Shown here piece after piece: positions 1 through 64,000 of a stretch of DNA of 64,000 nucleotides. This DNA is from Desulfovibrio sp. (GTDB lineage Bacteria; Desulfobacterota; Desulfovibrionia; Desulfovibrionales; Desulfovibrionaceae): contig JAILPJ010000073.1 of the NCBI GenBank assembly GCA_024699605.1, positions 1-64,000 on the forward strand. Direction: 5' to 3'. Position 1 is the first letter of the stretch. Each line of letters begins with the position of its first letter. A model generated the notes under the pieces. It saw only the letters and a list, made by a program, of their open reading frames with translations. It was not told the DNA's origin and made no database searches. The position numbers and the translations under genes are program-made.

Positions 1-1
1 T

Positions 2-118
2 GATATCAATACATACGAAAAGGGGATAAAAGTGACGGACAGCGAGATGCAAGAGTTCAACCTTACGCGTGATGAATGGCATGGTGATTGGAACTACATT
101 ATCTCGCCTCAAAATTAA
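2..118 (+). mobile_element. C-terminal end of an ISAzo13/Rhodopirellula-type DDE transposase (truncated by window start)
   Basis: Open frame from base 2 reads DINTYEKGIKVTDSEMQEFNLTRDEWHGDWNYIISPQN*, resembling the C-terminus of ISAzo13-family transposases (Y-x-x-GIKV-x-D...L-T-R-x-x-x-HG-x-WNY-x-I). Confidence 0.7.
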
Positions 119-160
119 ATGTTATTTTTGGGCAGAGCCTAACGGCATTGGTCCTACGGC

Positions 161-1543
161 TCAGACCAACTCAAAAAGTTGGGCCTGAGCGGTCTTTTGA
201 TAGTATTTTTTGCGTGATGCGGCCCAGAAGTGGCAGTCCTGATAACTGGTATCGACGACATCAAGAACCACGGGATCAAGGCTCTCTTCGTTGACTCTGA
301 GAATGCGGCCTACAGCCTGGGCCACGTTGGCCTGAGGGGTGGCGAAGACGACAGCTCGAAGATCGGGCACATCCACACCCAGAGCCATAACTCCGTAAGT
401 AGCCAGGATAATGGGACTTTGAGCTAAAATCTTTCGGCGTTCGGCTTCCTTGGTTTCTCCAGTGAACAGGCCAATATCCTCTGCGTTGACGGCCTGCTTT
501 TGGGTGAGCAGAGCTTGCAGGTCTTTCAGTTGCTGGATGCGTTCGGAAAAAACCACGGTGCGCCGGCCACTTTGGGCAATTTTGGCAATGTGGCTGGCCA
601 AAAGGGCATTGCGTTGCGCGTCTTCCGCCAGCAGAGAGAGGAGTTTGGCGCGCCGGAAATTGGCATTTTTGATGAAGTTGATTTTATAGTTGGTCTTGGC
701 CGCCTTGTATTTCAGAATATAGACATTGGGCTGCAAAAGAGTGTGCGCGCTGATGGCCAGGACATTCTGGCCGATGGAGAGTTTGTAGATATCTTGCAGC
801 CCGTCGCGGCGATGTAAGGTGGCTGACATGCCGATACGGTATTTGGGCGCAAAGATGGAGAGGGTCTGGCTGAAACTTTGGGCTGCCGCCACATGTACCT
901 CATCCCAAATCACCAGGCCAAAAGCCTTGCAGAAGGCCTGGGGATATTTGTCTTTGGCCAGGGAGTGGATCATGCCGATGACGACTTTCTTGCCTTGATA
1001 GTCACAGGTGTCCTGCTGGGCCAGACCGATTTCCGAGGCCTGGATATTGGTGAATTGCTGAATGCGCTGCGACCATTGCTGGATGAGATTGTCGCGCGGC
1101 ACAATGATCAGGGTTGTGCGGCCAATGGCTTTGAGCATTCGTAAGGCACAGACCGTTTTGCCGGAGCCTGTGGGCATATTGATCAGCCAGCCGGTTTTTC
1201 CCTCTTGCAGCAGCTTGAGGAATTCTTCCACCAGCGGTCTTTGATTGTCCCGAAGACTGAAGCCCTCGCTCATCTCTACGTCAATGCTCAGGCCCTGGCT
1301 GCGTTCATCTTTGAGAACGGCTGTTTCTTTGGAAAAGTCCTTGAGGTAGAGCGGAAAACCAAAGGATTCCGCTGTTTCTTTGACTAAAGGAATATGAATG
1401 CTTTCTTCGTAGCGTGAAGTGCGGGTAAAGCTTCTGATCAGTTCATCGAGATCCTCTGTGAGTTCACTTTTGGGGACAAAAGCGTGCGTTGAGAGACGGA
1501 TTTCACTATAGGACATGGGCTTTGTTCCGAAGGTTGGGTCCAA
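161..1543 (-). CDS. DEAD/DEAH-box superfamily II helicase (type III restriction/XPB-like)
   Basis: Walker A MPTGSGKT, DEVH box, SATLHRRDG, C-terminal QAVGRILR motif VI. Start may be at 1516 (MSYSEI). Confidence 0.85.
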   Translation of the reverse strand: MDPTFGTKPMSYSEIRLSTHAFVPKSELTEDLDELIRSFTRTSRYEESIHIPLVKETAESFGFPLYLKDFSKETAVLKDERSQGLSIDVEMSEGFSLRDNQRPLVEEFLKLLQEGKTGWLINMPTGSGKTVCALRMLKAIGRTTLIIVPRDNLIQQWSQRIQQFTNIQASEIGLAQQDTCDYQGKKVVIGMIHSLAKDKYPQAFCKAFGLVIWDEVHVAAAQSFSQTLSIFAPKYRIGMSATLHRRDGLQDIYKLSIGQNVLAISAHTLLQPNVYILKYKAAKTNYKINFIKNANFRRAKLLSLLAEDAQRNALLASHIAKIAQSGRRTVVFSERIQQLKDLQALLTQKQAVNAEDIGLFTGETKEAERRKILAQSPIILATYGVMALGVDVPDLRAVVFATPQANVAQAVGRILRVNEESLDPVVLDVVDTSYQDCHFWAASRKKYYQKTAQAQLFELV

Positions 1544-1550
1544 GATGGAA

Positions 1551-1575
1551 AACGCCCGGCAAAGTGCCGGGCGTT
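1551..1575 (-). terminator. Hairpin terminator downstream of the DAACS symporter
   Basis: AACGCCCGGCA-AAG-TGCCGGGCGTT perfect 11-bp stem. Confidence 0.6.
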
Positions 1576-1589
1576 GTGCTCTTTGTCTT

Positions 1590-2864
1590 CTAGGCTGAAG
1601 CCAGTGTTGCCGCCAGATCGTGGTTGGTCATGGTGGCCACGGCAGAATCTGACCAGACATTGACGCAGGTTTCTATCATATCGATGATGGCGTAGATGGG
1701 CAAAATGACACCGAGCAGATCCACGGGCACATTCATGGAACTCATCAGCGAGAGGGTGAGAAAATAGCAGCCCATGGGCACGCCGGCATTGCCGATGGCC
1801 GCCAGTACCGCCACAAAGACCCAGACGAACATGGTGCCAGTGGTCAGAACGATATTGGCGTTCTGCATCAGAAAGAGTGAGGTGACGAGAATGAAGGCGG
1901 CACAGCCGTTCATATTGATGGTTGTGCAGATGGGCAAGACAAAGCGCGTAACCTTGGGGTTTAAGCGCAGATTATCTTCGGCTGAGGCCAGCGTCACGGG
2001 CAGTGTGCCCGCTGAGCTTTTGGAAAAGAGGGCCACGGCCAGAGCCGGAAACATGCCCCTGAAGACGGCCAGAGGATTAATCTTGCGGGCCAAGAGAAAG
2101 AGGGGAATGACCACAAAGAATTGCAAAAGATTGCCGCCAATAACTACCGCTGTGTATTTGCCAAGGGCTCCGACAATCACGCCGGCTTCAATCTGCGAGA
2201 CCAGTTGGGCCGTAAAGGCGCAAATGCCCAGAGGCAGAACGTAGAGCAAGCCCTTGATGAGCGTGAACAGCAGCTCCTGGAGGCCGCAGATGGCGCGAAC
2301 GAGCATGTCGCGGTTTTCCGTTTTCGGCATAAAAGCAAGGCCCAGGCCAACCGCTGAGGCAATGATCAAAATGGAGAGCACATTGCCTGAGAGAAAAGGC
2401 GCAAGGACATTGTTGGGGATGACGGAAAGAAAGTGGTCATAATACGAGAGCTTGCCGAGATTCTGAGGAATATTGGCTGCGCCGGAAACAGGCACGTTTT
2501 CAGGAGCGATCCAGAGAAAGAGCCCTAAGGCCACAATGGCTGCGCAGAAGGTCGTAGTCAGGGTATAGAAGAGGGCGTGCCCAAAAATGCGTCCTGTTTC
2601 TCTGCGCGCACCCAGTTCAGCCAGGGTTGTGATGACAGCCAAACAGATGACCGGCACGGCCACAAACTGAAAGAGGCGCGTAAAAGCCTGGGCAATGAAA
2701 TTACAGAGTTCATTGAGCGTCGGGATCTGCAGCCAGCCAAAGATGGCGCCAAAGAGCATGGCCACAAACCAGAAGAGCACTTTCAGCATGTGATTGTGTT
2801 TAGCGCTTTCGTCCAGAGTCTGACGTGCCGCCTCTTCAACACGGGTTTGATTGGGAAGATACAT
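1590..2864 (-). CDS. Dicarboxylate/amino acid:cation (Na+ or H+) symporter, DAACS family
   Basis: SSAGTLPVTLASAEDN, TTINMNGCA and NAGVPMGCYF motifs typical of GltP/SstT-like symporters. Start chosen at MYLPNQ. Confidence 0.85.
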   Translation of the reverse strand: MYLPNQTRVEEAARQTLDESAKHNHMLKVLFWFVAMLFGAIFGWLQIPTLNELCNFIAQAFTRLFQFVAVPVICLAVITTLAELGARRETGRIFGHALFYTLTTTFCAAIVALGLFLWIAPENVPVSGAANIPQNLGKLSYYDHFLSVIPNNVLAPFLSGNVLSILIIASAVGLGLAFMPKTENRDMLVRAICGLQELLFTLIKGLLYVLPLGICAFTAQLVSQIEAGVIVGALGKYTAVVIGGNLLQFFVVIPLFLLARKINPLAVFRGMFPALAVALFSKSSAGTLPVTLASAEDNLRLNPKVTRFVLPICTTINMNGCAAFILVTSLFLMQNANIVLTTGTMFVWVFVAVLAAIGNAGVPMGCYFLTLSLMSSMNVPVDLLGVILPIYAIIDMIETCVNVWSDSAVATMTNHDLAATLASA

Positions 2865-3267
2865 CTTACACCTGTGCGTTGGCAAAAGGATTACGGACAA
2901 GGGCGGTGAGGCCCTTCCAGAATGCGAAAAAAAAGCGCTGTCGAAAGTGATCGGTCAACGCCTGTGTATGCCTTGAGGCCGGCATGGTAAGCCAATGGCA
3001 AGGCTTTGGCAAGAAGACGGCCAGGCGTTTTATGAGCAATTCCGCCTCCTGCAGAAGATTTTTGTGTGCACAGCAGGCTTCAGAACAAGGCCCACAGGTG
3101 ACAAAAACAAGGCGTAGCTGGTCCGCCCGCCTGTGTTCAATTTCTTGACCTGGATGACCATGCAAGGTTATTATAAATCGTTTAGGGTTACTGCTGGGCT
3201 GCTGAATTTTTACTCTTTCATGCGGAAAATGGAGCAGTTCTTAGGCACTTTTCTGGCCTTATAATTC

Positions 3268-6200
3268 ATGGGTAAAGGTATGCCAAAACGGACGGACTTA
3301 CACAAGATCCTGGTGATAGGCGCAGGTCCCATTGTCATCGGACAAGGCTGTGAATTTGACTATTCGGGTTCTCAAGCGGTCAAGGCCCTGAAAGAAGAGG
3401 GCTATGAGGTTGTTCTGGTCAATTCCAATCCGGCTACTATTATGACCGATCCTCATCTGGCGGATGCGACCTACGTGGAACCCATTGAGCACGAGACACT
3501 GGCCGCCATCATTAAAAAAGAGCGCCCCTGTGCGCTTTTGCCGACCCTAGGCGGTCAGACGGCCCTCAATGCGGCCCTGAGATTGGCCAAGAAAGGGGTG
3601 CTGGCAGAATTTGGCGTCGAGCTGATCGGAGCGCGTGCCGAGGTTATTGAAAAGGCTGAAAGTCGCGAACTTTTTCGCCGCGCCATGCAGAATATCGGCC
3701 TGAAAGTACCGGCCAGCGGTATTGCCCACAGCATGGAGGAGGCTCGCAACCTGGCCAAAAACCTGCCGTTTCCGCTGATCGTGCGCCCGGCTTTCACCCT
3801 TGGTGGAACCGGAGGCGGTGTGGCCTACAATATGGATGATCTTGAGACCGTGGCGCAGGCGGGGATGTCCGCAAGCCCTGTGTCCGAGATCATGATTGAA
3901 CAGAGCGTGCTGGGCTGGAAAGAGATTGAAATGGAGGTCATGCGCGATAAAAATGACAATTGTGTGATTGTCTGCTCCATTGAGAATCTTGATCCTATGG
4001 GTGTGCATACGGGCGACTCCATAACCGTGGCCCCCATTCAGACCCTGACAGACGTTGAATACCAGCGTCTGAGAAATGCCTCCCTCGATATCATGCGCGA
4101 GATTGGTGTGGAAACCGGCGGCAGTAATGTCCAGTTTGCCGTCAATCCGCAAAACGGCGAAGTCGTGGTCATTGAGATGAATCCGCGTGTTTCCCGTTCT
4201 TCGGCCTTGGCTTCCAAGGCTACGGGTTTCCCCATAGCCAAGATCGCGGCTAAACTCGCCGTGGGCTTCACGCTCGATGAGCTGCGCAATGATATTACTC
4301 GAGAGACTGCGGCGTGTTTTGAACCAGCCATTGACTACTGTGTGGTCAAAATTCCGCGTTTTACTTTTGAGAAATTCCCCGGCGCCAAGGACGAGCTGAC
4401 CACAAGCATGAAGAGCGTTGGTGAGGCCATGAGTATTGGCCGCACTTTTAAGGAAGCTCTGCAGAAAGGCCTGCGCAGCATGGAAATCGGAGCCACGGGA
4501 CTTGGTTTTCATTTTGGTCGAGAGCTTCCGTCCAAAGCGGAAATTTTGGAACGTCTGGGCCATCCGAATTCACGCCGTATTTTTGCTTTGCGGGAGGCCA
4601 TTCTTGCAGGCATCAGCGAGGAAGAAATCCATCAGGTTTCCTATTTTGATCCCTGGTTCATCCGTCAGGTACGGGAAATCGTGGAGATGGAGGCGCAGAT
4701 TCGCGATTACGGCATAGCCAATGATATGACCCCGGTTAACCGCGAGCTTGCGCAGATTTTGCGACGCGCCAAGGAATACGGTTTTTCCGATGCGCAGCTG
4801 GCTGAGATGTGGAAACGGCCCGAAGGCGACATCCGCCGTCTGCGCAAGGAATTGCACATCACACCGTCCTACTATCTGGTGGATACCTGTGCCGCTGAGT
4901 TTGAGGCGTATACCCCGTATTACTACTCCACCTATGAGTCAGGCGATGAGGTCGCCATCAAATCCTGCCGCAAGGTCCTGATTCTGGGTGGCGGCCCCAA
5001 CCGCATCGGCCAGGGCATAGAATTTGATTATTGCTGCTGTCATGCCTCCTTTGCTCTGCGTGATGCGGGCATCTGCGCCATCATGGTCAATTCCAATCCC
5101 GAAACCGTCTCCACCGACTATGACACCTCAGACAGACTCTATTTTGAGCCGCTGACCTTTGAGGATGTGATGAACATCGTGGAGCGCGAAAAGCCAGAAG
5201 GCGTCATTGTGCAGTTTGGCGGCCAGACACCGTTGAATCTTGCGGTGCCTCTGATGCGCATGGGCGTCCCCATCATGGGGACCAGCCCCGATGCCATTGA
5301 TCGGGCGGAGGATCGAGAGCGTTTTCAGGCTTTGATTCAGAAGCTGGGGCTTAGGCAGCCTTCCAATGGCACGGCCATGAGTCTGGAAGACGCCCTCGAA
5401 GTGGCTCAGAAAATCACCTATCCCGTCATGGTTCGCCCGAGCTATGTGTTAGGTGGACGGGCCATGGCTGTGGTCTATGACGCCGAAGAGCTGACAGGGT
5501 ATTTTGCCGAGCACGTGCCCATGAAGCCCGAGCACCCCATTCTCATCGATAAGTTCTTGGAACATGCCGTGGAAGTGGATGTGGACGCTTTGGCTGACGG
5601 CCACGATGTGTATATCGCTGGCATTATGGAACACATTGAGGAAGCGGGTATACATTCGGGCGATTCAGCGTGTGTGCTGCCTTCGTTTTCTCTTTCCTAT
5701 GACCATGTGGCGAGCATTGCCGCTCAAGCCGAGGCGTTAGCCAGTGAGCTGCATGTGGTGGGCTTGATGAATATTCAGTTCGCCATCAAGGGCGATGAGA
5801 TCTATATTTTGGAGGTCAATCCTCGCGCCTCCCGTACGGCCCCCTTTGTTTCCAAGGCTACGGGCGTTCCTCTGCCATATCTGGCCACACAGGTGATGCT
5901 GGGTAAGAAGCTTGCTGAATTGGATCCCTGGAGCATGCGCCGTGGTGGTTTCACCTGTGTTAAGGAAGCGGTGATGCCGTTTGGACGTTTCCCGGGCGTG
6001 GATGTGATTCTGGGCCCTGAAATGCATTCCACAGGTGAGGTCATGGGGATGGGGTCAACCTTTGCTGAAGCTTTTCATAAGAGCCAGCTGGGGGCTGGGC
6101 AGATCATTCCCCAAAGTGGCCGCCTCTTTCTTTCGGTCAACGAGCGCGATAAGCCCTATTTGCCCGAGGTGGCCAGCATGTTCAAAAATCTCGGCTTTAC

Positions 6201-6522
6201 ACTGCTTGCCACCAACGGTACCGCTGCTTTTCTGAAGGAACACGGGCTTGAGGTGGAAGTGGTGCGCAAGGTCTATGAAGGTCGTCCCAATATCGTTGAT
6301 CTGATCATCAATCATGAGGTGGATCTGGTCGTCAATACGCCTTCAGGCAAGAAGACCGCACGCGATTCCAAGGCCATCCGCCGAACGGCCTTGACCTACA
6401 ATGTGCCCTATTGCACGACGCTTGCTGCGGCTAAGGCCACGGCCACAACCATTGGCACCATGAAGGGAGGGCTGCATGTGGAAAGCCTTCAAGAATACTA
6501 TGCGCGTCAAGACGCGCAATAG
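3268..6522 (+). CDS. carB: Carbamoyl-phosphate synthase large subunit
   Basis: 1084-aa duplicated ATP-grasp protein; [29 protein letters not shown], second-half [23 protein letters not shown]-terminal MGS-like domain. Confidence 0.97.
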
Positions 6523-6574
6523 GCTCTGAAGAGATCTGCGAATGGGAACGCTTGGGGTAAACGGAGAGAGAGCC

Positions 6575-7711
6575 ATGAAAGCAGTGCTCGTGCTTGAAGA
6601 TGGATTTACGCTGGAAGGGACGTCCTTTACGGGACCCTTTGAAACCGGAGGCGAAGTCATTTTTACCACCGGTATGACCGGTTATCAGGAAGTACTGACA
6701 GATCCCTCCTATTATGGGCAGATGATCTGTATGACGTATCCCTTGGTGGGAAATTACGGGATTACCAAGGAAGATTATGAATCAGAAACCATTCATGCCA
6801 GTGCCTTGCTGGTCAAGGAATGTTGTAAAGAACCTTCAAATTGGCGTTCCGTGATGTCTTTGCCTCAGTTTTTGCAAAAGCATGGCGTTGCCGGCATGGA
6901 ACATATCGATACGCGTGCTCTGACCAGGCACCTGCGTTTGCATGGGGCCATGCGCGGCAGGATTTCCTCGTTGGATCCCAATCGCGAATCGCTCCTGGAA
7001 AAGGTTTTGAAGCAGCCTCCCATGGAAGGACAGAATCTCGCCCAGTATGTCTCCTGTCAGGCACCCTATGTTTTTGCCGATGAGAGCAAAAAGCCCGTGA
7101 CGCTCAATGCTGACGGCTCTTATCCGTGGACAGGCTGCGGCATTCCGCTGGCGGTTTTTGATTTCGGCATTAAGTGGAATATTTTGCGTCTTTTGCGTGC
7201 GCACGGTTTTGAGCCTCTGGTTTTGCCTCCCTCCTATAGCGTCAAGCAGGTGCGTGCCACAGGTGCCCGTGCTGTCTTTCTCTCCAACGGACCTGGCGAT
7301 CCCTCGGCTTTGCGTGATGAGATCATCACGGTGCGTGAACTGATTCATGACGGTTTTCCGGTGACGGGCATCTGCCTGGGGCATCAGTTGATTGGTCATG
7401 CTCTGGGTGGAAAGACTCGCAAGCTTAAATTTGGTCATCACGGCTGTAATCATCCCGTTAAAGAGCTGGCTACCGGCAAGATTGAAATCTCTTCGCAGAA
7501 CCACGGCTTTGCCGTTGAGCTTGCGGATCTTCCTGACGTGGAAGTGACCCATCTTAATCTGAATGATCAGACAGTCGAAGGTTTGCGTCATAAGCGGCTG
7601 CCTGTGATGAGCGTGCAGTATCATCCAGAAGCAGCTGCGGGCCCCCACGATAGTCGTTATTTGTTTACCCGTTTTCACGATATGATTGAGAATGCTCTTA
7701 AGTCCGCATAG
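6575..7711 (+). CDS. carA: Carbamoyl-phosphate synthase small (glutaminase) subunit
   Basis: [32 protein letters not shown] class I amidotransferase nucleophile motif, VQYHPEA. Confidence 0.96.
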
Positions 7712-7871
7712 AACGCGGAATATCCCGGAGAAAGTGTAGATGATGCAGGTTTTTGCCTACACGTCTTTCCGGTCATGAGCAGTAGGCTTTGTCTGCTGTG
7801 TTGCGGCTAGACACTGCTTTTTGGGAAGTGTTACTTTTTGGAAATGTAATTTTTGTAATGAGGAGCGTGCT

Positions 7872-8297
7872 ATGCGGAAACTCTGTTGTCTTGCTGTACT
7901 TGCCCTGTGTCTTTGGGCAGTCTGTGCAGAGGCAGGGGAGGTCAAAACACCGGCCAACACCAATGCCGTGGATATTTTGACAGGAGAACTCTGGCAGAAA
8001 TCTTCGCCTGAAGAAAAACGGGCTTTCATTTTTGGCGTGGATACGGCGGTGACTGTTGAGTATTATGTCAACACGAAGTATGAGGAGAAGGCCAAAAAGA
8101 CCGGTAAAAAGGTCAAGCATACGCTGTCTCCTTTTGAAAAAGGCTGGATGAAGGCCTTACACGAGATGCACCGCAAGGATCTTATCGCGACTATCGACGC
8201 TTGGTACGCTGAACATCCTGAAAGCATCGAGCGGCCTGTGATGGCTGTGGTGTGGTATGAGATCATTGCTCCTCGTTTGTCAGAGGATAAAAAATAA
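7872..8297 (+). CDS. Small exported protein of unknown function
   Basis: Signal peptide MRKLCCLAVLALCLWAVCAEA; ATG at 7872 with upstream GAGG. Confidence 0.65.
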   Translation: MRKLCCLAVLALCLWAVCAEAGEVKTPANTNAVDILTGELWQKSSPEEKRAFIFGVDTAVTVEYYVNTKYEEKAKKTGKKVKHTLSPFEKGWMKALHEMHRKDLIATIDAWYAEHPESIERPVMAVVWYEIIAPRLSEDKK

Positions 8298-8309
8298 GCG
8301 GAGTTTACT

Positions 8310-8588
8310 ATGGGACGTATCCTTGCTGTTTGTCTTTTATCGTGTTCTCTGGTCTTTTCCGTTGCCGGCTGCACCAATACCCAGAAAGGCGTCGTTGGTG
8401 GTTCTGCTCTCGGTGCCGCAGCCGGTCTCGGCATAGCCGCTGTGAGCGGCGGTTATCTTGGCTGGGGAGCCTTGGCAGGCGCGGGCGTTGGCGCTTTGGC
8501 CGGAGGCATTGTGGGTAAGCAGAAAGATGATTACGAAGATGAAGAGTATTACCGCAGGCATCATCATCACTCGCGTTACGATGATTAA
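8310..8588 (+). CDS. Glycine-zipper lipoprotein with His/Asp/Tyr-rich tail
   Basis: Lipobox-like SVAGC, repeated GxxxG segment, C-terminus DDYEDEEYYRRHHHHSRYDD. Confidence 0.75.
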   Translation: MGRILAVCLLSCSLVFSVAGCTNTQKGVVGGSALGAAAGLGIAAVSGGYLGWGALAGAGVGALAGGIVGKQKDDYEDEEYYRRHHHHSRYDD

Positions 8589-8610
8589 GCATTGACCTTA
8601 CACAAGCAAA

Positions 8611-8635
8611 AGAGGTGGCTTTCGCCACCTCTTTT
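8611..8635. terminator. Rho-independent terminator
   Basis: AGAGGTGGC-TTTC-GCCACCTCT-TTT. Confidence 0.9.
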
Positions 8636-8692
8636 GGTTTTCAATGTCATTTTGTTGCACAGAAAATTTCGAACGCTCAGATTGCAAAGATC

Positions 8693-8968
8693 TCACGGAT
8701 TCTTTTTGCTTTTCTCTGCCCGTTCCTGCATGCCAAGGGCCACGGCTTCGCGTACATGGGCTTCAGAATCCTGGGTGACGGCCACATCAGTATAGTAGAG
8801 GGCTCCACTGGTCACACCGATTTCGTCCTGAACATCCACAAAACGTTGCCAGGAACTGGAGAGGCCAAAGAGCATGGGCGAGAGATAATTGAAAAAGACA
8901 AAGAGAGCGAGAATCAGACCTGTGAGTTTGAGCCAGGCATGAAGGCGTGATACGTTTGGCGATTCCAT
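8693..8968 (-). CDS. 91-aa single-TM protein downstream of the yeiH-family gene
   Basis: MESPNVSRLHAWLKLTGLILALFVFFNYLSPMLFGL...; same strand as the exporter, separated by a terminator hairpin. Confidence 0.6.
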   Translation of the reverse strand: MESPNVSRLHAWLKLTGLILALFVFFNYLSPMLFGLSSSWQRFVDVQDEIGVTSGALYYTDVAVTQDSEAHVREAVALGMQERAEKSKKNP

Positions 8969-9003
8969 AGAGAACCTTGATGCTGATGAGAAAGGGGAAA
9001 AGG

Positions 9004-9034
9004 AAAAGGCTGCCGGATGTTCCGGCAGCCTTTT
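9004..9034 (-). terminator. Rho-independent terminator of the YeiH-family gene
   Basis: AAAAGGCTGCCGGA-TGT-TCCGGCAGCCTTTT perfect 14-bp stem. Confidence 0.9.
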
Positions 9035-9044
9035 GACAGGAAGC

Positions 9045-10769
9045 TTAGATCTTCGAGGTAATTTCGGGGAAGACCTTGTAGAACATGAACCAGGCCATGA
9101 GCAGTGTGAGTAACAGGTTGAAGCTCTGGCCGCAGATATAGAGGATAATTGGCTTGCCACCCTTGAGATAGCTCTTGAGTTCGCGGAAATTGGTGGTCAG
9201 ACCGATGGCCACAAAGGCCAGGGCAAAGAACCAGCCGCGGAAGGCGCCGCCAACCTTGTTGGTGCCGTTTTCAATAAGAATGGTGGCCGTATCGGCTCCC
9301 AGGTTGGAGCAGATGATCGAGCAGATGATGGAGACACCGAGGAAGCCCAGTACGAACTTGGGGAAACGGTGCCAGATTTCCATGGCGCCAACTTTTTCGC
9401 CTTCCTGCTTGTGCACCTTCGTTGTGAAGTAAATAGCGACGAAGAAGGCTGTCACACCAATGAGCACGTTCTGAATCATTTTGACTGTAGCAGCGACCTG
9501 CATGGCCTTGGGACCGACAAAGGCACCGGCTGCAGCCACAGCACCTGTGGCGTCAATGGTGCCGCCGATCCAGGCACCGCCCAGAATTTCCGGCATACCG
9601 CAGGCACGGATGATGGCAGGCAAAACAACCATCATGATAGCCGTAAAGGTCAGTGAAAGACCAATGGAAAGCGTCAGTTCTTCTTTTTTCGCTTGGGCTG
9701 CCGCAGCAGTGGCGATGGCCGCAGAGGTGCCGCAGACGGACATATCGGCGGAAATGACGATATTCAGTGTGGGAGAGGGGATCTTCAGTACTTTCTGACC
9801 AAAGATATAGGTGCAGACCAAGACAATGGGGGTGACGACCCAGGCGACGAAGATACCTGGAATACCGATGGCCATGAGCTTGTAGATCAGTACGTCAGCA
9901 CCCAAGAGGACCAGGCCGGTTTTGATGAAGTATTCAACCTGAGCACTGTATTTGAGCCATTTTGGTGTACCAATGGTATTGGCGATCAGCATGCCGATGA
10001 TGATGGACCAGATTTCGGCATTCATGCCCCAGCCTTTCATGACATCCTGCTTGCCCATGATCTGCGCAAGGACGCAGACCACATAGACACCCAGGAAGCC
10101 GAGGAAGAACTTGACGGGATTGTAGCCCATGAAGCAGGCGCCGATGGTCACGAGCACGCCAAGGCCCAATCCTAAGCCAATCAGTGAACCATAGCGGTTG
10201 AAAGGCTTCTTGATTTTCTTGGCAACCTTGCCTGTGTCGCCCTTGGCCTTCTGCCAGGCATTGATGGCCGTTGTGGCCTGAGCGTTTAGGGCTTCGTCCT
10301 TATACATTGCGTCGGCCGCTGCCGTCTGTGCTGCCTTGGCATTGGCCAGGGCGTCGGCTTCAGCTTTCTTCAGTTCGTCCAGTTTGGGTTGAATCTTGGC
10401 ATTAGCCTGATCAGCTGCTTCTTTAGAGAGATACAGGGAATCCAGGGGATTGGCGTGCCAGCCGCCAGGAGTGGCCAAAAATCCCAAGACGGTTTTGAGG
10501 AATGATACATCTTTGCCGGCGATTTTTTTGAGGTCGGCTTTGGCTTGATAGAATTCAATGGTTTTGATGGGTTTGGCTTTTTCCTGGGCAATGGTGGCGA
10601 GCAGTGGGCCGCTTTTGGCGTCAAGCGACGGACGATTGCTCATGACCACGCAAAGAGCCACAGCTAGGATGAACAAGCCGAGCCATATGGCCCAGTAGTC
10701 CTCTTTTTTCCAGAGGTCAGACCATGACGATTTCGCACGATCGACCACGATGTCAGAATTTTGAGACAT
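9045..10769 (-). CDS. YeiH-family putative sulfate/sulfite exporter with extended N-terminal region
   Basis: VISADMSVCGTSAAIATAAA and GGAWIGGTIDATGAVAAAGAFVG motifs of the YeiH/UPF0324 family; about 120-aa Ala/Lys-rich segment after TM1. Confidence 0.85.
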   Translation of the reverse strand: MSQNSDIVVDRAKSSWSDLWKKEDYWAIWLGLFILAVALCVVMSNRPSLDAKSGPLLATIAQEKAKPIKTIEFYQAKADLKKIAGKDVSFLKTVLGFLATPGGWHANPLDSLYLSKEAADQANAKIQPKLDELKKAEADALANAKAAQTAAADAMYKDEALNAQATTAINAWQKAKGDTGKVAKKIKKPFNRYGSLIGLGLGLGVLVTIGACFMGYNPVKFFLGFLGVYVVCVLAQIMGKQDVMKGWGMNAEIWSIIIGMLIANTIGTPKWLKYSAQVEYFIKTGLVLLGADVLIYKLMAIGIPGIFVAWVVTPIVLVCTYIFGQKVLKIPSPTLNIVISADMSVCGTSAAIATAAAAQAKKEELTLSIGLSLTFTAIMMVVLPAIIRACGMPEILGGAWIGGTIDATGAVAAAGAFVGPKAMQVAATVKMIQNVLIGVTAFFVAIYFTTKVHKQEGEKVGAMEIWHRFPKFVLGFLGVSIICSIICSNLGADTATILIENGTNKVGGAFRGWFFALAFVAIGLTTNFRELKSYLKGGKPIILYICGQSFNLLLTLLMAWFMFYKVFPEITSKI

Positions 10770-10844
10770 CAGATCCCTCCTTAAAGATTTAGGAAATCAC
10801 AACTATGGAGCGAACCTTAGGCATTTTTCATCCTGCCGTCAATG

Positions 10845-10860
10845 TGCAAGTCGCTTTCCA
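10845..10860 (-). promoter_or_regulatory. Candidate sigma54 (-24/-12) promoter upstream of the YeiH-family gene
   Basis: Reverse complement TGGAAAG-CGAC-TTGCA matches TGGCACG-N4-TTGCW with correct GG/GC spacing. Confidence 0.4.
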
Positions 10861-10958
10861 AGCTTTTTTTGCAGGGAATTTCTTGGAAAGTAGACCCGAC
10901 ATTCTTCATTTTTGACGAAGAGAAAAATCGGTGAATGAGACGGGTCTCCTTTGTTCGG

Positions 10959-11228
10959 TCAACGTTGATTTGTGGGCAAAGGCTGGAAACCCATAGCGAT
11001 TTTCAAGAAGCGTTCGGTCATGGCGAGACAGTCTTCCAGCCCCTTGGCCGTTTCAGCATCCATTTCCACAGGATAGTCGGGACCATGGAGTGTGGTGATG
11101 GAGTTTCTGAGGAATTTGAAGAGGAACAGCGTTTTTTTAGCGTATTCCCTGCGTTGCTGGGTTTCATGGTCAAAAGCGAGTACAGGAAGATTTTGCATAG
11201 TTTTTTCAGCGTGCCCTTGTTTGGACAA
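10959..11228 (-). CDS. Hypothetical protein
   Basis: 89-aa ORF; start ambiguous (MSKQG or MQNLP); no recognised family. Confidence 0.45.
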   Translation of the reverse strand: MSKQGHAEKTMQNLPVLAFDHETQQRREYAKKTLFLFKFLRNSITTLHGPDYPVEMDAETAKGLEDCLAMTERFLKIAMGFQPLPTNQR

Positions 11229-11496
11229 CGCTGCCTCCCAAAGATCGTGCTAGAAGTTTTGGACAAGAACAAACGACGAAGTTCGAGCTGTTTTTTCAGG
11301 AAAAGACCGGAAAAAATGCCCGTAGACACTTCGAAAGCTTGGTCCTCTGCGTCACAGAGAGCGAGATAAGGGGATGGATGGTCAGCTGGAGGTTCTGCTG
11401 AAATCAGTTTTCGTGAAAAGGCTTCACGTGCACTGCAGCTTTAGGGAGGAACTAAGGGGGGGGAGGGATCTGCTTGTGTCTTTGGTTGCCAGAGCC

Positions 11497-11530
11497 AAAC
11501 GCTATGGGCAGCATTGCTGAGCGTTTTTGG
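11497..11530 (+). terminator. Terminator-like hairpin in a long non-coding region
   Basis: AAACGCT-atggGCAGCattGCTG-AGCGTTTTT. Confidence 0.45.
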
Positions 11531-12519
11531 CTGTTTTGCCGACAAAAAAGAACTATCCCTTCGGTCGCAAATTATTAGTGTTCGAGTAAAAAAATGTCAA
11601 GCGTTCTCTGGCGCTGGGTCAGGCTTTTAGCATGGGCCAACCTTACCAGTGACCGTGCTCGTCTCTTTTTTGTTTGCGCAAGGGGCAGGTGAGCAGCCGT
11701 ATCCCCGATCATGCACGAGAAAGACCTTGGGTTGCGCGCTGAGTGCGTCATCTGGAGAAAGGGAAGAACCTGACTTTTTGTCTCAAACGCTCGTGTGTCC
11801 TGCCTTTTTCCGTACCTGAGCCTGACGCTCAGCAGGCGCTTGGCTAGGAAGACGCGGTTTTCACGTGCTCTCTGTCAATGGCCTTCAATGCTTGCTGCCA
11901 CCATCAGCGTCCACAAAGCCAAAAGGAGGTTTGTTCGAGTATCCCAAGGAAAATCTGAAATTTTTATCGCTTTCCCAATCACAAGCGTAAACTTCTCATC
12001 CTGTTACTAGATCTGTTTTCTCCACAACATTCTTATGTTTATAAGAATTTTTAAAATAATGCTGTGCTCGCTGGAAGGATGACTGTTAAAGACGGCCTAG
12101 TGTTTACGCGCTGTAGTGAGTTTACGGCACAATCCTGCACGCAGATCCAACACCTAGGACTTGCATCAAGATCAAGACCTTTCGCAATCAGAGCCAAAAA
12201 AATATTATGTCATAGAAGTTTTTGTTTCTCGTTAACAAAGCATGTTATGTTACAAACGGAAGAGAGATTTTCCCGAGCTAAAAAATGTTAATCAGACAAG
12301 AAAATAGGTAAAAATGCATGAAAAGATTGGGTTCGGTCAGGGGACGCTCACAAGCTAATCACTTCAGAAATCAATCGGTTGTCTTGAGGGCAGATGATTG
12401 CCTTATCATTTGATTTCAGATAGAATTGCCGAAAGAAAAATGTACATACTGGGAAGCATGGGCATCACTTGTGACTTTTTGTTCTGCTTTTCTAGACCTT
12501 TAACCAAATAGGAGTAGAA

Positions 12520-13638
12520 ATGCGTAAAAAACTTGGTGTGTTCTTCCTTTCCCTGTGTATGGCCATTGTCTGCGCCTCCGGCAGCGCCATGGCGAAAGAA
12601 AAGCTTCAGATCCAAACGGCTTTGACCAACTCCTCCATCTATATGAGGACGTTGGAACGCTTTAAGGCCAATGTGGAAAAACTGTCTAAGGGCGAGCTGG
12701 AAATCGAGCTCCTTGCCGCTGGCGCCATTGTTAAACCCTTTGAAATTTACGGTGCGGTGAGCGAAGGCCTGGTCAACGGCGGCATGGCCTGGACTCATTA
12801 CAACTCCGGCCTCAACCCTGCTGGCACATTGTTCTCAGCTCCTTGTGGTGGCATCGGCTACGGACTGGACCAAGCTTCTGTCATGGCCTGGATCTTTGAA
12901 GGCGACGGCGGCAAGCTGCTGAACAGGTACTATCAGGAAGCCTGCAAGCAAGACATCGTGGCTTTTGCTGTGCTGCCGATGGGCCCCGAAGCGTTTGGCT
13001 GGTTCCACAAAACCTACAAAACCCTGGCAGAGATCAACAAGCTGAAGTTCCGCTGCCCTCCTGGAGTGCCTGCTGAAATCTTCCATGAAATGGGCATGCC
13101 CGCCGTTTCCATGGGTGGCCCAGACATCATCCCTGCCGCCCAGAAGGGTGTCATTGACTGTGCCGAATGGATCGCCCCGGCCGAAGATATCGCCATGGGC
13201 TTTGACCAGATCTGGAAGCACCTCTATCTGCAGGGACTGCATCAGGCCCTTTCCATCGGCGATGTCGTCATTAATAAGACCTGGTATAACAAGCTGCCTG
13301 AACACCTGCGTAACGTTCTTGATCTTTGCTTGAAGCTTTGTGTCGTTGATCAGAATAATATGAACATCAAGCTGCATTCCGAAGCCCTCAAGAAGCTCGT
13401 GGAAGGCGGCGTTGTTCTCGATCAGACTCCGCCTGAGTATTACAACGCCTTCATGAAGGCGACTCGTACCGTATTTGCCCGCTATGCTGCCAAGGACGCC
13501 TTCTTTAAGGAAGTCATGGACAACGAGATTGCCTGGGCTAAGCTGACGGTGCCTTTCCAGATGCGCGCCAACGGACTGTACTATACCCTTGGCAAGACCG
13601 CTATGGACGAAGGTCTGATCACAGACTACAAGAAGTAA
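12520..13638 (+). CDS. TRAP transporter solute-binding protein (TakP/FcbT1-like)
   Basis: Signal peptide; KFRCPPGVPAEIFHEMGMPAVSMGGPDIIPAAQKGVIDCAEWIAPAEDIAMGF; adjacent DctQ and DctM. Confidence 0.9.
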   Translation: MRKKLGVFFLSLCMAIVCASGSAMAKEKLQIQTALTNSSIYMRTLERFKANVEKLSKGELEIELLAAGAIVKPFEIYGAVSEGLVNGGMAWTHYNSGLNPAGTLFSAPCGGIGYGLDQASVMAWIFEGDGGKLLNRYYQEACKQDIVAFAVLPMGPEAFGWFHKTYKTLAEINKLKFRCPPGVPAEIFHEMGMPAVSMGGPDIIPAAQKGVIDCAEWIAPAEDIAMGFDQIWKHLYLQGLHQALSIGDVVINKTWYNKLPEHLRNVLDLCLKLCVVDQNNMNIKLHSEALKKLVEGGVVLDQTPPEYYNAFMKATRTVFARYAAKDAFFKEVMDNEIAWAKLTVPFQMRANGLYYTLGKTAMDEGLITDYKK

Positions 13639-13666
13639 TCACAACCGTGTCATAAGTTGCCCTTTG

Positions 13667-13699
13667 AGCCGGAGGAGGCTTGCCTTCCTCCGGCTTTTT
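13667..13699 (+). terminator. Intercistronic attenuator-type hairpin between dctP and dctQ
   Basis: AGCCGGAGGA-ggcttgcct-TCCTCCGGCT-TTTT followed directly by the dctQ ribosome-binding site. Confidence 0.65.
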
Positions 13700-13708
13700 G
13701 GAGGAAAT

Positions 13709-14323
13709 ATGGGATACACCTATGAAGAGGCCATGGCACAAGTACCACCCGTTGCTCATAAAGTCATATCGTTTATTGATATTGTGAGCGGTTTCGTTGG
13801 CAAAGCCGCGTCATGGTTGTGTGTGCCCATGATTGCCTTTTTGATCTGCGAAGTCTTTTTGCGCTATGGTTTTAATAAACCGACTGTCTGGGCAAATGAC
13901 CTGACCGTGCTCTGCTACGGCATTATGTACATGCTGGCCTCGCCCTACTGCCTGCGTGACGGCGGGCATGTGCGCACCGACTTTTTTTACCACAACTGGT
14001 CCGTTCGCGCCAAAGCGATTTCCGACATGGCGCATTACATTTTGTTCTTCTATCCGGCACACATCATCTTCCTCTATGTGGGCTGGAAATATTTTGCCAG
14101 TTCCTTCGCCAAGCTGGAGTCCTCTCCAGAAAGCAGCTGGGGCATGTGGATCTGGCCCGCCAAGGGCGCCATTGTCATCTATATTATCCTTACGATGACG
14201 CAGGGTTTTTCGGAACTCCTTAAATGCTGGTACCGTTGTAAAACCAAGGTTGACCTGTGGCATGATAGCCCCGATGCCGATGTCCAAGATTCTTCCGCGC
14301 TTGAAAGTAAGCCTAAGGCATAA
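13709..14323 (+). CDS. TRAP transporter small permease (DctQ)
   Basis: Four-TM protein between DctP and DctM; GGAGG ribosome-binding site then ATG 13709 (MGYTYEEAMAQ). Confidence 0.85.
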   Translation: MGYTYEEAMAQVPPVAHKVISFIDIVSGFVGKAASWLCVPMIAFLICEVFLRYGFNKPTVWANDLTVLCYGIMYMLASPYCLRDGGHVRTDFFYHNWSVRAKAISDMAHYILFFYPAHIIFLYVGWKYFASSFAKLESSPESSWGMWIWPAKGAIVIYIILTMTQGFSELLKCWYRCKTKVDLWHDSPDADVQDSSALESKPKA

Positions 14324-14334
14324 GGGGTTTCACG

Positions 14335-15654
14335 ATGTCTCATAATGAAATGCTTGCCATGCTTTCGCTCGTTGGCATGTTCGCTCTTTTCTGCTTTGGC
14401 TTCCCCATCGCCTATACCATGCTGTTCGCTGGCGTGGTTTTCGGATTTCTGGGCATAGGCTGGAAGCTGGTCACCTATCTCCTCACAGTGCAGTTCTATC
14501 AGGTCATGAACGACTCCGTCATGGTGGCCATCCCGTTCTTCCTCATCATGGGGTACATGCTTGAGGGAGCCGGCCTCATGGAGCGTCTCTTCACCGCCTT
14601 TCAGAAACTCTTCGCTAAGCTGCCCGGTTCCCTGTACATGGCCGTTATCTCCACGGGAACACTTTTTGCCGCGGCGACGGGCATTGTGGGTTCCTCCGTT
14701 AACCTGCTCTGCGTGATGGCTGAGCCAACCATGCGGAAGGGCGGCTATGACGTGCGCATGGGTGCGGGCTCAATTGCTGCGGCAGGCACTTTGGGCATCC
14801 TCATTCCACCGAGCATCATGCTCGTCGTGCTTGGCCCCATGGTCGGCGTGCCTGTCACAGATCTTTTTGTTGCGGCTGTTCCTCCAGGACTTTTGTTGGC
14901 CAGCCTGTATATTCTCTATTCACTGATCAAGTGCTGTCTCTGGCCAAAGTACGGTCCTCCGCTGCCTCCTGAACTGCGCCCGAAGTCCGGAGGTGAAGTT
15001 GTCAAGGAGCTCTTAGTCGGCGCTATCCCGTTGCTGCTCCTCATTCTTTCCGTGTTGGGCAGCATCATGTTCGGCCTTGCCACGCCAACGGAAGCTTCAG
15101 CCTGTGGTGCTTTCGCCTCCATCATCATGGTCATCGCCTACCGCAAATTCACATTTCGCAGTTTTGCCAAGGCCATGTTTGCCACGGCCAAGATGTCGGC
15201 AATGATCCTGGTCATGATTGCCTCGTGTAACTTCTTTGGCGCTGTGTTTTCGCGGCTGGGCGGAGCAACGTACCTTTCCAATCTGCTGCTGAGTTTAAAC
15301 GTGGCCCCCATGGTTATGCTCTGCATGATCCTTGTGATCATCTTCTTCATGGGCTGGGCCATGGAATGGATCCCCATCGTACTCATTCTCATTCCTCTGC
15401 TTCTGCCTGTTGTCGAGGCCATGGGCTATGACAAGCTGTGGTTCTGCATGCTCGTGGCCGTTACATTGCAGACGTCGTGGCTTTCGCCGCCCGTTGCCCT
15501 ATCAGCCTATTTTATCAAGGGAGCTGTTCCGCACTGGAAGCTCACCGACATCTACGCCGGCATGTTCCAGTACATTTGCTGTCAGATTATTGGTGTTATC
15601 CTGCTCATCAGCTTCCCAGAAATCCTGACCATTTTTTCACGCTTATTTAAGTAG
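14335..15654 (+). CDS. TRAP transporter large permease (DctM)
   Basis: FGFPIAYTMLFAGVVFG, GTLGILIPPSIMLVVLG, GLATPTEASACGAFA. Confidence 0.93.
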   Translation: MSHNEMLAMLSLVGMFALFCFGFPIAYTMLFAGVVFGFLGIGWKLVTYLLTVQFYQVMNDSVMVAIPFFLIMGYMLEGAGLMERLFTAFQKLFAKLPGSLYMAVISTGTLFAAATGIVGSSVNLLCVMAEPTMRKGGYDVRMGAGSIAAAGTLGILIPPSIMLVVLGPMVGVPVTDLFVAAVPPGLLLASLYILYSLIKCCLWPKYGPPLPPELRPKSGGEVVKELLVGAIPLLLLILSVLGSIMFGLATPTEASACGAFASIIMVIAYRKFTFRSFAKAMFATAKMSAMILVMIASCNFFGAVFSRLGGATYLSNLLLSLNVAPMVMLCMILVIIFFMGWAMEWIPIVLILIPLLLPVVEAMGYDKLWFCMLVAVTLQTSWLSPPVALSAYFIKGAVPHWKLTDIYAGMFQYICCQIIGVILLISFPEILTIFSRLFK

Positions 15655-15661
15655 GCTTAGA

Positions 15662-16315
15662 ATGATGCGTACTTTTCTCGCCGGCAACCTCATGCTTGGC
15701 CTTGTCGCCGCGATGCTCGTTTTACCGTGCACTTGCCTGTCCATACCGTTGCTTCAAGGCTTTGAGTACAATGCGCCCAAGTCGGAAATCGCTGGGCGCG
15801 AGGGAGCCGTTTTGGGAAAAGAGGCTTTTCAGGACAATGTGTTTCTCAGAGGCGTGCAATGGGCAGGATATGCTTGGACGGCGCAATGTCATTTTCAGGA
15901 AGAAAAACTCAACGCTGTCACGCTGTATTCCGCGTATTCCAGAGAACTGCTCAAGCGTGTGAGTGCTCATCTTAAGGAACAGCAGTTTCAGCTGCTGGGC
16001 ATGATCATTGATGACAAGGCGCTGGACATGATCAGCTTGGTCAAGTTGGGTGGGTTTGAGGCGTTCCAGAAGCGCTTCCGCGAGCTCACAAGCGCCAAGG
16101 TTCCGCAAAAGATTAGCTACAAATGGCTTGATATGAAGAACATCCCCCAGGAACAGCTGAACGACACAGCCTCCCTTGGTCAATTACTTATGCTTGTCCC
16201 CATGGATACGCTGCAAATCGATATTACTCAGAGTGCTGTTGGGGAAAAGCTTGAGAACAGCAAACTGCTTATCCATTTCTCCTATCCGGTGATGGATGAA
16301 ATGACAAAAAAGTAA
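15662..16315 (+). CDS. Exported protein of unknown function at the end of the TRAP operon
   Basis: 217-aa ORF with N-terminal signal peptide, starting 8 nt after dctM. Confidence 0.7.
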   Translation: MMRTFLAGNLMLGLVAAMLVLPCTCLSIPLLQGFEYNAPKSEIAGREGAVLGKEAFQDNVFLRGVQWAGYAWTAQCHFQEEKLNAVTLYSAYSRELLKRVSAHLKEQQFQLLGMIIDDKALDMISLVKLGGFEAFQKRFRELTSAKVPQKISYKWLDMKNIPQEQLNDTASLGQLLMLVPMDTLQIDITQSAVGEKLENSKLLIHFSYPVMDEMTKK

Positions 16316-16447
16316 GCGAAATACTGTTCGGGTTACTCTCAGCCAAGTTCCCGGGTGTTTTCTTTCGTGGAGATCTCGAAGCGTTTTGCATGGCAGCGTT
16401 TGTGCTGTGATTACGTATGCTTCTGCGGCTCTCTTCAGGCTTTGGGA

Positions 16448-17149
16448 TCAGACAAGGCCTGTCAGTTCACTTGCCTCGTTGAGCAGTCGGCTTGCTCCGT
16501 GCTGTAAGAGTTCCTTGGCACCGCGAAAGCCCCAGGAGACTCCGATCGCTGTCATGTGTGCAGCATGGGCGGTCATCATGTCAACGGAACTGTCGCCGAT
16601 AAAATAGCTTTTGCGAGGATCACAGCCGATTTCGTCGAGCATGGCGAGCAGACGGGTTGGATCGGGTTTGAGCGGTACATTGTCCTTCCCCCCATAGACG
16701 CGGGCAAAGGGGATTTCTGGAAAGTAATGCGCAATGAGCGCTTGCGTCATGGGCTCAGGTTTATTGGAGAGCACGCAGAGCGAGACCTCTTTTTGCGCCA
16801 AAGAGGCCAGCGCTTCAGGAATGCCAGGATAGGGTTGGGTGTGGACACAAAGTGCGGCCGCATAGGCTTCTTTGGCGCAGTTGAGCAGGCTCAGAAAGCG
16901 GTCTTCAGCCATGGGCTCGGCATCGCTAGGCAGTGCGCGCTGAACCAGAACATAAAAGCCGTTACCCACCATCTGTTCGTACCTTTTCAGAGGATGAACG
17001 GGGAGGCCAAAGCTCGCAAGGGCGGTATTACAGGCTGTGCCAATATCGTCGAGCGTGTTTAACACCGTGCCATCAAGATCAAAAACAAGCGCTGTTTGCA
17101 TGTCTGCTCCCTGACTTTTGCCGTTTGGCTGAGGTCTGTTTTCGGGCAA
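16448..17149 (-). CDS. HAD-family hydrolase, phosphoglycolate phosphatase-like
   Basis: FDLDGTVLNTLDDI, LSNKPEP, GDSSVDMMTAHAAHMTAIGVSWGFRG. Confidence 0.88.
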   Translation of the reverse strand: MPENRPQPNGKSQGADMQTALVFDLDGTVLNTLDDIGTACNTALASFGLPVHPLKRYEQMVGNGFYVLVQRALPSDAEPMAEDRFLSLLNCAKEAYAAALCVHTQPYPGIPEALASLAQKEVSLCVLSNKPEPMTQALIAHYFPEIPFARVYGGKDNVPLKPDPTRLLAMLDEIGCDPRKSYFIGDSSVDMMTAHAAHMTAIGVSWGFRGAKELLQHGASRLLNEASELTGLV

Positions 17150-17405
17150 AACCCTTTTTTTGAGAAGGCTTGTTCATTTTTTGTCATCATCAGCAAAACG
17201 GATCCCGTAAAGCCCACTCCAAAGAAAAAGAAGGCCAGAACTGGATCCTGTTCTCATCCCCTGTTGGCGTATCTCACGTACAGGTCGACCCGGCTCATCA
17301 GGCGAAAAAAAGAACCGGCTAGACATGGATAGTCTCTAAGGAATTTGACGGAGGCAGCAGTTCCACCTCTGCACGGCAGCAGAGGTCTTCACGCTGAAAA
17401 TAACA

Positions 17406-18284
17406 ATGGTCAAAAATGTCCTTTCCATACGTGAATTGGGAGAAAAAGTGTGTTGGATGCTTGTGCAGCAGGCCATCGGCATTCCCGATGCCAAAATGCG
17501 CACAGATTATCTGACCGAAAAAGTGGCTGTGCTTTTTTTTGCCAAACCCTCCTTGCCAGAAAGGCTCTGTGTGTCTGCGGCCATTCGTCAGATGGGGGGC
17601 TCTGTGGTGTATGAAGCCGATCCAACGGGTGAGCATTGGCGCAATGAACTGCATAAGCATCAACTGCATCTTCTGCCCATCTTTAATTTTTACGTGGATT
17701 GTATCTACCTCTATGGGATTCCCATCTCTGCCTTCAAAGGCAGGGAAGTTGACGTGGATTTTCCCACGATCAACGCCGGCAGTCCAGAGTCGCATCCGGC
17801 ACATGCCTTAGCTGATATCGCCTGTATACTGAAGAGTTCGCGCTATTTGAACTCTTTCCCCTGTTGCTGGCTTGGCACTCCCAATGGAACACTCTTTTCC
17901 CTGATTGCCGCTTCGGAGTGGTTTCCCATTTCTTTGCGCATTGCTGTGCCTGAGAGCTGTGACACAAAGATGCTTCTCAGTCAGATTGGGGATGCGAAGA
18001 AAGTTGAGCTTGTACAAAACAAGCAAGAGGCGCTGCGCGATGCCAAATATATCTTTCTTGGCAGCACGGCAGGTATCAGCTATCCCGAAATCAAGGAATG
18101 GGAGATTTCGCCTGAAGTTTTGCGCTGTGCTGACAAGCAATGCGGAATCTTTCTCGCCGCTCGACCCATTAATACGCTTCCTGTGTCTCAGGATTTGATG
18201 TCGAGTTCAGCCTCACTGCTTCTGCGGCAGTCGGAATTTCGTTTACGTATCCATAAACGTATTCTACACTATGTCTTTAGTTGA
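17406..18284 (+). CDS. Divergent ornithine/aspartate carbamoyltransferase-like protein lacking canonical catalytic motifs
   Basis: Fold-wide similarity (VAVLFFAKPSLPERL, FPTINAGSPESHPAHALAD, WLGTPNGTLFSLIAASEWFPISLRIAVPES, SLLLRQSEFRLRIHKRIL). STRTR appears as SLPER and HCLP/HPxP as AARP. Confidence 0.6.
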   Translation: MVKNVLSIRELGEKVCWMLVQQAIGIPDAKMRTDYLTEKVAVLFFAKPSLPERLCVSAAIRQMGGSVVYEADPTGEHWRNELHKHQLHLLPIFNFYVDCIYLYGIPISAFKGREVDVDFPTINAGSPESHPAHALADIACILKSSRYLNSFPCCWLGTPNGTLFSLIAASEWFPISLRIAVPESCDTKMLLSQIGDAKKVELVQNKQEALRDAKYIFLGSTAGISYPEIKEWEISPEVLRCADKQCGIFLAARPINTLPVSQDLMSSSASLLLRQSEFRLRIHKRILHYVFS

Positions 18285-18416
18285 TGGTGCGGACTGGCGA
18301 GCATCCACAAAGTGAATTTTTCCTGTCGAGATTTGACAAAGATTCCCTGGCTTTGCCCGGGGAATTTTTGTTTTCCGGGCAGATCTTCCAAGAGAGATTG
18401 TGTGGCCCCCTGTGCC

Positions 18417-19778
18417 TTACGGCTCCTGATTGTGGCATAAGCCAACGGTCAACCCTTTGCTGGTCAAGCCGATGGCCCTGACGGTTAACAGTCCGCGCGG
18501 CAGAGGGTCGCTTTCGCCTGCCGTACTCTGCAGGTAGCAGGGGATATAGTACTGACAGACCCCCTTTTCTCTTTGTCCGTGTTTTCCTTCGAGCACAATG
18601 GTCAGCAGGGTCTTTTCTTTGAGCAGCATCTCTCGGAAATCGCGATTTTTCGTCTGAAAGAGTTTACGCAAGGCAAGAGCCCGCCTGGCCTGAATTTTTT
18701 CATCAACGTGTCCAGGAAATGCGGCCGCGGCTGTGCCAGGTCTTGGAGAATAGGGAAAAACGTGGGCGTAGGTGAAGGGGAGGCTTTGGCAAAAAGAGAG
18801 AAGTTCGGCGTGATCTTCTTCCTCCTCGCCGGGAAAGCCGCAGATCAAATCACAGCCAAGGCCAAATTTCGGCCAGAAGCTTTGCAGGCACTGAACGGCA
18901 TCAGCGAGATCCTTGGCCTGATAGTGTCCTCGGCCCATGCGACGCAGGATGCGCTGGCTTGCGTGTTGCAGGGAGATGTGCAGCTGTGGGCAGAGCATGC
19001 GGCAGTTTTTGAGCGTTTCTAGACCGTGTGCGTTGAGTTGTGACGGTTCCACGGAGCTGATGCGCAGACGAGCACGGTCTGCGTATTCGTCGGCCAGTTC
19101 ATCGTCCAGGCGCTTGAGCAGATCCCAGAAATTTCCGAACTCTGGCTCATTTTTTCCGTACTGCTTGAGATTGATGCCCGAAATGATCAGCTCAGCGTAG
19201 CCTTGGCTGAGCAATCGTCTGGCCTCCTCCACAATTTCTGCGGGAGATCGGCTGGTAGCGTGTTGGCGCAGCGTTGGCACAATGCAGTAGGTGCAGCGGT
19301 GTGTGCAGCCATCCTGAACTTTGAGCACAGGTCTGGCCCTTTGATAGCGGCTGATCTGGAAGGGTGGATAGGATGACGGCGCAGGGAGAGGAATTGGCTG
19401 TGGGCTTTGCTCAAGTTCTCGTCCAAGCCTTTGCAGCAGCCGTTCTGGTTCAAGAAGAAGTGGTTTTTCGGCATGGCTTAGGAGCAGATCAAAGCTTGCG
19501 GGAAAGAGGGTATTTTGGGCAAGTAGGCGAGCTGCGCAACCAGTGAGTATGAGCTTGGCCTGAGGCGCTCTGCGTCTGAGTCTTGACAGCATCTGGCGGG
19601 CGTCGCGTTCCCCCTTGGCTGTGATGGCACAGCTATTGAGGACAATGATCGCAGCCTGTTCAACGTCCGGGCTTTCTTCGGCGCCAGCACGCAGCCAGGC
19701 TTCTCGAATAGCCTGACTTTCGTACTGATTCACCTTACAACCAAAGGTGATAATCTGAAATTTCCATGTCTTTTGCAT
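18417..19778 (-). CDS. mtaB: tRNA t6A37 methylthiotransferase (MtaB-type radical SAM protein)
   Basis: ITFGCKVNQYES, VLNSCAIT, QDGCTHRCTYCIVP radical SAM motif, ISGINLKQYG. Confidence 0.85.
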   Translation of the reverse strand: MQKTWKFQIITFGCKVNQYESQAIREAWLRAGAEESPDVEQAAIIVLNSCAITAKGERDARQMLSRLRRRAPQAKLILTGCAARLLAQNTLFPASFDLLLSHAEKPLLLEPERLLQRLGRELEQSPQPIPLPAPSSYPPFQISRYQRARPVLKVQDGCTHRCTYCIVPTLRQHATSRSPAEIVEEARRLLSQGYAELIISGINLKQYGKNEPEFGNFWDLLKRLDDELADEYADRARLRISSVEPSQLNAHGLETLKNCRMLCPQLHISLQHASQRILRRMGRGHYQAKDLADAVQCLQSFWPKFGLGCDLICGFPGEEEEDHAELLSFCQSLPFTYAHVFPYSPRPGTAAAAFPGHVDEKIQARRALALRKLFQTKNRDFREMLLKEKTLLTIVLEGKHGQREKGVCQYYIPCYLQSTAGESDPLPRGLLTVRAIGLTSKGLTVGLCHNQEP

Positions 19779-19841
19779 AGTGTGGGAACAGAAGCAAGAT
19801 GGCTTGGTAGAGAGCCGTTTGTTTGACTCTTTAGTGCGGCT

Positions 19842-20756
19842 GTGCGCGCATACTCAATTCAGGGACAGAGCATGTTGTTACGAAGACGACTGGTGCAGCG
19901 TGTGGGTAAGCTTTTGTGGCTGATCGGCCTGATTTGGCTTTTTTGTGATGTCCAAGATCTTTACGCGTACCGCATTCCTCTTCCCTCTGAGGGACAGATT
20001 TGGCCGTATGCTGGTCAGCCCGGCTTTCACCCTGATGATGAGTTGAATCTGCGCTGTTTAGTTCAAAGTTACCCTCAAATTCAAGGCCTCGAGCAGACAG
20101 ACACAGGTCTCTGGCTCATTTTGGCTGATGGCAGGCGTGTACTCTATGCTGGCGCAAGCTCTGGCGAGCGCGACTATCTGGATGTCGATGTTCGGACAAG
20201 CATGGAGCAGATTTACCGCTGTGAACCGGAACGTCCAGACACGCCTGTCGGCTATGCCCCGGGCCGTCGTCGCAGTTATGGACTGCTGATGGCCCTGTAC
20301 GGTGAGAACGCCTATGAGGTTGCCCGAAGACTTACGACTATTCAGGCCCTGGGACAAAACTGGGCCTTTGCGCCCCAAGCAGCTCGCGCCTTTCTCCGCG
20401 CGTCAGCGGTGCTGAAGGAGATAGTGTTGCGTAAGCCTGAACTAAGCTCCTGGCTTACGAGCTCTGGCACCTTTTCTTGGCGCAGAATTGCCGGAGAACG
20501 TGTTTTGAGTGCCCATTCCTTTGGCATTGCCTTTGATATTGGCGTAGAGCGCGGCGCAACCTACTGGCGCTGGTCTTCTCTACGCACCCATCCCCTGCAG
20601 CAGAGCTTTTCCCCTGAGATTGTCCGCTCCTTTGAAGAAGAGGGATTTATCTGGGGCGGCAAATGGCATGAGTTTGACCTGATGCATTTTGAATATCGCC
20701 CGGAGTTGATCTGTAAAGGCAAGTGGCGCGCCAGGCAGAAGCGATCCGCTCCTTGA
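19842..20756 (+). CDS. M15-family peptidase (D-Ala-D-Ala carboxypeptidase/CwlK-like), membrane anchored or secreted
   Basis: HSFGIAFDIGVE and WGGKWHEFDLMHFEYRPEL metal-binding and catalytic motifs; N-terminal hydrophobic segment. Start may be at 19872. Confidence 0.78.
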   Translation: MRAYSIQGQSMLLRRRLVQRVGKLLWLIGLIWLFCDVQDLYAYRIPLPSEGQIWPYAGQPGFHPDDELNLRCLVQSYPQIQGLEQTDTGLWLILADGRRVLYAGASSGERDYLDVDVRTSMEQIYRCEPERPDTPVGYAPGRRRSYGLLMALYGENAYEVARRLTTIQALGQNWAFAPQAARAFLRASAVLKEIVLRKPELSSWLTSSGTFSWRRIAGERVLSAHSFGIAFDIGVERGATYWRWSSLRTHPLQQSFSPEIVRSFEEEGFIWGGKWHEFDLMHFEYRPELICKGKWRARQKRSAP

Positions 20757-20926
20757 TGGCGTCAAAACGCATTGTTGTCTTGGAAAATTCGTGCATCCTC
20801 TACACGCTGTAGCGGCAGGACTTTGCTTTTTCGTCCTGACAAGTGCCTGCCGTGTCGTTATCGGTGTTGGAAATACGCTGTTCAGTTCCCGGAATAGACT
20901 GGAAGGAAGAGAGGACGTTTTCGCCT

Positions 20927-22414
20927 TCAGAGTTGTAAGGTGAGCCAATGGCTTAAGGTGTCAGCATTCAGCTCTGTTTTTTTGGCATAACGGTGTGCTG
21001 CATTCCCATTGAGAATGAAGTCAGCGCGTTCGCCCCGGGCATTGGTGACCACATGCCAGGCTCCCGGATGCCCTTCCTGATCCGAAGAGCCTTCCCAGTC
21101 CAGCAACCAGTCGACCAGTTTGTTCCAGAGGGCTTTGGGAATGCCGTTGCCTCGGCTGAGCACAACGCTGTCACTTTCTTGATTGTGCAGAAGTGTCAGG
21201 GCCTGGTCTTCATGGTATTTCCGCACATAGCTGGATAATGCCTGACGCACACAGCTTAGGCCGGGCTTTTGGTCAACGGCAATGATCCAGGGCGCCAGTT
21301 GGCCATCGTTGCTTTGCTTGAGGCGCCGGAAGGTAATGTGACCAATTGTGCTTGGCCCGTCGAAATTTTCCGGATCAGGCCCTAGGGAGCGTTCGAGGCA
21401 GTCAAACGCTATGGTGTAGCGCATCTGAGTCACCAGGCGCCCGTCCCAGAGTCTGCCCATGATCGCCAGGCCAGCTTTTTCCCCAAGCACCAAGGGACAA
21501 AGTGCTGCCATGAAGGGTACCAGGAGACTCTGAAAAAGACGTTTTTTGCCCAGGGGAAAGCCCAGAAGCGTTTGATTGGCATCTTTGAGGGCAAAGTGGG
21601 GCTGTCGGAGTGCGGCAAGATTTTTCATGAGCTGCTGATAGGCTGTATCAAAACCCTCCTCTTGGCGGAATGGAGAAATCTGGGTGTAGGCTTCAAGCTG
21701 GGACAGCGCTCGAGGTCGCCAGAATGCTTCATCCCAGAACGGGAAATCGAGATTGGCAGCACGTAAAAGGCAGAGCAGGGCGCCTTCGGCTACAGCGCGT
21801 TTGATGAGGCAGTGATCTGTTGTCTGTTGGGGTGATAGCTGGGGATCCGCGGGTAAAAGATCATGCAGGCGCAGAAGATAGTTGGCCAGATGTTTGGGGT
21901 GGGCTCCACCCAGAGCATCGACAAGATCGACTTCACGCAGTATGAAAAAAAGAGCTTTGGGGAGTTGGCTTGTGCCGAGCAGTCTGCGCGTGACCAGCGC
22001 AACCGCCGAAGAAGCTACGTGCTTTTGGCCGGTGGGGGTGTGCTCGTCAAAGACCAGTAAAGGCTTAGAGCCACCGTTTTGTACGCCGCCAAGGCCAAAG
22101 ACGGCCGCATTGGACCAGCTCTCGCGTACCGCGGGATCATCTTGGGCGTCGGTGAGTACGGTTTCCTTGAGAGGGAGATTGCGCTGTTCTTTTGGCAGAC
22201 AGGCGCGAAACAGCAGCATGGCGAGATATTCGTCTAAGTGTGGACGCAGATGCGTACAGATAAGCTCCACGTCTCTTGCCTCTTTGGGGAGGATGAGAGA
22301 GCAGGGAGTCAGAAGTTCACGCACATAGTCTGCGGAAAGATTGCTGATGCTGCCAAAAAGTTCTGGCTCATCTTCCGTGAGAGTTGTCAGCTGCAAGTTT
22401 TTTGGATCAGTCAT
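20927..22414 (-). CDS. Conserved-looking hypothetical protein (495 aa)
   Basis: Long ORF; N-terminal THLRPHLDEYLAMLLFRA and AVFGLGG motif; no family recognised with certainty. Confidence 0.6.
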   Translation of the reverse strand: MTDPKNLQLTTLTEDEPELFGSISNLSADYVRELLTPCSLILPKEARDVELICTHLRPHLDEYLAMLLFRACLPKEQRNLPLKETVLTDAQDDPAVRESWSNAAVFGLGGVQNGGSKPLLVFDEHTPTGQKHVASSAVALVTRRLLGTSQLPKALFFILREVDLVDALGGAHPKHLANYLLRLHDLLPADPQLSPQQTTDHCLIKRAVAEGALLCLLRAANLDFPFWDEAFWRPRALSQLEAYTQISPFRQEEGFDTAYQQLMKNLAALRQPHFALKDANQTLLGFPLGKKRLFQSLLVPFMAALCPLVLGEKAGLAIMGRLWDGRLVTQMRYTIAFDCLERSLGPDPENFDGPSTIGHITFRRLKQSNDGQLAPWIIAVDQKPGLSCVRQALSSYVRKYHEDQALTLLHNQESDSVVLSRGNGIPKALWNKLVDWLLDWEGSSDQEGHPGAWHVVTNARGERADFILNGNAAHRYAKKTELNADTLSHWLTLQL

Positions 22415-22569
22415 GAGATGTCCCAGGTGCGCTGAGCAAAAGCCCGTTTTTTGCTGAAGGTGCTTGGGAGTATGGTGGAGAAGAAGCTATTTTGCTCAAT
22501 GGCCAAAAATTATGCAAGTGACCCTTAACGCTTAAGCAGAGGAGGCAGGCTGAAAAGGCCTGATAGACC

Positions 22570-22737
22570 ATGCAAAGAAAACCTGTGCAAGATGATGATT
22601 TGGATTTTGAGGATCTCGAAGCCGACGAGCTGTGCGAGGCCAGCTACACTTCGGATCTTGAAGACGACGATCCTTCGGCTTTTGTCTGTGACCTGCCTGA
22701 AGACGAAGCGGCAGAATACAGAAAAAAATTGAAGTAA
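22570..22737 (+). CDS. Small, very acidic 55-aa protein (not in supplied ORF track)
   Basis: MQRKPVQDDDLDFEDLEADELCEASYTSDLEDDDPSAFVCDLPEDEAAEYRKKLK*. Confidence 0.4.
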   Translation: MQRKPVQDDDLDFEDLEADELCEASYTSDLEDDDPSAFVCDLPEDEAAEYRKKLK

Positions 22738-22807
22738 GAGCACAGGCTTGGGGACGCGTTGGCTGTCAACGGCTCGACAATCCCAACCTGGCTTGAAAAT
22801 TTGTGAA

Positions 22808-22852
22808 AAGGAAAGCGGCGTTCCTGCATTTGAGAGGAACGCCGCTTTCCTT
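22808..22852. terminator. Long bidirectional terminator hairpin
   Basis: AAGGAAAGCGGCGTTCCT-gcatttgag-AGGAACGCCGCTTTCCTT, 18-bp perfect stem. Confidence 0.85.
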
Positions 22853-22878
22853 GTATCGGCTGACGAGAAGTGTAGCGT

Positions 22879-23064
22879 TTAGCCGTGACGGACTCTGTCG
22901 TGTTCTTCTGCTCTTTTGGCGTTGTTAAAGCGATCAAGTGTGCCCACGAGATAGCCCGTGATGCGGCGGATACGCTGAAATTTGACTCCTTCTCCGATCA
23001 GGGGAGCGGCTTTGGTTTTTTCTTCCCCTTTGAAGAGATCTGATTCCATGAGCATGGCAGGCAT
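22879..23064 (-). CDS. Stand-alone glycyl-radical C-terminal domain of anaerobic ribonucleotide reductase (NrdD-like)
   Basis: RIRRITGYLVGTLDRFNNAKRAEEHDRVRHG matches the class III RNR glycyl-radical loop (R-V/I-C/T-G-Y-L...F/W-N-x-x-K-x-x-E...RV-K/R-H). Start could be 23064, 23055 or 23049. Confidence 0.7.
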   Translation of the reverse strand: MPAMLMESDLFKGEEKTKAAPLIGEGVKFQRIRRITGYLVGTLDRFNNAKRAEEHDRVRHG

Positions 23065-23231
23065 TCTCCTTTTTTGGTCTGGAATATTTTACGGGGCTGT
23101 CAGTCTTGCAGCCAACCGACAATTTTTTAGAAAGCTTTGGTACTGTTTCAGCAGAAAAGTATATACGTTACTTTTGCTGATTTGTCGAGCATCTGTAGGA
23201 AAAAATTTAGATAAGGGCTTATTGCGCGGCT

Positions 23232-25274
23232 TTACGCGGTTTTTGGGGCGTCCAGGTCCGCTTCGATGAAAAAATGCACCGTGTTTTTGCCGGCTGCTTT
23301 GGCGGCGTAGAGGGCTGCATCGGCCCGGCGATAGAGTTCGTCGTAATCTGTGGCGTCTTGCGGGTAGGTGGCAACACCAATGGAAGCCGAGATATGCCAG
23401 TCGCTATAGCCGTCAGTACAGTCCATGTCGAGAGCAGCGCGCAGCTTTGAGGCCTTTTGTTGCAGCCACTCCTGGCTTGGACAGTTGATGAAGACGACAA
23501 ATTCGTCGCCGCCGATGCGGCCAATGATGTCGTCACGGCGAAAAGTGTTTTGCAGGCGCTGGGCAAACTGCTTGAGACAGAAATCTCCAAAGCCGTGGCC
23601 AAACTGGTCGTTGATCGTTTTGAAATTGTCGATATCCATGATGAAGAAGGCAAAGTTCTCCGAGGGTTCACGCTTCAGCCTGTCGAGAATATTACTTTCA
23701 AGAGCTCCGCGTGACAGACAGCCGGTCAAAGAATCGAAGCGCGCCTGTATCTCGTTGGTGATCTCAGTATGAATGTTTTTGGTATAGAGATACATGTGGA
23801 TATCGCCCGTTGAGGCAATTTTGAAGAGGTGCTGGTCAAGGCGTATCCATTCAAAGGGATCTGTTTCAGAGGAGTGGAAGAGACAATCGAAACTGCGATT
23901 GACTTCACCTTTTTCAAAGGCTTGGATAACTTTTTCTCTGTCAAAGAAGTTCAAAAAGGCATCTTGAAATTCGCTTTTGATGCATTTTTGGGCCATCAGC
24001 TGAATGCTTTCCGAATAGGGGCGTGTTTTATCTCCCAGGGAGGTGAATTGTTTGTTCAGACTTTGGGAGGAAAAACTGTCGGCTGTAACATTGATCTGAT
24101 AGATACTGGTATACAAAAGCTGGGTGGCTTCACGGAAACTCTTATTTTGTTCTTTTTCAACACGAATAGTTTTTTTCAGTGACAAAACCAGGCTGCGCAG
24201 AGCATCGGCAAGGATGCCCAGTTCGTCATCGCGCGTGAGCATGAGTGATCTGTCGAGGTCGCCATTGGCCACATCGTGGGCGTAACGGCTGATGAAGGAG
24301 ACATCAGAGGTCATGGAGCGGATGACAAAAGACAGAAGGACGGCCACAACCAACGTGGTGGCCAGCGTTAGCCCTATGATCAGGTTGCGGATTTCTGTTC
24401 CGTGTCGTTCCACTTCTGAAGCATCAATACAGGAAACGGCAATCCAGCCTGAGGTGGGTTCCATGCGAAAAGCTACAAGCTGTCTTTTGCCCTCAGTATT
24501 GTAATAATCCTTCATTATCCCTGATTCACCAGGAGAGAGATTTTTTAACCAGGGCTGATAGTAGAACATATTCATGCTCTGGACTTTTTGAAAATTCGGA
24601 TGGGCGAGCAAGAGTCCGCTATCGAAGTCCACGAGATAGGAATAGCCCTTGTGGGCCAGGTCAATGTCGTCAATGGTTTCGGCTGCCAGCCATCTACAGG
24701 GAATGATAAAATAGATCACGCCAGAGACGAGGCGTGAATTGCCGTAGACTGGAGAAGCCACCATGAGGCATTTTTCACCCACAGATCTACTGACCTGAGG
24801 TCTTGAAAAATTGCATTTGCCCTGCAGAGCCCGTTGAAAATACAGACGGTCGTGGACATTGACTTTGCCGACAGAGGCGATGTGGCTGCTGGCAATGACT
24901 TCACCTGAGAGAGAGGCAAAATTGATTTGAATGAACGTCTGATAGTTATCTGGCATATTTTCCAAGAGTTCCTGTACATTTTTCAGGGCCTTGGAAAGCT
25001 GCTCCTTGTCTTCCGATGGATTCATGAGCGCGTTGGCAAGATTGCGGATATCGGGAAGCTGAGCAATAGCACGGATATTGATAAGGTAACTATTGGCTGT
25101 ACTGTGAATATTATTCGAGAGGATGTTATTGCCGGTCTGGAGCATGCCCAGCGTGTGTGTTTCTAGTCTCTGTACAACAATTTCTGAAATAAACAGAGCA
25201 TCCAATACCGTCGAAGTAATGAGGATGGAGAGCGCTGGAATCAGAATTTTGTTGAGCAACGTCACATGCATCAA
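23232..25274 (-). CDS. Membrane-bound diguanylate cyclase (Cache-like sensor, HAMP, GGDEF)
   Basis: Two TMs flanking a sensor region, HAMP-like segment, GRIGGDEFVVF. Confidence 0.9.
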   Translation of the reverse strand: MMHVTLLNKILIPALSILITSTVLDALFISEIVVQRLETHTLGMLQTGNNILSNNIHSTANSYLINIRAIAQLPDIRNLANALMNPSEDKEQLSKALKNVQELLENMPDNYQTFIQINFASLSGEVIASSHIASVGKVNVHDRLYFQRALQGKCNFSRPQVSRSVGEKCLMVASPVYGNSRLVSGVIYFIIPCRWLAAETIDDIDLAHKGYSYLVDFDSGLLLAHPNFQKVQSMNMFYYQPWLKNLSPGESGIMKDYYNTEGKRQLVAFRMEPTSGWIAVSCIDASEVERHGTEIRNLIIGLTLATTLVVAVLLSFVIRSMTSDVSFISRYAHDVANGDLDRSLMLTRDDELGILADALRSLVLSLKKTIRVEKEQNKSFREATQLLYTSIYQINVTADSFSSQSLNKQFTSLGDKTRPYSESIQLMAQKCIKSEFQDAFLNFFDREKVIQAFEKGEVNRSFDCLFHSSETDPFEWIRLDQHLFKIASTGDIHMYLYTKNIHTEITNEIQARFDSLTGCLSRGALESNILDRLKREPSENFAFFIMDIDNFKTINDQFGHGFGDFCLKQFAQRLQNTFRRDDIIGRIGGDEFVVFINCPSQEWLQQKASKLRAALDMDCTDGYSDWHISASIGVATYPQDATDYDELYRRADAALYAAKAAGKNTVHFFIEADLDAPKTA

Positions 25275-25587
25275 ACATCTTCAGCGTGGTGATCCCAGAA
25301 TACCTTGGCTCGGTAAGAACGCGGTTGGTTGGGCGGGGATCGAACGCTGCCTCCGTTGGTGTTTCTGAAGAAAGGGCTGTCTTGCAATTGCGGAGCGATG
25401 AATCAGAGCAAAGCACGTCAATGAGTCTGGCAAGAGCTCATTGGATAGCTTCTCTTTGACTTGTGCAAACGGGCCCTTCGCAGGCGTACGGTTTGGCAAG
25501 GCCTGAGGCACAGCAGATTTGAAACATTCACTTAGGAAATATACACGAAGTGAAGGAAAAGAGCCAGGCTGGCAATCCCCCCAAAAA

Positions 25588-25623
25588 AAAAAGAGCTCTT
25601 TGTACGTGTAAAGAGCTCTTTTT
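25588..25623 (-). terminator. Rho-independent terminator downstream of pgl
   Basis: AAAAAGAGCTCTTT-gtacgtgt-AAAGAGCTCTTTTT. Confidence 0.8.
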
Positions 25624-25641
25624 GATACGAGAAAAGGAACG

Positions 25642-26391
25642 TTAGTCCTGACCTGTGGCGGCTGCCTCATCCACAATCCAGATCAAATCACCGACTGTCG
25701 GGTGAACGTGCTGCGCGGGCAGCGTCGGTGCATCAAGCAGATTGAGGGCCTTGGAGAGCACAGCGTGTTTTTCCTTGCCAGTGACAAGGAAAAGGCAACA
25801 GCGGGCATTGTTGAGAACAGGTAAGGTCATGGTGATACGGTCAGCCTTGCGCTCTGGCACATACTGGTCGATGACCAGGCGTTTTCTTTCGGCCATGGCA
25901 GGAGAATTGGGGAAGATGGAGCCTGTATGACCGTCAGCTCCCATGCCCAGAATAATAAAGTCAAAACGCGGGAAGGCCGTGTCACTGATGCCGAATTCCT
26001 GGCGCATCTGTTCTTCGTATTTGGCAGCAGCTGCTACAGGATCGCTTTCTCCACGCATGCGGTAGAAGTGCGTGGCTGGCACCTTGCTTAAGAGTTCTCG
26101 TCTGGCGAGGCCGTAATTGCTGTCGGGATGTTCCGGATCCACGCAGCGTTCATCAACAAAGAAAAAGGTCATTTTGTCCCAAGGAAGCCTGTCAGCCCAG
26201 TCATGGGCGGCCAAAAGGCGGAAGAGGGGAATTGGTGTGACGCCACCTGATAAGGCAATACGAAAAACGCCACGTTCCTCAATGGCTTCTTCACAGGCCG
26301 CAGCCAGAATATGGGCAGCTCGCTCGGCCATGGTCGCCGGGTTTTTATGAATGTGGAGTGATAGGTGGATGGAACGGACAAGACCCTGCAT
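25642..26391 (-). CDS. pgl: 6-phosphogluconolactonase
   Basis: ALSGGVTPIPLFRLL, FFVDERCVDPEHPDSNYG, GMGADGHTGSIFPNS. Start placed at MQGLVRSIHL rather than the longer ORF start. Confidence 0.88.
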   Translation of the reverse strand: MQGLVRSIHLSLHIHKNPATMAERAAHILAAACEEAIEERGVFRIALSGGVTPIPLFRLLAAHDWADRLPWDKMTFFFVDERCVDPEHPDSNYGLARRELLSKVPATHFYRMRGESDPVAAAAKYEEQMRQEFGISDTAFPRFDFIILGMGADGHTGSIFPNSPAMAERKRLVIDQYVPERKADRITMTLPVLNNARCCLFLVTGKEKHAVLSKALNLLDAPTLPAQHVHPTVGDLIWIVDEAAATGQD

Positions 26392-26968
26392 ACGAGCCTC
26401 CTTCACAGAGAACGTTCTTAAACGGCATTCCCTCGGCAGAAAAGCCGGAATTTTGTTCAATTTTGCCAAGAGGACCTGGCTTAGGGCCAGTTGAGGAGCA
26501 ATTTTCTTGGCAACTATGCCACAAAAAAAGCCAGCTGAAAAGAGTAAGTCAGCCTGTACGGCCATCTCTTTGTGTTGTGGAATAAGCTCCTCTTGTTGGG
26601 CAGAGGACGAGCGCAGAAAGAGGAATTCCGTCTTTGGGCAGTCACTGCTGTGAGGGAAGAGAACCCTCAAAAAGGGCGTTGAACCGCGCGTTCTCCTTGG
26701 CCCGATAATGCACTGCTCTGATCGTTCAACAAGGGCCGCTTTTTTGCGCAACAACTGTTGGACCTTGTATGAGGCCGTTATGGAAAACTGACAAAAACTT
26801 AGAAATCGTTATGTTTTCTTCTCAGCTGAACTGTTGGCGAGCCCAAGCCAAAGCCTATGACGCAGGCAAAACGTCGGGCCAAGGGTATGCTCTTTTCTGA
26901 TCGGGGCTTCGGCAAACGCTCGTGCTCCATGAAGCGGTCGTTTCACAGGAGAAAAGCACGCTACGATC

Positions 26969-28120
26969 TTAGTGTTTCTCTTTCTCTTTGGCTGCTGGCT
27001 GTGGGCTTGAGAATTTGAAAATCTCCATGTCGCAGAGACCTTCTGGATGTCCATCTTCATGCTTGGTGCAATGCTTGAGTTCGTCAGGTTGAGGATCGGC
27101 ATGAAATACACGGGCATTACTGAGAGACAGCGTGCGCCAAGTGGCAGAACAGGACAGGGGGCCTGCGGCAAGGATTCTTTTGCCCTCGTCGCTTGTGCCG
27201 TCTAGCTCAATGGTCCAACGGTGAGAAAAATCTTCACTTGGCCCTGTGGGATCGACGGCATTGAGCTGACGTTCAAGCAAAAGTTCGCCCTTGGCATTGG
27301 TGATCTGCGTTGTGGCGTTGACGTTTTTGACGGTCAATCCCGTCTTGTTGCGGGCAAGCAAATGCACCACGATGAGCAGGGTGCGTTTGTCCGAGATCAG
27401 GCCTGCCTGGCACGCGCAGGACTGAATCTCCATGGTTTTGTGCATCTCCTGGATGACTTTTTGGGATTTGCGTTTGAGCAGGTCGAGCTGGGCGCGTAGG
27501 CGTTCCTCGAAAATGGTGCGAAAAGTCGTGAGGGTCTCTTGAGCGTTGAGATAGTCACGGATAATCCAGCCCTCAGAGCTCTTCGTTAAGCCAAGAACAA
27601 CGGGAAAACTGCGTTTGAACAATGGATGATCAAAGTGTGTGGTGATCATTTGAGAGTTTGCATCCACATTGCGCAGGGCCATATTGCGCACAAGCTGGGG
27701 GATAATGTCGGGCGGCAGAAGATAAACAGGTTTTTGCAGCAGTACGACCGGATCGTTGATTAGACCATCATCGTTGCTTTCGGGTTTCTGGCGAAGAATT
27801 TTAAGCATCTGGGCCTGAAAGAAATTGCTGATTTTGCCCTGTTGATCGGGCCCGGCCAAGAAAAAGGGAAAGGTTTTGGCGGTTTCTTCAGCTAGATGCT
27901 GGGCAATAGTTCTAAAATCAACAAGATGGGCCAACTGTTCAATGTTTGCGGAAGAAAGGGCAGCTTGAAACGTGCCGAAGGCGTATTCCGGGGATTGGCG
28001 GAATTGATAATAGCGCACGCCAAAAACTGTAGCCAGGGCAAGAAGCACGGAAAGTACAATGCCCAAAAGAATCCATTTATATTTTTTGATCTTTTCTTTG
28101 ATATTCTGTACAAACTGCAT
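26969..28120 (-). CDS. Membrane-anchored protein of unknown function
   Basis: N-terminal TM (YKWILLGIVLSVLLALATVFGVRYYQF) followed by a large extracytoplasmic domain. Confidence 0.65.
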   Translation of the reverse strand: MQFVQNIKEKIKKYKWILLGIVLSVLLALATVFGVRYYQFRQSPEYAFGTFQAALSSANIEQLAHLVDFRTIAQHLAEETAKTFPFFLAGPDQQGKISNFFQAQMLKILRQKPESNDDGLINDPVVLLQKPVYLLPPDIIPQLVRNMALRNVDANSQMITTHFDHPLFKRSFPVVLGLTKSSEGWIIRDYLNAQETLTTFRTIFEERLRAQLDLLKRKSQKVIQEMHKTMEIQSCACQAGLISDKRTLLIVVHLLARNKTGLTVKNVNATTQITNAKGELLLERQLNAVDPTGPSEDFSHRWTIELDGTSDEGKRILAAGPLSCSATWRTLSLSNARVFHADPQPDELKHCTKHEDGHPEGLCDMEIFKFSSPQPAAKEKEKH

Positions 28121-28418
28121 GGTATTGCTCCGGCTGACTGCTCTGCACACGTGGAGGGTTCTCACGGTTGTCTGACATCAGTGATGCTTCGGATTGATGA
28201 GAAAATTGCTCCCCAAGGCATCCCTAGCACGCCTTATAGAATGGTACCGTTTCTTCTAGTCAGAGCCTTTCTTTGAGAATTTTCGGACAACTCTTCCGTT
28301 GAAGAAGTCGATCCCGTTTTATAGTTCATAGCTAAGCTATTCTTACTGATTGCAAAGCAAAAATGACATTGATAGAGACAGTCCCGCTCTGTTGCGCAGA
28401 AAAACTCGTCAAGACGTT

Positions 28419-29285
28419 TTACCGTTTGCTTGTCAACAGTTTTTTGAGTACTCGGCACATTCCGCTGCACACGCTGCGCGTGGCAGCTTCCTGCGCCACA
28501 TCTTGTGATTTGCATTCGAGCACTGGTTCAAAACCGGTTATCTTGTGGAAACGGGTGGGGAGAACGAGGGGGGTCAGTGTGCTTTGGGGCGTCATGTCGA
28601 GGCGGATGGTTGTCCAAGCACCAAGGGGAAGACGGGTTTTCCAGGTGTTGAAGAAGAGTTTGGGCCAGAAGCGTCTGAAAGGTGAAAAGGCAAAGAGCAG
28701 AGTGCTTTTGGTGGTGAGGCGTCCGCGGCTTGCACGGCGCAAAATGTGGCGTACCTTCCACCAATTGAAGCAACCCAGGCTGGTTGTCAGGCCTTTTTGT
28801 AAAAAACAGACGGGAGAGACACTGTTCCAGAATGTGACGCAGAGACCATGGCCGGCCACGCGTACCGCCTCATTGAGGACTTCCTCAAGAATCTCACTGT
28901 CACTATCAGCTCGCAGATGGAGTACCACCCAATCAAAAGAGGCGTTGTCAAAGGGAAGGTCATTGTCCTGAGCGGCAAAGATTTCAGCATGTCGTCCCAT
29001 GCTTTGTGCCGCTTGTGTGCGCAGGCGAAAATTCAGTTCCGTGGCTGAAACGTCAAAACCCGCATGCCATAGGGATTTCAAAAAACGGCCGTCACCGCAG
29101 TTGATGTCCAGAAGCGTTTTTCCCCGGCGCCGCCAGCCAGCAATACCAGACTGCAAAAGCGCGTTCTGGATGCGGCGGATGAAGATGTCGTCAGGATTGA
29201 GTTTGGTTGAACGCATGGCGGAAGCCTGTGTTTCCAAGGCCTGAATCCGAGAAAAATGATCGCATGGATTCAGATCTTGAGACAA
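28419..29285 (-). CDS. Class I SAM-dependent methyltransferase
   Basis: TLLDINCGDGRFLKSLWHAGFDVSATELN motif I; DNDLPFDNASFDWVVLHL. Confidence 0.8.
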   Translation of the reverse strand: MSQDLNPCDHFSRIQALETQASAMRSTKLNPDDIFIRRIQNALLQSGIAGWRRRGKTLLDINCGDGRFLKSLWHAGFDVSATELNFRLRTQAAQSMGRHAEIFAAQDNDLPFDNASFDWVVLHLRADSDSEILEEVLNEAVRVAGHGLCVTFWNSVSPVCFLQKGLTTSLGCFNWWKVRHILRRASRGRLTTKSTLLFAFSPFRRFWPKLFFNTWKTRLPLGAWTTIRLDMTPQSTLTPLVLPTRFHKITGFEPVLECKSQDVAQEAATRSVCSGMCRVLKKLLTSKR

Positions 29286-29526
29286 GACAAAGAAAAACTC
29301 GATTTGCGATGATGAGACTCACGGCAAAAAGAATCAGGTTGCTCTGAGGACGGCAAAAACGTACATTAGCGAGAAAAAAAAGTGCTCGAGCAATGGTGCG
29401 GAACGTTATGGACACGGCCAATCTAACGAAATTACGTCATCTCATTGTGGAAAGCAAGGCATCAGGCTGGAAAGCTGGAAAGAAGTTTTTTGCCGTGCAC
29501 GATTTGCGGATCATTAGGAGGTTCTG

Positions 29527-31089
29527 ATGAAAAAACAAGGGCATGTGATCTGGAACGGACCTTTTTTATGTCTGTTCTTGCTGGCGCTCGGCGTTTTTGT
29601 ATTCAGTACAAGCCGGGCAGTGGCTTCAGAGCTTAGTCTTGTATCTCCCAGCGCGGCGTTACTTTCTCAGGAAGGTGGTGTGCTGCGCGTGCACGAAGAA
29701 GCGAAGGTTTCAGAGCACAATGGCCAGAGCTGTCTATCGCTTGTTTTGCCGGCGCAGGCAGAGAATCTTCGTATTGAAGTCGAAGGGGCGAGCATTGTAC
29801 AGGAAGAGAGCTTTCCTTACCCGTTACAAGCCGTAAGCGGACGTGCACGGCGTGCCTGTGAGCTGGCGGACAGGCTGGAAGCCGCCAATGTGAGTCTGAC
29901 TTTGCTCAAGGAGCGCCTTGCGATCTGGAATAGCGTACCGAAAGATTTGACTTGCGCTGATATCGAGGCCTGGGACAGTAAAAAACTTCATGTCCTGGAG
30001 ACGCTTTTGCCGAAAAAGAACGCCGTTGAACGGGAAATCCGTGAACTCAAGGAAGAACTGAAAAAATTACCAGCCCAGGAGCGTCTGGGCAAGCTGGTAC
30101 GCGTAACGCTTGCAGAAAAGGTCAAGGCTGCGCATTTGCCTGTCAATTACAGCTATACGTTGAAAAAGTGTGGTTGGCGCGCCCATTACGCCTTTGCCAT
30201 TGCTCCAGAAAAGTCCAAAAAGCGTGTTGTGGTACGGCTGATGGCTCAAGTTTGGCAAGAAAGCGGCATGGACTGGACAGGAACAGAGATTACCCTTGTC
30301 ACGGGGACAAAGGGGAAGCTTACCCCTCCCGCGCTTGCCTCTTGGGTTTTGGAAGCAAGTGAAGTGCGAGGCAAAGGTTCCTCCAACTTCGATACAGCCT
30401 ATGAAGACGCTGCTCCCATGGCCATGGCACCGGCAAATGCCCGCCGTGCGGAAAGCCATACTGCGGCTCGCCAGGATACCAGCGGTGTATACGCAAGCTG
30501 GCTTTTGCCCGCTCGCAATCTTGAGCAGGGAGAGAGTAGCATGCTCATCTGCCAAAAAGAGTGGGAAACTCCGCTGCTTTGGCTGGCACGTCCCAATATC
30601 AGTCAAGGACAGGTCTTTCTCATGGCGCGACATGAAATAGCGCAAGGAGAGGTTTGGCCTGACGGCGATGCCATTTTTTCGGTCTCTGGTCAGGAAACCG
30701 GAAGGGGCCGTTTTTCTGTGCGCGGCCCTCAGGTTACCCTCTACTTTGGCTATGATCCGCGTGTCAGCCTCGAGGTCGTACAAGATAAGCGTAAGCGCGG
30801 AGAAAGCGGTTTTCTTGGCCGGGACAAGACCTGGACCTGGGGGTGGACCTATATCTTGCACAACAATCATAGCGAGCCTGTCCATGTTCGCTTGGAGCGG
30901 CCAGAACCCCAGATCGTGCAGGATAAGATCTCTGTGCACTTTGAAGACAATCCCAAGGCCAACGTGGACAGCAAAAAGCACATCCGCTTTTGGGAAGTGG
31001 ATGTCGCCGCAGGCGCCTCACAGAGCATTAGCCACGGTTTGACCATCAAAGCGCCAGAAAACTTATCCTTCTTCCCCAAGGCCCCGTAA
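29527..31089 (+). CDS. DUF4139-type (mucoidy inhibitor MuiA-like) exported protein
   Basis: Signal peptide, coiled-coil segment, WRAHYAFAI, C-terminal YILHNNHSEPVHVRLERPEP. Confidence 0.65.
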   Translation: MKKQGHVIWNGPFLCLFLLALGVFVFSTSRAVASELSLVSPSAALLSQEGGVLRVHEEAKVSEHNGQSCLSLVLPAQAENLRIEVEGASIVQEESFPYPLQAVSGRARRACELADRLEAANVSLTLLKERLAIWNSVPKDLTCADIEAWDSKKLHVLETLLPKKNAVEREIRELKEELKKLPAQERLGKLVRVTLAEKVKAAHLPVNYSYTLKKCGWRAHYAFAIAPEKSKKRVVVRLMAQVWQESGMDWTGTEITLVTGTKGKLTPPALASWVLEASEVRGKGSSNFDTAYEDAAPMAMAPANARRAESHTAARQDTSGVYASWLLPARNLEQGESSMLICQKEWETPLLWLARPNISQGQVFLMARHEIAQGEVWPDGDAIFSVSGQETGRGRFSVRGPQVTLYFGYDPRVSLEVVQDKRKRGESGFLGRDKTWTWGWTYILHNNHSEPVHVRLERPEPQIVQDKISVHFEDNPKANVDSKKHIRFWEVDVAAGASQSISHGLTIKAPENLSFFPKAP

Positions 31090-31336
31090 GCTGGGAAGTG
31101 CATTTGTGCAAATCCGGGCTCTGCCCTGAGCGCGAGAAGCGATGTTTGCGCGTTGGCGGAACACTTGACAGAACGTAGAAAAATGGTGTCTTTACGATGT
31201 TAAGCGATTTGCATGAAGACGGTTTTGCTTGCACTACACGCTTTTTTGCTTGTGCTTGGCATTCCCTCGCCTGTCGGTTTTATTGGATTTGAGGGGACGC
31301 TGAATATCCACTACTCAACATGGGAGATGGCAAACG

Positions 31337-32755
31337 ATGCGCACCAAGATTGTCTGCACAATAGGACCAGCCTCAAGGTCGCGGGAGCGTATTCTGGCTT
31401 TGGCCAAGGCCGGTGTGAGTGTTTTCAGACTGAATTTTTCTCACGGTGTCGCTGCGGATTTTGAAACGACCATAGCGAATATCCGTTCTGTGGAAAAAGA
31501 GCTTGCCCGTCCCATCACCATTATGCAGGATCTCTCCGGTCCCAAGATCCGTCTGGGTGTTATCCCCGATGAAGGAGGCATTCAGCTGGAGAAAGGGGCT
31601 CGTGTGCTTTTGGGACCCGAAGCTTCCAGAACCAATGAAATGCCCTACCTCCCCTTTGATCATCCGCTGATTCTGGAAAATCTGGAAAAGGGCGACCGCA
31701 TGGTCCTTGCCGACGGTGGACTGCAGTTTACTGTGGATGAACGCCGCAGCGACGGCTTGGTGGTTTTGGTCACTGAAAATTCTGGCTTTGTGTCGTCGCG
31801 CAAGGGTCTGGCCTTGCCTGGGAAGATCACCCGTGTACGTGCCTTAACGGACAAGGATAAAACCGACCTTGCAGCCGGTCTGGCCATGGGTGTGGATGCT
31901 GTGGCCATCTCCTATGTCCAGACAGCCGATGATGTACGCGAAGCCAAGGCCTTGATTGCCAAAAGCGGACGCCGGGTTCCCATCGTGGTCAAGCTGGAAC
32001 GTCAGGCCGCTGTGGATAATCTCGATGCCATTCTGAAGGAAACCGATGTGGTGATGGTGGCGCGCGGTGACCTTGGTGTGGAATGTCCGCTGCCGCTTCT
32101 GCCCATGCTGCAGAAGAAGATCATCGAAGCCTGTAACCGTATTTCAAAACCCGTGATCGTGGCCACACAGATGCTCCTTTCCATGGTCAATAGCCCTTCA
32201 CCCACGCGTGCTGAAACCACCGACGTGGCCAATGCCGTGCTCGATGGTGCCGACTGCGTGATGCTTTCAGAAGAAACGGCTATGGGCAATTTCCCGGTGG
32301 AGACCGTGCAGTATATGCAAAGAATTACCACGGAAGCGGAAAATCTTTTGCAGGAACGTTTCTGCCATAAAGAGCCCGGTAAAGATAAGGGCATTCCCGA
32401 ATTTTTGGCGTATTCGGCCTGCATTCTGGCCGACAAGGCCAGTGCCTGCGCCATCGTCTCTCACAGCCTGAGCGGCAAGAGCGCTCAACAGGTTTCAGCG
32501 CGTCGTCCTCCTCAGGCTATCTATGCCCTGACCACGGAAGACTCTTCGGTGCGGCTTTTGAATTTTGTCTGGGGTGTGACACCGATATTTGTGGAGAATC
32601 CTGAAAAAGTGACGAGTCACCTGTTGCGGGCGGAAAATTTTATTGCCCAGAGTTCCGATTTTGCCCAGGGCGACTGCGTGGTCATTACCGCCGGTCAGAC
32701 GACAGGTGAACAGACACCCAGAGGCACCAATCTCGTTAAACTTTACTGGAAATAG
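31337..32755 (+). CDS. pyk: Pyruvate kinase
   Basis: MRTKIVCTIGPAS, FRLNFSHG, MVARGDLGVECP, NAVLDGADCVMLSEETAMGNFPVE. Confidence 0.97.
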   Translation: MRTKIVCTIGPASRSRERILALAKAGVSVFRLNFSHGVAADFETTIANIRSVEKELARPITIMQDLSGPKIRLGVIPDEGGIQLEKGARVLLGPEASRTNEMPYLPFDHPLILENLEKGDRMVLADGGLQFTVDERRSDGLVVLVTENSGFVSSRKGLALPGKITRVRALTDKDKTDLAAGLAMGVDAVAISYVQTADDVREAKALIAKSGRRVPIVVKLERQAAVDNLDAILKETDVVMVARGDLGVECPLPLLPMLQKKIIEACNRISKPVIVATQMLLSMVNSPSPTRAETTDVANAVLDGADCVMLSEETAMGNFPVETVQYMQRITTEAENLLQERFCHKEPGKDKGIPEFLAYSACILADKASACAIVSHSLSGKSAQQVSARRPPQAIYALTTEDSSVRLLNFVWGVTPIFVENPEKVTSHLLRAENFIAQSSDFAQGDCVVITAGQTTGEQTPRGTNLVKLYWK

Positions 32756-32763
32756 TAGGACGC

Positions 32764-33789
32764 ATGTCGATCAATAATGAAGATTATTTTCAGATAAACT
32801 CCGAAATACTTACGAGTTTTCACAAATATAGACCACCCCTGGATCTTTATGTTTTCAGGGAGGATATTGGCGTTCTTGAGCCGTTTTATCGCAAAGGTGG
32901 ACGATTGAGCGAGGCACAGGTTGCTGAGCTTGCAGAAATCTGTGAAAACGGCAATCTCTTTGTGGCGCACTCTGATAAGCATATCTATCAGGAATACATG
33001 ATCCGGCAGCTGGATCTCGTTCTGCTTGATCCCAATATGACAGAAGGGGAGATTGCCGAATTATGCATCCTGGGCGTAGCGGCAAGGTACGCCAGCTTTT
33101 ATGATCAGCCTGTGCCTGACATGATGCAGTTTCTCTACCATGATGTCATGGTTATCACAGAATACCTTTGGTCGGATAAGCACCATATGGTTCCTTTCAT
33201 GCGTCGCCTCTTCAGAAAGTCCGACCCTGCAAGACATGCTGTCAATACCATGATTGTGGGAACCTGGCTGTGGATGCAGATGAATCATGAATATAATCGC
33301 AAGGAGCTTGACCGCATCATGCTTGCGTTAGTTCTGCATGATGCGGGAATGTGCAAGGTCCCGCAGTTTTATTTGACGAAAAAAGGTCGACTGACACAGG
33401 ATGAATGGGACAAGATGACCATGCACACCGTGGCTTCGGTCAAGCTCATGCAAAAAAGCGACCTGAAGTTTGATGAATTGATCAGAGCTTGTTTTGAGCA
33501 CCACGAGCGCTTGGATGGATCCGGTTACCCACAGCATACGCGTGCTGGCCAGATCAGTGTTATGGGTCGGTTGACCGCCCTTGCGGATTCTTTTTCCGCC
33601 ATGATCTGCGATCGCCCCTATGCCAAAGCCAAGGAGCCTGATCAGGTGGGCAAAGAGCTTTTTGAAGACAATCGCTATGACAAGACAATGTCCAGTATTC
33701 TGTCCACAGCCTATGTTCCCGGAGGACCTTTGGGAACGCTCATTGACATGGACGCCAAATATGAAGCGTTCAAAAAAAGTGATGCGTAA
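32764..33789 (+). CDS. HD-GYP-type phosphohydrolase
   Basis: LVLHDAGMCKVP and HHERLDGSGYP motifs, ALADSFSAMICDRPY. Confidence 0.85.
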   Translation: MSINNEDYFQINSEILTSFHKYRPPLDLYVFREDIGVLEPFYRKGGRLSEAQVAELAEICENGNLFVAHSDKHIYQEYMIRQLDLVLLDPNMTEGEIAELCILGVAARYASFYDQPVPDMMQFLYHDVMVITEYLWSDKHHMVPFMRRLFRKSDPARHAVNTMIVGTWLWMQMNHEYNRKELDRIMLALVLHDAGMCKVPQFYLTKKGRLTQDEWDKMTMHTVASVKLMQKSDLKFDELIRACFEHHERLDGSGYPQHTRAGQISVMGRLTALADSFSAMICDRPYAKAKEPDQVGKELFEDNRYDKTMSSILSTAYVPGGPLGTLIDMDAKYEAFKKSDA

Positions 33790-33813
33790 CCAGGCAAAGA
33801 GAAATTACAAATG

Positions 33814-33841
33814 AGCGTGCCCTGCGTGGCACGCTTTTTTT
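33814..33841 (+). terminator. Rho-independent terminator
   Basis: AGCGTGCC-ctgcgt-GGCACGCT-TTTTTT. Confidence 0.88.
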
Positions 33842-33886
33842 GTCTCTAACGAAAAGTGGGCGCAAACACGTGCTAGCTTGTGGTGT

Positions 33887-34636
33887 TTAGATCGGGAGAA
33901 AAAGGCTTCGGACGAGCAGAAAAAGGCCAAGAATGGCACAGGTTACGGCCATTAGTCTGCGGACCCAGAGCACAGGCATATGGCTTACGGCAAAAACGCC
34001 GCAGATGAAGCCAGCCAGCTCGAGGCCGCTTACGCGTAGAAGCATGGGCCCATCCACATTGCCGTTGAGCCAGTTGGCCCATGACGCTGTCAGGGCTGTT
34101 GCCAGAGAATAGGGCATGGTCAGGCCCACCGCAGCAAGAGGGGGCATGCCGCAGGGAACCATCCAGGCTATGGCCAAAAGGGGGCCTCCGGCACCGGTGA
34201 TGCCAGCCATGGTCCCTGTGACCATGCCAATGACGCCTAAGCCTTTGGGAGTGAGCCAGAACGAGGGGCCTTGGCTTTTTTGCACAGGGGGTTTGAAGGA
34301 GGAAAAAGCGGCAAAGAGCACCAAAAGCGCCAGGAGGATATTCAGGAAGCTGGCATGGAGATGAACGTTGAAGAGGGCGGCGGGACCGGCAGCCAAAGCG
34401 CCTCCCAAGGTGAAGGGGAGAGCCTGGCGCCAGTGGATATGACCGAGTCTGTGGAAGAGATAGCAGCCAAGAACGTTCATGGGAATGAAGGAAGCCAGTG
34501 TTGTGGCCATGGCTGCGTGGGTTTTGAGGCCACTGAGGAGGACAAGGGCAGGGGGAATGAGGATTCCCCCCATGCCCGTGCCTCCTACAAGAATCCCCAC
34601 AGCAAGACAGATAGTATACAAGGCGAGTAGAGCCAT
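33887..34636 (-). CDS. TauE/SafE-family sulfite (anion) exporter
   Basis: Polytopic protein with GGTGMGGILIPPALVLLSGL and GTMAGITGAGGPLLAIAWM repeats typical of TauE/SafE. Confidence 0.82.
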   Translation of the reverse strand: MALLALYTICLAVGILVGGTGMGGILIPPALVLLSGLKTHAAMATTLASFIPMNVLGCYLFHRLGHIHWRQALPFTLGGALAAGPAALFNVHLHASFLNILLALLVLFAAFSSFKPPVQKSQGPSFWLTPKGLGVIGMVTGTMAGITGAGGPLLAIAWMVPCGMPPLAAVGLTMPYSLATALTASWANWLNGNVDGPMLLRVSGLELAGFICGVFAVSHMPVLWVRRLMAVTCAILGLFLLVRSLFLPI

Positions 34637-34677
34637 TTTGTCCTCATACCAGCTGCCCTAGGCGGGGGGAGGGATTT

Positions 34678-35511
34678 TTAGGAAAGTTTGAGGACGCGCT
34701 TGGCGTTTTCGTACATGACCTTTTTGCGTACGTCGTCTTTCAGCGGAAAGTCCTTGTAGGCAGCCAACGCATCTTTCAGCTCAACAAAGGGATGGGCGCT
34801 GGCAAAGAGGACTTTGTCGGCAATCATGTCGTTCATGGCGCGGACATAGATATCGATCATGGGAGAGCGCTCATATTCCGAAATGTCCATATAGACATTG
34901 GCATTGCGCAGGCAGGTGTAGATGGCCTCAGAGACAAAGGGATAACCGCCGTGGCTCATGATGATGCACAATTCGGGAAAGTCGCGGGCAACTTTATCCA
35001 CATCTCTGGGATCCGCATACTCGAGAATGGCTCCAGAAACTTCTGGCGGAGGTGCCATGGTGATGAAGACGGGGATGCCGAGATCCACACAGCGTGTGTA
35101 GATTGGATAGAAGCGGGCCTCGCTGGCCGGAATGTGAGCAAGGTAGGGGTCAATGGCAATGCCTTTCATGCCAAAGTCTTTGACCACATGCTCCATCTCA
35201 TCAAGAGCCGCACGTTTTTTGTGGGGATCAATGCCCCAGAAGCCCACGAATTTATTGGGATAGCTCTTGCAGAATTGGAGTACACTCTGATTATTGGCCG
35301 GAAAACCATAGGTCGTCTCGCAGTCGCGGCCTGTGATCACACCCAGTTCCACATCCATGGCGTCGAGATCGGCGACGATCTCAGGCAAGGACTGGGCTTT
35401 ACGCGCATCAAAGCCGATCACTTTACAGGCGGCTTTGAACATGGTGCTGTTTTTGATTCCGTCAATGATCTCTGGGGTATTGGGGCGGAAACGGAAATCA
35501 ATGGTTTTCAT
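34678..35511 (-). CDS. Amidohydrolase-family protein (COG2159-like TIM barrel)
   Basis: MKTIDFRFRPNTPEI, KGIAIDPYLAHIPASEARFYPIYTRCVDLGIPVFITM, IIMSHGGYPFVSEAI, VLFASAHPF. Confidence 0.8.
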   Translation of the reverse strand: MKTIDFRFRPNTPEIIDGIKNSTMFKAACKVIGFDARKAQSLPEIVADLDAMDVELGVITGRDCETTYGFPANNQSVLQFCKSYPNKFVGFWGIDPHKKRAALDEMEHVVKDFGMKGIAIDPYLAHIPASEARFYPIYTRCVDLGIPVFITMAPPPEVSGAILEYADPRDVDKVARDFPELCIIMSHGGYPFVSEAIYTCLRNANVYMDISEYERSPMIDIYVRAMNDMIADKVLFASAHPFVELKDALAAYKDFPLKDDVRKKVMYENAKRVLKLS

Positions 35512-35708
35512 GAAAGCAACTCCTCTTACGGAACAGACGATTATTGGCCGCTGACAGGACACAGCGGCGCTTCAGATGAGAGTACTGAAGAGCAGACATG
35601 ATATAAAAAGATGGGAATGATCATGGTCTCCGTACGAGAAAGGCAGAATGCGGTGACAAAAGACAGTTCCCGTAACGGCAAGTTCCAAAGGCCTGGAACG
35701 CTCCTTGA

Positions 35709-36740
<1,032 letters not shown>

Positions 36741-36765
36741 TTAGAAGGTTCAACTTTGTTGAACG

Positions 36766-36781
36766 AGCAATATACATGCCA
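36766..36781 (-). promoter_or_regulatory. Candidate sigma54 promoter for the dctP/amidohydrolase/TauE unit
   Basis: Reverse complement TGGCATG-TATA-TTGCT versus consensus TGGCACG-N4-TTGCW. Confidence 0.65.
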
Positions 36782-36885
36782 AAAAAAGGTGCCCCAAGCC
36801 TTCCTTTAACTATCTAATATATCAGGATTTTTTGGAGATTGCAAAGGCGCTGGGCAGCGCAGCGCCAGTCCAAGCCACCGTCTTT

Positions 36886-36901
36886 GTAGCAAATTTGCGA
36901 C
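36886..36901. promoter_or_regulatory. Palindromic operator/enhancer copy 1
   Basis: GTAGCAAATTTGCGAC, one mismatch to GTCGCAAATTTGCGAC. Confidence 0.6.
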
Positions 36902-37112
36902 GCTTGTGGCCGCTTGCTTGAGACGTGCGAGCTTGTTCTGCGAAAAAGCGCTCAAAGGCAGCCAAGGCGCAAAAACCGGATAGGCGTATATCCAATAAGA
37001 GAACGCTGCTCTGCCTGGACAACGGGCCTTTTTGGTCTCTGGCAGAGGCTATTTCGGAGTTAGGCTGAGCAATCTGGCCGAGTCTTGGACCTTGCCTTTT
37101 GACGGATCATTT

Positions 37113-37128
37113 GTCGCAAATTTGCGAC
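37113..37128. promoter_or_regulatory. Palindromic operator/enhancer copy 2 (perfect)
   Basis: GTCGCAAATTTGCGAC, perfect 16-bp palindrome. Confidence 0.65.
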
Positions 37129-37164
37129 GATTGAGAGCGCTATTTGGGCAATGGGCAAGAGATA

Positions 37165-37180
37165 GATGCAAATTTGCGAC
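37165..37180. promoter_or_regulatory. Palindromic operator/enhancer copy 3
   Basis: GATGCAAATTTGCGAC; centre 52 bp from copy 2. Confidence 0.6.
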
Positions 37181-37265
37181 TGGATAGGGCCGCCCTTTCT
37201 TGTGCTAGCTGAGTTTCCTAACAAAAAACGTGAAAAATGCTGACTTTTCAAGGACTTGCGGGAAA

Positions 37266-37281
37266 TGGCACAAGTCCTGCA
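37266..37281 (+). promoter_or_regulatory. Candidate sigma54 promoter for islA
   Basis: TGGCACA-AGTC-CTGCA versus consensus TGGCACG-N4-TTGCW with exact GG/GC spacing. Confidence 0.65.
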
Positions 37282-37398
37282 GAACGACGGCAAGACGAAC
37301 TTGTCCGCAATGCAGGAAAGGTTTTGCGTGCGGATCGAAGACGAGAAATCCTCAACGACGACTGCTTTCTCTTATGGAGAACAGTCAAGGAGTTTACC

Positions 37399-39891
37399 AT
37401 GACGCAAGTTTGCGAATGCCGTTCTCCCCAGGAACAGCGCCTTCAGGACAAAATAGAGGGCAAAGAAGATAAATTCAGAAAATCTCATTCTCGTGTCTTC
37501 AAACTGCTTGAGCGTTTTGAAGGTCAGAAACCGCGCATTGATATTGAACGCGCCCTGTATTTCACCGAGTCCATGAAAGAGACTGAAGGCCAGCCCCTGG
37601 TGCTGCGCTGGGCCAAAGCCTTGATGCATGTTGCCAAAAACATCACGGTGACCGTGCAGGACGATCAACTGCTTCTGGGTCGTGCCGGCTGCGATGGTCG
37701 TTATGGCATTCTCTATCCTGAGCTCGACGGTGACTTTCTGGATATTGCCGTGCGTGATCTGCCCACGCGTGCCACCTCACCGGCCACCATCACGCCTGAA
37801 GACGCCAAGCGTGTTGTGGAAGAGATTGCTCCCTACTGGAAAGGCAAGACCTTCCACGAAGATCTGAACCGTTCACTGCCGCCTGATGTGCACAAGCTGA
37901 CCTACGATGATCCCGAGGGCTTGATTTCTCGCTTTATCGTCAATGAAACAGCGTCCTTCCGCAGCTCCATTCAGTGGGTGCACGACTACGGCAAAATTTT
38001 GCGCCGCGGTTTCAACGACATCAAGCGTGAAGCCGAGGAAAAGCTGGCAGCTCTGGATCCCATGAGCTGCAAGGACAATTGTGAAAAACGGCCTTTCCTG
38101 GAAGCCGTGATCATTGTCAGTGAAGCCATTGTGCTTTGGGCCAAACGGCATGCCGTGATGGCGCGTGCCATGGCTCAGGTGGAACAGGATCCTGTCCGTA
38201 AAGCCGAGCTTCTGCGTATGGCTGACAATGCCGATCGTGTTCCCGGCGAGCCCGCCCGTGATTTCTGGGAAGCCTGCCAGAGCCAGTGGTTTACCCAGAT
38301 GTTCTCACGCATGGAACAGAAGACCGGCACGACCATTTCCAATGGTCGCATGGACCAGTATTTCTATCCCTATTATCTTGCCGATAAGAAGGCCGGAAAA
38401 ATCAATGATGCCCAGGCCATGGAGCTTTTGGAATGCATGTGGGTGGGCATGGCTGAATTTATCGATATGTATATTTCTCCCACAGGCGGAGCCTTCAACG
38501 AAGGCTATGCCCACTGGGAAGCCGTAACTGTGGGCGGCCAGACTCCCGACGGACGCGACGCCAGCAATGAACTGACCTATCTGATTCTGAAGTCAAAACG
38601 AGAATTCCCCCTGCACTATCCTGATCTGGCTGCCCGCATTCACTCTCGCGCGCCTGAGCGCTATCTCTGGGATGTGGCTGAAACCATTAAGTATGGTTCA
38701 GGCTTCCCCAAGCTGATCAATGACGAAGAAGTGGTGCCGCTCTACGTCTCCAAGGGCGCAACCTTTGAGGAGGCCCTTGACTATGCCGTCAGCGGCTGCA
38801 CTGAAGCCAGAATGCCCAATCGTGACACCTACACCTCTGGCGGAGCCTACATCAACTTTGCCGCTGCCGTGGAAATGGTTCTGCGTAACGGTCGCATGAA
38901 GAAATACGGCGATCAGGTTCTGGGTGTGGAAACCGGGGATCCGCGTTCCTTCAAAACCTGGGAAGAATTCTGGGAGGCCTATAAGACGCAGCATCTGCTC
39001 TTCCTGAAAACGGCTTTCCATCAGCAGTACATCATCAACAAGCTGCGTGCCCAGCACTTTGCTCAACCCATGGGTTCGGCCATGCATGATCTCTGCATGA
39101 AACATTGCATTGATCTGCACCAGGAGCAGATTCCCGAAGGCATCAATTTCGGCTATTTTGAATACATGGGACTGGGTACCGTGGTCGACTCCCTCTGCGC
39201 TGTGAAAAAGTTTGTCTTTGAAGAGAAGAAGATCACCATGGACAAGCTCATCGAAGCCATTGACGCCAATTTTGAGGGCTATGACGATATCAAGGCTTTG
39301 CTCAAGAGCGCACCCTGCTATGGCAATAACGATCCCTATGCTGACGCCATTGGCAAGGAAATCGACAAGATCTCCGTGGAATTCGGTGGCAAGTACAGCA
39401 TGCACGATTTAGGCATTCACAACGACGTGCGTTATGTGCCCTTTACGTCGCATGTGCCCTTTGGCAAGGTCGTCTCGGCAACTCCCAACGGTCGCACCGA
39501 CGGCTTCCCGCTTTCCGACGGTTCTTCCGCTTCCCATGGTGCCGACGTCAATGGTCCCACAGCCGTCCTCTTGTCCAACTATAATACCAAGAATATGGGG
39601 ATGCGTGACCGCGCGGCCCGTATGCTCAACATCAAGTTCACGCCCAAGTGCGTGGAAGGTGACGAGGGCACGGAAAAGCTCGTTTCCTTCATCCGTACCT
39701 TCTGTGACCTGAAACTCTGGCATGTGCAGTTCAACGTCCTGAATAAGGAAACGCTGCTCAAAGCCCAGAAGGATCCCAATAAGTACCGCAACTTAATCGT
39801 GCGCATTGCCGGCTACAGCGCCTACTTTGTGGATCTCTCCCCCGATCTGCAGAATGACCTGATTGCCCGCACCGAGCATGAAGCCCTGTAA
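37399..39891 (+). CDS. islA: Glycyl radical enzyme, probable isethionate sulfite-lyase
   Basis: 830 aa from ATG 37399 (AAGGAG ribosome-binding site). SGCTEAR thiyl/Glu loop (C467, E469), glycyl radical loop [10 protein letters not shown] (G805), R188/Q192 in FRSSIQW, W373, R678 and F682. This matches the recalled IslA sulfonate-pocket pattern within one residue of numbering. Confidence 0.88.
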
Positions 39892-39910
39892 AACAAGGGA
39901 AAAATGAGCC

Positions 39911-39949
39911 AACGGGCAGCTCTAGCCTTTGCCAGAGCTGCCCGTTTTT
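39911..39949 (+). terminator. Terminator/attenuator hairpin between islA and islB
   Basis: AACGGGCAGCTCT-agcctttgcc-AGAGCTGCCCGTT-TTT. Confidence 0.85.
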
Positions 39950-40018
39950 GCTCTCGGAGTGTATTGATCTGCGCCGTGTTTTTTTCTTCAGGGATTTTGT
40001 TACCATTAAGGATACCGC

Positions 40019-40987
40019 ATGAGTCAGGAATGTCCCGATAGCCAGCAGAAGGGTATGGTCTTCAATATTCAGAAATTTTCTGTGCATGACGGCCCAGGCA
40101 TCCGCACCATTGTCTTTTTGAAGGGCTGTGCTTTGCGATGCCGCTGGTGTAGTAATCCTGAGTCGCAGCTGGCTGAACCCGATCTGGCCTTTAACGCTGG
40201 TCGCTGTCTCGGTGTTTCCAAATGTGGACACTGCATTGTGGCCTGTCCCTACGGAGCTATTCGTCTCGGCGATAGCGATCTGCCTGTTATTGACCGTAAG
40301 GCGTGTGCCGACTGTCAGGACAAAGCCTGTGCCAGCGCCTGTCCGGCCCAGGGCCTTTTGGTCTATGGCAAAATGCGCAGCGTGGATGATGTGCTTTCTG
40401 TGGTTGAGCAGGATATGGCTTTTTATGTGCGTTCGCGGGGAGGACTGACCCTTTCCGGCGGTGAGCCTTTGCTGCAGAAGGATTTTGCTCTGGCTCTCTT
40501 GCGTGAGGCCCATGAGCGGCATATCCGCTGTGCCATTGAAACCTGTGGCATGGTGCCTGAAGCAACAGTACGTGCGGCTGCCCCTTATCTGCGGCAGGTA
40601 CTTTTTGACATCAAGCACTTGGATCCTGCGGTGCACAAGGCACAAACAGGCATGAGCAATGAACGCATTCTGGCCAATTTCCGCATTCTGGCAGAAGAAT
40701 TTCCCGATCTGCCCATTCTGGCCAGAACACCGGTGATTCCGGGTTTTAATGATAATGCCAAGACCATCAAAGCCATTGCCGAATTTTTACAGCCCTTCAG
40801 CCGGGTCGAATATGAAATGCTGCCGTACCATCGTCTGGGTACGCAGAAATATCTTTTTCTTGATCGTCAGGTGCCCATGGGTGACGTGCAGCTCAATCAA
40901 AAGAAAATGCGCATTTTGCGTGATCTGGCGCAGAGTGTGCTCGGTGCGCGTCTGCACAGACCCAAGGAAAAGACGAAGAAGGCCTGA
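40019..40987 (+). CDS. islB: Glycyl radical enzyme activating enzyme (radical SAM), partner of islA
   Basis: SVHDGPGIRTIVFLKGCALRCRWCSNPESQ with CxxxCxxC; ferredoxin-like Cys clusters CGHCIVACP and CADCQDKACASACP; SGGEPLLQ. Confidence 0.92.
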   Translation: MSQECPDSQQKGMVFNIQKFSVHDGPGIRTIVFLKGCALRCRWCSNPESQLAEPDLAFNAGRCLGVSKCGHCIVACPYGAIRLGDSDLPVIDRKACADCQDKACASACPAQGLLVYGKMRSVDDVLSVVEQDMAFYVRSRGGLTLSGGEPLLQKDFALALLREAHERHIRCAIETCGMVPEATVRAAAPYLRQVLFDIKHLDPAVHKAQTGMSNERILANFRILAEEFPDLPILARTPVIPGFNDNAKTIKAIAEFLQPFSRVEYEMLPYHRLGTQKYLFLDRQVPMGDVQLNQKKMRILRDLAQSVLGARLHRPKEKTKKA

Positions 40988-41033
40988 TGGTACAAGCCTA
41001 TCCCACGTCTCTCTGATTGCAAGATACTGTATG

Positions 41034-41082
41034 AGCAAAGCCCGCCATTTTGCCTAGGCATGAGGTGGGCTTTGCTGTTTTT
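41034..41082 (+). terminator. Rho-independent terminator after islB
   Basis: AGCAAAGCCCGCC ... GGTGGGCTTTGCT-GTTTTT. Confidence 0.8.
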
Positions 41083-41242
41083 GGCAGCCTCTGCGCTCAA
41101 GGGGTGGGGATTTCATAAAGAATGGCCAGGGCTTCTTGCCAAAACCAGGTCTTGAGGGTAGTTTCAAAAGCTTATGGCTTAGATTGACTCACATTTCTGG
41201 CGTTTTGCCGCTATTTTTTTCATTTTTGCAGGATGAGCTTCT

Positions 41243-41359
41243 ATGACAGACGTGTTTACCGCACTCAAAACGGCAGATATTCCAGTGCTTGTGGGTGTTC
41301 TCTCTCTTGTGGGGGCACTCATCTATTCTCTTGTGCAATTCAGCAGGCATGGACGGTAG
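41243..41359 (+). CDS. 38-aa single-TM microprotein preceding an SSS symporter (symporter small accessory protein-like; not in ORF track)
   Basis: MTDVFTALKTADIPVLVGVLSLVGALIYSLVQFSRHGR*; ends 2 nt before the symporter ATG. Confidence 0.7.
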   Translation: MTDVFTALKTADIPVLVGVLSLVGALIYSLVQFSRHGR

Positions 41360-41361
41360 GT

Positions 41362-42834
41362 ATGGTTATTGTCGATATTTTGATCTGGATCATCTATATC
41401 GCCGTCTTTGTCTGGTTGTTTCGCAAAGGCAGCGGACACGATGTCATGCTCTCTGGCAAAGTGGGATTTGGCATTCAGGCCTTTGCCTTTGTAGCCACCT
41501 ACATTTCAGCCGTGGCCCTCGTGGGTTTCGGCGGCCTGGCCTATCAGTACGGCATGCAGATGCTGCTGATTGCGGCGGGCAATGTCTGGCTTGGAACCTG
41601 GATCGTCTATCGCTACCTCGCCTGGCCCACTCGGGTCTGTCAGCGCAATCTCGGGGCCCGTACGCCGGTACAGCTTTTGGCCAAAGGACACAGAAGTCCG
41701 CTGCTTGGTCGTTGTTTGGCTCTGGTTTTTGCTGTTTTCCTTGGTGTCTACGCTTCAGCCGTGATCAAGGGCGCAGCCCTTTTGCTGGAACAGATTTTAC
41801 CCTTGCCTGCTGGCCTTCTCGTCTGGGCTGTGGCCTTGCTTGTGGGGCTAGCCGTATTTGTGGGCGGGCTCAGGGGGGTATTGTACACTGAGGCCATGCA
41901 GGGTTTTGTGATGCTCATAGGCATTTCCATGCTCATTTTTGCTGTCTTCGACAAAGTCGGCGGTCCGGTGAGCGGCATGCTGCAGCTTGCTGCCCTTGAA
42001 CCCACCAAAGCAGCCAATACGGGCTTTGTGCATCTTGCCGAAGGCGGTGAGGGCTGGTTTATTATTTCCTTGGTGATTGTCACTTCTGTGGCTGTCTGGG
42101 CACAGCCGCAGATGATTCAGCGTCATTTTGCGCTGGCTTCGTCCCATCAGGTGGATCGCATTACGCCTTTGGCGATGTTCGTTTTAACGGTGCTTGTGGG
42201 TGGAGCCTATTACGTGGCCTCATTGGGCAGGCTTTTTCTTCCGCCTGTGGCCTCGCCTGATGCCGTTATGCCGACGATGGTCAAAATGTTGCTGCCTGAA
42301 GTCGGATTACAACTTTTTGTGCTGGCCATTGCCTCAGCCTCCTTGTCGACAGCGACCGCCATCTTTCATATAGCCGTCAGCGCCATAGCCGAAGACCTGC
42401 CTGGATCCAAGGCCACACGTCCCCGTTGGCTGATGGCCATAGCCTTCATTGTCCTCTTAAGTGCGGGCTGCGCTCAGATCAAAGGGCAGATCATTGCCAT
42501 GCTCTGCGCCACAAGCTGGAGTGTTGTGGGAGCGGCCGTTCTGGTCAGCTATGTGGCGCTGGTGCGTTTTGGCCGACGCAGCAGCCGTGCCGCCTGGATG
42601 AGTTTTCTCCTGGGCTTTGGCAGCTGCCTTCTTTGGTACTTAATGACGGATCGCCATTTTGCCGTTCTGCCCATGCCCTGGCCTGCCCTGAGTAAGATTC
42701 CTCCATTTTTTGTGGGTTTTGGCTGTTCACTTCTGGGCTGGCTGATTGGCTGGTGCCTCGATCCTGAAGCTCGCAAAAACTCCCATTTTTGGCCGGAAGA
42801 GTCCGCCGGTTCTTCTTCCATAGGCAATAAATAA
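41362..42834 (+). CDS. Sodium:solute symporter (SSS) family transporter
   Basis: MVIVDILIWIIYIAVFVWLF...; AVWAQPQMIQRHFA, SASLSTATAIFHIAVSAIAEDL. The supplied ORF start at 41233 reads out of frame through the upstream microprotein. Confidence 0.85.
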   Translation: MVIVDILIWIIYIAVFVWLFRKGSGHDVMLSGKVGFGIQAFAFVATYISAVALVGFGGLAYQYGMQMLLIAAGNVWLGTWIVYRYLAWPTRVCQRNLGARTPVQLLAKGHRSPLLGRCLALVFAVFLGVYASAVIKGAALLLEQILPLPAGLLVWAVALLVGLAVFVGGLRGVLYTEAMQGFVMLIGISMLIFAVFDKVGGPVSGMLQLAALEPTKAANTGFVHLAEGGEGWFIISLVIVTSVAVWAQPQMIQRHFALASSHQVDRITPLAMFVLTVLVGGAYYVASLGRLFLPPVASPDAVMPTMVKMLLPEVGLQLFVLAIASASLSTATAIFHIAVSAIAEDLPGSKATRPRWLMAIAFIVLLSAGCAQIKGQIIAMLCATSWSVVGAAVLVSYVALVRFGRRSSRAAWMSFLLGFGSCLLWYLMTDRHFAVLPMPWPALSKIPPFFVGFGCSLLGWLIGWCLDPEARKNSHFWPEESAGSSSIGNK

Positions 42835-42873
42835 GATCGGTCTTTGTCCGTAGCTTGAGACGTTACGCATCTG

Positions 42874-42903
42874 AAGGGGCTGTTGAGTACAGTCCCTTTT
42901 TTT
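42874..42903 (+). terminator. Rho-independent terminator
   Basis: AAGGGGCTG-ttgagta-CAGTCCCTT-TTTTT. Confidence 0.8.
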
Positions 42904-43220
42904 GTGTCTGCCTTTTGGAACGTACGTCTTTTCCCTGGCTTGGCCCATTCAAACAAGCATTGAGAGGGCCATTTCAGAACAATTCCTTCCTCTTATGCTC
43001 CCTTCCGCTTTTTCCTGCCAGATACCTTTTCCGCCTTTTTCCACAGAGAACCTTTTCCTGATGGCCTTTGCGCAAGAATCTTCTGGCGCACTTTTGTCGC
43101 AAGGGTGTGTCACGATTCACTTTTGACGTGCGAAACCTGTTTCTATGGGCATTTTGGCGGCCCAGAGCAAGCCCTGCTTCAGACCACACCACCTTGACAC
43201 GAGCCGAGAGGGGAGGCATA

Positions 43221-43255
43221 GTGGGAAAAAGTGGAGAAAAGAGGTTTTTTGTGGA
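43221..43255 (+). repeat. Four 10-bp-phased GTGGN-type direct repeats, MraZ-binding-region-like
   Basis: GTGGGaaaaa GTGGAgaaaa GAGGTttttt GTGGA, resembling MraZ boxes (direct repeats with 5-nt spacers). Confidence 0.55.
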
Positions 43256-43712
43256 AACTCATGGCTTCTTAAACACGCATTACCGTTCTCTCGATGCCAA
43301 GGGCCGGCTGATCCTGCCGCCTGAGTATCGTGAGAGTCTTGCGGCCAATGGGCAGGAAGGAGCAGAGCCAGGTTTCTGGCTTACGGGTTTCTATGGACGT
43401 CTTGTGGCGTATCTGCCCAAGAACTGGGAAGCGATCATGGGGCAGCTCTGTAAGATCCCCTTTACCAACGTCAAGCTTTCCCATTTTAAAAGTAAGGTCA
43501 TGGGCCTGGCATCCTTTATTACCTTTGACGGGCAGGGCCGGGTGCGCATACCGCAGCCATTGATGCGTGAAGCGGGTCTCGTCAAGGATGTCATTCTCGT
43601 GGGTATGGCTGACAAGTTTGAGATCTGGGATCAGCAGCGTTTTGATAATATCCTGACCACTGAAGACATGTCTGAAGCCCTGGCCAGCACGGGCCTGGCC
43701 ATTTCACTCTGA
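43221..43712 (+). CDS. mraZ: Transcriptional regulator/division protein MraZ (start uncertain: GTG 43221 or GTG 43251)
   Basis: NTHYRSLDAKGRLILPPEYRE and FDGQGRVRIPQPLMREAGL SpoVT/AbrB-like repeats; directly upstream of rsmH. Confidence 0.85.
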   Translation: MGKSGEKRFFVETHGFLNTHYRSLDAKGRLILPPEYRESLAANGQEGAEPGFWLTGFYGRLVAYLPKNWEAIMGQLCKIPFTNVKLSHFKSKVMGLASFITFDGQGRVRIPQPLMREAGLVKDVILVGMADKFEIWDQQRFDNILTTEDMSEALASTGLAISL

Positions 43713-44653
43713 TGCAGGCGCAAGATCGGCATATTCCTGTACTGCTGCAGGAGGTTGTGAATTTTCTGGCACCAGAGCGGGGTGGTTTCTTTCTGGACGG
43801 AACCGTAGGTCTTGGCGGCCATGCGCAAGCTTTGCTTGAGGGGGGAGCAAGCGAGCTTTTGGGGCTTGATCGCGACAGAGAGGCCTTGGCCTTGGCCAAA
43901 GAGCGCCTTGCACCGTACGCCGCACGGGTTCACCTCTGCCACGGTCTCTATGCGGATTTTCCCAGTTATCTTGCACAGCTTGGCTGGCAGCGGCTTTCCG
44001 GGGCTCTGATCGATATCGGTGTTTCTTCCATGCAGATCGACAGCGCCTCTCGTGGCTTCAGTTTTCTGAGCGATGGGCCCTTGGATATGCGCATGGATGC
44101 GGAGTGCGGAGAGAGTGCCCAGGATCTTCTCAAGGAAGCCAGCTTTGAACGTCTGCGTGATATTCTGGCCCGTTTTGGAGAGGAACCGCAGGCTGAAAAG
44201 ATTGCACGCACGATCGTGCGTAAGCGCCTTGAAAGCCCCATTACGAGCACGGCCCAGCTCGCCCAGCTTGTGGAGCAGTGTTATCCCAAAAAATGGCGCG
44301 AGACAGCCAGGAATCATCCGGCTACGCGTACCTTCCAGGCCTTGCGCATGGTGGTCAATGATGAATTGGGCCAGCTTGCGCGTTTTTTAGAGTCAATTCT
44401 CTCCTATCTTGAGCCAGATGGACGCCTCGTCGTGATTACCTTCCATTCCCTGGAAGACCGTCTGGTCAAGCAGACCATGCAGCGTTGGAGCCGGGGCTGT
44501 CTTTGTCCTCCCTATCTCGATCACTGCATCTGCGGGCATACGCCTGAAGTGCGTCTGCTTTGCAAAAAACCGGTGCAGGCTCAAGCTTCGGAACTTGCCC
44601 AGAATAGTCGGGCCAAGAGTGCCAAATTGCGAGCTGTGGCCCGACTGAAATAG
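43712..44653 (+). CDS. rsmH: 16S rRNA m4C1402 methyltransferase
   Basis: HIPVLLQEVV, LDGTVGLGGHAQALL, DIGVSSMQID, SLEDRLVKQTM. Confidence 0.96.
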   Translation: MQAQDRHIPVLLQEVVNFLAPERGGFFLDGTVGLGGHAQALLEGGASELLGLDRDREALALAKERLAPYAARVHLCHGLYADFPSYLAQLGWQRLSGALIDIGVSSMQIDSASRGFSFLSDGPLDMRMDAECGESAQDLLKEASFERLRDILARFGEEPQAEKIARTIVRKRLESPITSTAQLAQLVEQCYPKKWRETARNHPATRTFQALRMVVNDELGQLARFLESILSYLEPDGRLVVITFHSLEDRLVKQTMQRWSRGCLCPPYLDHCICGHTPEVRLLCKKPVQAQASELAQNSRAKSAKLRAVARLK

Positions 44654-44689
44654 CCTTGGAGGGGCTATTGTTTTTTTTTCGAGGTCGTC

Positions 44690-44995
44690 ATGCAGCACAA
44701 CCCTCTTCGTGATCACAGGCGTCGTGGAGGACGCGGCTGGATTTTAGCCTTTGCGCTTGGGATATTGTCGCTTTTGATTATGCTCTTGATTCACGTCTGG
44801 ACCAATATTGAACGAGTGGACACATCCTATTTCATCACCAGAGCCCAGCAGGAGATCGCCGATCGGCATGAGCATCTGGCCAAGTTGGAAATTGAGCGTG
44901 AGCGTCTTTTGACACCACACGAGCTGAAGCAGAAGGCCGTAGGCTACGGTATGCATGAAGCCTACCCCGGACAGATCAGACGCCTCGACAAGTGA
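44690..44995 (+). CDS. FtsL-like cell division protein
   Basis: Small bitopic protein between rsmH and ftsI with one TM and a coiled-coil segment. Confidence 0.75.
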   Translation: MQHNPLRDHRRRGGRGWILAFALGILSLLIMLLIHVWTNIERVDTSYFITRAQQEIADRHEHLAKLEIERERLLTPHELKQKAVGYGMHEAYPGQIRRLDK

Positions 44996-45002
44996 GCCTA
45001 CA

Positions 45003-47162
45003 ATGCGTTTTAGCAAAAAAAAAGTGAACGAGCGTAAGCGCGGTGCGGTCTATGTGAGCCGCAAGGCGCCGGAAGCCCCCAAACCGGAAAAAGTGGAAAG
45101 ACCCATGCCAGAATGGGCCAAACGCTATGACTGGTCGCGTTTTCGGATCATCATCGGAGCGGGACTGTTTTGTGTCTTCTGGATGATTTTGTGGGGCAGA
45201 GCGTGCTATCTGCAGGTCATTGCCGCGCCCGAGCTTGCGGCGCGGGCTCAAGAACAGCATGAATTCACCGAGCAGGTCCAGGGCCGGCGCGGTATTATCA
45301 CTGACCGCAACGGTCAGGTGATGGCACGCAGCGTTGAGGCTCATTCCATTTACGCCAGTCCGGGCAAGATCGCCGACAAGGTCGCTTGTGCCAATCAGCT
45401 GGCACCGATCCTGGGGCTTGAGCCGCAAAAGCTCTATGAGCGTCTGACAACGCAGGGCCGGCATTTTATCTGGCTGAAGCGCATGGTCGACGATATGACC
45501 GCAAGCCAGGTCAATGCGTTGAACATCGCGGGCATCGGCGAAAAAACGGAATTTGTGCGGGTCTATCCCTTTAAGCATATGGCGGGCCAGCTTCTGGGTT
45601 TTGTGAATACCGATGGCAAGGGCCTGGAAGGTCTTGAGCGCAGTTTGGACAATCGTCTGGCTTCACCCAGCGTTGAGCAGGTGGTGCGACGTGATGCCCG
45701 CGGACAGCGCATCTCACTGTGTGAGGGAGAGTATTGCCCCGTGAGTGGTGAGGACATCCGTTTAACGCTGGACATGCATGTGCAGTACATCGCCGAAGAG
45801 GCCGTGAGCCGGGCCGTCAAGGAATACGACGCACGCTGGGGCGGAGCACTGGTTGTGGACGTCAAAAGCGGCGACATTCTGGCCTGGGCACAATATCCCT
45901 TTTTCAATCCCAATTCCTACAAAGAATACGGTCCTCTGATCTACCGCAATCGTTTGGCCCAGGATGCCTTGGAACCCGGTTCAACCTTCAAGCCTCTGGT
46001 CATGGCGCTGGCCTTGAACGACCACAAGGTGGCGCCGGATACCTTGATCAACTGTGAAGGCGGTAAGTGGATCGACAAGAACTACACCATTCGTGACACC
46101 TCAAGTCAGGGGACGATCACGGCGGCCAAAGTCTTGCGCTATTCCTCCAATATCGGCATGGCGAAGATCGGTTTGAAGATCGACACCAAGCGCTATTACC
46201 AGTATCTGCGCAATCTGGGCTTTGGTCAGCGCACCCAGGTGCCTGTGGCTGAAAGCAGAGGTATTTTACGCAGCCCCAAAGGCTGGAGCCGTATTGATAC
46301 CATCTCCACCTCCTTTGGCCAGAGTATTTCCGTAACCGGTCTGCAGATGGCCCAGGCCTATCTCACCTTGCTCAACGACGGGATCTATAAACCGTTGCGG
46401 CTGATTGATCAGGAAATTGAGCCAGAAAAGCGTGATCGCTCCTTTGGCAGAGAGACAGCCCGTGAAGTGAGACGCATGATGCGCGATGTGGTTGAGGCCA
46501 AAGACGGCACAGGTCGCAGGGCGCGCATCGACGGCATTGAGGTGGGCGGTAAGACAGGTACAGCGCAGAAGGCTGACCGCAGATCTCGTACCTACGGCAG
46601 CAAGCGTCTGGCTTCCTTTGTGGGTTTTCTCCCGGCCGCCAAGCCTGAATTTCTGGTGCTGGTCATGGTCGATGAGCCCACACGCAACCAATTTGGCGGC
46701 GTGGTGTCAGCCCCTGTTTTCAAGGAAATTGGCACACGGCTTTTAGCGTACTCGGGTATGACCAATATTGTGGCCACAGCCGAGGCCAAGGAAGAAAAAA
46801 AGGAAGGGGAAAAGGAGCCGGAAAAACCAGCTGAAGCATCCCACGTTCCCCTTCGTCCCTTAAAACTTGCTGGTACAACGCCCCCTTGGGAAAGTCGCAC
46901 GGAAGAAATTGTGACGCGGGAAAGGATCTCCAAGAAGCCGCAGATGGAACTTCCCGGACGCCTTGCGAGGGCGAGCCATCGCGTTCCTGATGTGAAGGGC
47001 AAGAGTCTGCGCAATGCCGTGGAGCTTTTTGCCAGGGGTGGCGTTGTGCCAGAATTGAAAGGGCAAGGCAATCATGTGGTCAAGCAGCTGCCGGCAGCCG
47101 GCAGTCTCTGGCCTGAGGAAAAGAGCGCCGGTTCGTGTGTGCTTTGGCTTTCTGAAAAATAG
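45003..47162 (+). CDS. ftsI: Peptidoglycan D,D-transpeptidase (PBP2x/FtsI) with C-terminal PASTA domain
   Basis: EPGSTFKPL (SxxK), SSN, KTGTAQ; C-terminal VPDVKGKSLRNAVELFARGG PASTA. Confidence 0.94.
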   Translation: MRFSKKKVNERKRGAVYVSRKAPEAPKPEKVERPMPEWAKRYDWSRFRIIIGAGLFCVFWMILWGRACYLQVIAAPELAARAQEQHEFTEQVQGRRGIITDRNGQVMARSVEAHSIYASPGKIADKVACANQLAPILGLEPQKLYERLTTQGRHFIWLKRMVDDMTASQVNALNIAGIGEKTEFVRVYPFKHMAGQLLGFVNTDGKGLEGLERSLDNRLASPSVEQVVRRDARGQRISLCEGEYCPVSGEDIRLTLDMHVQYIAEEAVSRAVKEYDARWGGALVVDVKSGDILAWAQYPFFNPNSYKEYGPLIYRNRLAQDALEPGSTFKPLVMALALNDHKVAPDTLINCEGGKWIDKNYTIRDTSSQGTITAAKVLRYSSNIGMAKIGLKIDTKRYYQYLRNLGFGQRTQVPVAESRGILRSPKGWSRIDTISTSFGQSISVTGLQMAQAYLTLLNDGIYKPLRLIDQEIEPEKRDRSFGRETAREVRRMMRDVVEAKDGTGRRARIDGIEVGGKTGTAQKADRRSRTYGSKRLASFVGFLPAAKPEFLVLVMVDEPTRNQFGGVVSAPVFKEIGTRLLAYSGMTNIVATAEAKEEKKEGEKEPEKPAEASHVPLRPLKLAGTTPPWESRTEEIVTRERISKKPQMELPGRLARASHRVPDVKGKSLRNAVELFARGGVVPELKGQGNHVVKQLPAAGSLWPEEKSAGSCVLWLSEK

Positions 47163-47189
47163 TGGGCTTTTGGCCAGATCCTGAGGTGC

Positions 47190-48671
47190 ATGATGGCGAG
47201 TGTTGTTGCTTTTGCTGAGCTTGAGTCGAAGCTGAAGGAGGGAGTCTGTGGTGTACAAACAGACTCACGCAAGATTCAGGCCGGCGATATTTTTCTTGCG
47301 GTACCGGGGGAGACCGAGGACGGGGCAAAATACATTGACGATGCGCTCGGCCGCGGGGCGAAGAGTATTGTCGCCTGCGAGTCGGTCTGTACGGAGCTTT
47401 CTGGCAGGCTCCCCAGTGACGTGGCGCTTTGCGCCCAGACTGATCTGCGTGAAGCGGTCGCCAAGCTCGCCGTGGCGCGCTACCACACCGATACCCTCAA
47501 GCTCAAGCTCTTAGGCGTGACCGGGACCAATGGCAAAACCACGGCAACCTACCTGATGGAAGCTCTTTTGACGGCATTGGGAGAAAAGGTCGGGGTGTTA
47601 GGCACTGTCAGCTACCGCTGGCCAGGCCATGAAGAAGCTGCGCCTTTGACCACACCGGATCCTTTGAGCATTCACGCCATGCTGGCTGAAATGGAGAAGG
47701 CCGGCGTGGGCTATTGTGTCATGGAGGTCTCCTCGCACGCCATTTTGCAAAAGCGCGTGGCCTGCCTGCCCTTTGCCGGGGCGGCTTTCACCAATCTCAC
47801 CCAGGATCATCTTGATTTTCACAAGACCATGGACGCCTATTTTGCGGCCAAGGCCAAGCTCTTTTGTGAATTGCCAAGGCCGGATAAAGCCATGGCCATC
47901 AATGGCGACGATCAGTACGGGCAGAAGCTTTTGGCGCTCTGTCCCAAAGCCATCGGTTTTGGCTTTGTTGACCATCCAGGGTCGCAGACAGATCAGAACT
48001 TGCACGGGCAGATCATGCGTCAAGATACGCAAGGGCTCAGCCTGCGGATGCGCTATCAGGGCCGGGAATGGGAACTGCAATCGCCCTTGATCGGGGCCTT
48101 CAATGCCGCCAATCTCTTAACGGTGCAGGCTCTGGCCCTGGGCCTTGGATTTTCTGAAAAAGCCTTTGACGGGCTGTCTGGCTTTGCGGGCGTGCGCGGC
48201 AGGCTAGAGCGTGTCAAGGCCGGTGGCCGGCATGTCTTTGTGGACTATGCGCACACACCGGATGCTCTTGAAAATGTGCTCAAAGCCCTGCGCAAGGCGG
48301 GCTTCCAACGTATCGTTGCCCTGTTTGGCTGTGGCGGCAACCGCGACCGCGGCAAGCGTCCTTTGATGGGTGAGGCTGTGGCCAAATACGCTGACGTGGC
48401 GGTGCTCACCAGCGACAATCCCCGTTTTGAGGATCCCAAGGCTATTATCGAGGATGTTTTACCAGGTTTGACCGGAGCGCGTGAGCTGTATGTAGAGCCT
48501 GACCGCAGGCTCGCCACCAAGCTGGCTTTAGGTCTGATCGCCAAGGACTGCGATTGTCTTCTGATCGCAGGCAAGGGACATGAAGATTATCAGATTATTC
48601 AGGGAAAACGTCACCATTACAGTGATCAGGAAGTGGTTTCGGAGTTGAGTCGTGCAGATGCGTCTTTCTGA
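47190..48671 (+). CDS. murE: UDP-N-acetylmuramyl-tripeptide synthetase
   Basis: GVTGTNGKTTATYL, VMEVSSHA, HVFVDYAHTPDALENVL, LIAGKGHEDYQ; dcw position. Confidence 0.95.
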   Translation: MMASVVAFAELESKLKEGVCGVQTDSRKIQAGDIFLAVPGETEDGAKYIDDALGRGAKSIVACESVCTELSGRLPSDVALCAQTDLREAVAKLAVARYHTDTLKLKLLGVTGTNGKTTATYLMEALLTALGEKVGVLGTVSYRWPGHEEAAPLTTPDPLSIHAMLAEMEKAGVGYCVMEVSSHAILQKRVACLPFAGAAFTNLTQDHLDFHKTMDAYFAAKAKLFCELPRPDKAMAINGDDQYGQKLLALCPKAIGFGFVDHPGSQTDQNLHGQIMRQDTQGLSLRMRYQGREWELQSPLIGAFNAANLLTVQALALGLGFSEKAFDGLSGFAGVRGRLERVKAGGRHVFVDYAHTPDALENVLKALRKAGFQRIVALFGCGGNRDRGKRPLMGEAVAKYADVAVLTSDNPRFEDPKAIIEDVLPGLTGARELYVEPDRRLATKLALGLIAKDCDCLLIAGKGHEDYQIIQGKRHHYSDQEVVSELSRADASF

Positions 48672-50085
48672 AATTTTGGCGGTGCTTGAGCCTGACCTTG
48701 TGCGCTATCACGGTCACGGTCAGGAAGATACTGCTGTTTGTGGTATGGCCTACGACAGCCGTCAGGTTGAGCCAGGCAATCTTTTTGCCTGTATCAAGGG
48801 TGAGACAACCGATGGGCATCTCTATGCCACAAAGGCGGCAGAGCGAGGAGCCAGGCTTGTGCTCTGCGAGCGGGAGATCGAGGATCTGAGTATTCCGCAA
48901 CTTGTTGTGCGCTCAACGCTTTCGTCTCTGATGCATCTGGCCCATGCCTGGCGCAGACACACGCAGGCCAAAGTGATTGGTCTGACGGGAACCTGCGGGA
49001 AGACCACAGCCAAGGAAATGCTGGCCGCCATTCTTGCCCTGCACGGCAAAACCGCCAAAAGCTTAGTGAATCACAACAATCAGCTGGGCATGGCCCACGG
49101 TATACTCAATACCCAGGGCGATGAGCAGTTTTGGGTTTTTGAGGCAGGCATCAGCACACCGCAGGATATGGATGAGCTTGGCAGTATGCTTGAGCCAGAC
49201 TATGCGCTGATTTTGAATGTCGGCCCAGGCCACACTGAAGGTCTTGGCGACATGGGCGTTGCCTGGCACAAGACCAGGCTTTTGACGCATATGAGCGAAG
49301 GTGGTGTGGGGATTGTCTCGGCCGATTATCCTGATCTCGTCTGGAAGGCCATGGGCACCCACAGAACACCCCTGGTCTTTTTCAGCGCCAAGGCTGGCGA
49401 AATCAACGGCAAAAACGATTGTGCGAATTTTGCGCAATATCTGGGGGAAAATGAGGAGGGCCTTGGAAAATACCGGCTTGTGCTGGAAGGCAGTGCTTCC
49501 ACGCTGCTCTGTCCCCTGGCCGCCTCCTATGCGGCGGAAAATATCTGTGCCGTGGCTGTGACAAGTCATCTTTTGGGCGTCCCCCTTTCAACCATTGCCC
49601 AGGGCCTGGCACATTTTGAAAATCCACCGCAGCGTTTTCGAAGGAAAACACTTGGCAAGCATCTGGTCATCGACGATACCTATAATGCCAATCCCCTTTC
49701 CATGCAGAGAATGCTCGCAGCGTCGGCTGCGTATGGCAAGCCTCTGGTCTGCCTGCTGGGTGAGATGCGGGAGCTGGGTCGCGAAGCCCAGACCTGCCAC
49801 AGAGAGCTTGGCAAGTCTTTGGCTGAGATCGCCCCGGCTCTGATTTTCTGGAAGGGGGGACATGCTTGCGATGTTGAGCAGGGCTTGCGGCAGGCAGGAT
49901 TTTCAGGGGATTTTGTCGTGCTTGAGGATACTGCCAAGGCCAAAGAGCGATTTCGGGAATTGTTGAAGGAGACGACGTTTGAGAGGGGGCTGACCCTGCT
50001 CGCCAAGGGCTCCCGCGCCAATGCTCTGGAGCAGGAGCTGGCTGTCCTGGAAGAGGTCCTGCAGGGAGAGCAGCATGTTTTATAA
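48652..50085 (+). CDS. murF: UDP-N-acetylmuramoyl-tripeptide--D-alanyl-D-alanine ligase
   Basis: [41 protein letters not shown]. Confidence 0.94.
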
Positions 50086-51151
50086 TCTCCTTGTGCCGTA
50101 TTCCTCGCAATGGCCTGTCCTCAATGTTTTCCGCTACATTTCTTTCCGTTCCATGGCGGCCCTGATCACAGCCCTGATCATTTCCATTCTGGTCGGTCCA
50201 ACCTTCATTAAGATGCTCAGGCGTTTGAAATGCGGCCAGTACATCAACGAAGACGTCAAGCTCCATCAGAACAAAGCCGGAACCCCGACCATGGGCGGCG
50301 TTCTTTTGATTTTCACCCTCTTTATCTCCTTGATGTTCTGGGCTGATCTGACCAACCGCTATGTCTGGCAATGCCTGCTGGTTGTCATGGGCTTTGGGGC
50401 CGTTGGACTTTGGGATGATCTGACCAAGCTTTTGCGACACAACAATAAAGGGATTTCTCCGCGTGCCAAACTGGGCGGACAGCTCCTGGTGGCTTTTGTG
50501 GGCATGTGGCTTTTGATGCACAATCCTTCGTATTCCAGTCTGCTCTATATTCCCTTTTTCAAGGAAATCTCTTTTGATTTAGGCTATTTCTATCTGCCTT
50601 TTGGCATTTTTATCATGATAGCGGCCTCCAATGCCGTGAATCTCACCGACGGCATGGACGGTCTGGCCATTGGACCAGCCATTGTGGCGGCCATTGTCTT
50701 CTCCATTTTCCTCTATATCACGGGGAACGTGCGTTTTTCAGGCTACCTTTTTGTGCCCTACATTCCCGGTGTGGGTGAGGTCACGGTCTTCTGCGCCGCC
50801 TTCATTGGCGCCGGATTGGGTTTTCTCTGGTTCAACGCCTATCCGGCTCAGGTTTTCATGGGCGATGTGGGTTCGCTTTCCATCGGAGGCCTTCTGGGCT
50901 ACCTCGCCCTCTTGAGCAAGCAGGAGCTGATTTTAGGGGTTGTGGGCGGACTGTTTGTGATTGAGACCTTATCGGTCATTCTTCAGGTCAGCTATTTCAA
51001 GTGGAGCGGCGGCAAGCGGATTTTTCGCATGGCACCTCTGCACCATCATTTTCAGGAAAAGAATATTCCCGAATCCAAGATCATCATCCGCTTCTGGATT
51101 GCATCCATTCTTTTGGGACTGGTTGCGCTTTCGGTCCTGAAGCTGCGTTAA
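50075..51151 (+). CDS. mraY: Phospho-N-acetylmuramoyl-pentapeptide transferase
   Basis: [43 protein letters not shown]. Confidence 0.96.
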
Positions 51152-51160
51152 GAGGCGAGC

Positions 51161-52468
51161 ATGCAGTACGAACGTGGAAAAAAGCTCAAAGCAGGAGATC
51201 TGGCTGTTGTCGTTGGGGCCGGCAGAAGTGGCAAGGCCGCTTCCGCTCTGCTGTTACGGCAGGGCGTACGAGTGCGGCTTTTGGAAAAAAATCCCCAGGC
51301 CCTCTCCGAAGCCGAAAAAAAGGTTTTTTTGGATCGTGGTGGCGAGCTTCTGCTCGGTGAGCATCAGAAAGCGCAATTTGCCGATGCCAGCATCGTTGTG
51401 CCAAGCCCCGGCGTGCCCAGGGCAAGCCTTCTGCCCTTTATGGATGAAAAAAAACTGGCCTGTGGCGATGTGGAAATCATCGCCGAAATGGAGCTCGCCT
51501 TTCGCTATCTGAACGATGAGCCCATCCTGGCTGTGACTGGCACGAGCGGCAAGACCACCACGGTCTCCGTGGCCGCAGCCATGCTCAAAGAACAGGGCCT
51601 GTCGGTTTTCCTGGGGGGCAATATCGGCACGCCGCTTTCAGAATATGTGCTGGACTCACGCCACGCCGATGTTCTGGTTCTGGAAATTTCGAGCTTTCAG
51701 CTGCAATGCTGCCAGACCTTTGCGCCCAGAGTGGCGGTGCTGCTCAATCTTTCGCCCAATCATCTCGACTATCACCGAGATATGCAGGAATACCGCGACG
51801 CCAAGTTTCGCATTTTCCGCTGGCAGGATGAAAATGATTTGGCGGTATTGGGCCATGGTTTAGAGGAAGAGGCCAAGGCCTATGGCTTGCGGGCCCGCAA
51901 AATCTTTGTGGAGCCCAGCACACGCTTCCCGAAAATGCAGCTTCTGGGAGCCCACAACCGTTTCAACTGTGAAGCGGCCTATCAGGCCTGCCGCTTTTTT
52001 GGCGTTTCTGAAAGTCGTGCGGCCAAGGCGGTGGAGGCTTTCACGCCCTTGCCGAACCGTTTGGAGCGCGTGCGTGAACACAAGGGCGTGCTCTATATCA
52101 ACGACTCCAAGGCCACGACCGTCTCTGCCCTGGAAGTCGCCATCCGTGCCATTGACCGGCCTTTGCGGCTGTTGTGCGGAGGCAAATTCAAGGGGGGCGA
52201 TCTGGCGTCTCTGATTCCTTTGCTGCGCGAAAAAGTGCGGGAAGTTGCGCTCTTTGGCGCCGCCAGAGAAGAGTTTGAAGGTGCCTGGAAGGATGTCCTC
52301 CCCCTTTCCTGGCATCCCAATTTGGCTGAGGCCGTCCATTGTCTGGCTGAGCATGCCGAAGCCGGCGATGCTGTGCTTCTGGCGCCGGCCACAGCCAGTT
52401 TTGACCTCTACAGCAGTTACGTCGAACGGGGACGTGACTTTCGATCCATTGTGGAGCGTTTGCCGTGA
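51161..52468 (+). CDS. murD: UDP-N-acetylmuramoylalanine--D-glutamate ligase
   Basis: AVTGTSGKTTTVSV, NLSPNHLDYH, INDSKATTVSALEVAI, LLAPATASFDLYSSYVERGRDF. Confidence 0.95.
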   Translation: MQYERGKKLKAGDLAVVVGAGRSGKAASALLLRQGVRVRLLEKNPQALSEAEKKVFLDRGGELLLGEHQKAQFADASIVVPSPGVPRASLLPFMDEKKLACGDVEIIAEMELAFRYLNDEPILAVTGTSGKTTTVSVAAAMLKEQGLSVFLGGNIGTPLSEYVLDSRHADVLVLEISSFQLQCCQTFAPRVAVLLNLSPNHLDYHRDMQEYRDAKFRIFRWQDENDLAVLGHGLEEEAKAYGLRARKIFVEPSTRFPKMQLLGAHNRFNCEAAYQACRFFGVSESRAAKAVEAFTPLPNRLERVREHKGVLYINDSKATTVSALEVAIRAIDRPLRLLCGGKFKGGDLASLIPLLREKVREVALFGAAREEFEGAWKDVLPLSWHPNLAEAVHCLAEHAEAGDAVLLAPATASFDLYSSYVERGRDFRSIVERLP

Positions 52469-53670
52469 ACAGTGAGACAAAGAAGGCTGAAGAGAGCGCC
52501 TTGGCACAGCTTGTGGGCGAACGGCCCGTTGAGCCGGAAAAGCCTCAAGAACGTCAAAATCCGGCTGCGAACGGCCCGTTTGACTGGTGGCTTTTCACCA
52601 TCATGATGACGCTCTTGGCCATTGGACTGGTCATGGTGCTCTCGGCAAGCTCCATTGTCGCCGAGCACACCTTCCACGATAAGTACCATTTTTTTAAGCG
52701 TCAGCTCTTTTATGCCTTGATCGGCATTGTGGCGCTCTGGGGGGCTGCGCTGGCTCCCCGCAAACTGATCTATGGCCTGCACTACTGGGCCTTGTTTGTC
52801 ACCTTTATTCTGCTTGGCCTGACGCTGACGCCCTTGGCCCCAACCATCAACGGGGCCAGACGCTGGATCAGTCTCGGTTTTGCCTCCATTCAACCCATGG
52901 AATTTGTCAAGGTGGCCTTGGTCCTCTACCTCGCCTATTTCATGAGCACCAAGCAGAATACGCTGCGCACCTTCTGGCGCGGTGTTTTTCCGCCCTGTCT
53001 GGTCACCGGTCTCTACTGCGTGATTTTGCTCTCGCAGCCGGATTTCGGCAGTGCCATTGTGCTTGCGGGCATTCTCTTCTTCATGTGCATCGCCGGCGGT
53101 ATCCGCTGGAGCTATATCGCCTGGAGTCTGGTCCTTGGCGTTGCCAGCATGGCCATTTTGGCCATTTCGGCGCCGTACCGTATGGAGCGCCTGAAAGCCT
53201 TTCTCGATCCCTTTAAAGATCCTTCCGGTGCCGGCTATCAGCTCATCCAGTCCTTTTATGCCCTGGCTTCAGGCGGCGTTTTTGGCGTCGGCGTCGGGGC
53301 AAGTCAGCAGAAAATGTTCTATCTGCCGGAAGCGCACAACGACTTCATTATGTCGGTGATCGGCGAAGAAATGGGTCTGTGTGGCATCACCCTGATTATG
53401 CTGCTCTTTGCCTGCCTTTTCTGGCGCTGTTTTCGTATTGTCTTGAGACAGCGTGAGATGCGGGCCCGTCTTTCGGCTTTTGGTCTCACAGCCATCATCG
53501 CCATTGGCGCCTTGATCAATCTGGCTGTGGTCATGGGTATGCTTCCGCCCAAGGGCGTGGCCATGCCGCTTTTAAGCTACGGCGGCAGTAATCTCATTGC
53601 CACCATGCTCTGTATTGGCCTGATTCTCCATTTTTCGCGCACTGAGGACGTATGTCGGAAATCATCCTGA
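52465..53670 (+). CDS. ftsW: Peptidoglycan glycosyltransferase FtsW
   Basis: SEDS protein: FMSTKQNTLRTFWRGVFPP, SQPDFGSAIVL, PEAHNDFIMSVIGEEMGL, SYGGSNLIATM. Confidence 0.95.
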   Translation: MNSETKKAEESALAQLVGERPVEPEKPQERQNPAANGPFDWWLFTIMMTLLAIGLVMVLSASSIVAEHTFHDKYHFFKRQLFYALIGIVALWGAALAPRKLIYGLHYWALFVTFILLGLTLTPLAPTINGARRWISLGFASIQPMEFVKVALVLYLAYFMSTKQNTLRTFWRGVFPPCLVTGLYCVILLSQPDFGSAIVLAGILFFMCIAGGIRWSYIAWSLVLGVASMAILAISAPYRMERLKAFLDPFKDPSGAGYQLIQSFYALASGGVFGVGVGASQQKMFYLPEAHNDFIMSVIGEEMGLCGITLIMLLFACLFWRCFRIVLRQREMRARLSAFGLTAIIAIGALINLAVVMGMLPPKGVAMPLLSYGGSNLIATMLCIGLILHFSRTEDVCRKSS

Positions 53671-54716
53671 CCACCGGCGGAACGGGCGGACATATCTTTC
53701 CAGCCCTGGCTGTCGCCGAAGCCCTGAAACAGCTTGAGCCCGGTATTTCCCTGCTCTTTGTGGGATCTCTCTGGGGGCCTGAAGCGCGACTCTGTGCCCA
53801 GGCCAACGTGCCCTTTTTTGGTCTGCGCGTGCGCGGTCTTTTAGGACGTGGTTTCAGGGCCTTTGCTGCAGGGGCCTTGATGCTTAAGGCTGTTGTCTCA
53901 GCCGTGGGCTTGTTACGCCGGGAAAAGCCGCGCGTGGTTGCGGGTTTTGGCGGCTATGCCTCCTTTGCGCCCATGGCGGCTTCCCTCATCCTGGGTATCC
54001 CCCAGCTGTTGCACGAGCAAAACGCCCTGGCCGGTACCAGCAATCGTCTTATGGGCCGTTTTGTGCGCCGTATTGCCACTTCTTTGCCTGAAACAGAGGG
54101 TTTTGCCAGGGAAAAATGTGTTTTTTGCGGAAATCCCGTGCGTCAGGCTGTCGTCGATGCCTCACGTCAGCAACGGCGTTTTGACCGCAAGCACCTCCTG
54201 GTTTTCGGAGGCTCGCAGGGCGCCCACGCGCTCAATACCTTTATGCTCAGTCACCTTGAAGCCTTTCGGCAGGCGCACGTTGAAATCATTCATCAGACAG
54301 GGGAACGGGATTTTGCCGAGGTCTCGTCGGCCTATGCCGCCCAGGGTTTTCCCAAGGACTCTGTGCGCGCCTTTATCGACGATATGCCGGCCATCTACCA
54401 GTGGGCGGATTTGGCGCTGTGCCGCAGTGGGGCCAGTACGGTGGCTGAACTCTGTGCTTCGCGGCTGCCGTCTGTGCTTGTGCCATTTCCCTATGCCATT
54501 CACGATCATCAGAGCCAAAACGCCAGGGTCCTGGAAGCGGCCGGTGCTGCCAGGCTTCTGCCGGAAACAGCGTTAGCCGAACAGGGTTTGCCGCTCTTGC
54601 AGGACCTTTTGTCAGCGCCTGAGCAATTGCAGGTGATGGCTGAGCGGGCGCAGGCCTTGGCCAGACCCGAGGCCGCTCTAAACGTGGCCAAGCTCATTCT
54701 CGAGTTACGCTCATAA
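53652..54716 (+). CDS. murG: UDP-GlcNAc:undecaprenyl-pyrophosphoryl-MurNAc-pentapeptide transferase
   Basis: LTTGGTGGHIFPALAVAEAL, HEQNALAGTSNR, GGSQGAHALN, RSGASTVAEL. Confidence 0.96.
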   Translation: MSEIILTTGGTGGHIFPALAVAEALKQLEPGISLLFVGSLWGPEARLCAQANVPFFGLRVRGLLGRGFRAFAAGALMLKAVVSAVGLLRREKPRVVAGFGGYASFAPMAASLILGIPQLLHEQNALAGTSNRLMGRFVRRIATSLPETEGFAREKCVFCGNPVRQAVVDASRQQRRFDRKHLLVFGGSQGAHALNTFMLSHLEAFRQAHVEIIHQTGERDFAEVSSAYAAQGFPKDSVRAFIDDMPAIYQWADLALCRSGASTVAELCASRLPSVLVPFPYAIHDHQSQNARVLEAAGAARLLPETALAEQGLPLLQDLLSAPEQLQVMAERAQALARPEAALNVAKLILELRS

Positions 54717-55001
54717 GAAATTTTTTTTCAAGCCAAAAAATTTTCTAAAAGCCAGAAGCAGCGCCGCTGAACAGAATTTTGCCTTCTTGTTTTTTCGCCA
54801 AATGCATCCGAAAAAAGTTGAGAAAAAAACATAAGTACGTTACAAAAAACATTCCTCGTAATGAGCCCAAATTTTAGAGGCTTTCCGAATTTCCTTTAGA
54901 GCAAAGCCGCCAAATACGCGGCTATCACGGAAATGCTCGTGGCCCTGAGCGCTTGTTACGGAGCAATTTTTGGGACTTTTGTGATTTTCTGGGAGCATGG
55001 G

Positions 55002-56375
55002 GTGAACAAAAAAATTCATCAAATCCATATGGTCGGCATTGGCGGAGCAGGCATGAGTGGCATCGCCGAAGTTCTGCTGAACCTGGGCTATGAGATTAGC
55101 GGTTCCGACCTCAACGATTCAGCCATGGTACAGCATCTGCGCTCCCTGGGTGCCAAAATTGCCATTGGTCACCGTGCTGAAAACATTCCTGATGTGCAGG
55201 TTCTGGTCAAATCCACGGCCATTCGCGATGACAATCCGGAAATCGTCGAGGCCAGGCGCCGTAATCTGGCCATTATTCCGCGGGCCGAAATGCTGGCTGA
55301 ACTGATGCGTCTGCGTACCGGTGTGGCCATAGCCGGCACCCATGGCAAGACCACAACCACATCGCTCACAGCCACCATTTTTGATATGGCCGGCCTGGAT
55401 CCCACGGTGATCATCGGTGGACGCCTCAATGTCTACGGCACCAACGCCCATCTGGGGCATGGCGAATATATGATCGCCGAAGCCGATGAAAGCGATGAAT
55501 CCTTCCTCTGCCTTTTCCCCATGATCAACATCGTCACCAATGTGGATGAGGATCATTTGGACCATTACAAGAGCCGTGAAGCCATCGACAAGGCTTTTGT
55601 GCAGTATATGAACAAAATCCCCTTCTATGGGGTGAATGTGGTCTGCGGCGACGACAGCGGTGTTTTGGCTCTCCTGCCCAAGGTCAAACGTCCGGTTTTG
55701 ACCTATGGCTTTGCCAAGGAAAACGATTTGCGGGCTGTGCTTTTGGATAAAGGGCAGGGCAGTCGTTTTGAGGTCTGGCTTTCTGGAGAAAAACTCGGTG
55801 TGGCGGAGATTCCCCAGCCTGGTGTGCACAATATTTTAAATGCCTTGGGAGCCATTGGCGCGGCTCTGAGCTGTGATATCAGTTTTGCCGACTGCGTGCG
55901 CGGTCTTGCCGCCTTCAAGGGCGTTGGCCGCCGTTTTGAATACAAGGGCACGCGCAACGATGTCCTTGTCATCGATGACTACGGTCACCATCCCACGGAA
56001 ATTGCGGCGACTTTGGCTACGGCGAGACTCTGCTATCCCGACCGTCGTCTGATCGTGGCCTTCCAGCCTCACCGCTTTTCACGCACACAGGCGCATTTCG
56101 GGGCCTTCTGCAAGGTCTTTGCCAATGTTGACATGGTGCTCTTAACGGAGATCTATGCGGCCAGCGAAGAGCCGCTGCCCGGTATCACGGGGCAGAACCT
56201 GGCCATTGGCATTCAGCAGGTGACCAGCACGCCGGTCTACTATTTCAAAAATCTGGCTGAGCTTAAGGAAGGTCTTGATGCCGTGCTCAAGCCACATGAT
56301 CTTTTGCTGACGCTGGGTGCCGGCACCATCACGAAGCTTGGTCCCATGTGGCTTGAGGGTGAGTCTGATGCATGA
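55002..56375 (+). CDS. murC: UDP-N-acetylmuramate--L-alanine ligase
   Basis: [62 protein letters not shown] start at 55002 with upstream GGGAG. Confidence 0.95.
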
Positions 56376-57246
56376 AAAACTCTGGCCGAGTTTCTCGCGT
56401 CTGACCACATTGCATCTGGGGGGACGGGCCAAACGGCTGATGCTCGTTGAGAGCTATGAGGATCTCTCTGTCCTGCCAGAGCGCTTATCTGAGCTTGCAC
56501 TGCGTCCCCTGGCCCTGGGCAATGGCAGCAATATCCTGGCCAAAGACGGGGACCACGATCTGGCGCTGGTGCGTCTGGGGCTGCCTGAGCAGATGGAAAT
56601 TGTCGGCCGCGAGGGGGCAGAGACCTTTGTGCGTGTTTCAGCCCAGGTCAAGCTGCCGCGCTTCTTGCGTTTTTGCTGTGAACATGCCCTGACGGGTCTG
56701 GAAGGGCTTGCCGGCATTCCAGGCACAGTGGGCGGTGCCATTGCCATGAATGCGGGCTCTTTTGGCTGCGAGATGTGTCGGCATCTGCGTTCTGTGACGG
56801 TTTTCACAGGCGGAAGAGTTCAGGTCCTCTCGGCCGGTGAATTTGCCTTTGGCTATCGGCATTTTGCCTTTCCCGGCTGCCAGGAGTTTTTTCTGATTCT
56901 TGAAGCTGAGTGCCATTTCGAGAGTGGCACGGTGGACGCCATCCACAGGCTGATGAACACGCATTTTTTGGCCAAAAAGGCCAGTCAGCCCATCGCGCTG
57001 GCCAGTGCGGGTTGCCTTTTTAAAAATCCCGCCTCTGGTCCTGCTGCTGGTAAGCTTTTGGAGGACGCTGGTTTTAAAGGCCGGGAATTGGGTGGTGTGG
57101 CTTTTTCGGATTTGCATGCGAATTTTCTGGTGAACAAGGGCAACGGAACGGCAAGTCAGGCGCTTGAGCTGATGCAACTTGCCCAGGAGGCCGTGGAACG
57201 CATGAGCGGCATCCGCCTTGAGCCAGAGGTTAGGATCGTGCCGTGA
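56368..57246 (+). CDS. murB: UDP-N-acetylmuramate dehydrogenase
   Basis: [57 protein letters not shown]. Confidence 0.94.
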
Positions 57247-58115
57247 TCGCCGCGCAGCCGAGAACCGGGCGCAGAGGCAATTTTTATGTAAATCGGCACC
57301 CCAAGCCCGAGGCCGAGGAGAAGAAAAAACGGCCGAGCATCAAGTTTCCGTGGGCACGCCTGAAAAAATGCCTGATTGTCTTTTGTGCCTTGATTTCTTT
57401 GCTCATTGTCGCTCTGGGCATCGGCAAGATTTTTGTCTGGCTCTATGATGTGGCTGTGACGAGTGATTTTTTTACGACGCGCGTCATTGAGGTTTCCGGC
57501 AATGTGCGGCTGCCAAGGGATGTCGTCCTGGACTACGCCGGCATTCACGAGGGCGAGAATTCCCTGGCCGTGAACATTGCCAGCGTGGAGCAGAATCTGC
57601 GGCGCACACCCTGGGTGGAATCGGTTTCCGTTAAACGTTTGCTTCCGGACAAGTTTGCCATTCGCATTCACGAGCGCATGCCATCGTTTTGGGTGCACAA
57701 GGATGGGGTGCTCTACTACGCAACGGAAGAGGGCGAAATCATAGCTCCCGTTGAGAGCAGCAATTTTCTTTCCCTTCCGGCTCTGAGCGTTGAGGCCGGA
57801 GCTGACGGGTTACGACAGTATCTTTCACGTTTTAAGGAAAGCGTGCGTACGGGCGATCTGCCCGTGGATGTCTCTCAGATTTCTCAGATCACGCTCAGTT
57901 TGAGCAAGGGTTTGGAACTGTTTTTAGAAGACAGGGAACTGTGGCTTTCTTTTGATCCCAGGGAATGGGAAAAGAATGTGCTTCGAATCAAAAGGGTTTT
58001 TGCGGATCTGATCAAACGGCGCGAAATGAAAAATGTCCGTGAGATGCGCGTCGTTGACGGCAACGTCTGGCTGGTGCTCAATCAGCCGGCGAAGCAACTG
58101 TCCGGGGTTCAATAG
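57243..58115 (+). CDS. ftsQ: FtsQ-type POTRA-domain cell division protein
   Basis: Cytoplasmic tail, single TM, VIEVSGNVRLPRDVVLDYAGIHEGENSLAVNI POTRA; between murB and ftsA; GTG start. Confidence 0.9.
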   Translation: MIAAQPRTGRRGNFYVNRHPKPEAEEKKKRPSIKFPWARLKKCLIVFCALISLLIVALGIGKIFVWLYDVAVTSDFFTTRVIEVSGNVRLPRDVVLDYAGIHEGENSLAVNIASVEQNLRRTPWVESVSVKRLLPDKFAIRIHERMPSFWVHKDGVLYYATEEGEIIAPVESSNFLSLPALSVEAGADGLRQYLSRFKESVRTGDLPVDVSQISQITLSLSKGLELFLEDRELWLSFDPREWEKNVLRIKRVFADLIKRREMKNVREMRVVDGNVWLVLNQPAKQLSGVQ

Positions 58116-58153
58116 GCCGGAATGGACGTCCGGCAGGGTATGCGGGGGAATGC

Positions 58154-59398
58154 ATGGGGACTAGCGGTCTTATCGTAGGCCTGGATATAGGCACCACGAA
58201 GATCTGTGCCGTAGTGGGCGAAGTTGCTGGCGATGGCCTTGTGGAAATCAAGGGTATCGGCCTGAGTGAATCAACGGGCTTGCGCAAGGGCATGGTCGTC
58301 AATATCGAGCAGACCGTTCAGGCTATCCGTTCGGCCATTCAGGAAGCTGAACTGATGGCCGGTTGTGAGATTCATTCCGTCTATGTGGGCATTGCGGGCA
58401 ATCATATCCTGAGCTTGAACAGCCACGGCGTCATTGCCGTCAAGGGCAATGAAATCGACAAGCAGGATGTGGAGCGGGCCATCGATGCTGCCCGTGCCAT
58501 TGCCATTCCCGCCGACCGCGAGGTTTTGCACATTTTGCCGCAGGAGTACATCGTCGACAATCAGCGTGGCATCGTGGATCCTTTGGGTATGGCTGGCGTA
58601 CGCTTGGAAGTGCGCGTGCACATTGTGACCGGAGCCACAACGTCGGCCAAGAATATTTACAGTTCCTGCAATCGCAGTGATCTCGATGTCGATGGCATGA
58701 GCCTGGAATGCCTGGCTTCGGCCAAAGCGGTTCTGTCGCCTGAGGAGCGTGAGCTGGGAGTGGCTCTCGTTGATCTTGGCGGCGGCACAAGTGATGTGGC
58801 CATCTTTGCCAACAACGCCATCAAGCATACGGCCGTGTTGGCCATGGGCGGTCAGAATGTGACCAACGACATCGCCTTTGGTTTACGAACCCCTGTCGCT
58901 GAAGCCGAAAAAATCAAGACACGTTATGGCTGCGCTTTGACGGATCTTGTGCAGGGCGATGAGCAGATCATGGTGCCAAGTGTGGGCGGTGTCATTCCCA
59001 GGCGGGTTGAACGGAGAGTGCTGGCCGAGATCTGCGAAGCCAGGATGGACGAAATTTTATCGCGAGTGGATCAGATTCTCACCGATTCGGGCTATTCCGA
59101 TCGACTGGGGGCCGGCGTGGTGCTCACAGGCGGCTCGGCTCTGCTCGAAGGCTGTAAAGATCTCGCCGAACAGGTTTTTCGGAAGGCAGTGCGTATTGGC
59201 TATCCCAGAAATGTGGGAGGGCTCAAAGATCTGGTCAATCATCCCAAATACGCCACAGCCGTTGGACTTTTGCGGGAAGCCTATGCGCTTGCGCCGCAAG
59301 TAAATAGCGCCAATAAGCCGGTGGTCGATGAAAACGAACCCGGATTACTGGCAAGGATTGTCGCCATCATGAAGGGATGGTTTTCAGACATTAAATAA
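58154..59398 (+). CDS. ftsA: Cell division protein FtsA
   Basis: GLIVGLDIGTTKICAVVGEV, VDLGGGTSDVAIF, VLTGGSALLEG. Confidence 0.97.
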   Translation: MGTSGLIVGLDIGTTKICAVVGEVAGDGLVEIKGIGLSESTGLRKGMVVNIEQTVQAIRSAIQEAELMAGCEIHSVYVGIAGNHILSLNSHGVIAVKGNEIDKQDVERAIDAARAIAIPADREVLHILPQEYIVDNQRGIVDPLGMAGVRLEVRVHIVTGATTSAKNIYSSCNRSDLDVDGMSLECLASAKAVLSPEERELGVALVDLGGGTSDVAIFANNAIKHTAVLAMGGQNVTNDIAFGLRTPVAEAEKIKTRYGCALTDLVQGDEQIMVPSVGGVIPRRVERRVLAEICEARMDEILSRVDQILTDSGYSDRLGAGVVLTGGSALLEGCKDLAEQVFRKAVRIGYPRNVGGLKDLVNHPKYATAVGLLREAYALAPQVNSANKPVVDENEPGLLARIVAIMKGWFSDIK

Positions 59399-59439
59399 TA
59401 AGCGGGCAAAACGGAACTTTTTAACGAAGAGGAGAGGTC

Positions 59440-60768
59440 ATGTCGGATTCAATCATGGACGGTGCCGAAATCTTGGAGAATAAGGAAGTCGAAAGCGACA
59501 CCTTGGGCGCGCGGATCAAAGTGATCGGTGTAGGCGGCGGTGGCGGCAATGCCGTGCAGCATATGATTGACTCGGGTTTGCCGGGCGTGGAATTTGTCTG
59601 CGCCAATACCGATAAGCAGGCCCTGAACAAGTCGACGGCCAAGATCAAATTGCAATTGGGTGAGCAGATCACCAAGGGTCGTGGTGCCGGTGCCAATCCC
59701 AAGGTCGGCCACGAGGCCGCCATGGAAAGCATCAATGGCATTCGCGACGCCATCGGCGATGCGGAAATGCTCTTTGTGACAGCCGGCATGGGTGGTGGCA
59801 CGGGAACAGGCGGCGCCTCGGTTGTGGCTCAGGCCGCACGCGAAATGAATGTGCTGACCGTGGGTGTTGTGACCAAACCCTTTAATTTTGAAGGCAGCAA
59901 ACGTCGCAAAGCGGCTGAGGCAGGTCTGGCAGAGCTCAAACAGTATGTGGATTGCCTGATCACCATTCCCAATGACCGCCTGCTCGGTTTGGCGCCGAAG
60001 AAGGCCACCTTTGAAGTCATGCTGCAGCGCTCCAATGAAGTGCTCTATCAGGCTGTCAAAGGCATCTCTGATGTGGTCAACGGTGAAGGTCTGATCAACC
60101 TCGACTTTGCTGATGTGCGTACCACCATGCAGGAAGCCGGTCTCGCCCTGATGGGCACCGGTGTGGGCAGCGGCGAAAACAGAGCCCGCGAAGCGGCTCA
60201 GAAAGCCATCTCCAGTCCGCTTTTGGAAGACGTTTCCCTGGATAGCGCTAAGGCTATTCTCTACAATATTTCAGGTCCCAGAGACATCACCATTACCGAG
60301 ATCAATGAGATCGGCACCATGATTCAGGAATCGGCCCCTGAAGATTGCAATATCATCTTCGGCGTGGTCTTTGATGAAACATGCAATGACGAGCTTTCCG
60401 TGACCTTGATCGCTACGGGTATTGAAGCGCAAGAGCAGGTTGCTGAAGATCTTGTGGTGAACAATGATCAGGCTAAGATTCCTGCGCCGCGCATTACCGA
60501 TTTCCGTGTTGCGGCCAAACAGCCTGAGCAGGTCATAACCAAGATCCAGCAGCCAGTACGTCGTCAGCCGAGTATGTTGGAAACGATGGAGACGAAAGAA
60601 GACACCATGCTCTATGAGGATGACTTGAACACCAATTATCCCGGCCGTCCGCGTGGCTATCGTAGACCCCAGCCGCACAATCCCGGCCAGGATTCCTTTG
60701 CCTTCTACGACGCTGAGGATCTGGAAAATACCGAAATTCCGGCCTTCATCCGTCGTCAGGCCAACTAA
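59440..60768 (+). CDS. ftsZ: Cell division GTPase FtsZ
   Basis: IKVIGVGGGGGNAVQHMI, AGMGGGTGTGGASVVAQAA tubulin signature, ITEINEIG. Confidence 0.98.
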   Translation: MSDSIMDGAEILENKEVESDTLGARIKVIGVGGGGGNAVQHMIDSGLPGVEFVCANTDKQALNKSTAKIKLQLGEQITKGRGAGANPKVGHEAAMESINGIRDAIGDAEMLFVTAGMGGGTGTGGASVVAQAAREMNVLTVGVVTKPFNFEGSKRRKAAEAGLAELKQYVDCLITIPNDRLLGLAPKKATFEVMLQRSNEVLYQAVKGISDVVNGEGLINLDFADVRTTMQEAGLALMGTGVGSGENRAREAAQKAISSPLLEDVSLDSAKAILYNISGPRDITITEINEIGTMIQESAPEDCNIIFGVVFDETCNDELSVTLIATGIEAQEQVAEDLVVNNDQAKIPAPRITDFRVAAKQPEQVITKIQQPVRRQPSMLETMETKEDTMLYEDDLNTNYPGRPRGYRRPQPHNPGQDSFAFYDAEDLENTEIPAFIRRQAN

Positions 60769-60854
60769 ATTGGCGAAATTTTCAGGGTTAGCCTCTTCGA
60801 CCCTGAAATGCCCGCCGGGGGGGGCATAGGGCTCCCCCCAGTGCATTTTTTTAC

Positions 60855-60881
60855 AACCGCCCTGCCTGCAGGGCGGTTTTT
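60855..60881 (+). terminator. Rho-independent terminator after ftsZ
   Basis: AACCGCCCTGC-CT-GCAGGGCGGTT-TTT. Confidence 0.9.
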
Positions 60882-61151
60882 GTGTCTTTGTCTCAAGGCG
60901 AAGCCGTTCAGTTAACCAATGGCGCCTTTCGGACGAGGCTTGCCAATGTCAATTTTTAGGCCAGTTGCTGACACAAGGAACACGGGCGACCAGTCTACGT
61001 CCGTGCGACGGACTTAGTGTCAGGTTCTCAAGGCGCACGAAGGACAATTTCCTCAAGCGTTGCACACTGCAAGGCATATCTGCAGACAATCGAGAGGGGT
61101 GAGCGGTTCGTGTTGGCCTTGCGCCAACAAACGGTAAGGGGAAACTGACTA

Positions 61152-61165
61152 TCACCGGACGGTGA
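61152..61165. promoter_or_regulatory. Inverted repeat upstream of the mqsA-like gene, candidate autoregulatory operator
   Basis: TCACCG-GA-CGGTGA, 64 bp before the ATG. Confidence 0.35.
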
Positions 61166-61228
61166 GAAAATACCTCAAACTGACCATCCGCAACGGAGTT
61201 TTGGTTTTGTCATTCAAGGAGTTGTGAG

Positions 61229-61627
61229 ATGACTATTGAACGTTGCCCTACCTGCGGCAAGGGAGAACTTGTCGAGGGTACGCGGGACGTCGAGTATGAA
61301 TACCATGGTGAAAAAACCGTCGTAAAGAACGTCCACGCGTTTTTTTGCACGGAGTGCAATGATTTTGTCGTTGATGATGCTGAAGCACAGCGCATCAGCG
61401 ATTCTTTAGCGGCATTTCGTGCGCAATGCCATTCACATGATTCGGTTTTTATCCGCAGCGTTCGGAAGAAGCTACACCTCGGACAAAAAGAAGCGGGTGA
61501 ACTCTTTGGCGGTGGCGTCAATGCCTTTTCACGGTACGAGACAGGAAAGGTGAGCCCTCCTGTCTCATTGCTGAAATTGTTCCGCATTCTCGACACCTAT
61601 CCTGAATTACTTGCTCTGGTGCGTTGA
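61229..61627 (+). CDS. MqsA-like antitoxin/regulator (Zn-binding CxxC N-domain plus HTH), no adjacent toxin
   Basis: CPTCGKGELVEGTRDVEYEYHGEKTVVKNVHAFFCTECNDF and HTH LGQKEAGELFGGGVNAFSRYETGKVSPPVSLLKLFRIL. Confidence 0.85.
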   Translation: MTIERCPTCGKGELVEGTRDVEYEYHGEKTVVKNVHAFFCTECNDFVVDDAEAQRISDSLAAFRAQCHSHDSVFIRSVRKKLHLGQKEAGELFGGGVNAFSRYETGKVSPPVSLLKLFRILDTYPELLALVR

Positions 61628-61748
61628 GCCTTAAAAGATCATGTCTTACTCTGTTCCAACCGGCTGGATGGAAAACTCGGCTTGATAGCACACAAGCTCT
61701 CCGCTATATTTCTTCTGCCCGTAGGTTCGGGCACGTGGACACATGAAA

Positions 61749-61785
61749 AAAGCCCTCTTGAGGAGTATCTCCCAGAGGGCTTTCT
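61749..61785. terminator. Terminator-like hairpin
   Basis: AAAGCCCTCT-tgaggagtatctccc-AGAGGGCTTT. Confidence 0.6.
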
Positions 61786-62081
61786 TGCACTTGTGACTTA
61801 TTCGCCCGTCGCCTCTTCGGCCTTTTCTTACAGAACGCAAGAAAATTATGTTGAGAGAGTAGGCCGCCATGGTTTGGCGACCTTTTTTATTGCCCGTGGA
61901 TAGGAGCGCCATCACTTCATCAGCCTGGATTCGAACGGAAATCCGACTCTGAACACCTTATTCGGGTTTGCGGACGCAATCGACATGCGACTGGCTTTTC
62001 TATGATGGCTGCAGAATGCATTTGCTTGGCTTTAGGCAATCAGGCTCGCCTCGATTCACGCAGTGGGTCTGTCAGCGATTC

Positions 62082-62972
62082 TTATCTCACCACATTGTCT
62101 GTTAAATCTTTAATCTTCATCACAATGTCACGATAGTAATCTTTTTTAATAATACATCCATCAAGTTTTCCGTAGTATTCCTCAAGGCATGAGAGTAAAA
62201 GATCAGTTATAGCTTCTTCGTTTGGGCGGTCAGGCAAGGTTGACTTATCGTAATATTCCTGAAATCGTTTTTCCCTGTCGTAAAACCATTCACGAATTTC
62301 TTCGAGTTTCCATTCGCCATTACGAACACTTTTTAAGACTTCATTGTCTTTCATAAGATCCGTATCGCCAGTTTTTAGAAGCTGTTCTGCTTCGTTAACA
62401 AGGCGAATAACATGGTAAGCGAATTTAACATCATAGCCATATTTTTCATACATCCAGTAACGTTTTGAATCTTTGTCAGGATTTTTAATTATCAGCATGT
62501 GTAGTTGACGAAATGCATAGCCTTTAAAACTGTGCCAAAGTTTTTTGCTTAAAAAGATTTTTCTGTTGTCTCTGATTATATCAGCAATTTTTGTCTTAAA
62601 AACGCAACATTGTTCACGTGTAAAAATACTGTCAAGCACATTTGGATTATTTTCCATTAAGAGTTTAAAATATTTAACTATGCCAAAAATGGTTAAATCA
62701 TACTGGGTAGCATTATATTTTATATGATGCTGGTGGAATTGCTCGAATGTTTTAATATTTGTGCTAAACCCTATAATCTTGCGGTCAAGATGGGGAAAGA
62801 CGTAATCCTTGGGTGGGATGCAGAAGCCATAGATGTCCTTGTCGCTAACGTCAGTAGCAACGCCGTAGGCTTCAGAGCCCATAATGGTTTCGTACTGAAC
62901 TCCACCGACCACAAAAGCTTGCGGCTTGATCAGCCCGGCACTGTGCAGCGTTTTTGTTACTGAAGATTTCAT
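62082..62972 (-). CDS. Nucleotidyltransferase of the RlaP/COG3541 (DNA polymerase beta-like) type
   Basis: GSEAYGVATDVSDKDIYGFCIPP (GSxxxG...SDxD nucleotidyltransferase motif); AT-rich gene. Confidence 0.75.
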   Translation of the reverse strand: MKSSVTKTLHSAGLIKPQAFVVGGVQYETIMGSEAYGVATDVSDKDIYGFCIPPKDYVFPHLDRKIIGFSTNIKTFEQFHQHHIKYNATQYDLTIFGIVKYFKLLMENNPNVLDSIFTREQCCVFKTKIADIIRDNRKIFLSKKLWHSFKGYAFRQLHMLIIKNPDKDSKRYWMYEKYGYDVKFAYHVIRLVNEAEQLLKTGDTDLMKDNEVLKSVRNGEWKLEEIREWFYDREKRFQEYYDKSTLPDRPNEEAITDLLLSCLEEYYGKLDGCIIKKDYYRDIVMKIKDLTDNVVR

Positions 62973-63020
62973 TGGAAAACGTTTCCTTTATGGTCAGATC
63001 TCATGGCGGGTAGTCTTCCT

Positions 63021-63594
63021 CTAGTCACAGATCTCGCCGAACAATACAAGCCTGCATTCAATGTCCGTGTCGGGTTCGGGCGTAAAGCCGGGGCAGAAAT
63101 CTCTGGCGAGGTAGACGTATGCCAGAAGCTCGTTTTCTTCGCTTCTGACAATCGGCACAAGAATTTTCCAGATGACACGACCGTCAAAGTCGACCTCTGG
63201 CAAGATATGATCTCCACTCAGAGCCGCTTCTGAAGCCTATGGCGTAGTCGGACGTGGCGTACCTGACAGGGTTTCCGTCATCGTCAAAGTCAACGGGCAG
63301 AGCTGTGAAGCTGAAAAAAAGCCCACCCGCCGTGATATCACAGTAACGGTCGGGTAGCCAGGGATGTGTCTTCCCTGCAGTTCGGCATCTTTCTGCACTT
63401 TCCCAATGTTCGAAACGTCGAAAAGCTTGAAAATCCAGCGTTAATATAAGTACATTCCTTTGTGTGCATTCTTGTGGCGTAATTTTTAGAATATGACCGT
63501 CATTGCCCATGCTGTCAATAGGCGTTTTTATGCACTCTTCAGTCATAGCACAGTCAATTTGGCGTGCCTCTATGCCGTTTGTCTCTGTCATCAT
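63021..63594 (-). pseudogene. Hypothetical protein split by an apparent frameshift
   Basis: Two overlapping minus-strand frames (63184-63594 and 63021-63203) join into a plausible continuous product (...YAIGFRSGS / GDHILPEVDFDGRVIWKILVPIVRSEENELLAYVYL...). Confidence 0.45.
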
Positions 63595-63787
63595 TTTTAT
63601 GTGACATCTGTTGTCGATTATGCTATTATCTTTGAAGAGAGTAATCGTGCGAGGCGTGTCTTTTATAGTTTTCAGGATTCTAGTTGCTTATTTGATAACC
63701 AAAGCGCCTGGCTAATCCTTTTTACAATCGCTTGTTAGATCGATTTTTGGCGTGGAGCTTTTGTGAAAAGCAAGGGGAAAGGGTGTC

Positions 63788-64000
63788 GTGAACGTTTTCG
63801 TTGAAAAATCCCAAAGAAGCTGGCCACTCCCCAATGCCTGCAGACAGGCTTTCGAGGTTTTGGAGAAGGGCGGCTACGAGGCCTGGCTTGTGGGCGGGGC
63901 CCTGCGAGATCTGTCGCTCGGGGAGCCTGTGAAAGACTGGGATATTGCCACAAACGCCGATGTCGAAGCCATTCTTGGGCTGTTTTCGGCTTTTCGCTGC
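63788..64000 (+). CDS. CCA tRNA nucleotidyltransferase/poly(A) polymerase head domain (truncated by window end)
   Basis: Open frame to the last base: VNVFVEKSQRSWPLPNACRQAFEVLEKGGYEAWLVGGALRDLSLGEPVKDWDIATNADVEAILGLF. Confidence 0.85.
   Translation, partial: MNVFVEKSQRSWPLPNACRQAFEVLEKGGYEAWLVGGALRDLSLGEPVKDWDIATNADVEAILGLFSAFRC

Follow-up and report, generated by a model that had tools for sequence, protein, structure and literature searches.

Isethionate, including that derived from taurine, is a source of the hydrogen sulfide that gut bacteria produce. In the window, the 64-kb stretch of Desulfovibrio DNA analyzed here, the isethionate sulfite-lyase gene islA is preceded by three copies of the palindrome GTCGCAAATTTGCGAC. 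The question raised by this locus is which regulator recognizes these copies and which promoters they serve. The original prediction regarded them as a possible operator for a regulator of C2 sulfonates. So far as sequence comparison can tell, it is very probable that they are enhancer sites (UAS) for IslR, the sigma-54 activator of isethionate genes. The link to C2 sulfonates was sound, since the motif is a conserved one of isethionate genes, but the sites are predicted to constitute a sigma-54 enhancer and not a classical operator.

Three copies of a rare palindrome and the surrounding genes

A mismatch search located copy 1 at 36886..36901 (GTAGCAAATTTGCGAC, 1 mismatch), copy 2 at 37113..37128 (GTCGCAAATTTGCGAC, a perfect 16-bp palindrome) and copy 3 at 37165..37180 (GATGCAAATTTGCGAC, 2 mismatches), and the positions and mismatches originally given for the three were all exact. 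Copies 2 and 3 are the predicted distal and proximal UAS, respectively, of a pair serving islA, and copy 1 is a predicted third UAS with dctP as its probable partner; none of them is assigned to a strand. The starts of copies 2 and 3 are 52 bp apart. This spacing, already noted in the original prediction as 52 bp between centers or about five helical turns, is conserved in orthologues and is consistent with binding to the same face of the DNA.

When up to three mismatches were allowed, four matches were observed in the window, compared with 0.35 expected from shuffled sequences (largest number, 2). The fourth match (37401-37416, 3 mismatches) covers the first islA codons, and was not retained as a further regulatory site because its location within the islA start is best explained by coding. 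In the whole draft genome (2,756,815 bases), the matches with two or fewer mismatches were solely the three intergenic copies. The genome-wide search that had been proposed as a check thus found the motif to be infrequent and its close copies confined to one intergenic region, and the remark that no full copy occurs elsewhere holds for the 2.76-Mb genome. Matches with three mismatches beyond the window were scattered, including those on contigs C11, C64 and C22; the last (C22:31832) was considered as an extra regulon member and rejected, as it lies within a coding sequence.

The islA gene (37399..39891, plus strand) encodes a glycyl radical enzyme, and the closest solved structure is IslA 7kq3. 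The product scored 1523 bits against 7kq3 over the full length, 1451 bits against 5ymr and 1221 bits against 6lon, which is of the HpsG/sulfopropanediol dehydratase type. The NCBIfam model NF048011 (sulfopropanediol dehydratase) gave 1538 bits versus a cut-off of 1000 bits. The HpsG identity suggested by this model was rejected, because the solved IslA structures outscore the solved HpsG-type 6lon, and by these scores the product of 37399-39891 is clearly nearer to characterized IslA than to HpsG. Since NF048011 is far over its cut-off on an IslA orthologue, automatic annotation may misname IslA proteins.

A Shine-Dalgarno-like AAGGAG of islA was read directly from the sequence at 37387..37392 (plus strand), and islB (40019..40987, plus strand), encoding the glycyl-radical activating enzyme, is located 3′ of islA. 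On the minus strand, a divergent operon consists, in this order, of dctP for a TRAP substrate-binding protein (35709..36725), an amidohydrolase-family gene (34678..35562) and a TauE/SafE-family sulfite exporter-like gene (33887..34636). The amidohydrolase-family gene is DVU2820-like by family and regulon position, and its orthologues in relatives adjoin the motif. The description of the three copies as being upstream of islA is correct in that the downstream gene is an IslA orthologue, but copy 1 is nearer to the divergent dctP and its sigma-54 promoter. No transcription factor gene adjoining islA was found in the window.

Another TRAP operon (binding protein, DctQ, DctM and a small protein) is present at 12520-16315 of the window, 21 kb from islA, and the window sequence around it shows neither a strong motif match nor a strong sigma-54 match. 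This operon is 70-94% identical to the one located immediately upstream of islA in the closest relative (L035), indicating that the islA neighborhood has been rearranged between close species.

Sigma-54 promoters on both sides of the sites

Sites for enhancer-binding proteins are expected to show up as dyads placed approximately 100-150 bp ahead of a sigma-54 promoter. A sigma-54 (-24/-12) promoter of islA with correct GG/GC spacing, TGGCACAAGTCCTGCA, is predicted at 37266..37281 on the plus strand, and its TGG and TGCA columns are invariant in an alignment of seven upstream sequences. The promoter predicted for dctP, TGGCATGTATATTGCT, is at 36766..36781 on the minus strand, and the dctP orthologues of relatives likewise lie behind a divergent element of this type. 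When both strands of the 64 kb were searched, these two, one per strand, were the only sigma-54 matches with a score of at least 22 (0.85 expected by chance, from mononucleotide shuffling). Sigma-54 itself is encoded in the genome on contig C112. The proximal UAS is 101 bp from the islA -24/-12 element, start to start, and the islA dyads are located in the range of approximately 80-200 bp upstream taken for a sigma-54 enhancer, with conserved spacing. Because the only two strong sigma-54 promoters of the window flank the sites, the predicted target of copies 2 and 3 is islA, and that of copy 1 is most likely the divergent dctP promoter.

Many orthologous loci have a divergent sigma-54 promoter with a distal site approximately 110-120 bp away, and the 36886 site and dctP show the same layout in the window. 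In the loci checked, the divergent gene was a dctP orthologue in ten and an amidohydrolase gene in one; elsewhere, its product was another kind of TRAP-type binding protein (in L019) or, on visual inspection, resembled an MFS transporter (in L049). In L035, copy 1 is kept, dctP is separated from islA, and no sigma-54 promoter was seen for dctP. Retention of copy 1 there, with neither an adjacent dctP nor its promoter, suggests that this copy may also aid islA.

Conservation in orthologous islA loci

Footprinting upstream of islA orthologues, also proposed originally as a check, was performed with 79 IslA-relative loci from public genomes, and the comparison was made on the loci whose upstream DNA was usable. 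A position-weight matrix trained on the orthologous sites is circular as a measure of enrichment, and for this reason we recounted the sites by plain mismatches (three or fewer to the window consensus), with the window and its nearest relative excluded. The motif occurred 50 times in 48,478 upstream bases versus 10 times in 1,113,120 other bases. It is thus not absent from these regions but enriched approximately 115-fold; when the same upstream DNA was Markov-shuffled, matches averaged 0.42 and never exceeded 2. At this strict threshold, 30 of the 71 loci had a site. With the weight matrix, paired sites were detected in most Desulfovibrio loci, mainly 51-54 bp apart, in a few cases 41-44 bp and in none 45-50 bp. 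The distance from the proximal site to the -24 element was mostly 99-101 bp across orthologues, and otherwise mainly 78, 88-90 or 121-130 bp; the loci are related by descent, and the counts of sites and spacings are accordingly not independent. Such distance steps of about 10 bp suggest that the helix face is under selection.

The seven-sequence alignment contained 31 invariant columns, almost all of them within the two sites (nine in the distal UAS) and the -24/-12 element. Sites 2 and 3 are unchanged in L035, whose IslA shares 96% identity with that of the window, compared with 69% identity in the DNA around them. The motif was also found together with an IslR-type regulator and dctP or islA in Halodesulfovibrio, Desulforhopalus and other Desulfobacterota. 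In Mailhella-type loci, the sigma-54 promoter was present, the motif was absent and the regulator was different.

About half of the family-wide motif sites with at most one mismatch, among the matches listed, were not located in the 1.3 kb preceding an islA-like gene, and some of the sites away from islA adjoin dctP or amidohydrolase genes. Motif pairs only 21 bp apart, corresponding to two helical turns, were observed in some relatives, at L171:6034-6070 and G038:C1:1045247-1045283, and one of these two pairs is placed between dctP and amidohydrolase genes.

The predicted regulator gene is located apart from islAB

In most of the orthologous loci, islB is followed by a gene for an enhancer-binding protein of PAS-AAA+-HTH architecture. 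This usual adjacency to islAB was not found in the genome of the window, where the orthologue is encoded on contig C49:7683-9098 (L098:7683-9098, G000), with intact PAS, Sigma54_activat and HTH_50 domains and the GAFTGA motif. The C49 protein shows 60-78% identity to most of the islA-adjacent activators and only about 45% to the paralogue near hpsG on contig C38. Its gene is placed between mutS2 and dnaG/rpoD, and the nearest relative (G075) has the same context. The predicted islR orthologue has thus been displaced from its usual place beside islAB in this genome. As the regulator gene is outside the window, on another contig, the assignment of the sites to it rests on orthology.

The general domain order of the C49 protein is common to one-component sigma-54 activators such as PrdR, TyrR and PrpR, and the best NCBIfam model was PrdR (371 bits). 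All models of the PrdR/TyrR/PrpR type scored far under their cut-offs, so that the C49 protein is not the equivalent of any of the three.

In a survey of the genus covering 79 genomes, 42 had both islA and the regulator and 25 had neither, with islA only in 5 and the regulator only in 7. This co-occurrence is significant (p = 1.5 × 10-9) by a statistic that ignores kinship and genome incompleteness. In G071, another genome of the genus, an islR orthologue with one in-frame TAG stop is present (G071:C209:5914-7281), and the genome gave no islA match.

Relation to the DVU2827 regulon

The original prediction described the element as possibly undescribed, which does not agree with two earlier reports. 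In the text of Kazakov et al. 2015 (PMC4641369), DVU2827 of D. vulgaris Hildenborough, a one-component enhancer-binding protein, is predicted to control DVU2820 and DVU2822-DVU2825 via sigma-54 promoters, and its sites are predicted in five Desulfovibrionales genomes. As in the window, these sites are upstream of an operon for a glycyl radical enzyme and its activase with TRAP genes, and upstream of an amidohydrolase gene; there, the enzyme is named pyruvate formate-lyase and the function of the regulon is given as pyruvate metabolism. In the text of Peck et al. 2019 (PMC6386719), islR is the predicted regulator gene of the islAB/dct cluster of D. alaskensis G20, and its disruption abolishes growth with isethionate; the main text of that report describes neither binding sites nor sigma-54 dependence. 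The growth phenotype indirectly supports the predicted dependence of transcription on sigma-54 and the activator. A literature search on isethionate sulfite-lyase promoters returned unrelated papers only.

From the cluster membership, we infer that islR of G20 is the orthologue of DVU2827. DVU2827 and IslR would be the same regulator, with the window palindromes as its predicted binding sites. The regulated genes of this regulon, namely islAB, dctP and the amidohydrolase gene, are present here. The arrangement differs in that islA and dctP of D. vulgaris are in one operon with the regulator in the cluster, whereas here the two are transcribed divergently and a separate contig carries the regulator gene. 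Among the genomes compared, the best IslA identity found in the search for D. vulgaris Hildenborough was 83%, and this strain was represented by relatives that share the DVU2820-2827 gene order; GTTGCAAATCTGCAAC was found between their dctP and amidohydrolase genes.

On these comparisons, the palindromes are a real and well-conserved predicted regulatory element of an already predicted kind, and an element picked out of raw sequence is tied to a named regulator, with its likely sites and promoters placed to the base. The present analysis adds the base-level anatomy, the dctP side and the displaced regulator gene, and links the regulon of 2015 with the enzyme of 2019; isethionate is suggested in place of the older pyruvate-metabolism assignment of the DVU2827 regulon. 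The motif with its fixed geometry can serve to locate genes under isethionate control in sulfidogens, even where the regulator gene is displaced.

Proposed mechanism and alternative explanations

IslR would be a one-component regulator, comprising a PAS sensor, an AAA+ sigma-54 activator domain with GAFTGA and a C-terminal HTH. Its dimers would occupy the sites at 37113 and 37165 from the same side of the helix, possibly cooperatively, and help the AAA+ oligomer to assemble. Through a DNA loop, the protein would then contact the sigma-54 RNA polymerase at 37266-37281 and open the islAB promoter at the expense of ATP. At the divergent dctP-amidohydrolase-tauE promoter (36766-36781, minus strand), the same role would fall to the single site at 36886. 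The signal for the PAS domain may be isethionate or a related compound, and activation of the two promoters would jointly induce the uptake of isethionate, the cleavage of its C-S bond and probably the handling of sulfite.

Short perfect palindromes are typical of repressor operators, and the window has no regulator gene next to islA, so that the sites could instead be operators of an unrelated GntR, LacI or TetR type repressor that silences islA when no C2 sulfonate is available. This is very unlikely, because the islA sites are 85-150 bp upstream of the sigma-54 promoter and do not overlap it, and their distance to the -24 element is fixed, changing in jumps of roughly one helical turn. Moreover, the conserved neighbor gene encodes an activator, and loss of isethionate growth upon islR disruption, as given in PMC6386719, is the behavior of an activator. 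That the palindromes arose by chance or belong to a functionless repeat element has a practically negligible probability: the motif is indeed short with an AT-rich center, but the excess over shuffled sequences in the window, the lack of any other copy with two or fewer mismatches in the genome and the enrichment upstream of islA orthologues all argue against it.

Another candidate for recognition of the sites is the activator paralogue encoded at the sulfopropanediol (hpsG) locus on C38, acting either in place of IslR or alongside it. The hpsG promoter is also of the sigma-54 type, with related dyads; the one in the same genome, TATGCAAATGTGCAAC, precedes the -24 element by 84 bp. RSTIFRK is common to both HTH regions, and strong motif matches occur in three hpsG-type upstream regions of relatives. 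Nevertheless, we consider this improbable, as the hpsG sites are mostly weak by the islA matrix and differently spaced (approximately 58 bp), most islA-adjacent activators resemble the C49 protein (60-78%) more than that of C38 (approximately 45%), and the Mailhella loci with a C38-like activator have no motif.

With IslR as the preferred regulator, a broader idea is possible though doubtful. The IslR enhancer code might be an old phase-constrained module of Desulfobacterota, with dyad pairs whole turns apart and set turns from the promoter. Isethionate or some other sulfonate might act directly on the PAS domain, which would make IslR a sulfonate-sensing sigma-54 activator, and its binding specificity would have diverged from that of the sulfopropanediol paralogue through the half-sites GTCGCA versus GTTGYA.

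The hpsG-type paralogue locus of the window genome (G000 contig C38; L159:5852-6076 and L099:5893-7350) has the sigma-54 promoter TGGCACAAGTCCTGCT, weaker related dyads and a paralogous activator of its own. In the hpsG-type loci of several relatives, dyads precede the -24 element by approximately 93 and 151 bp.
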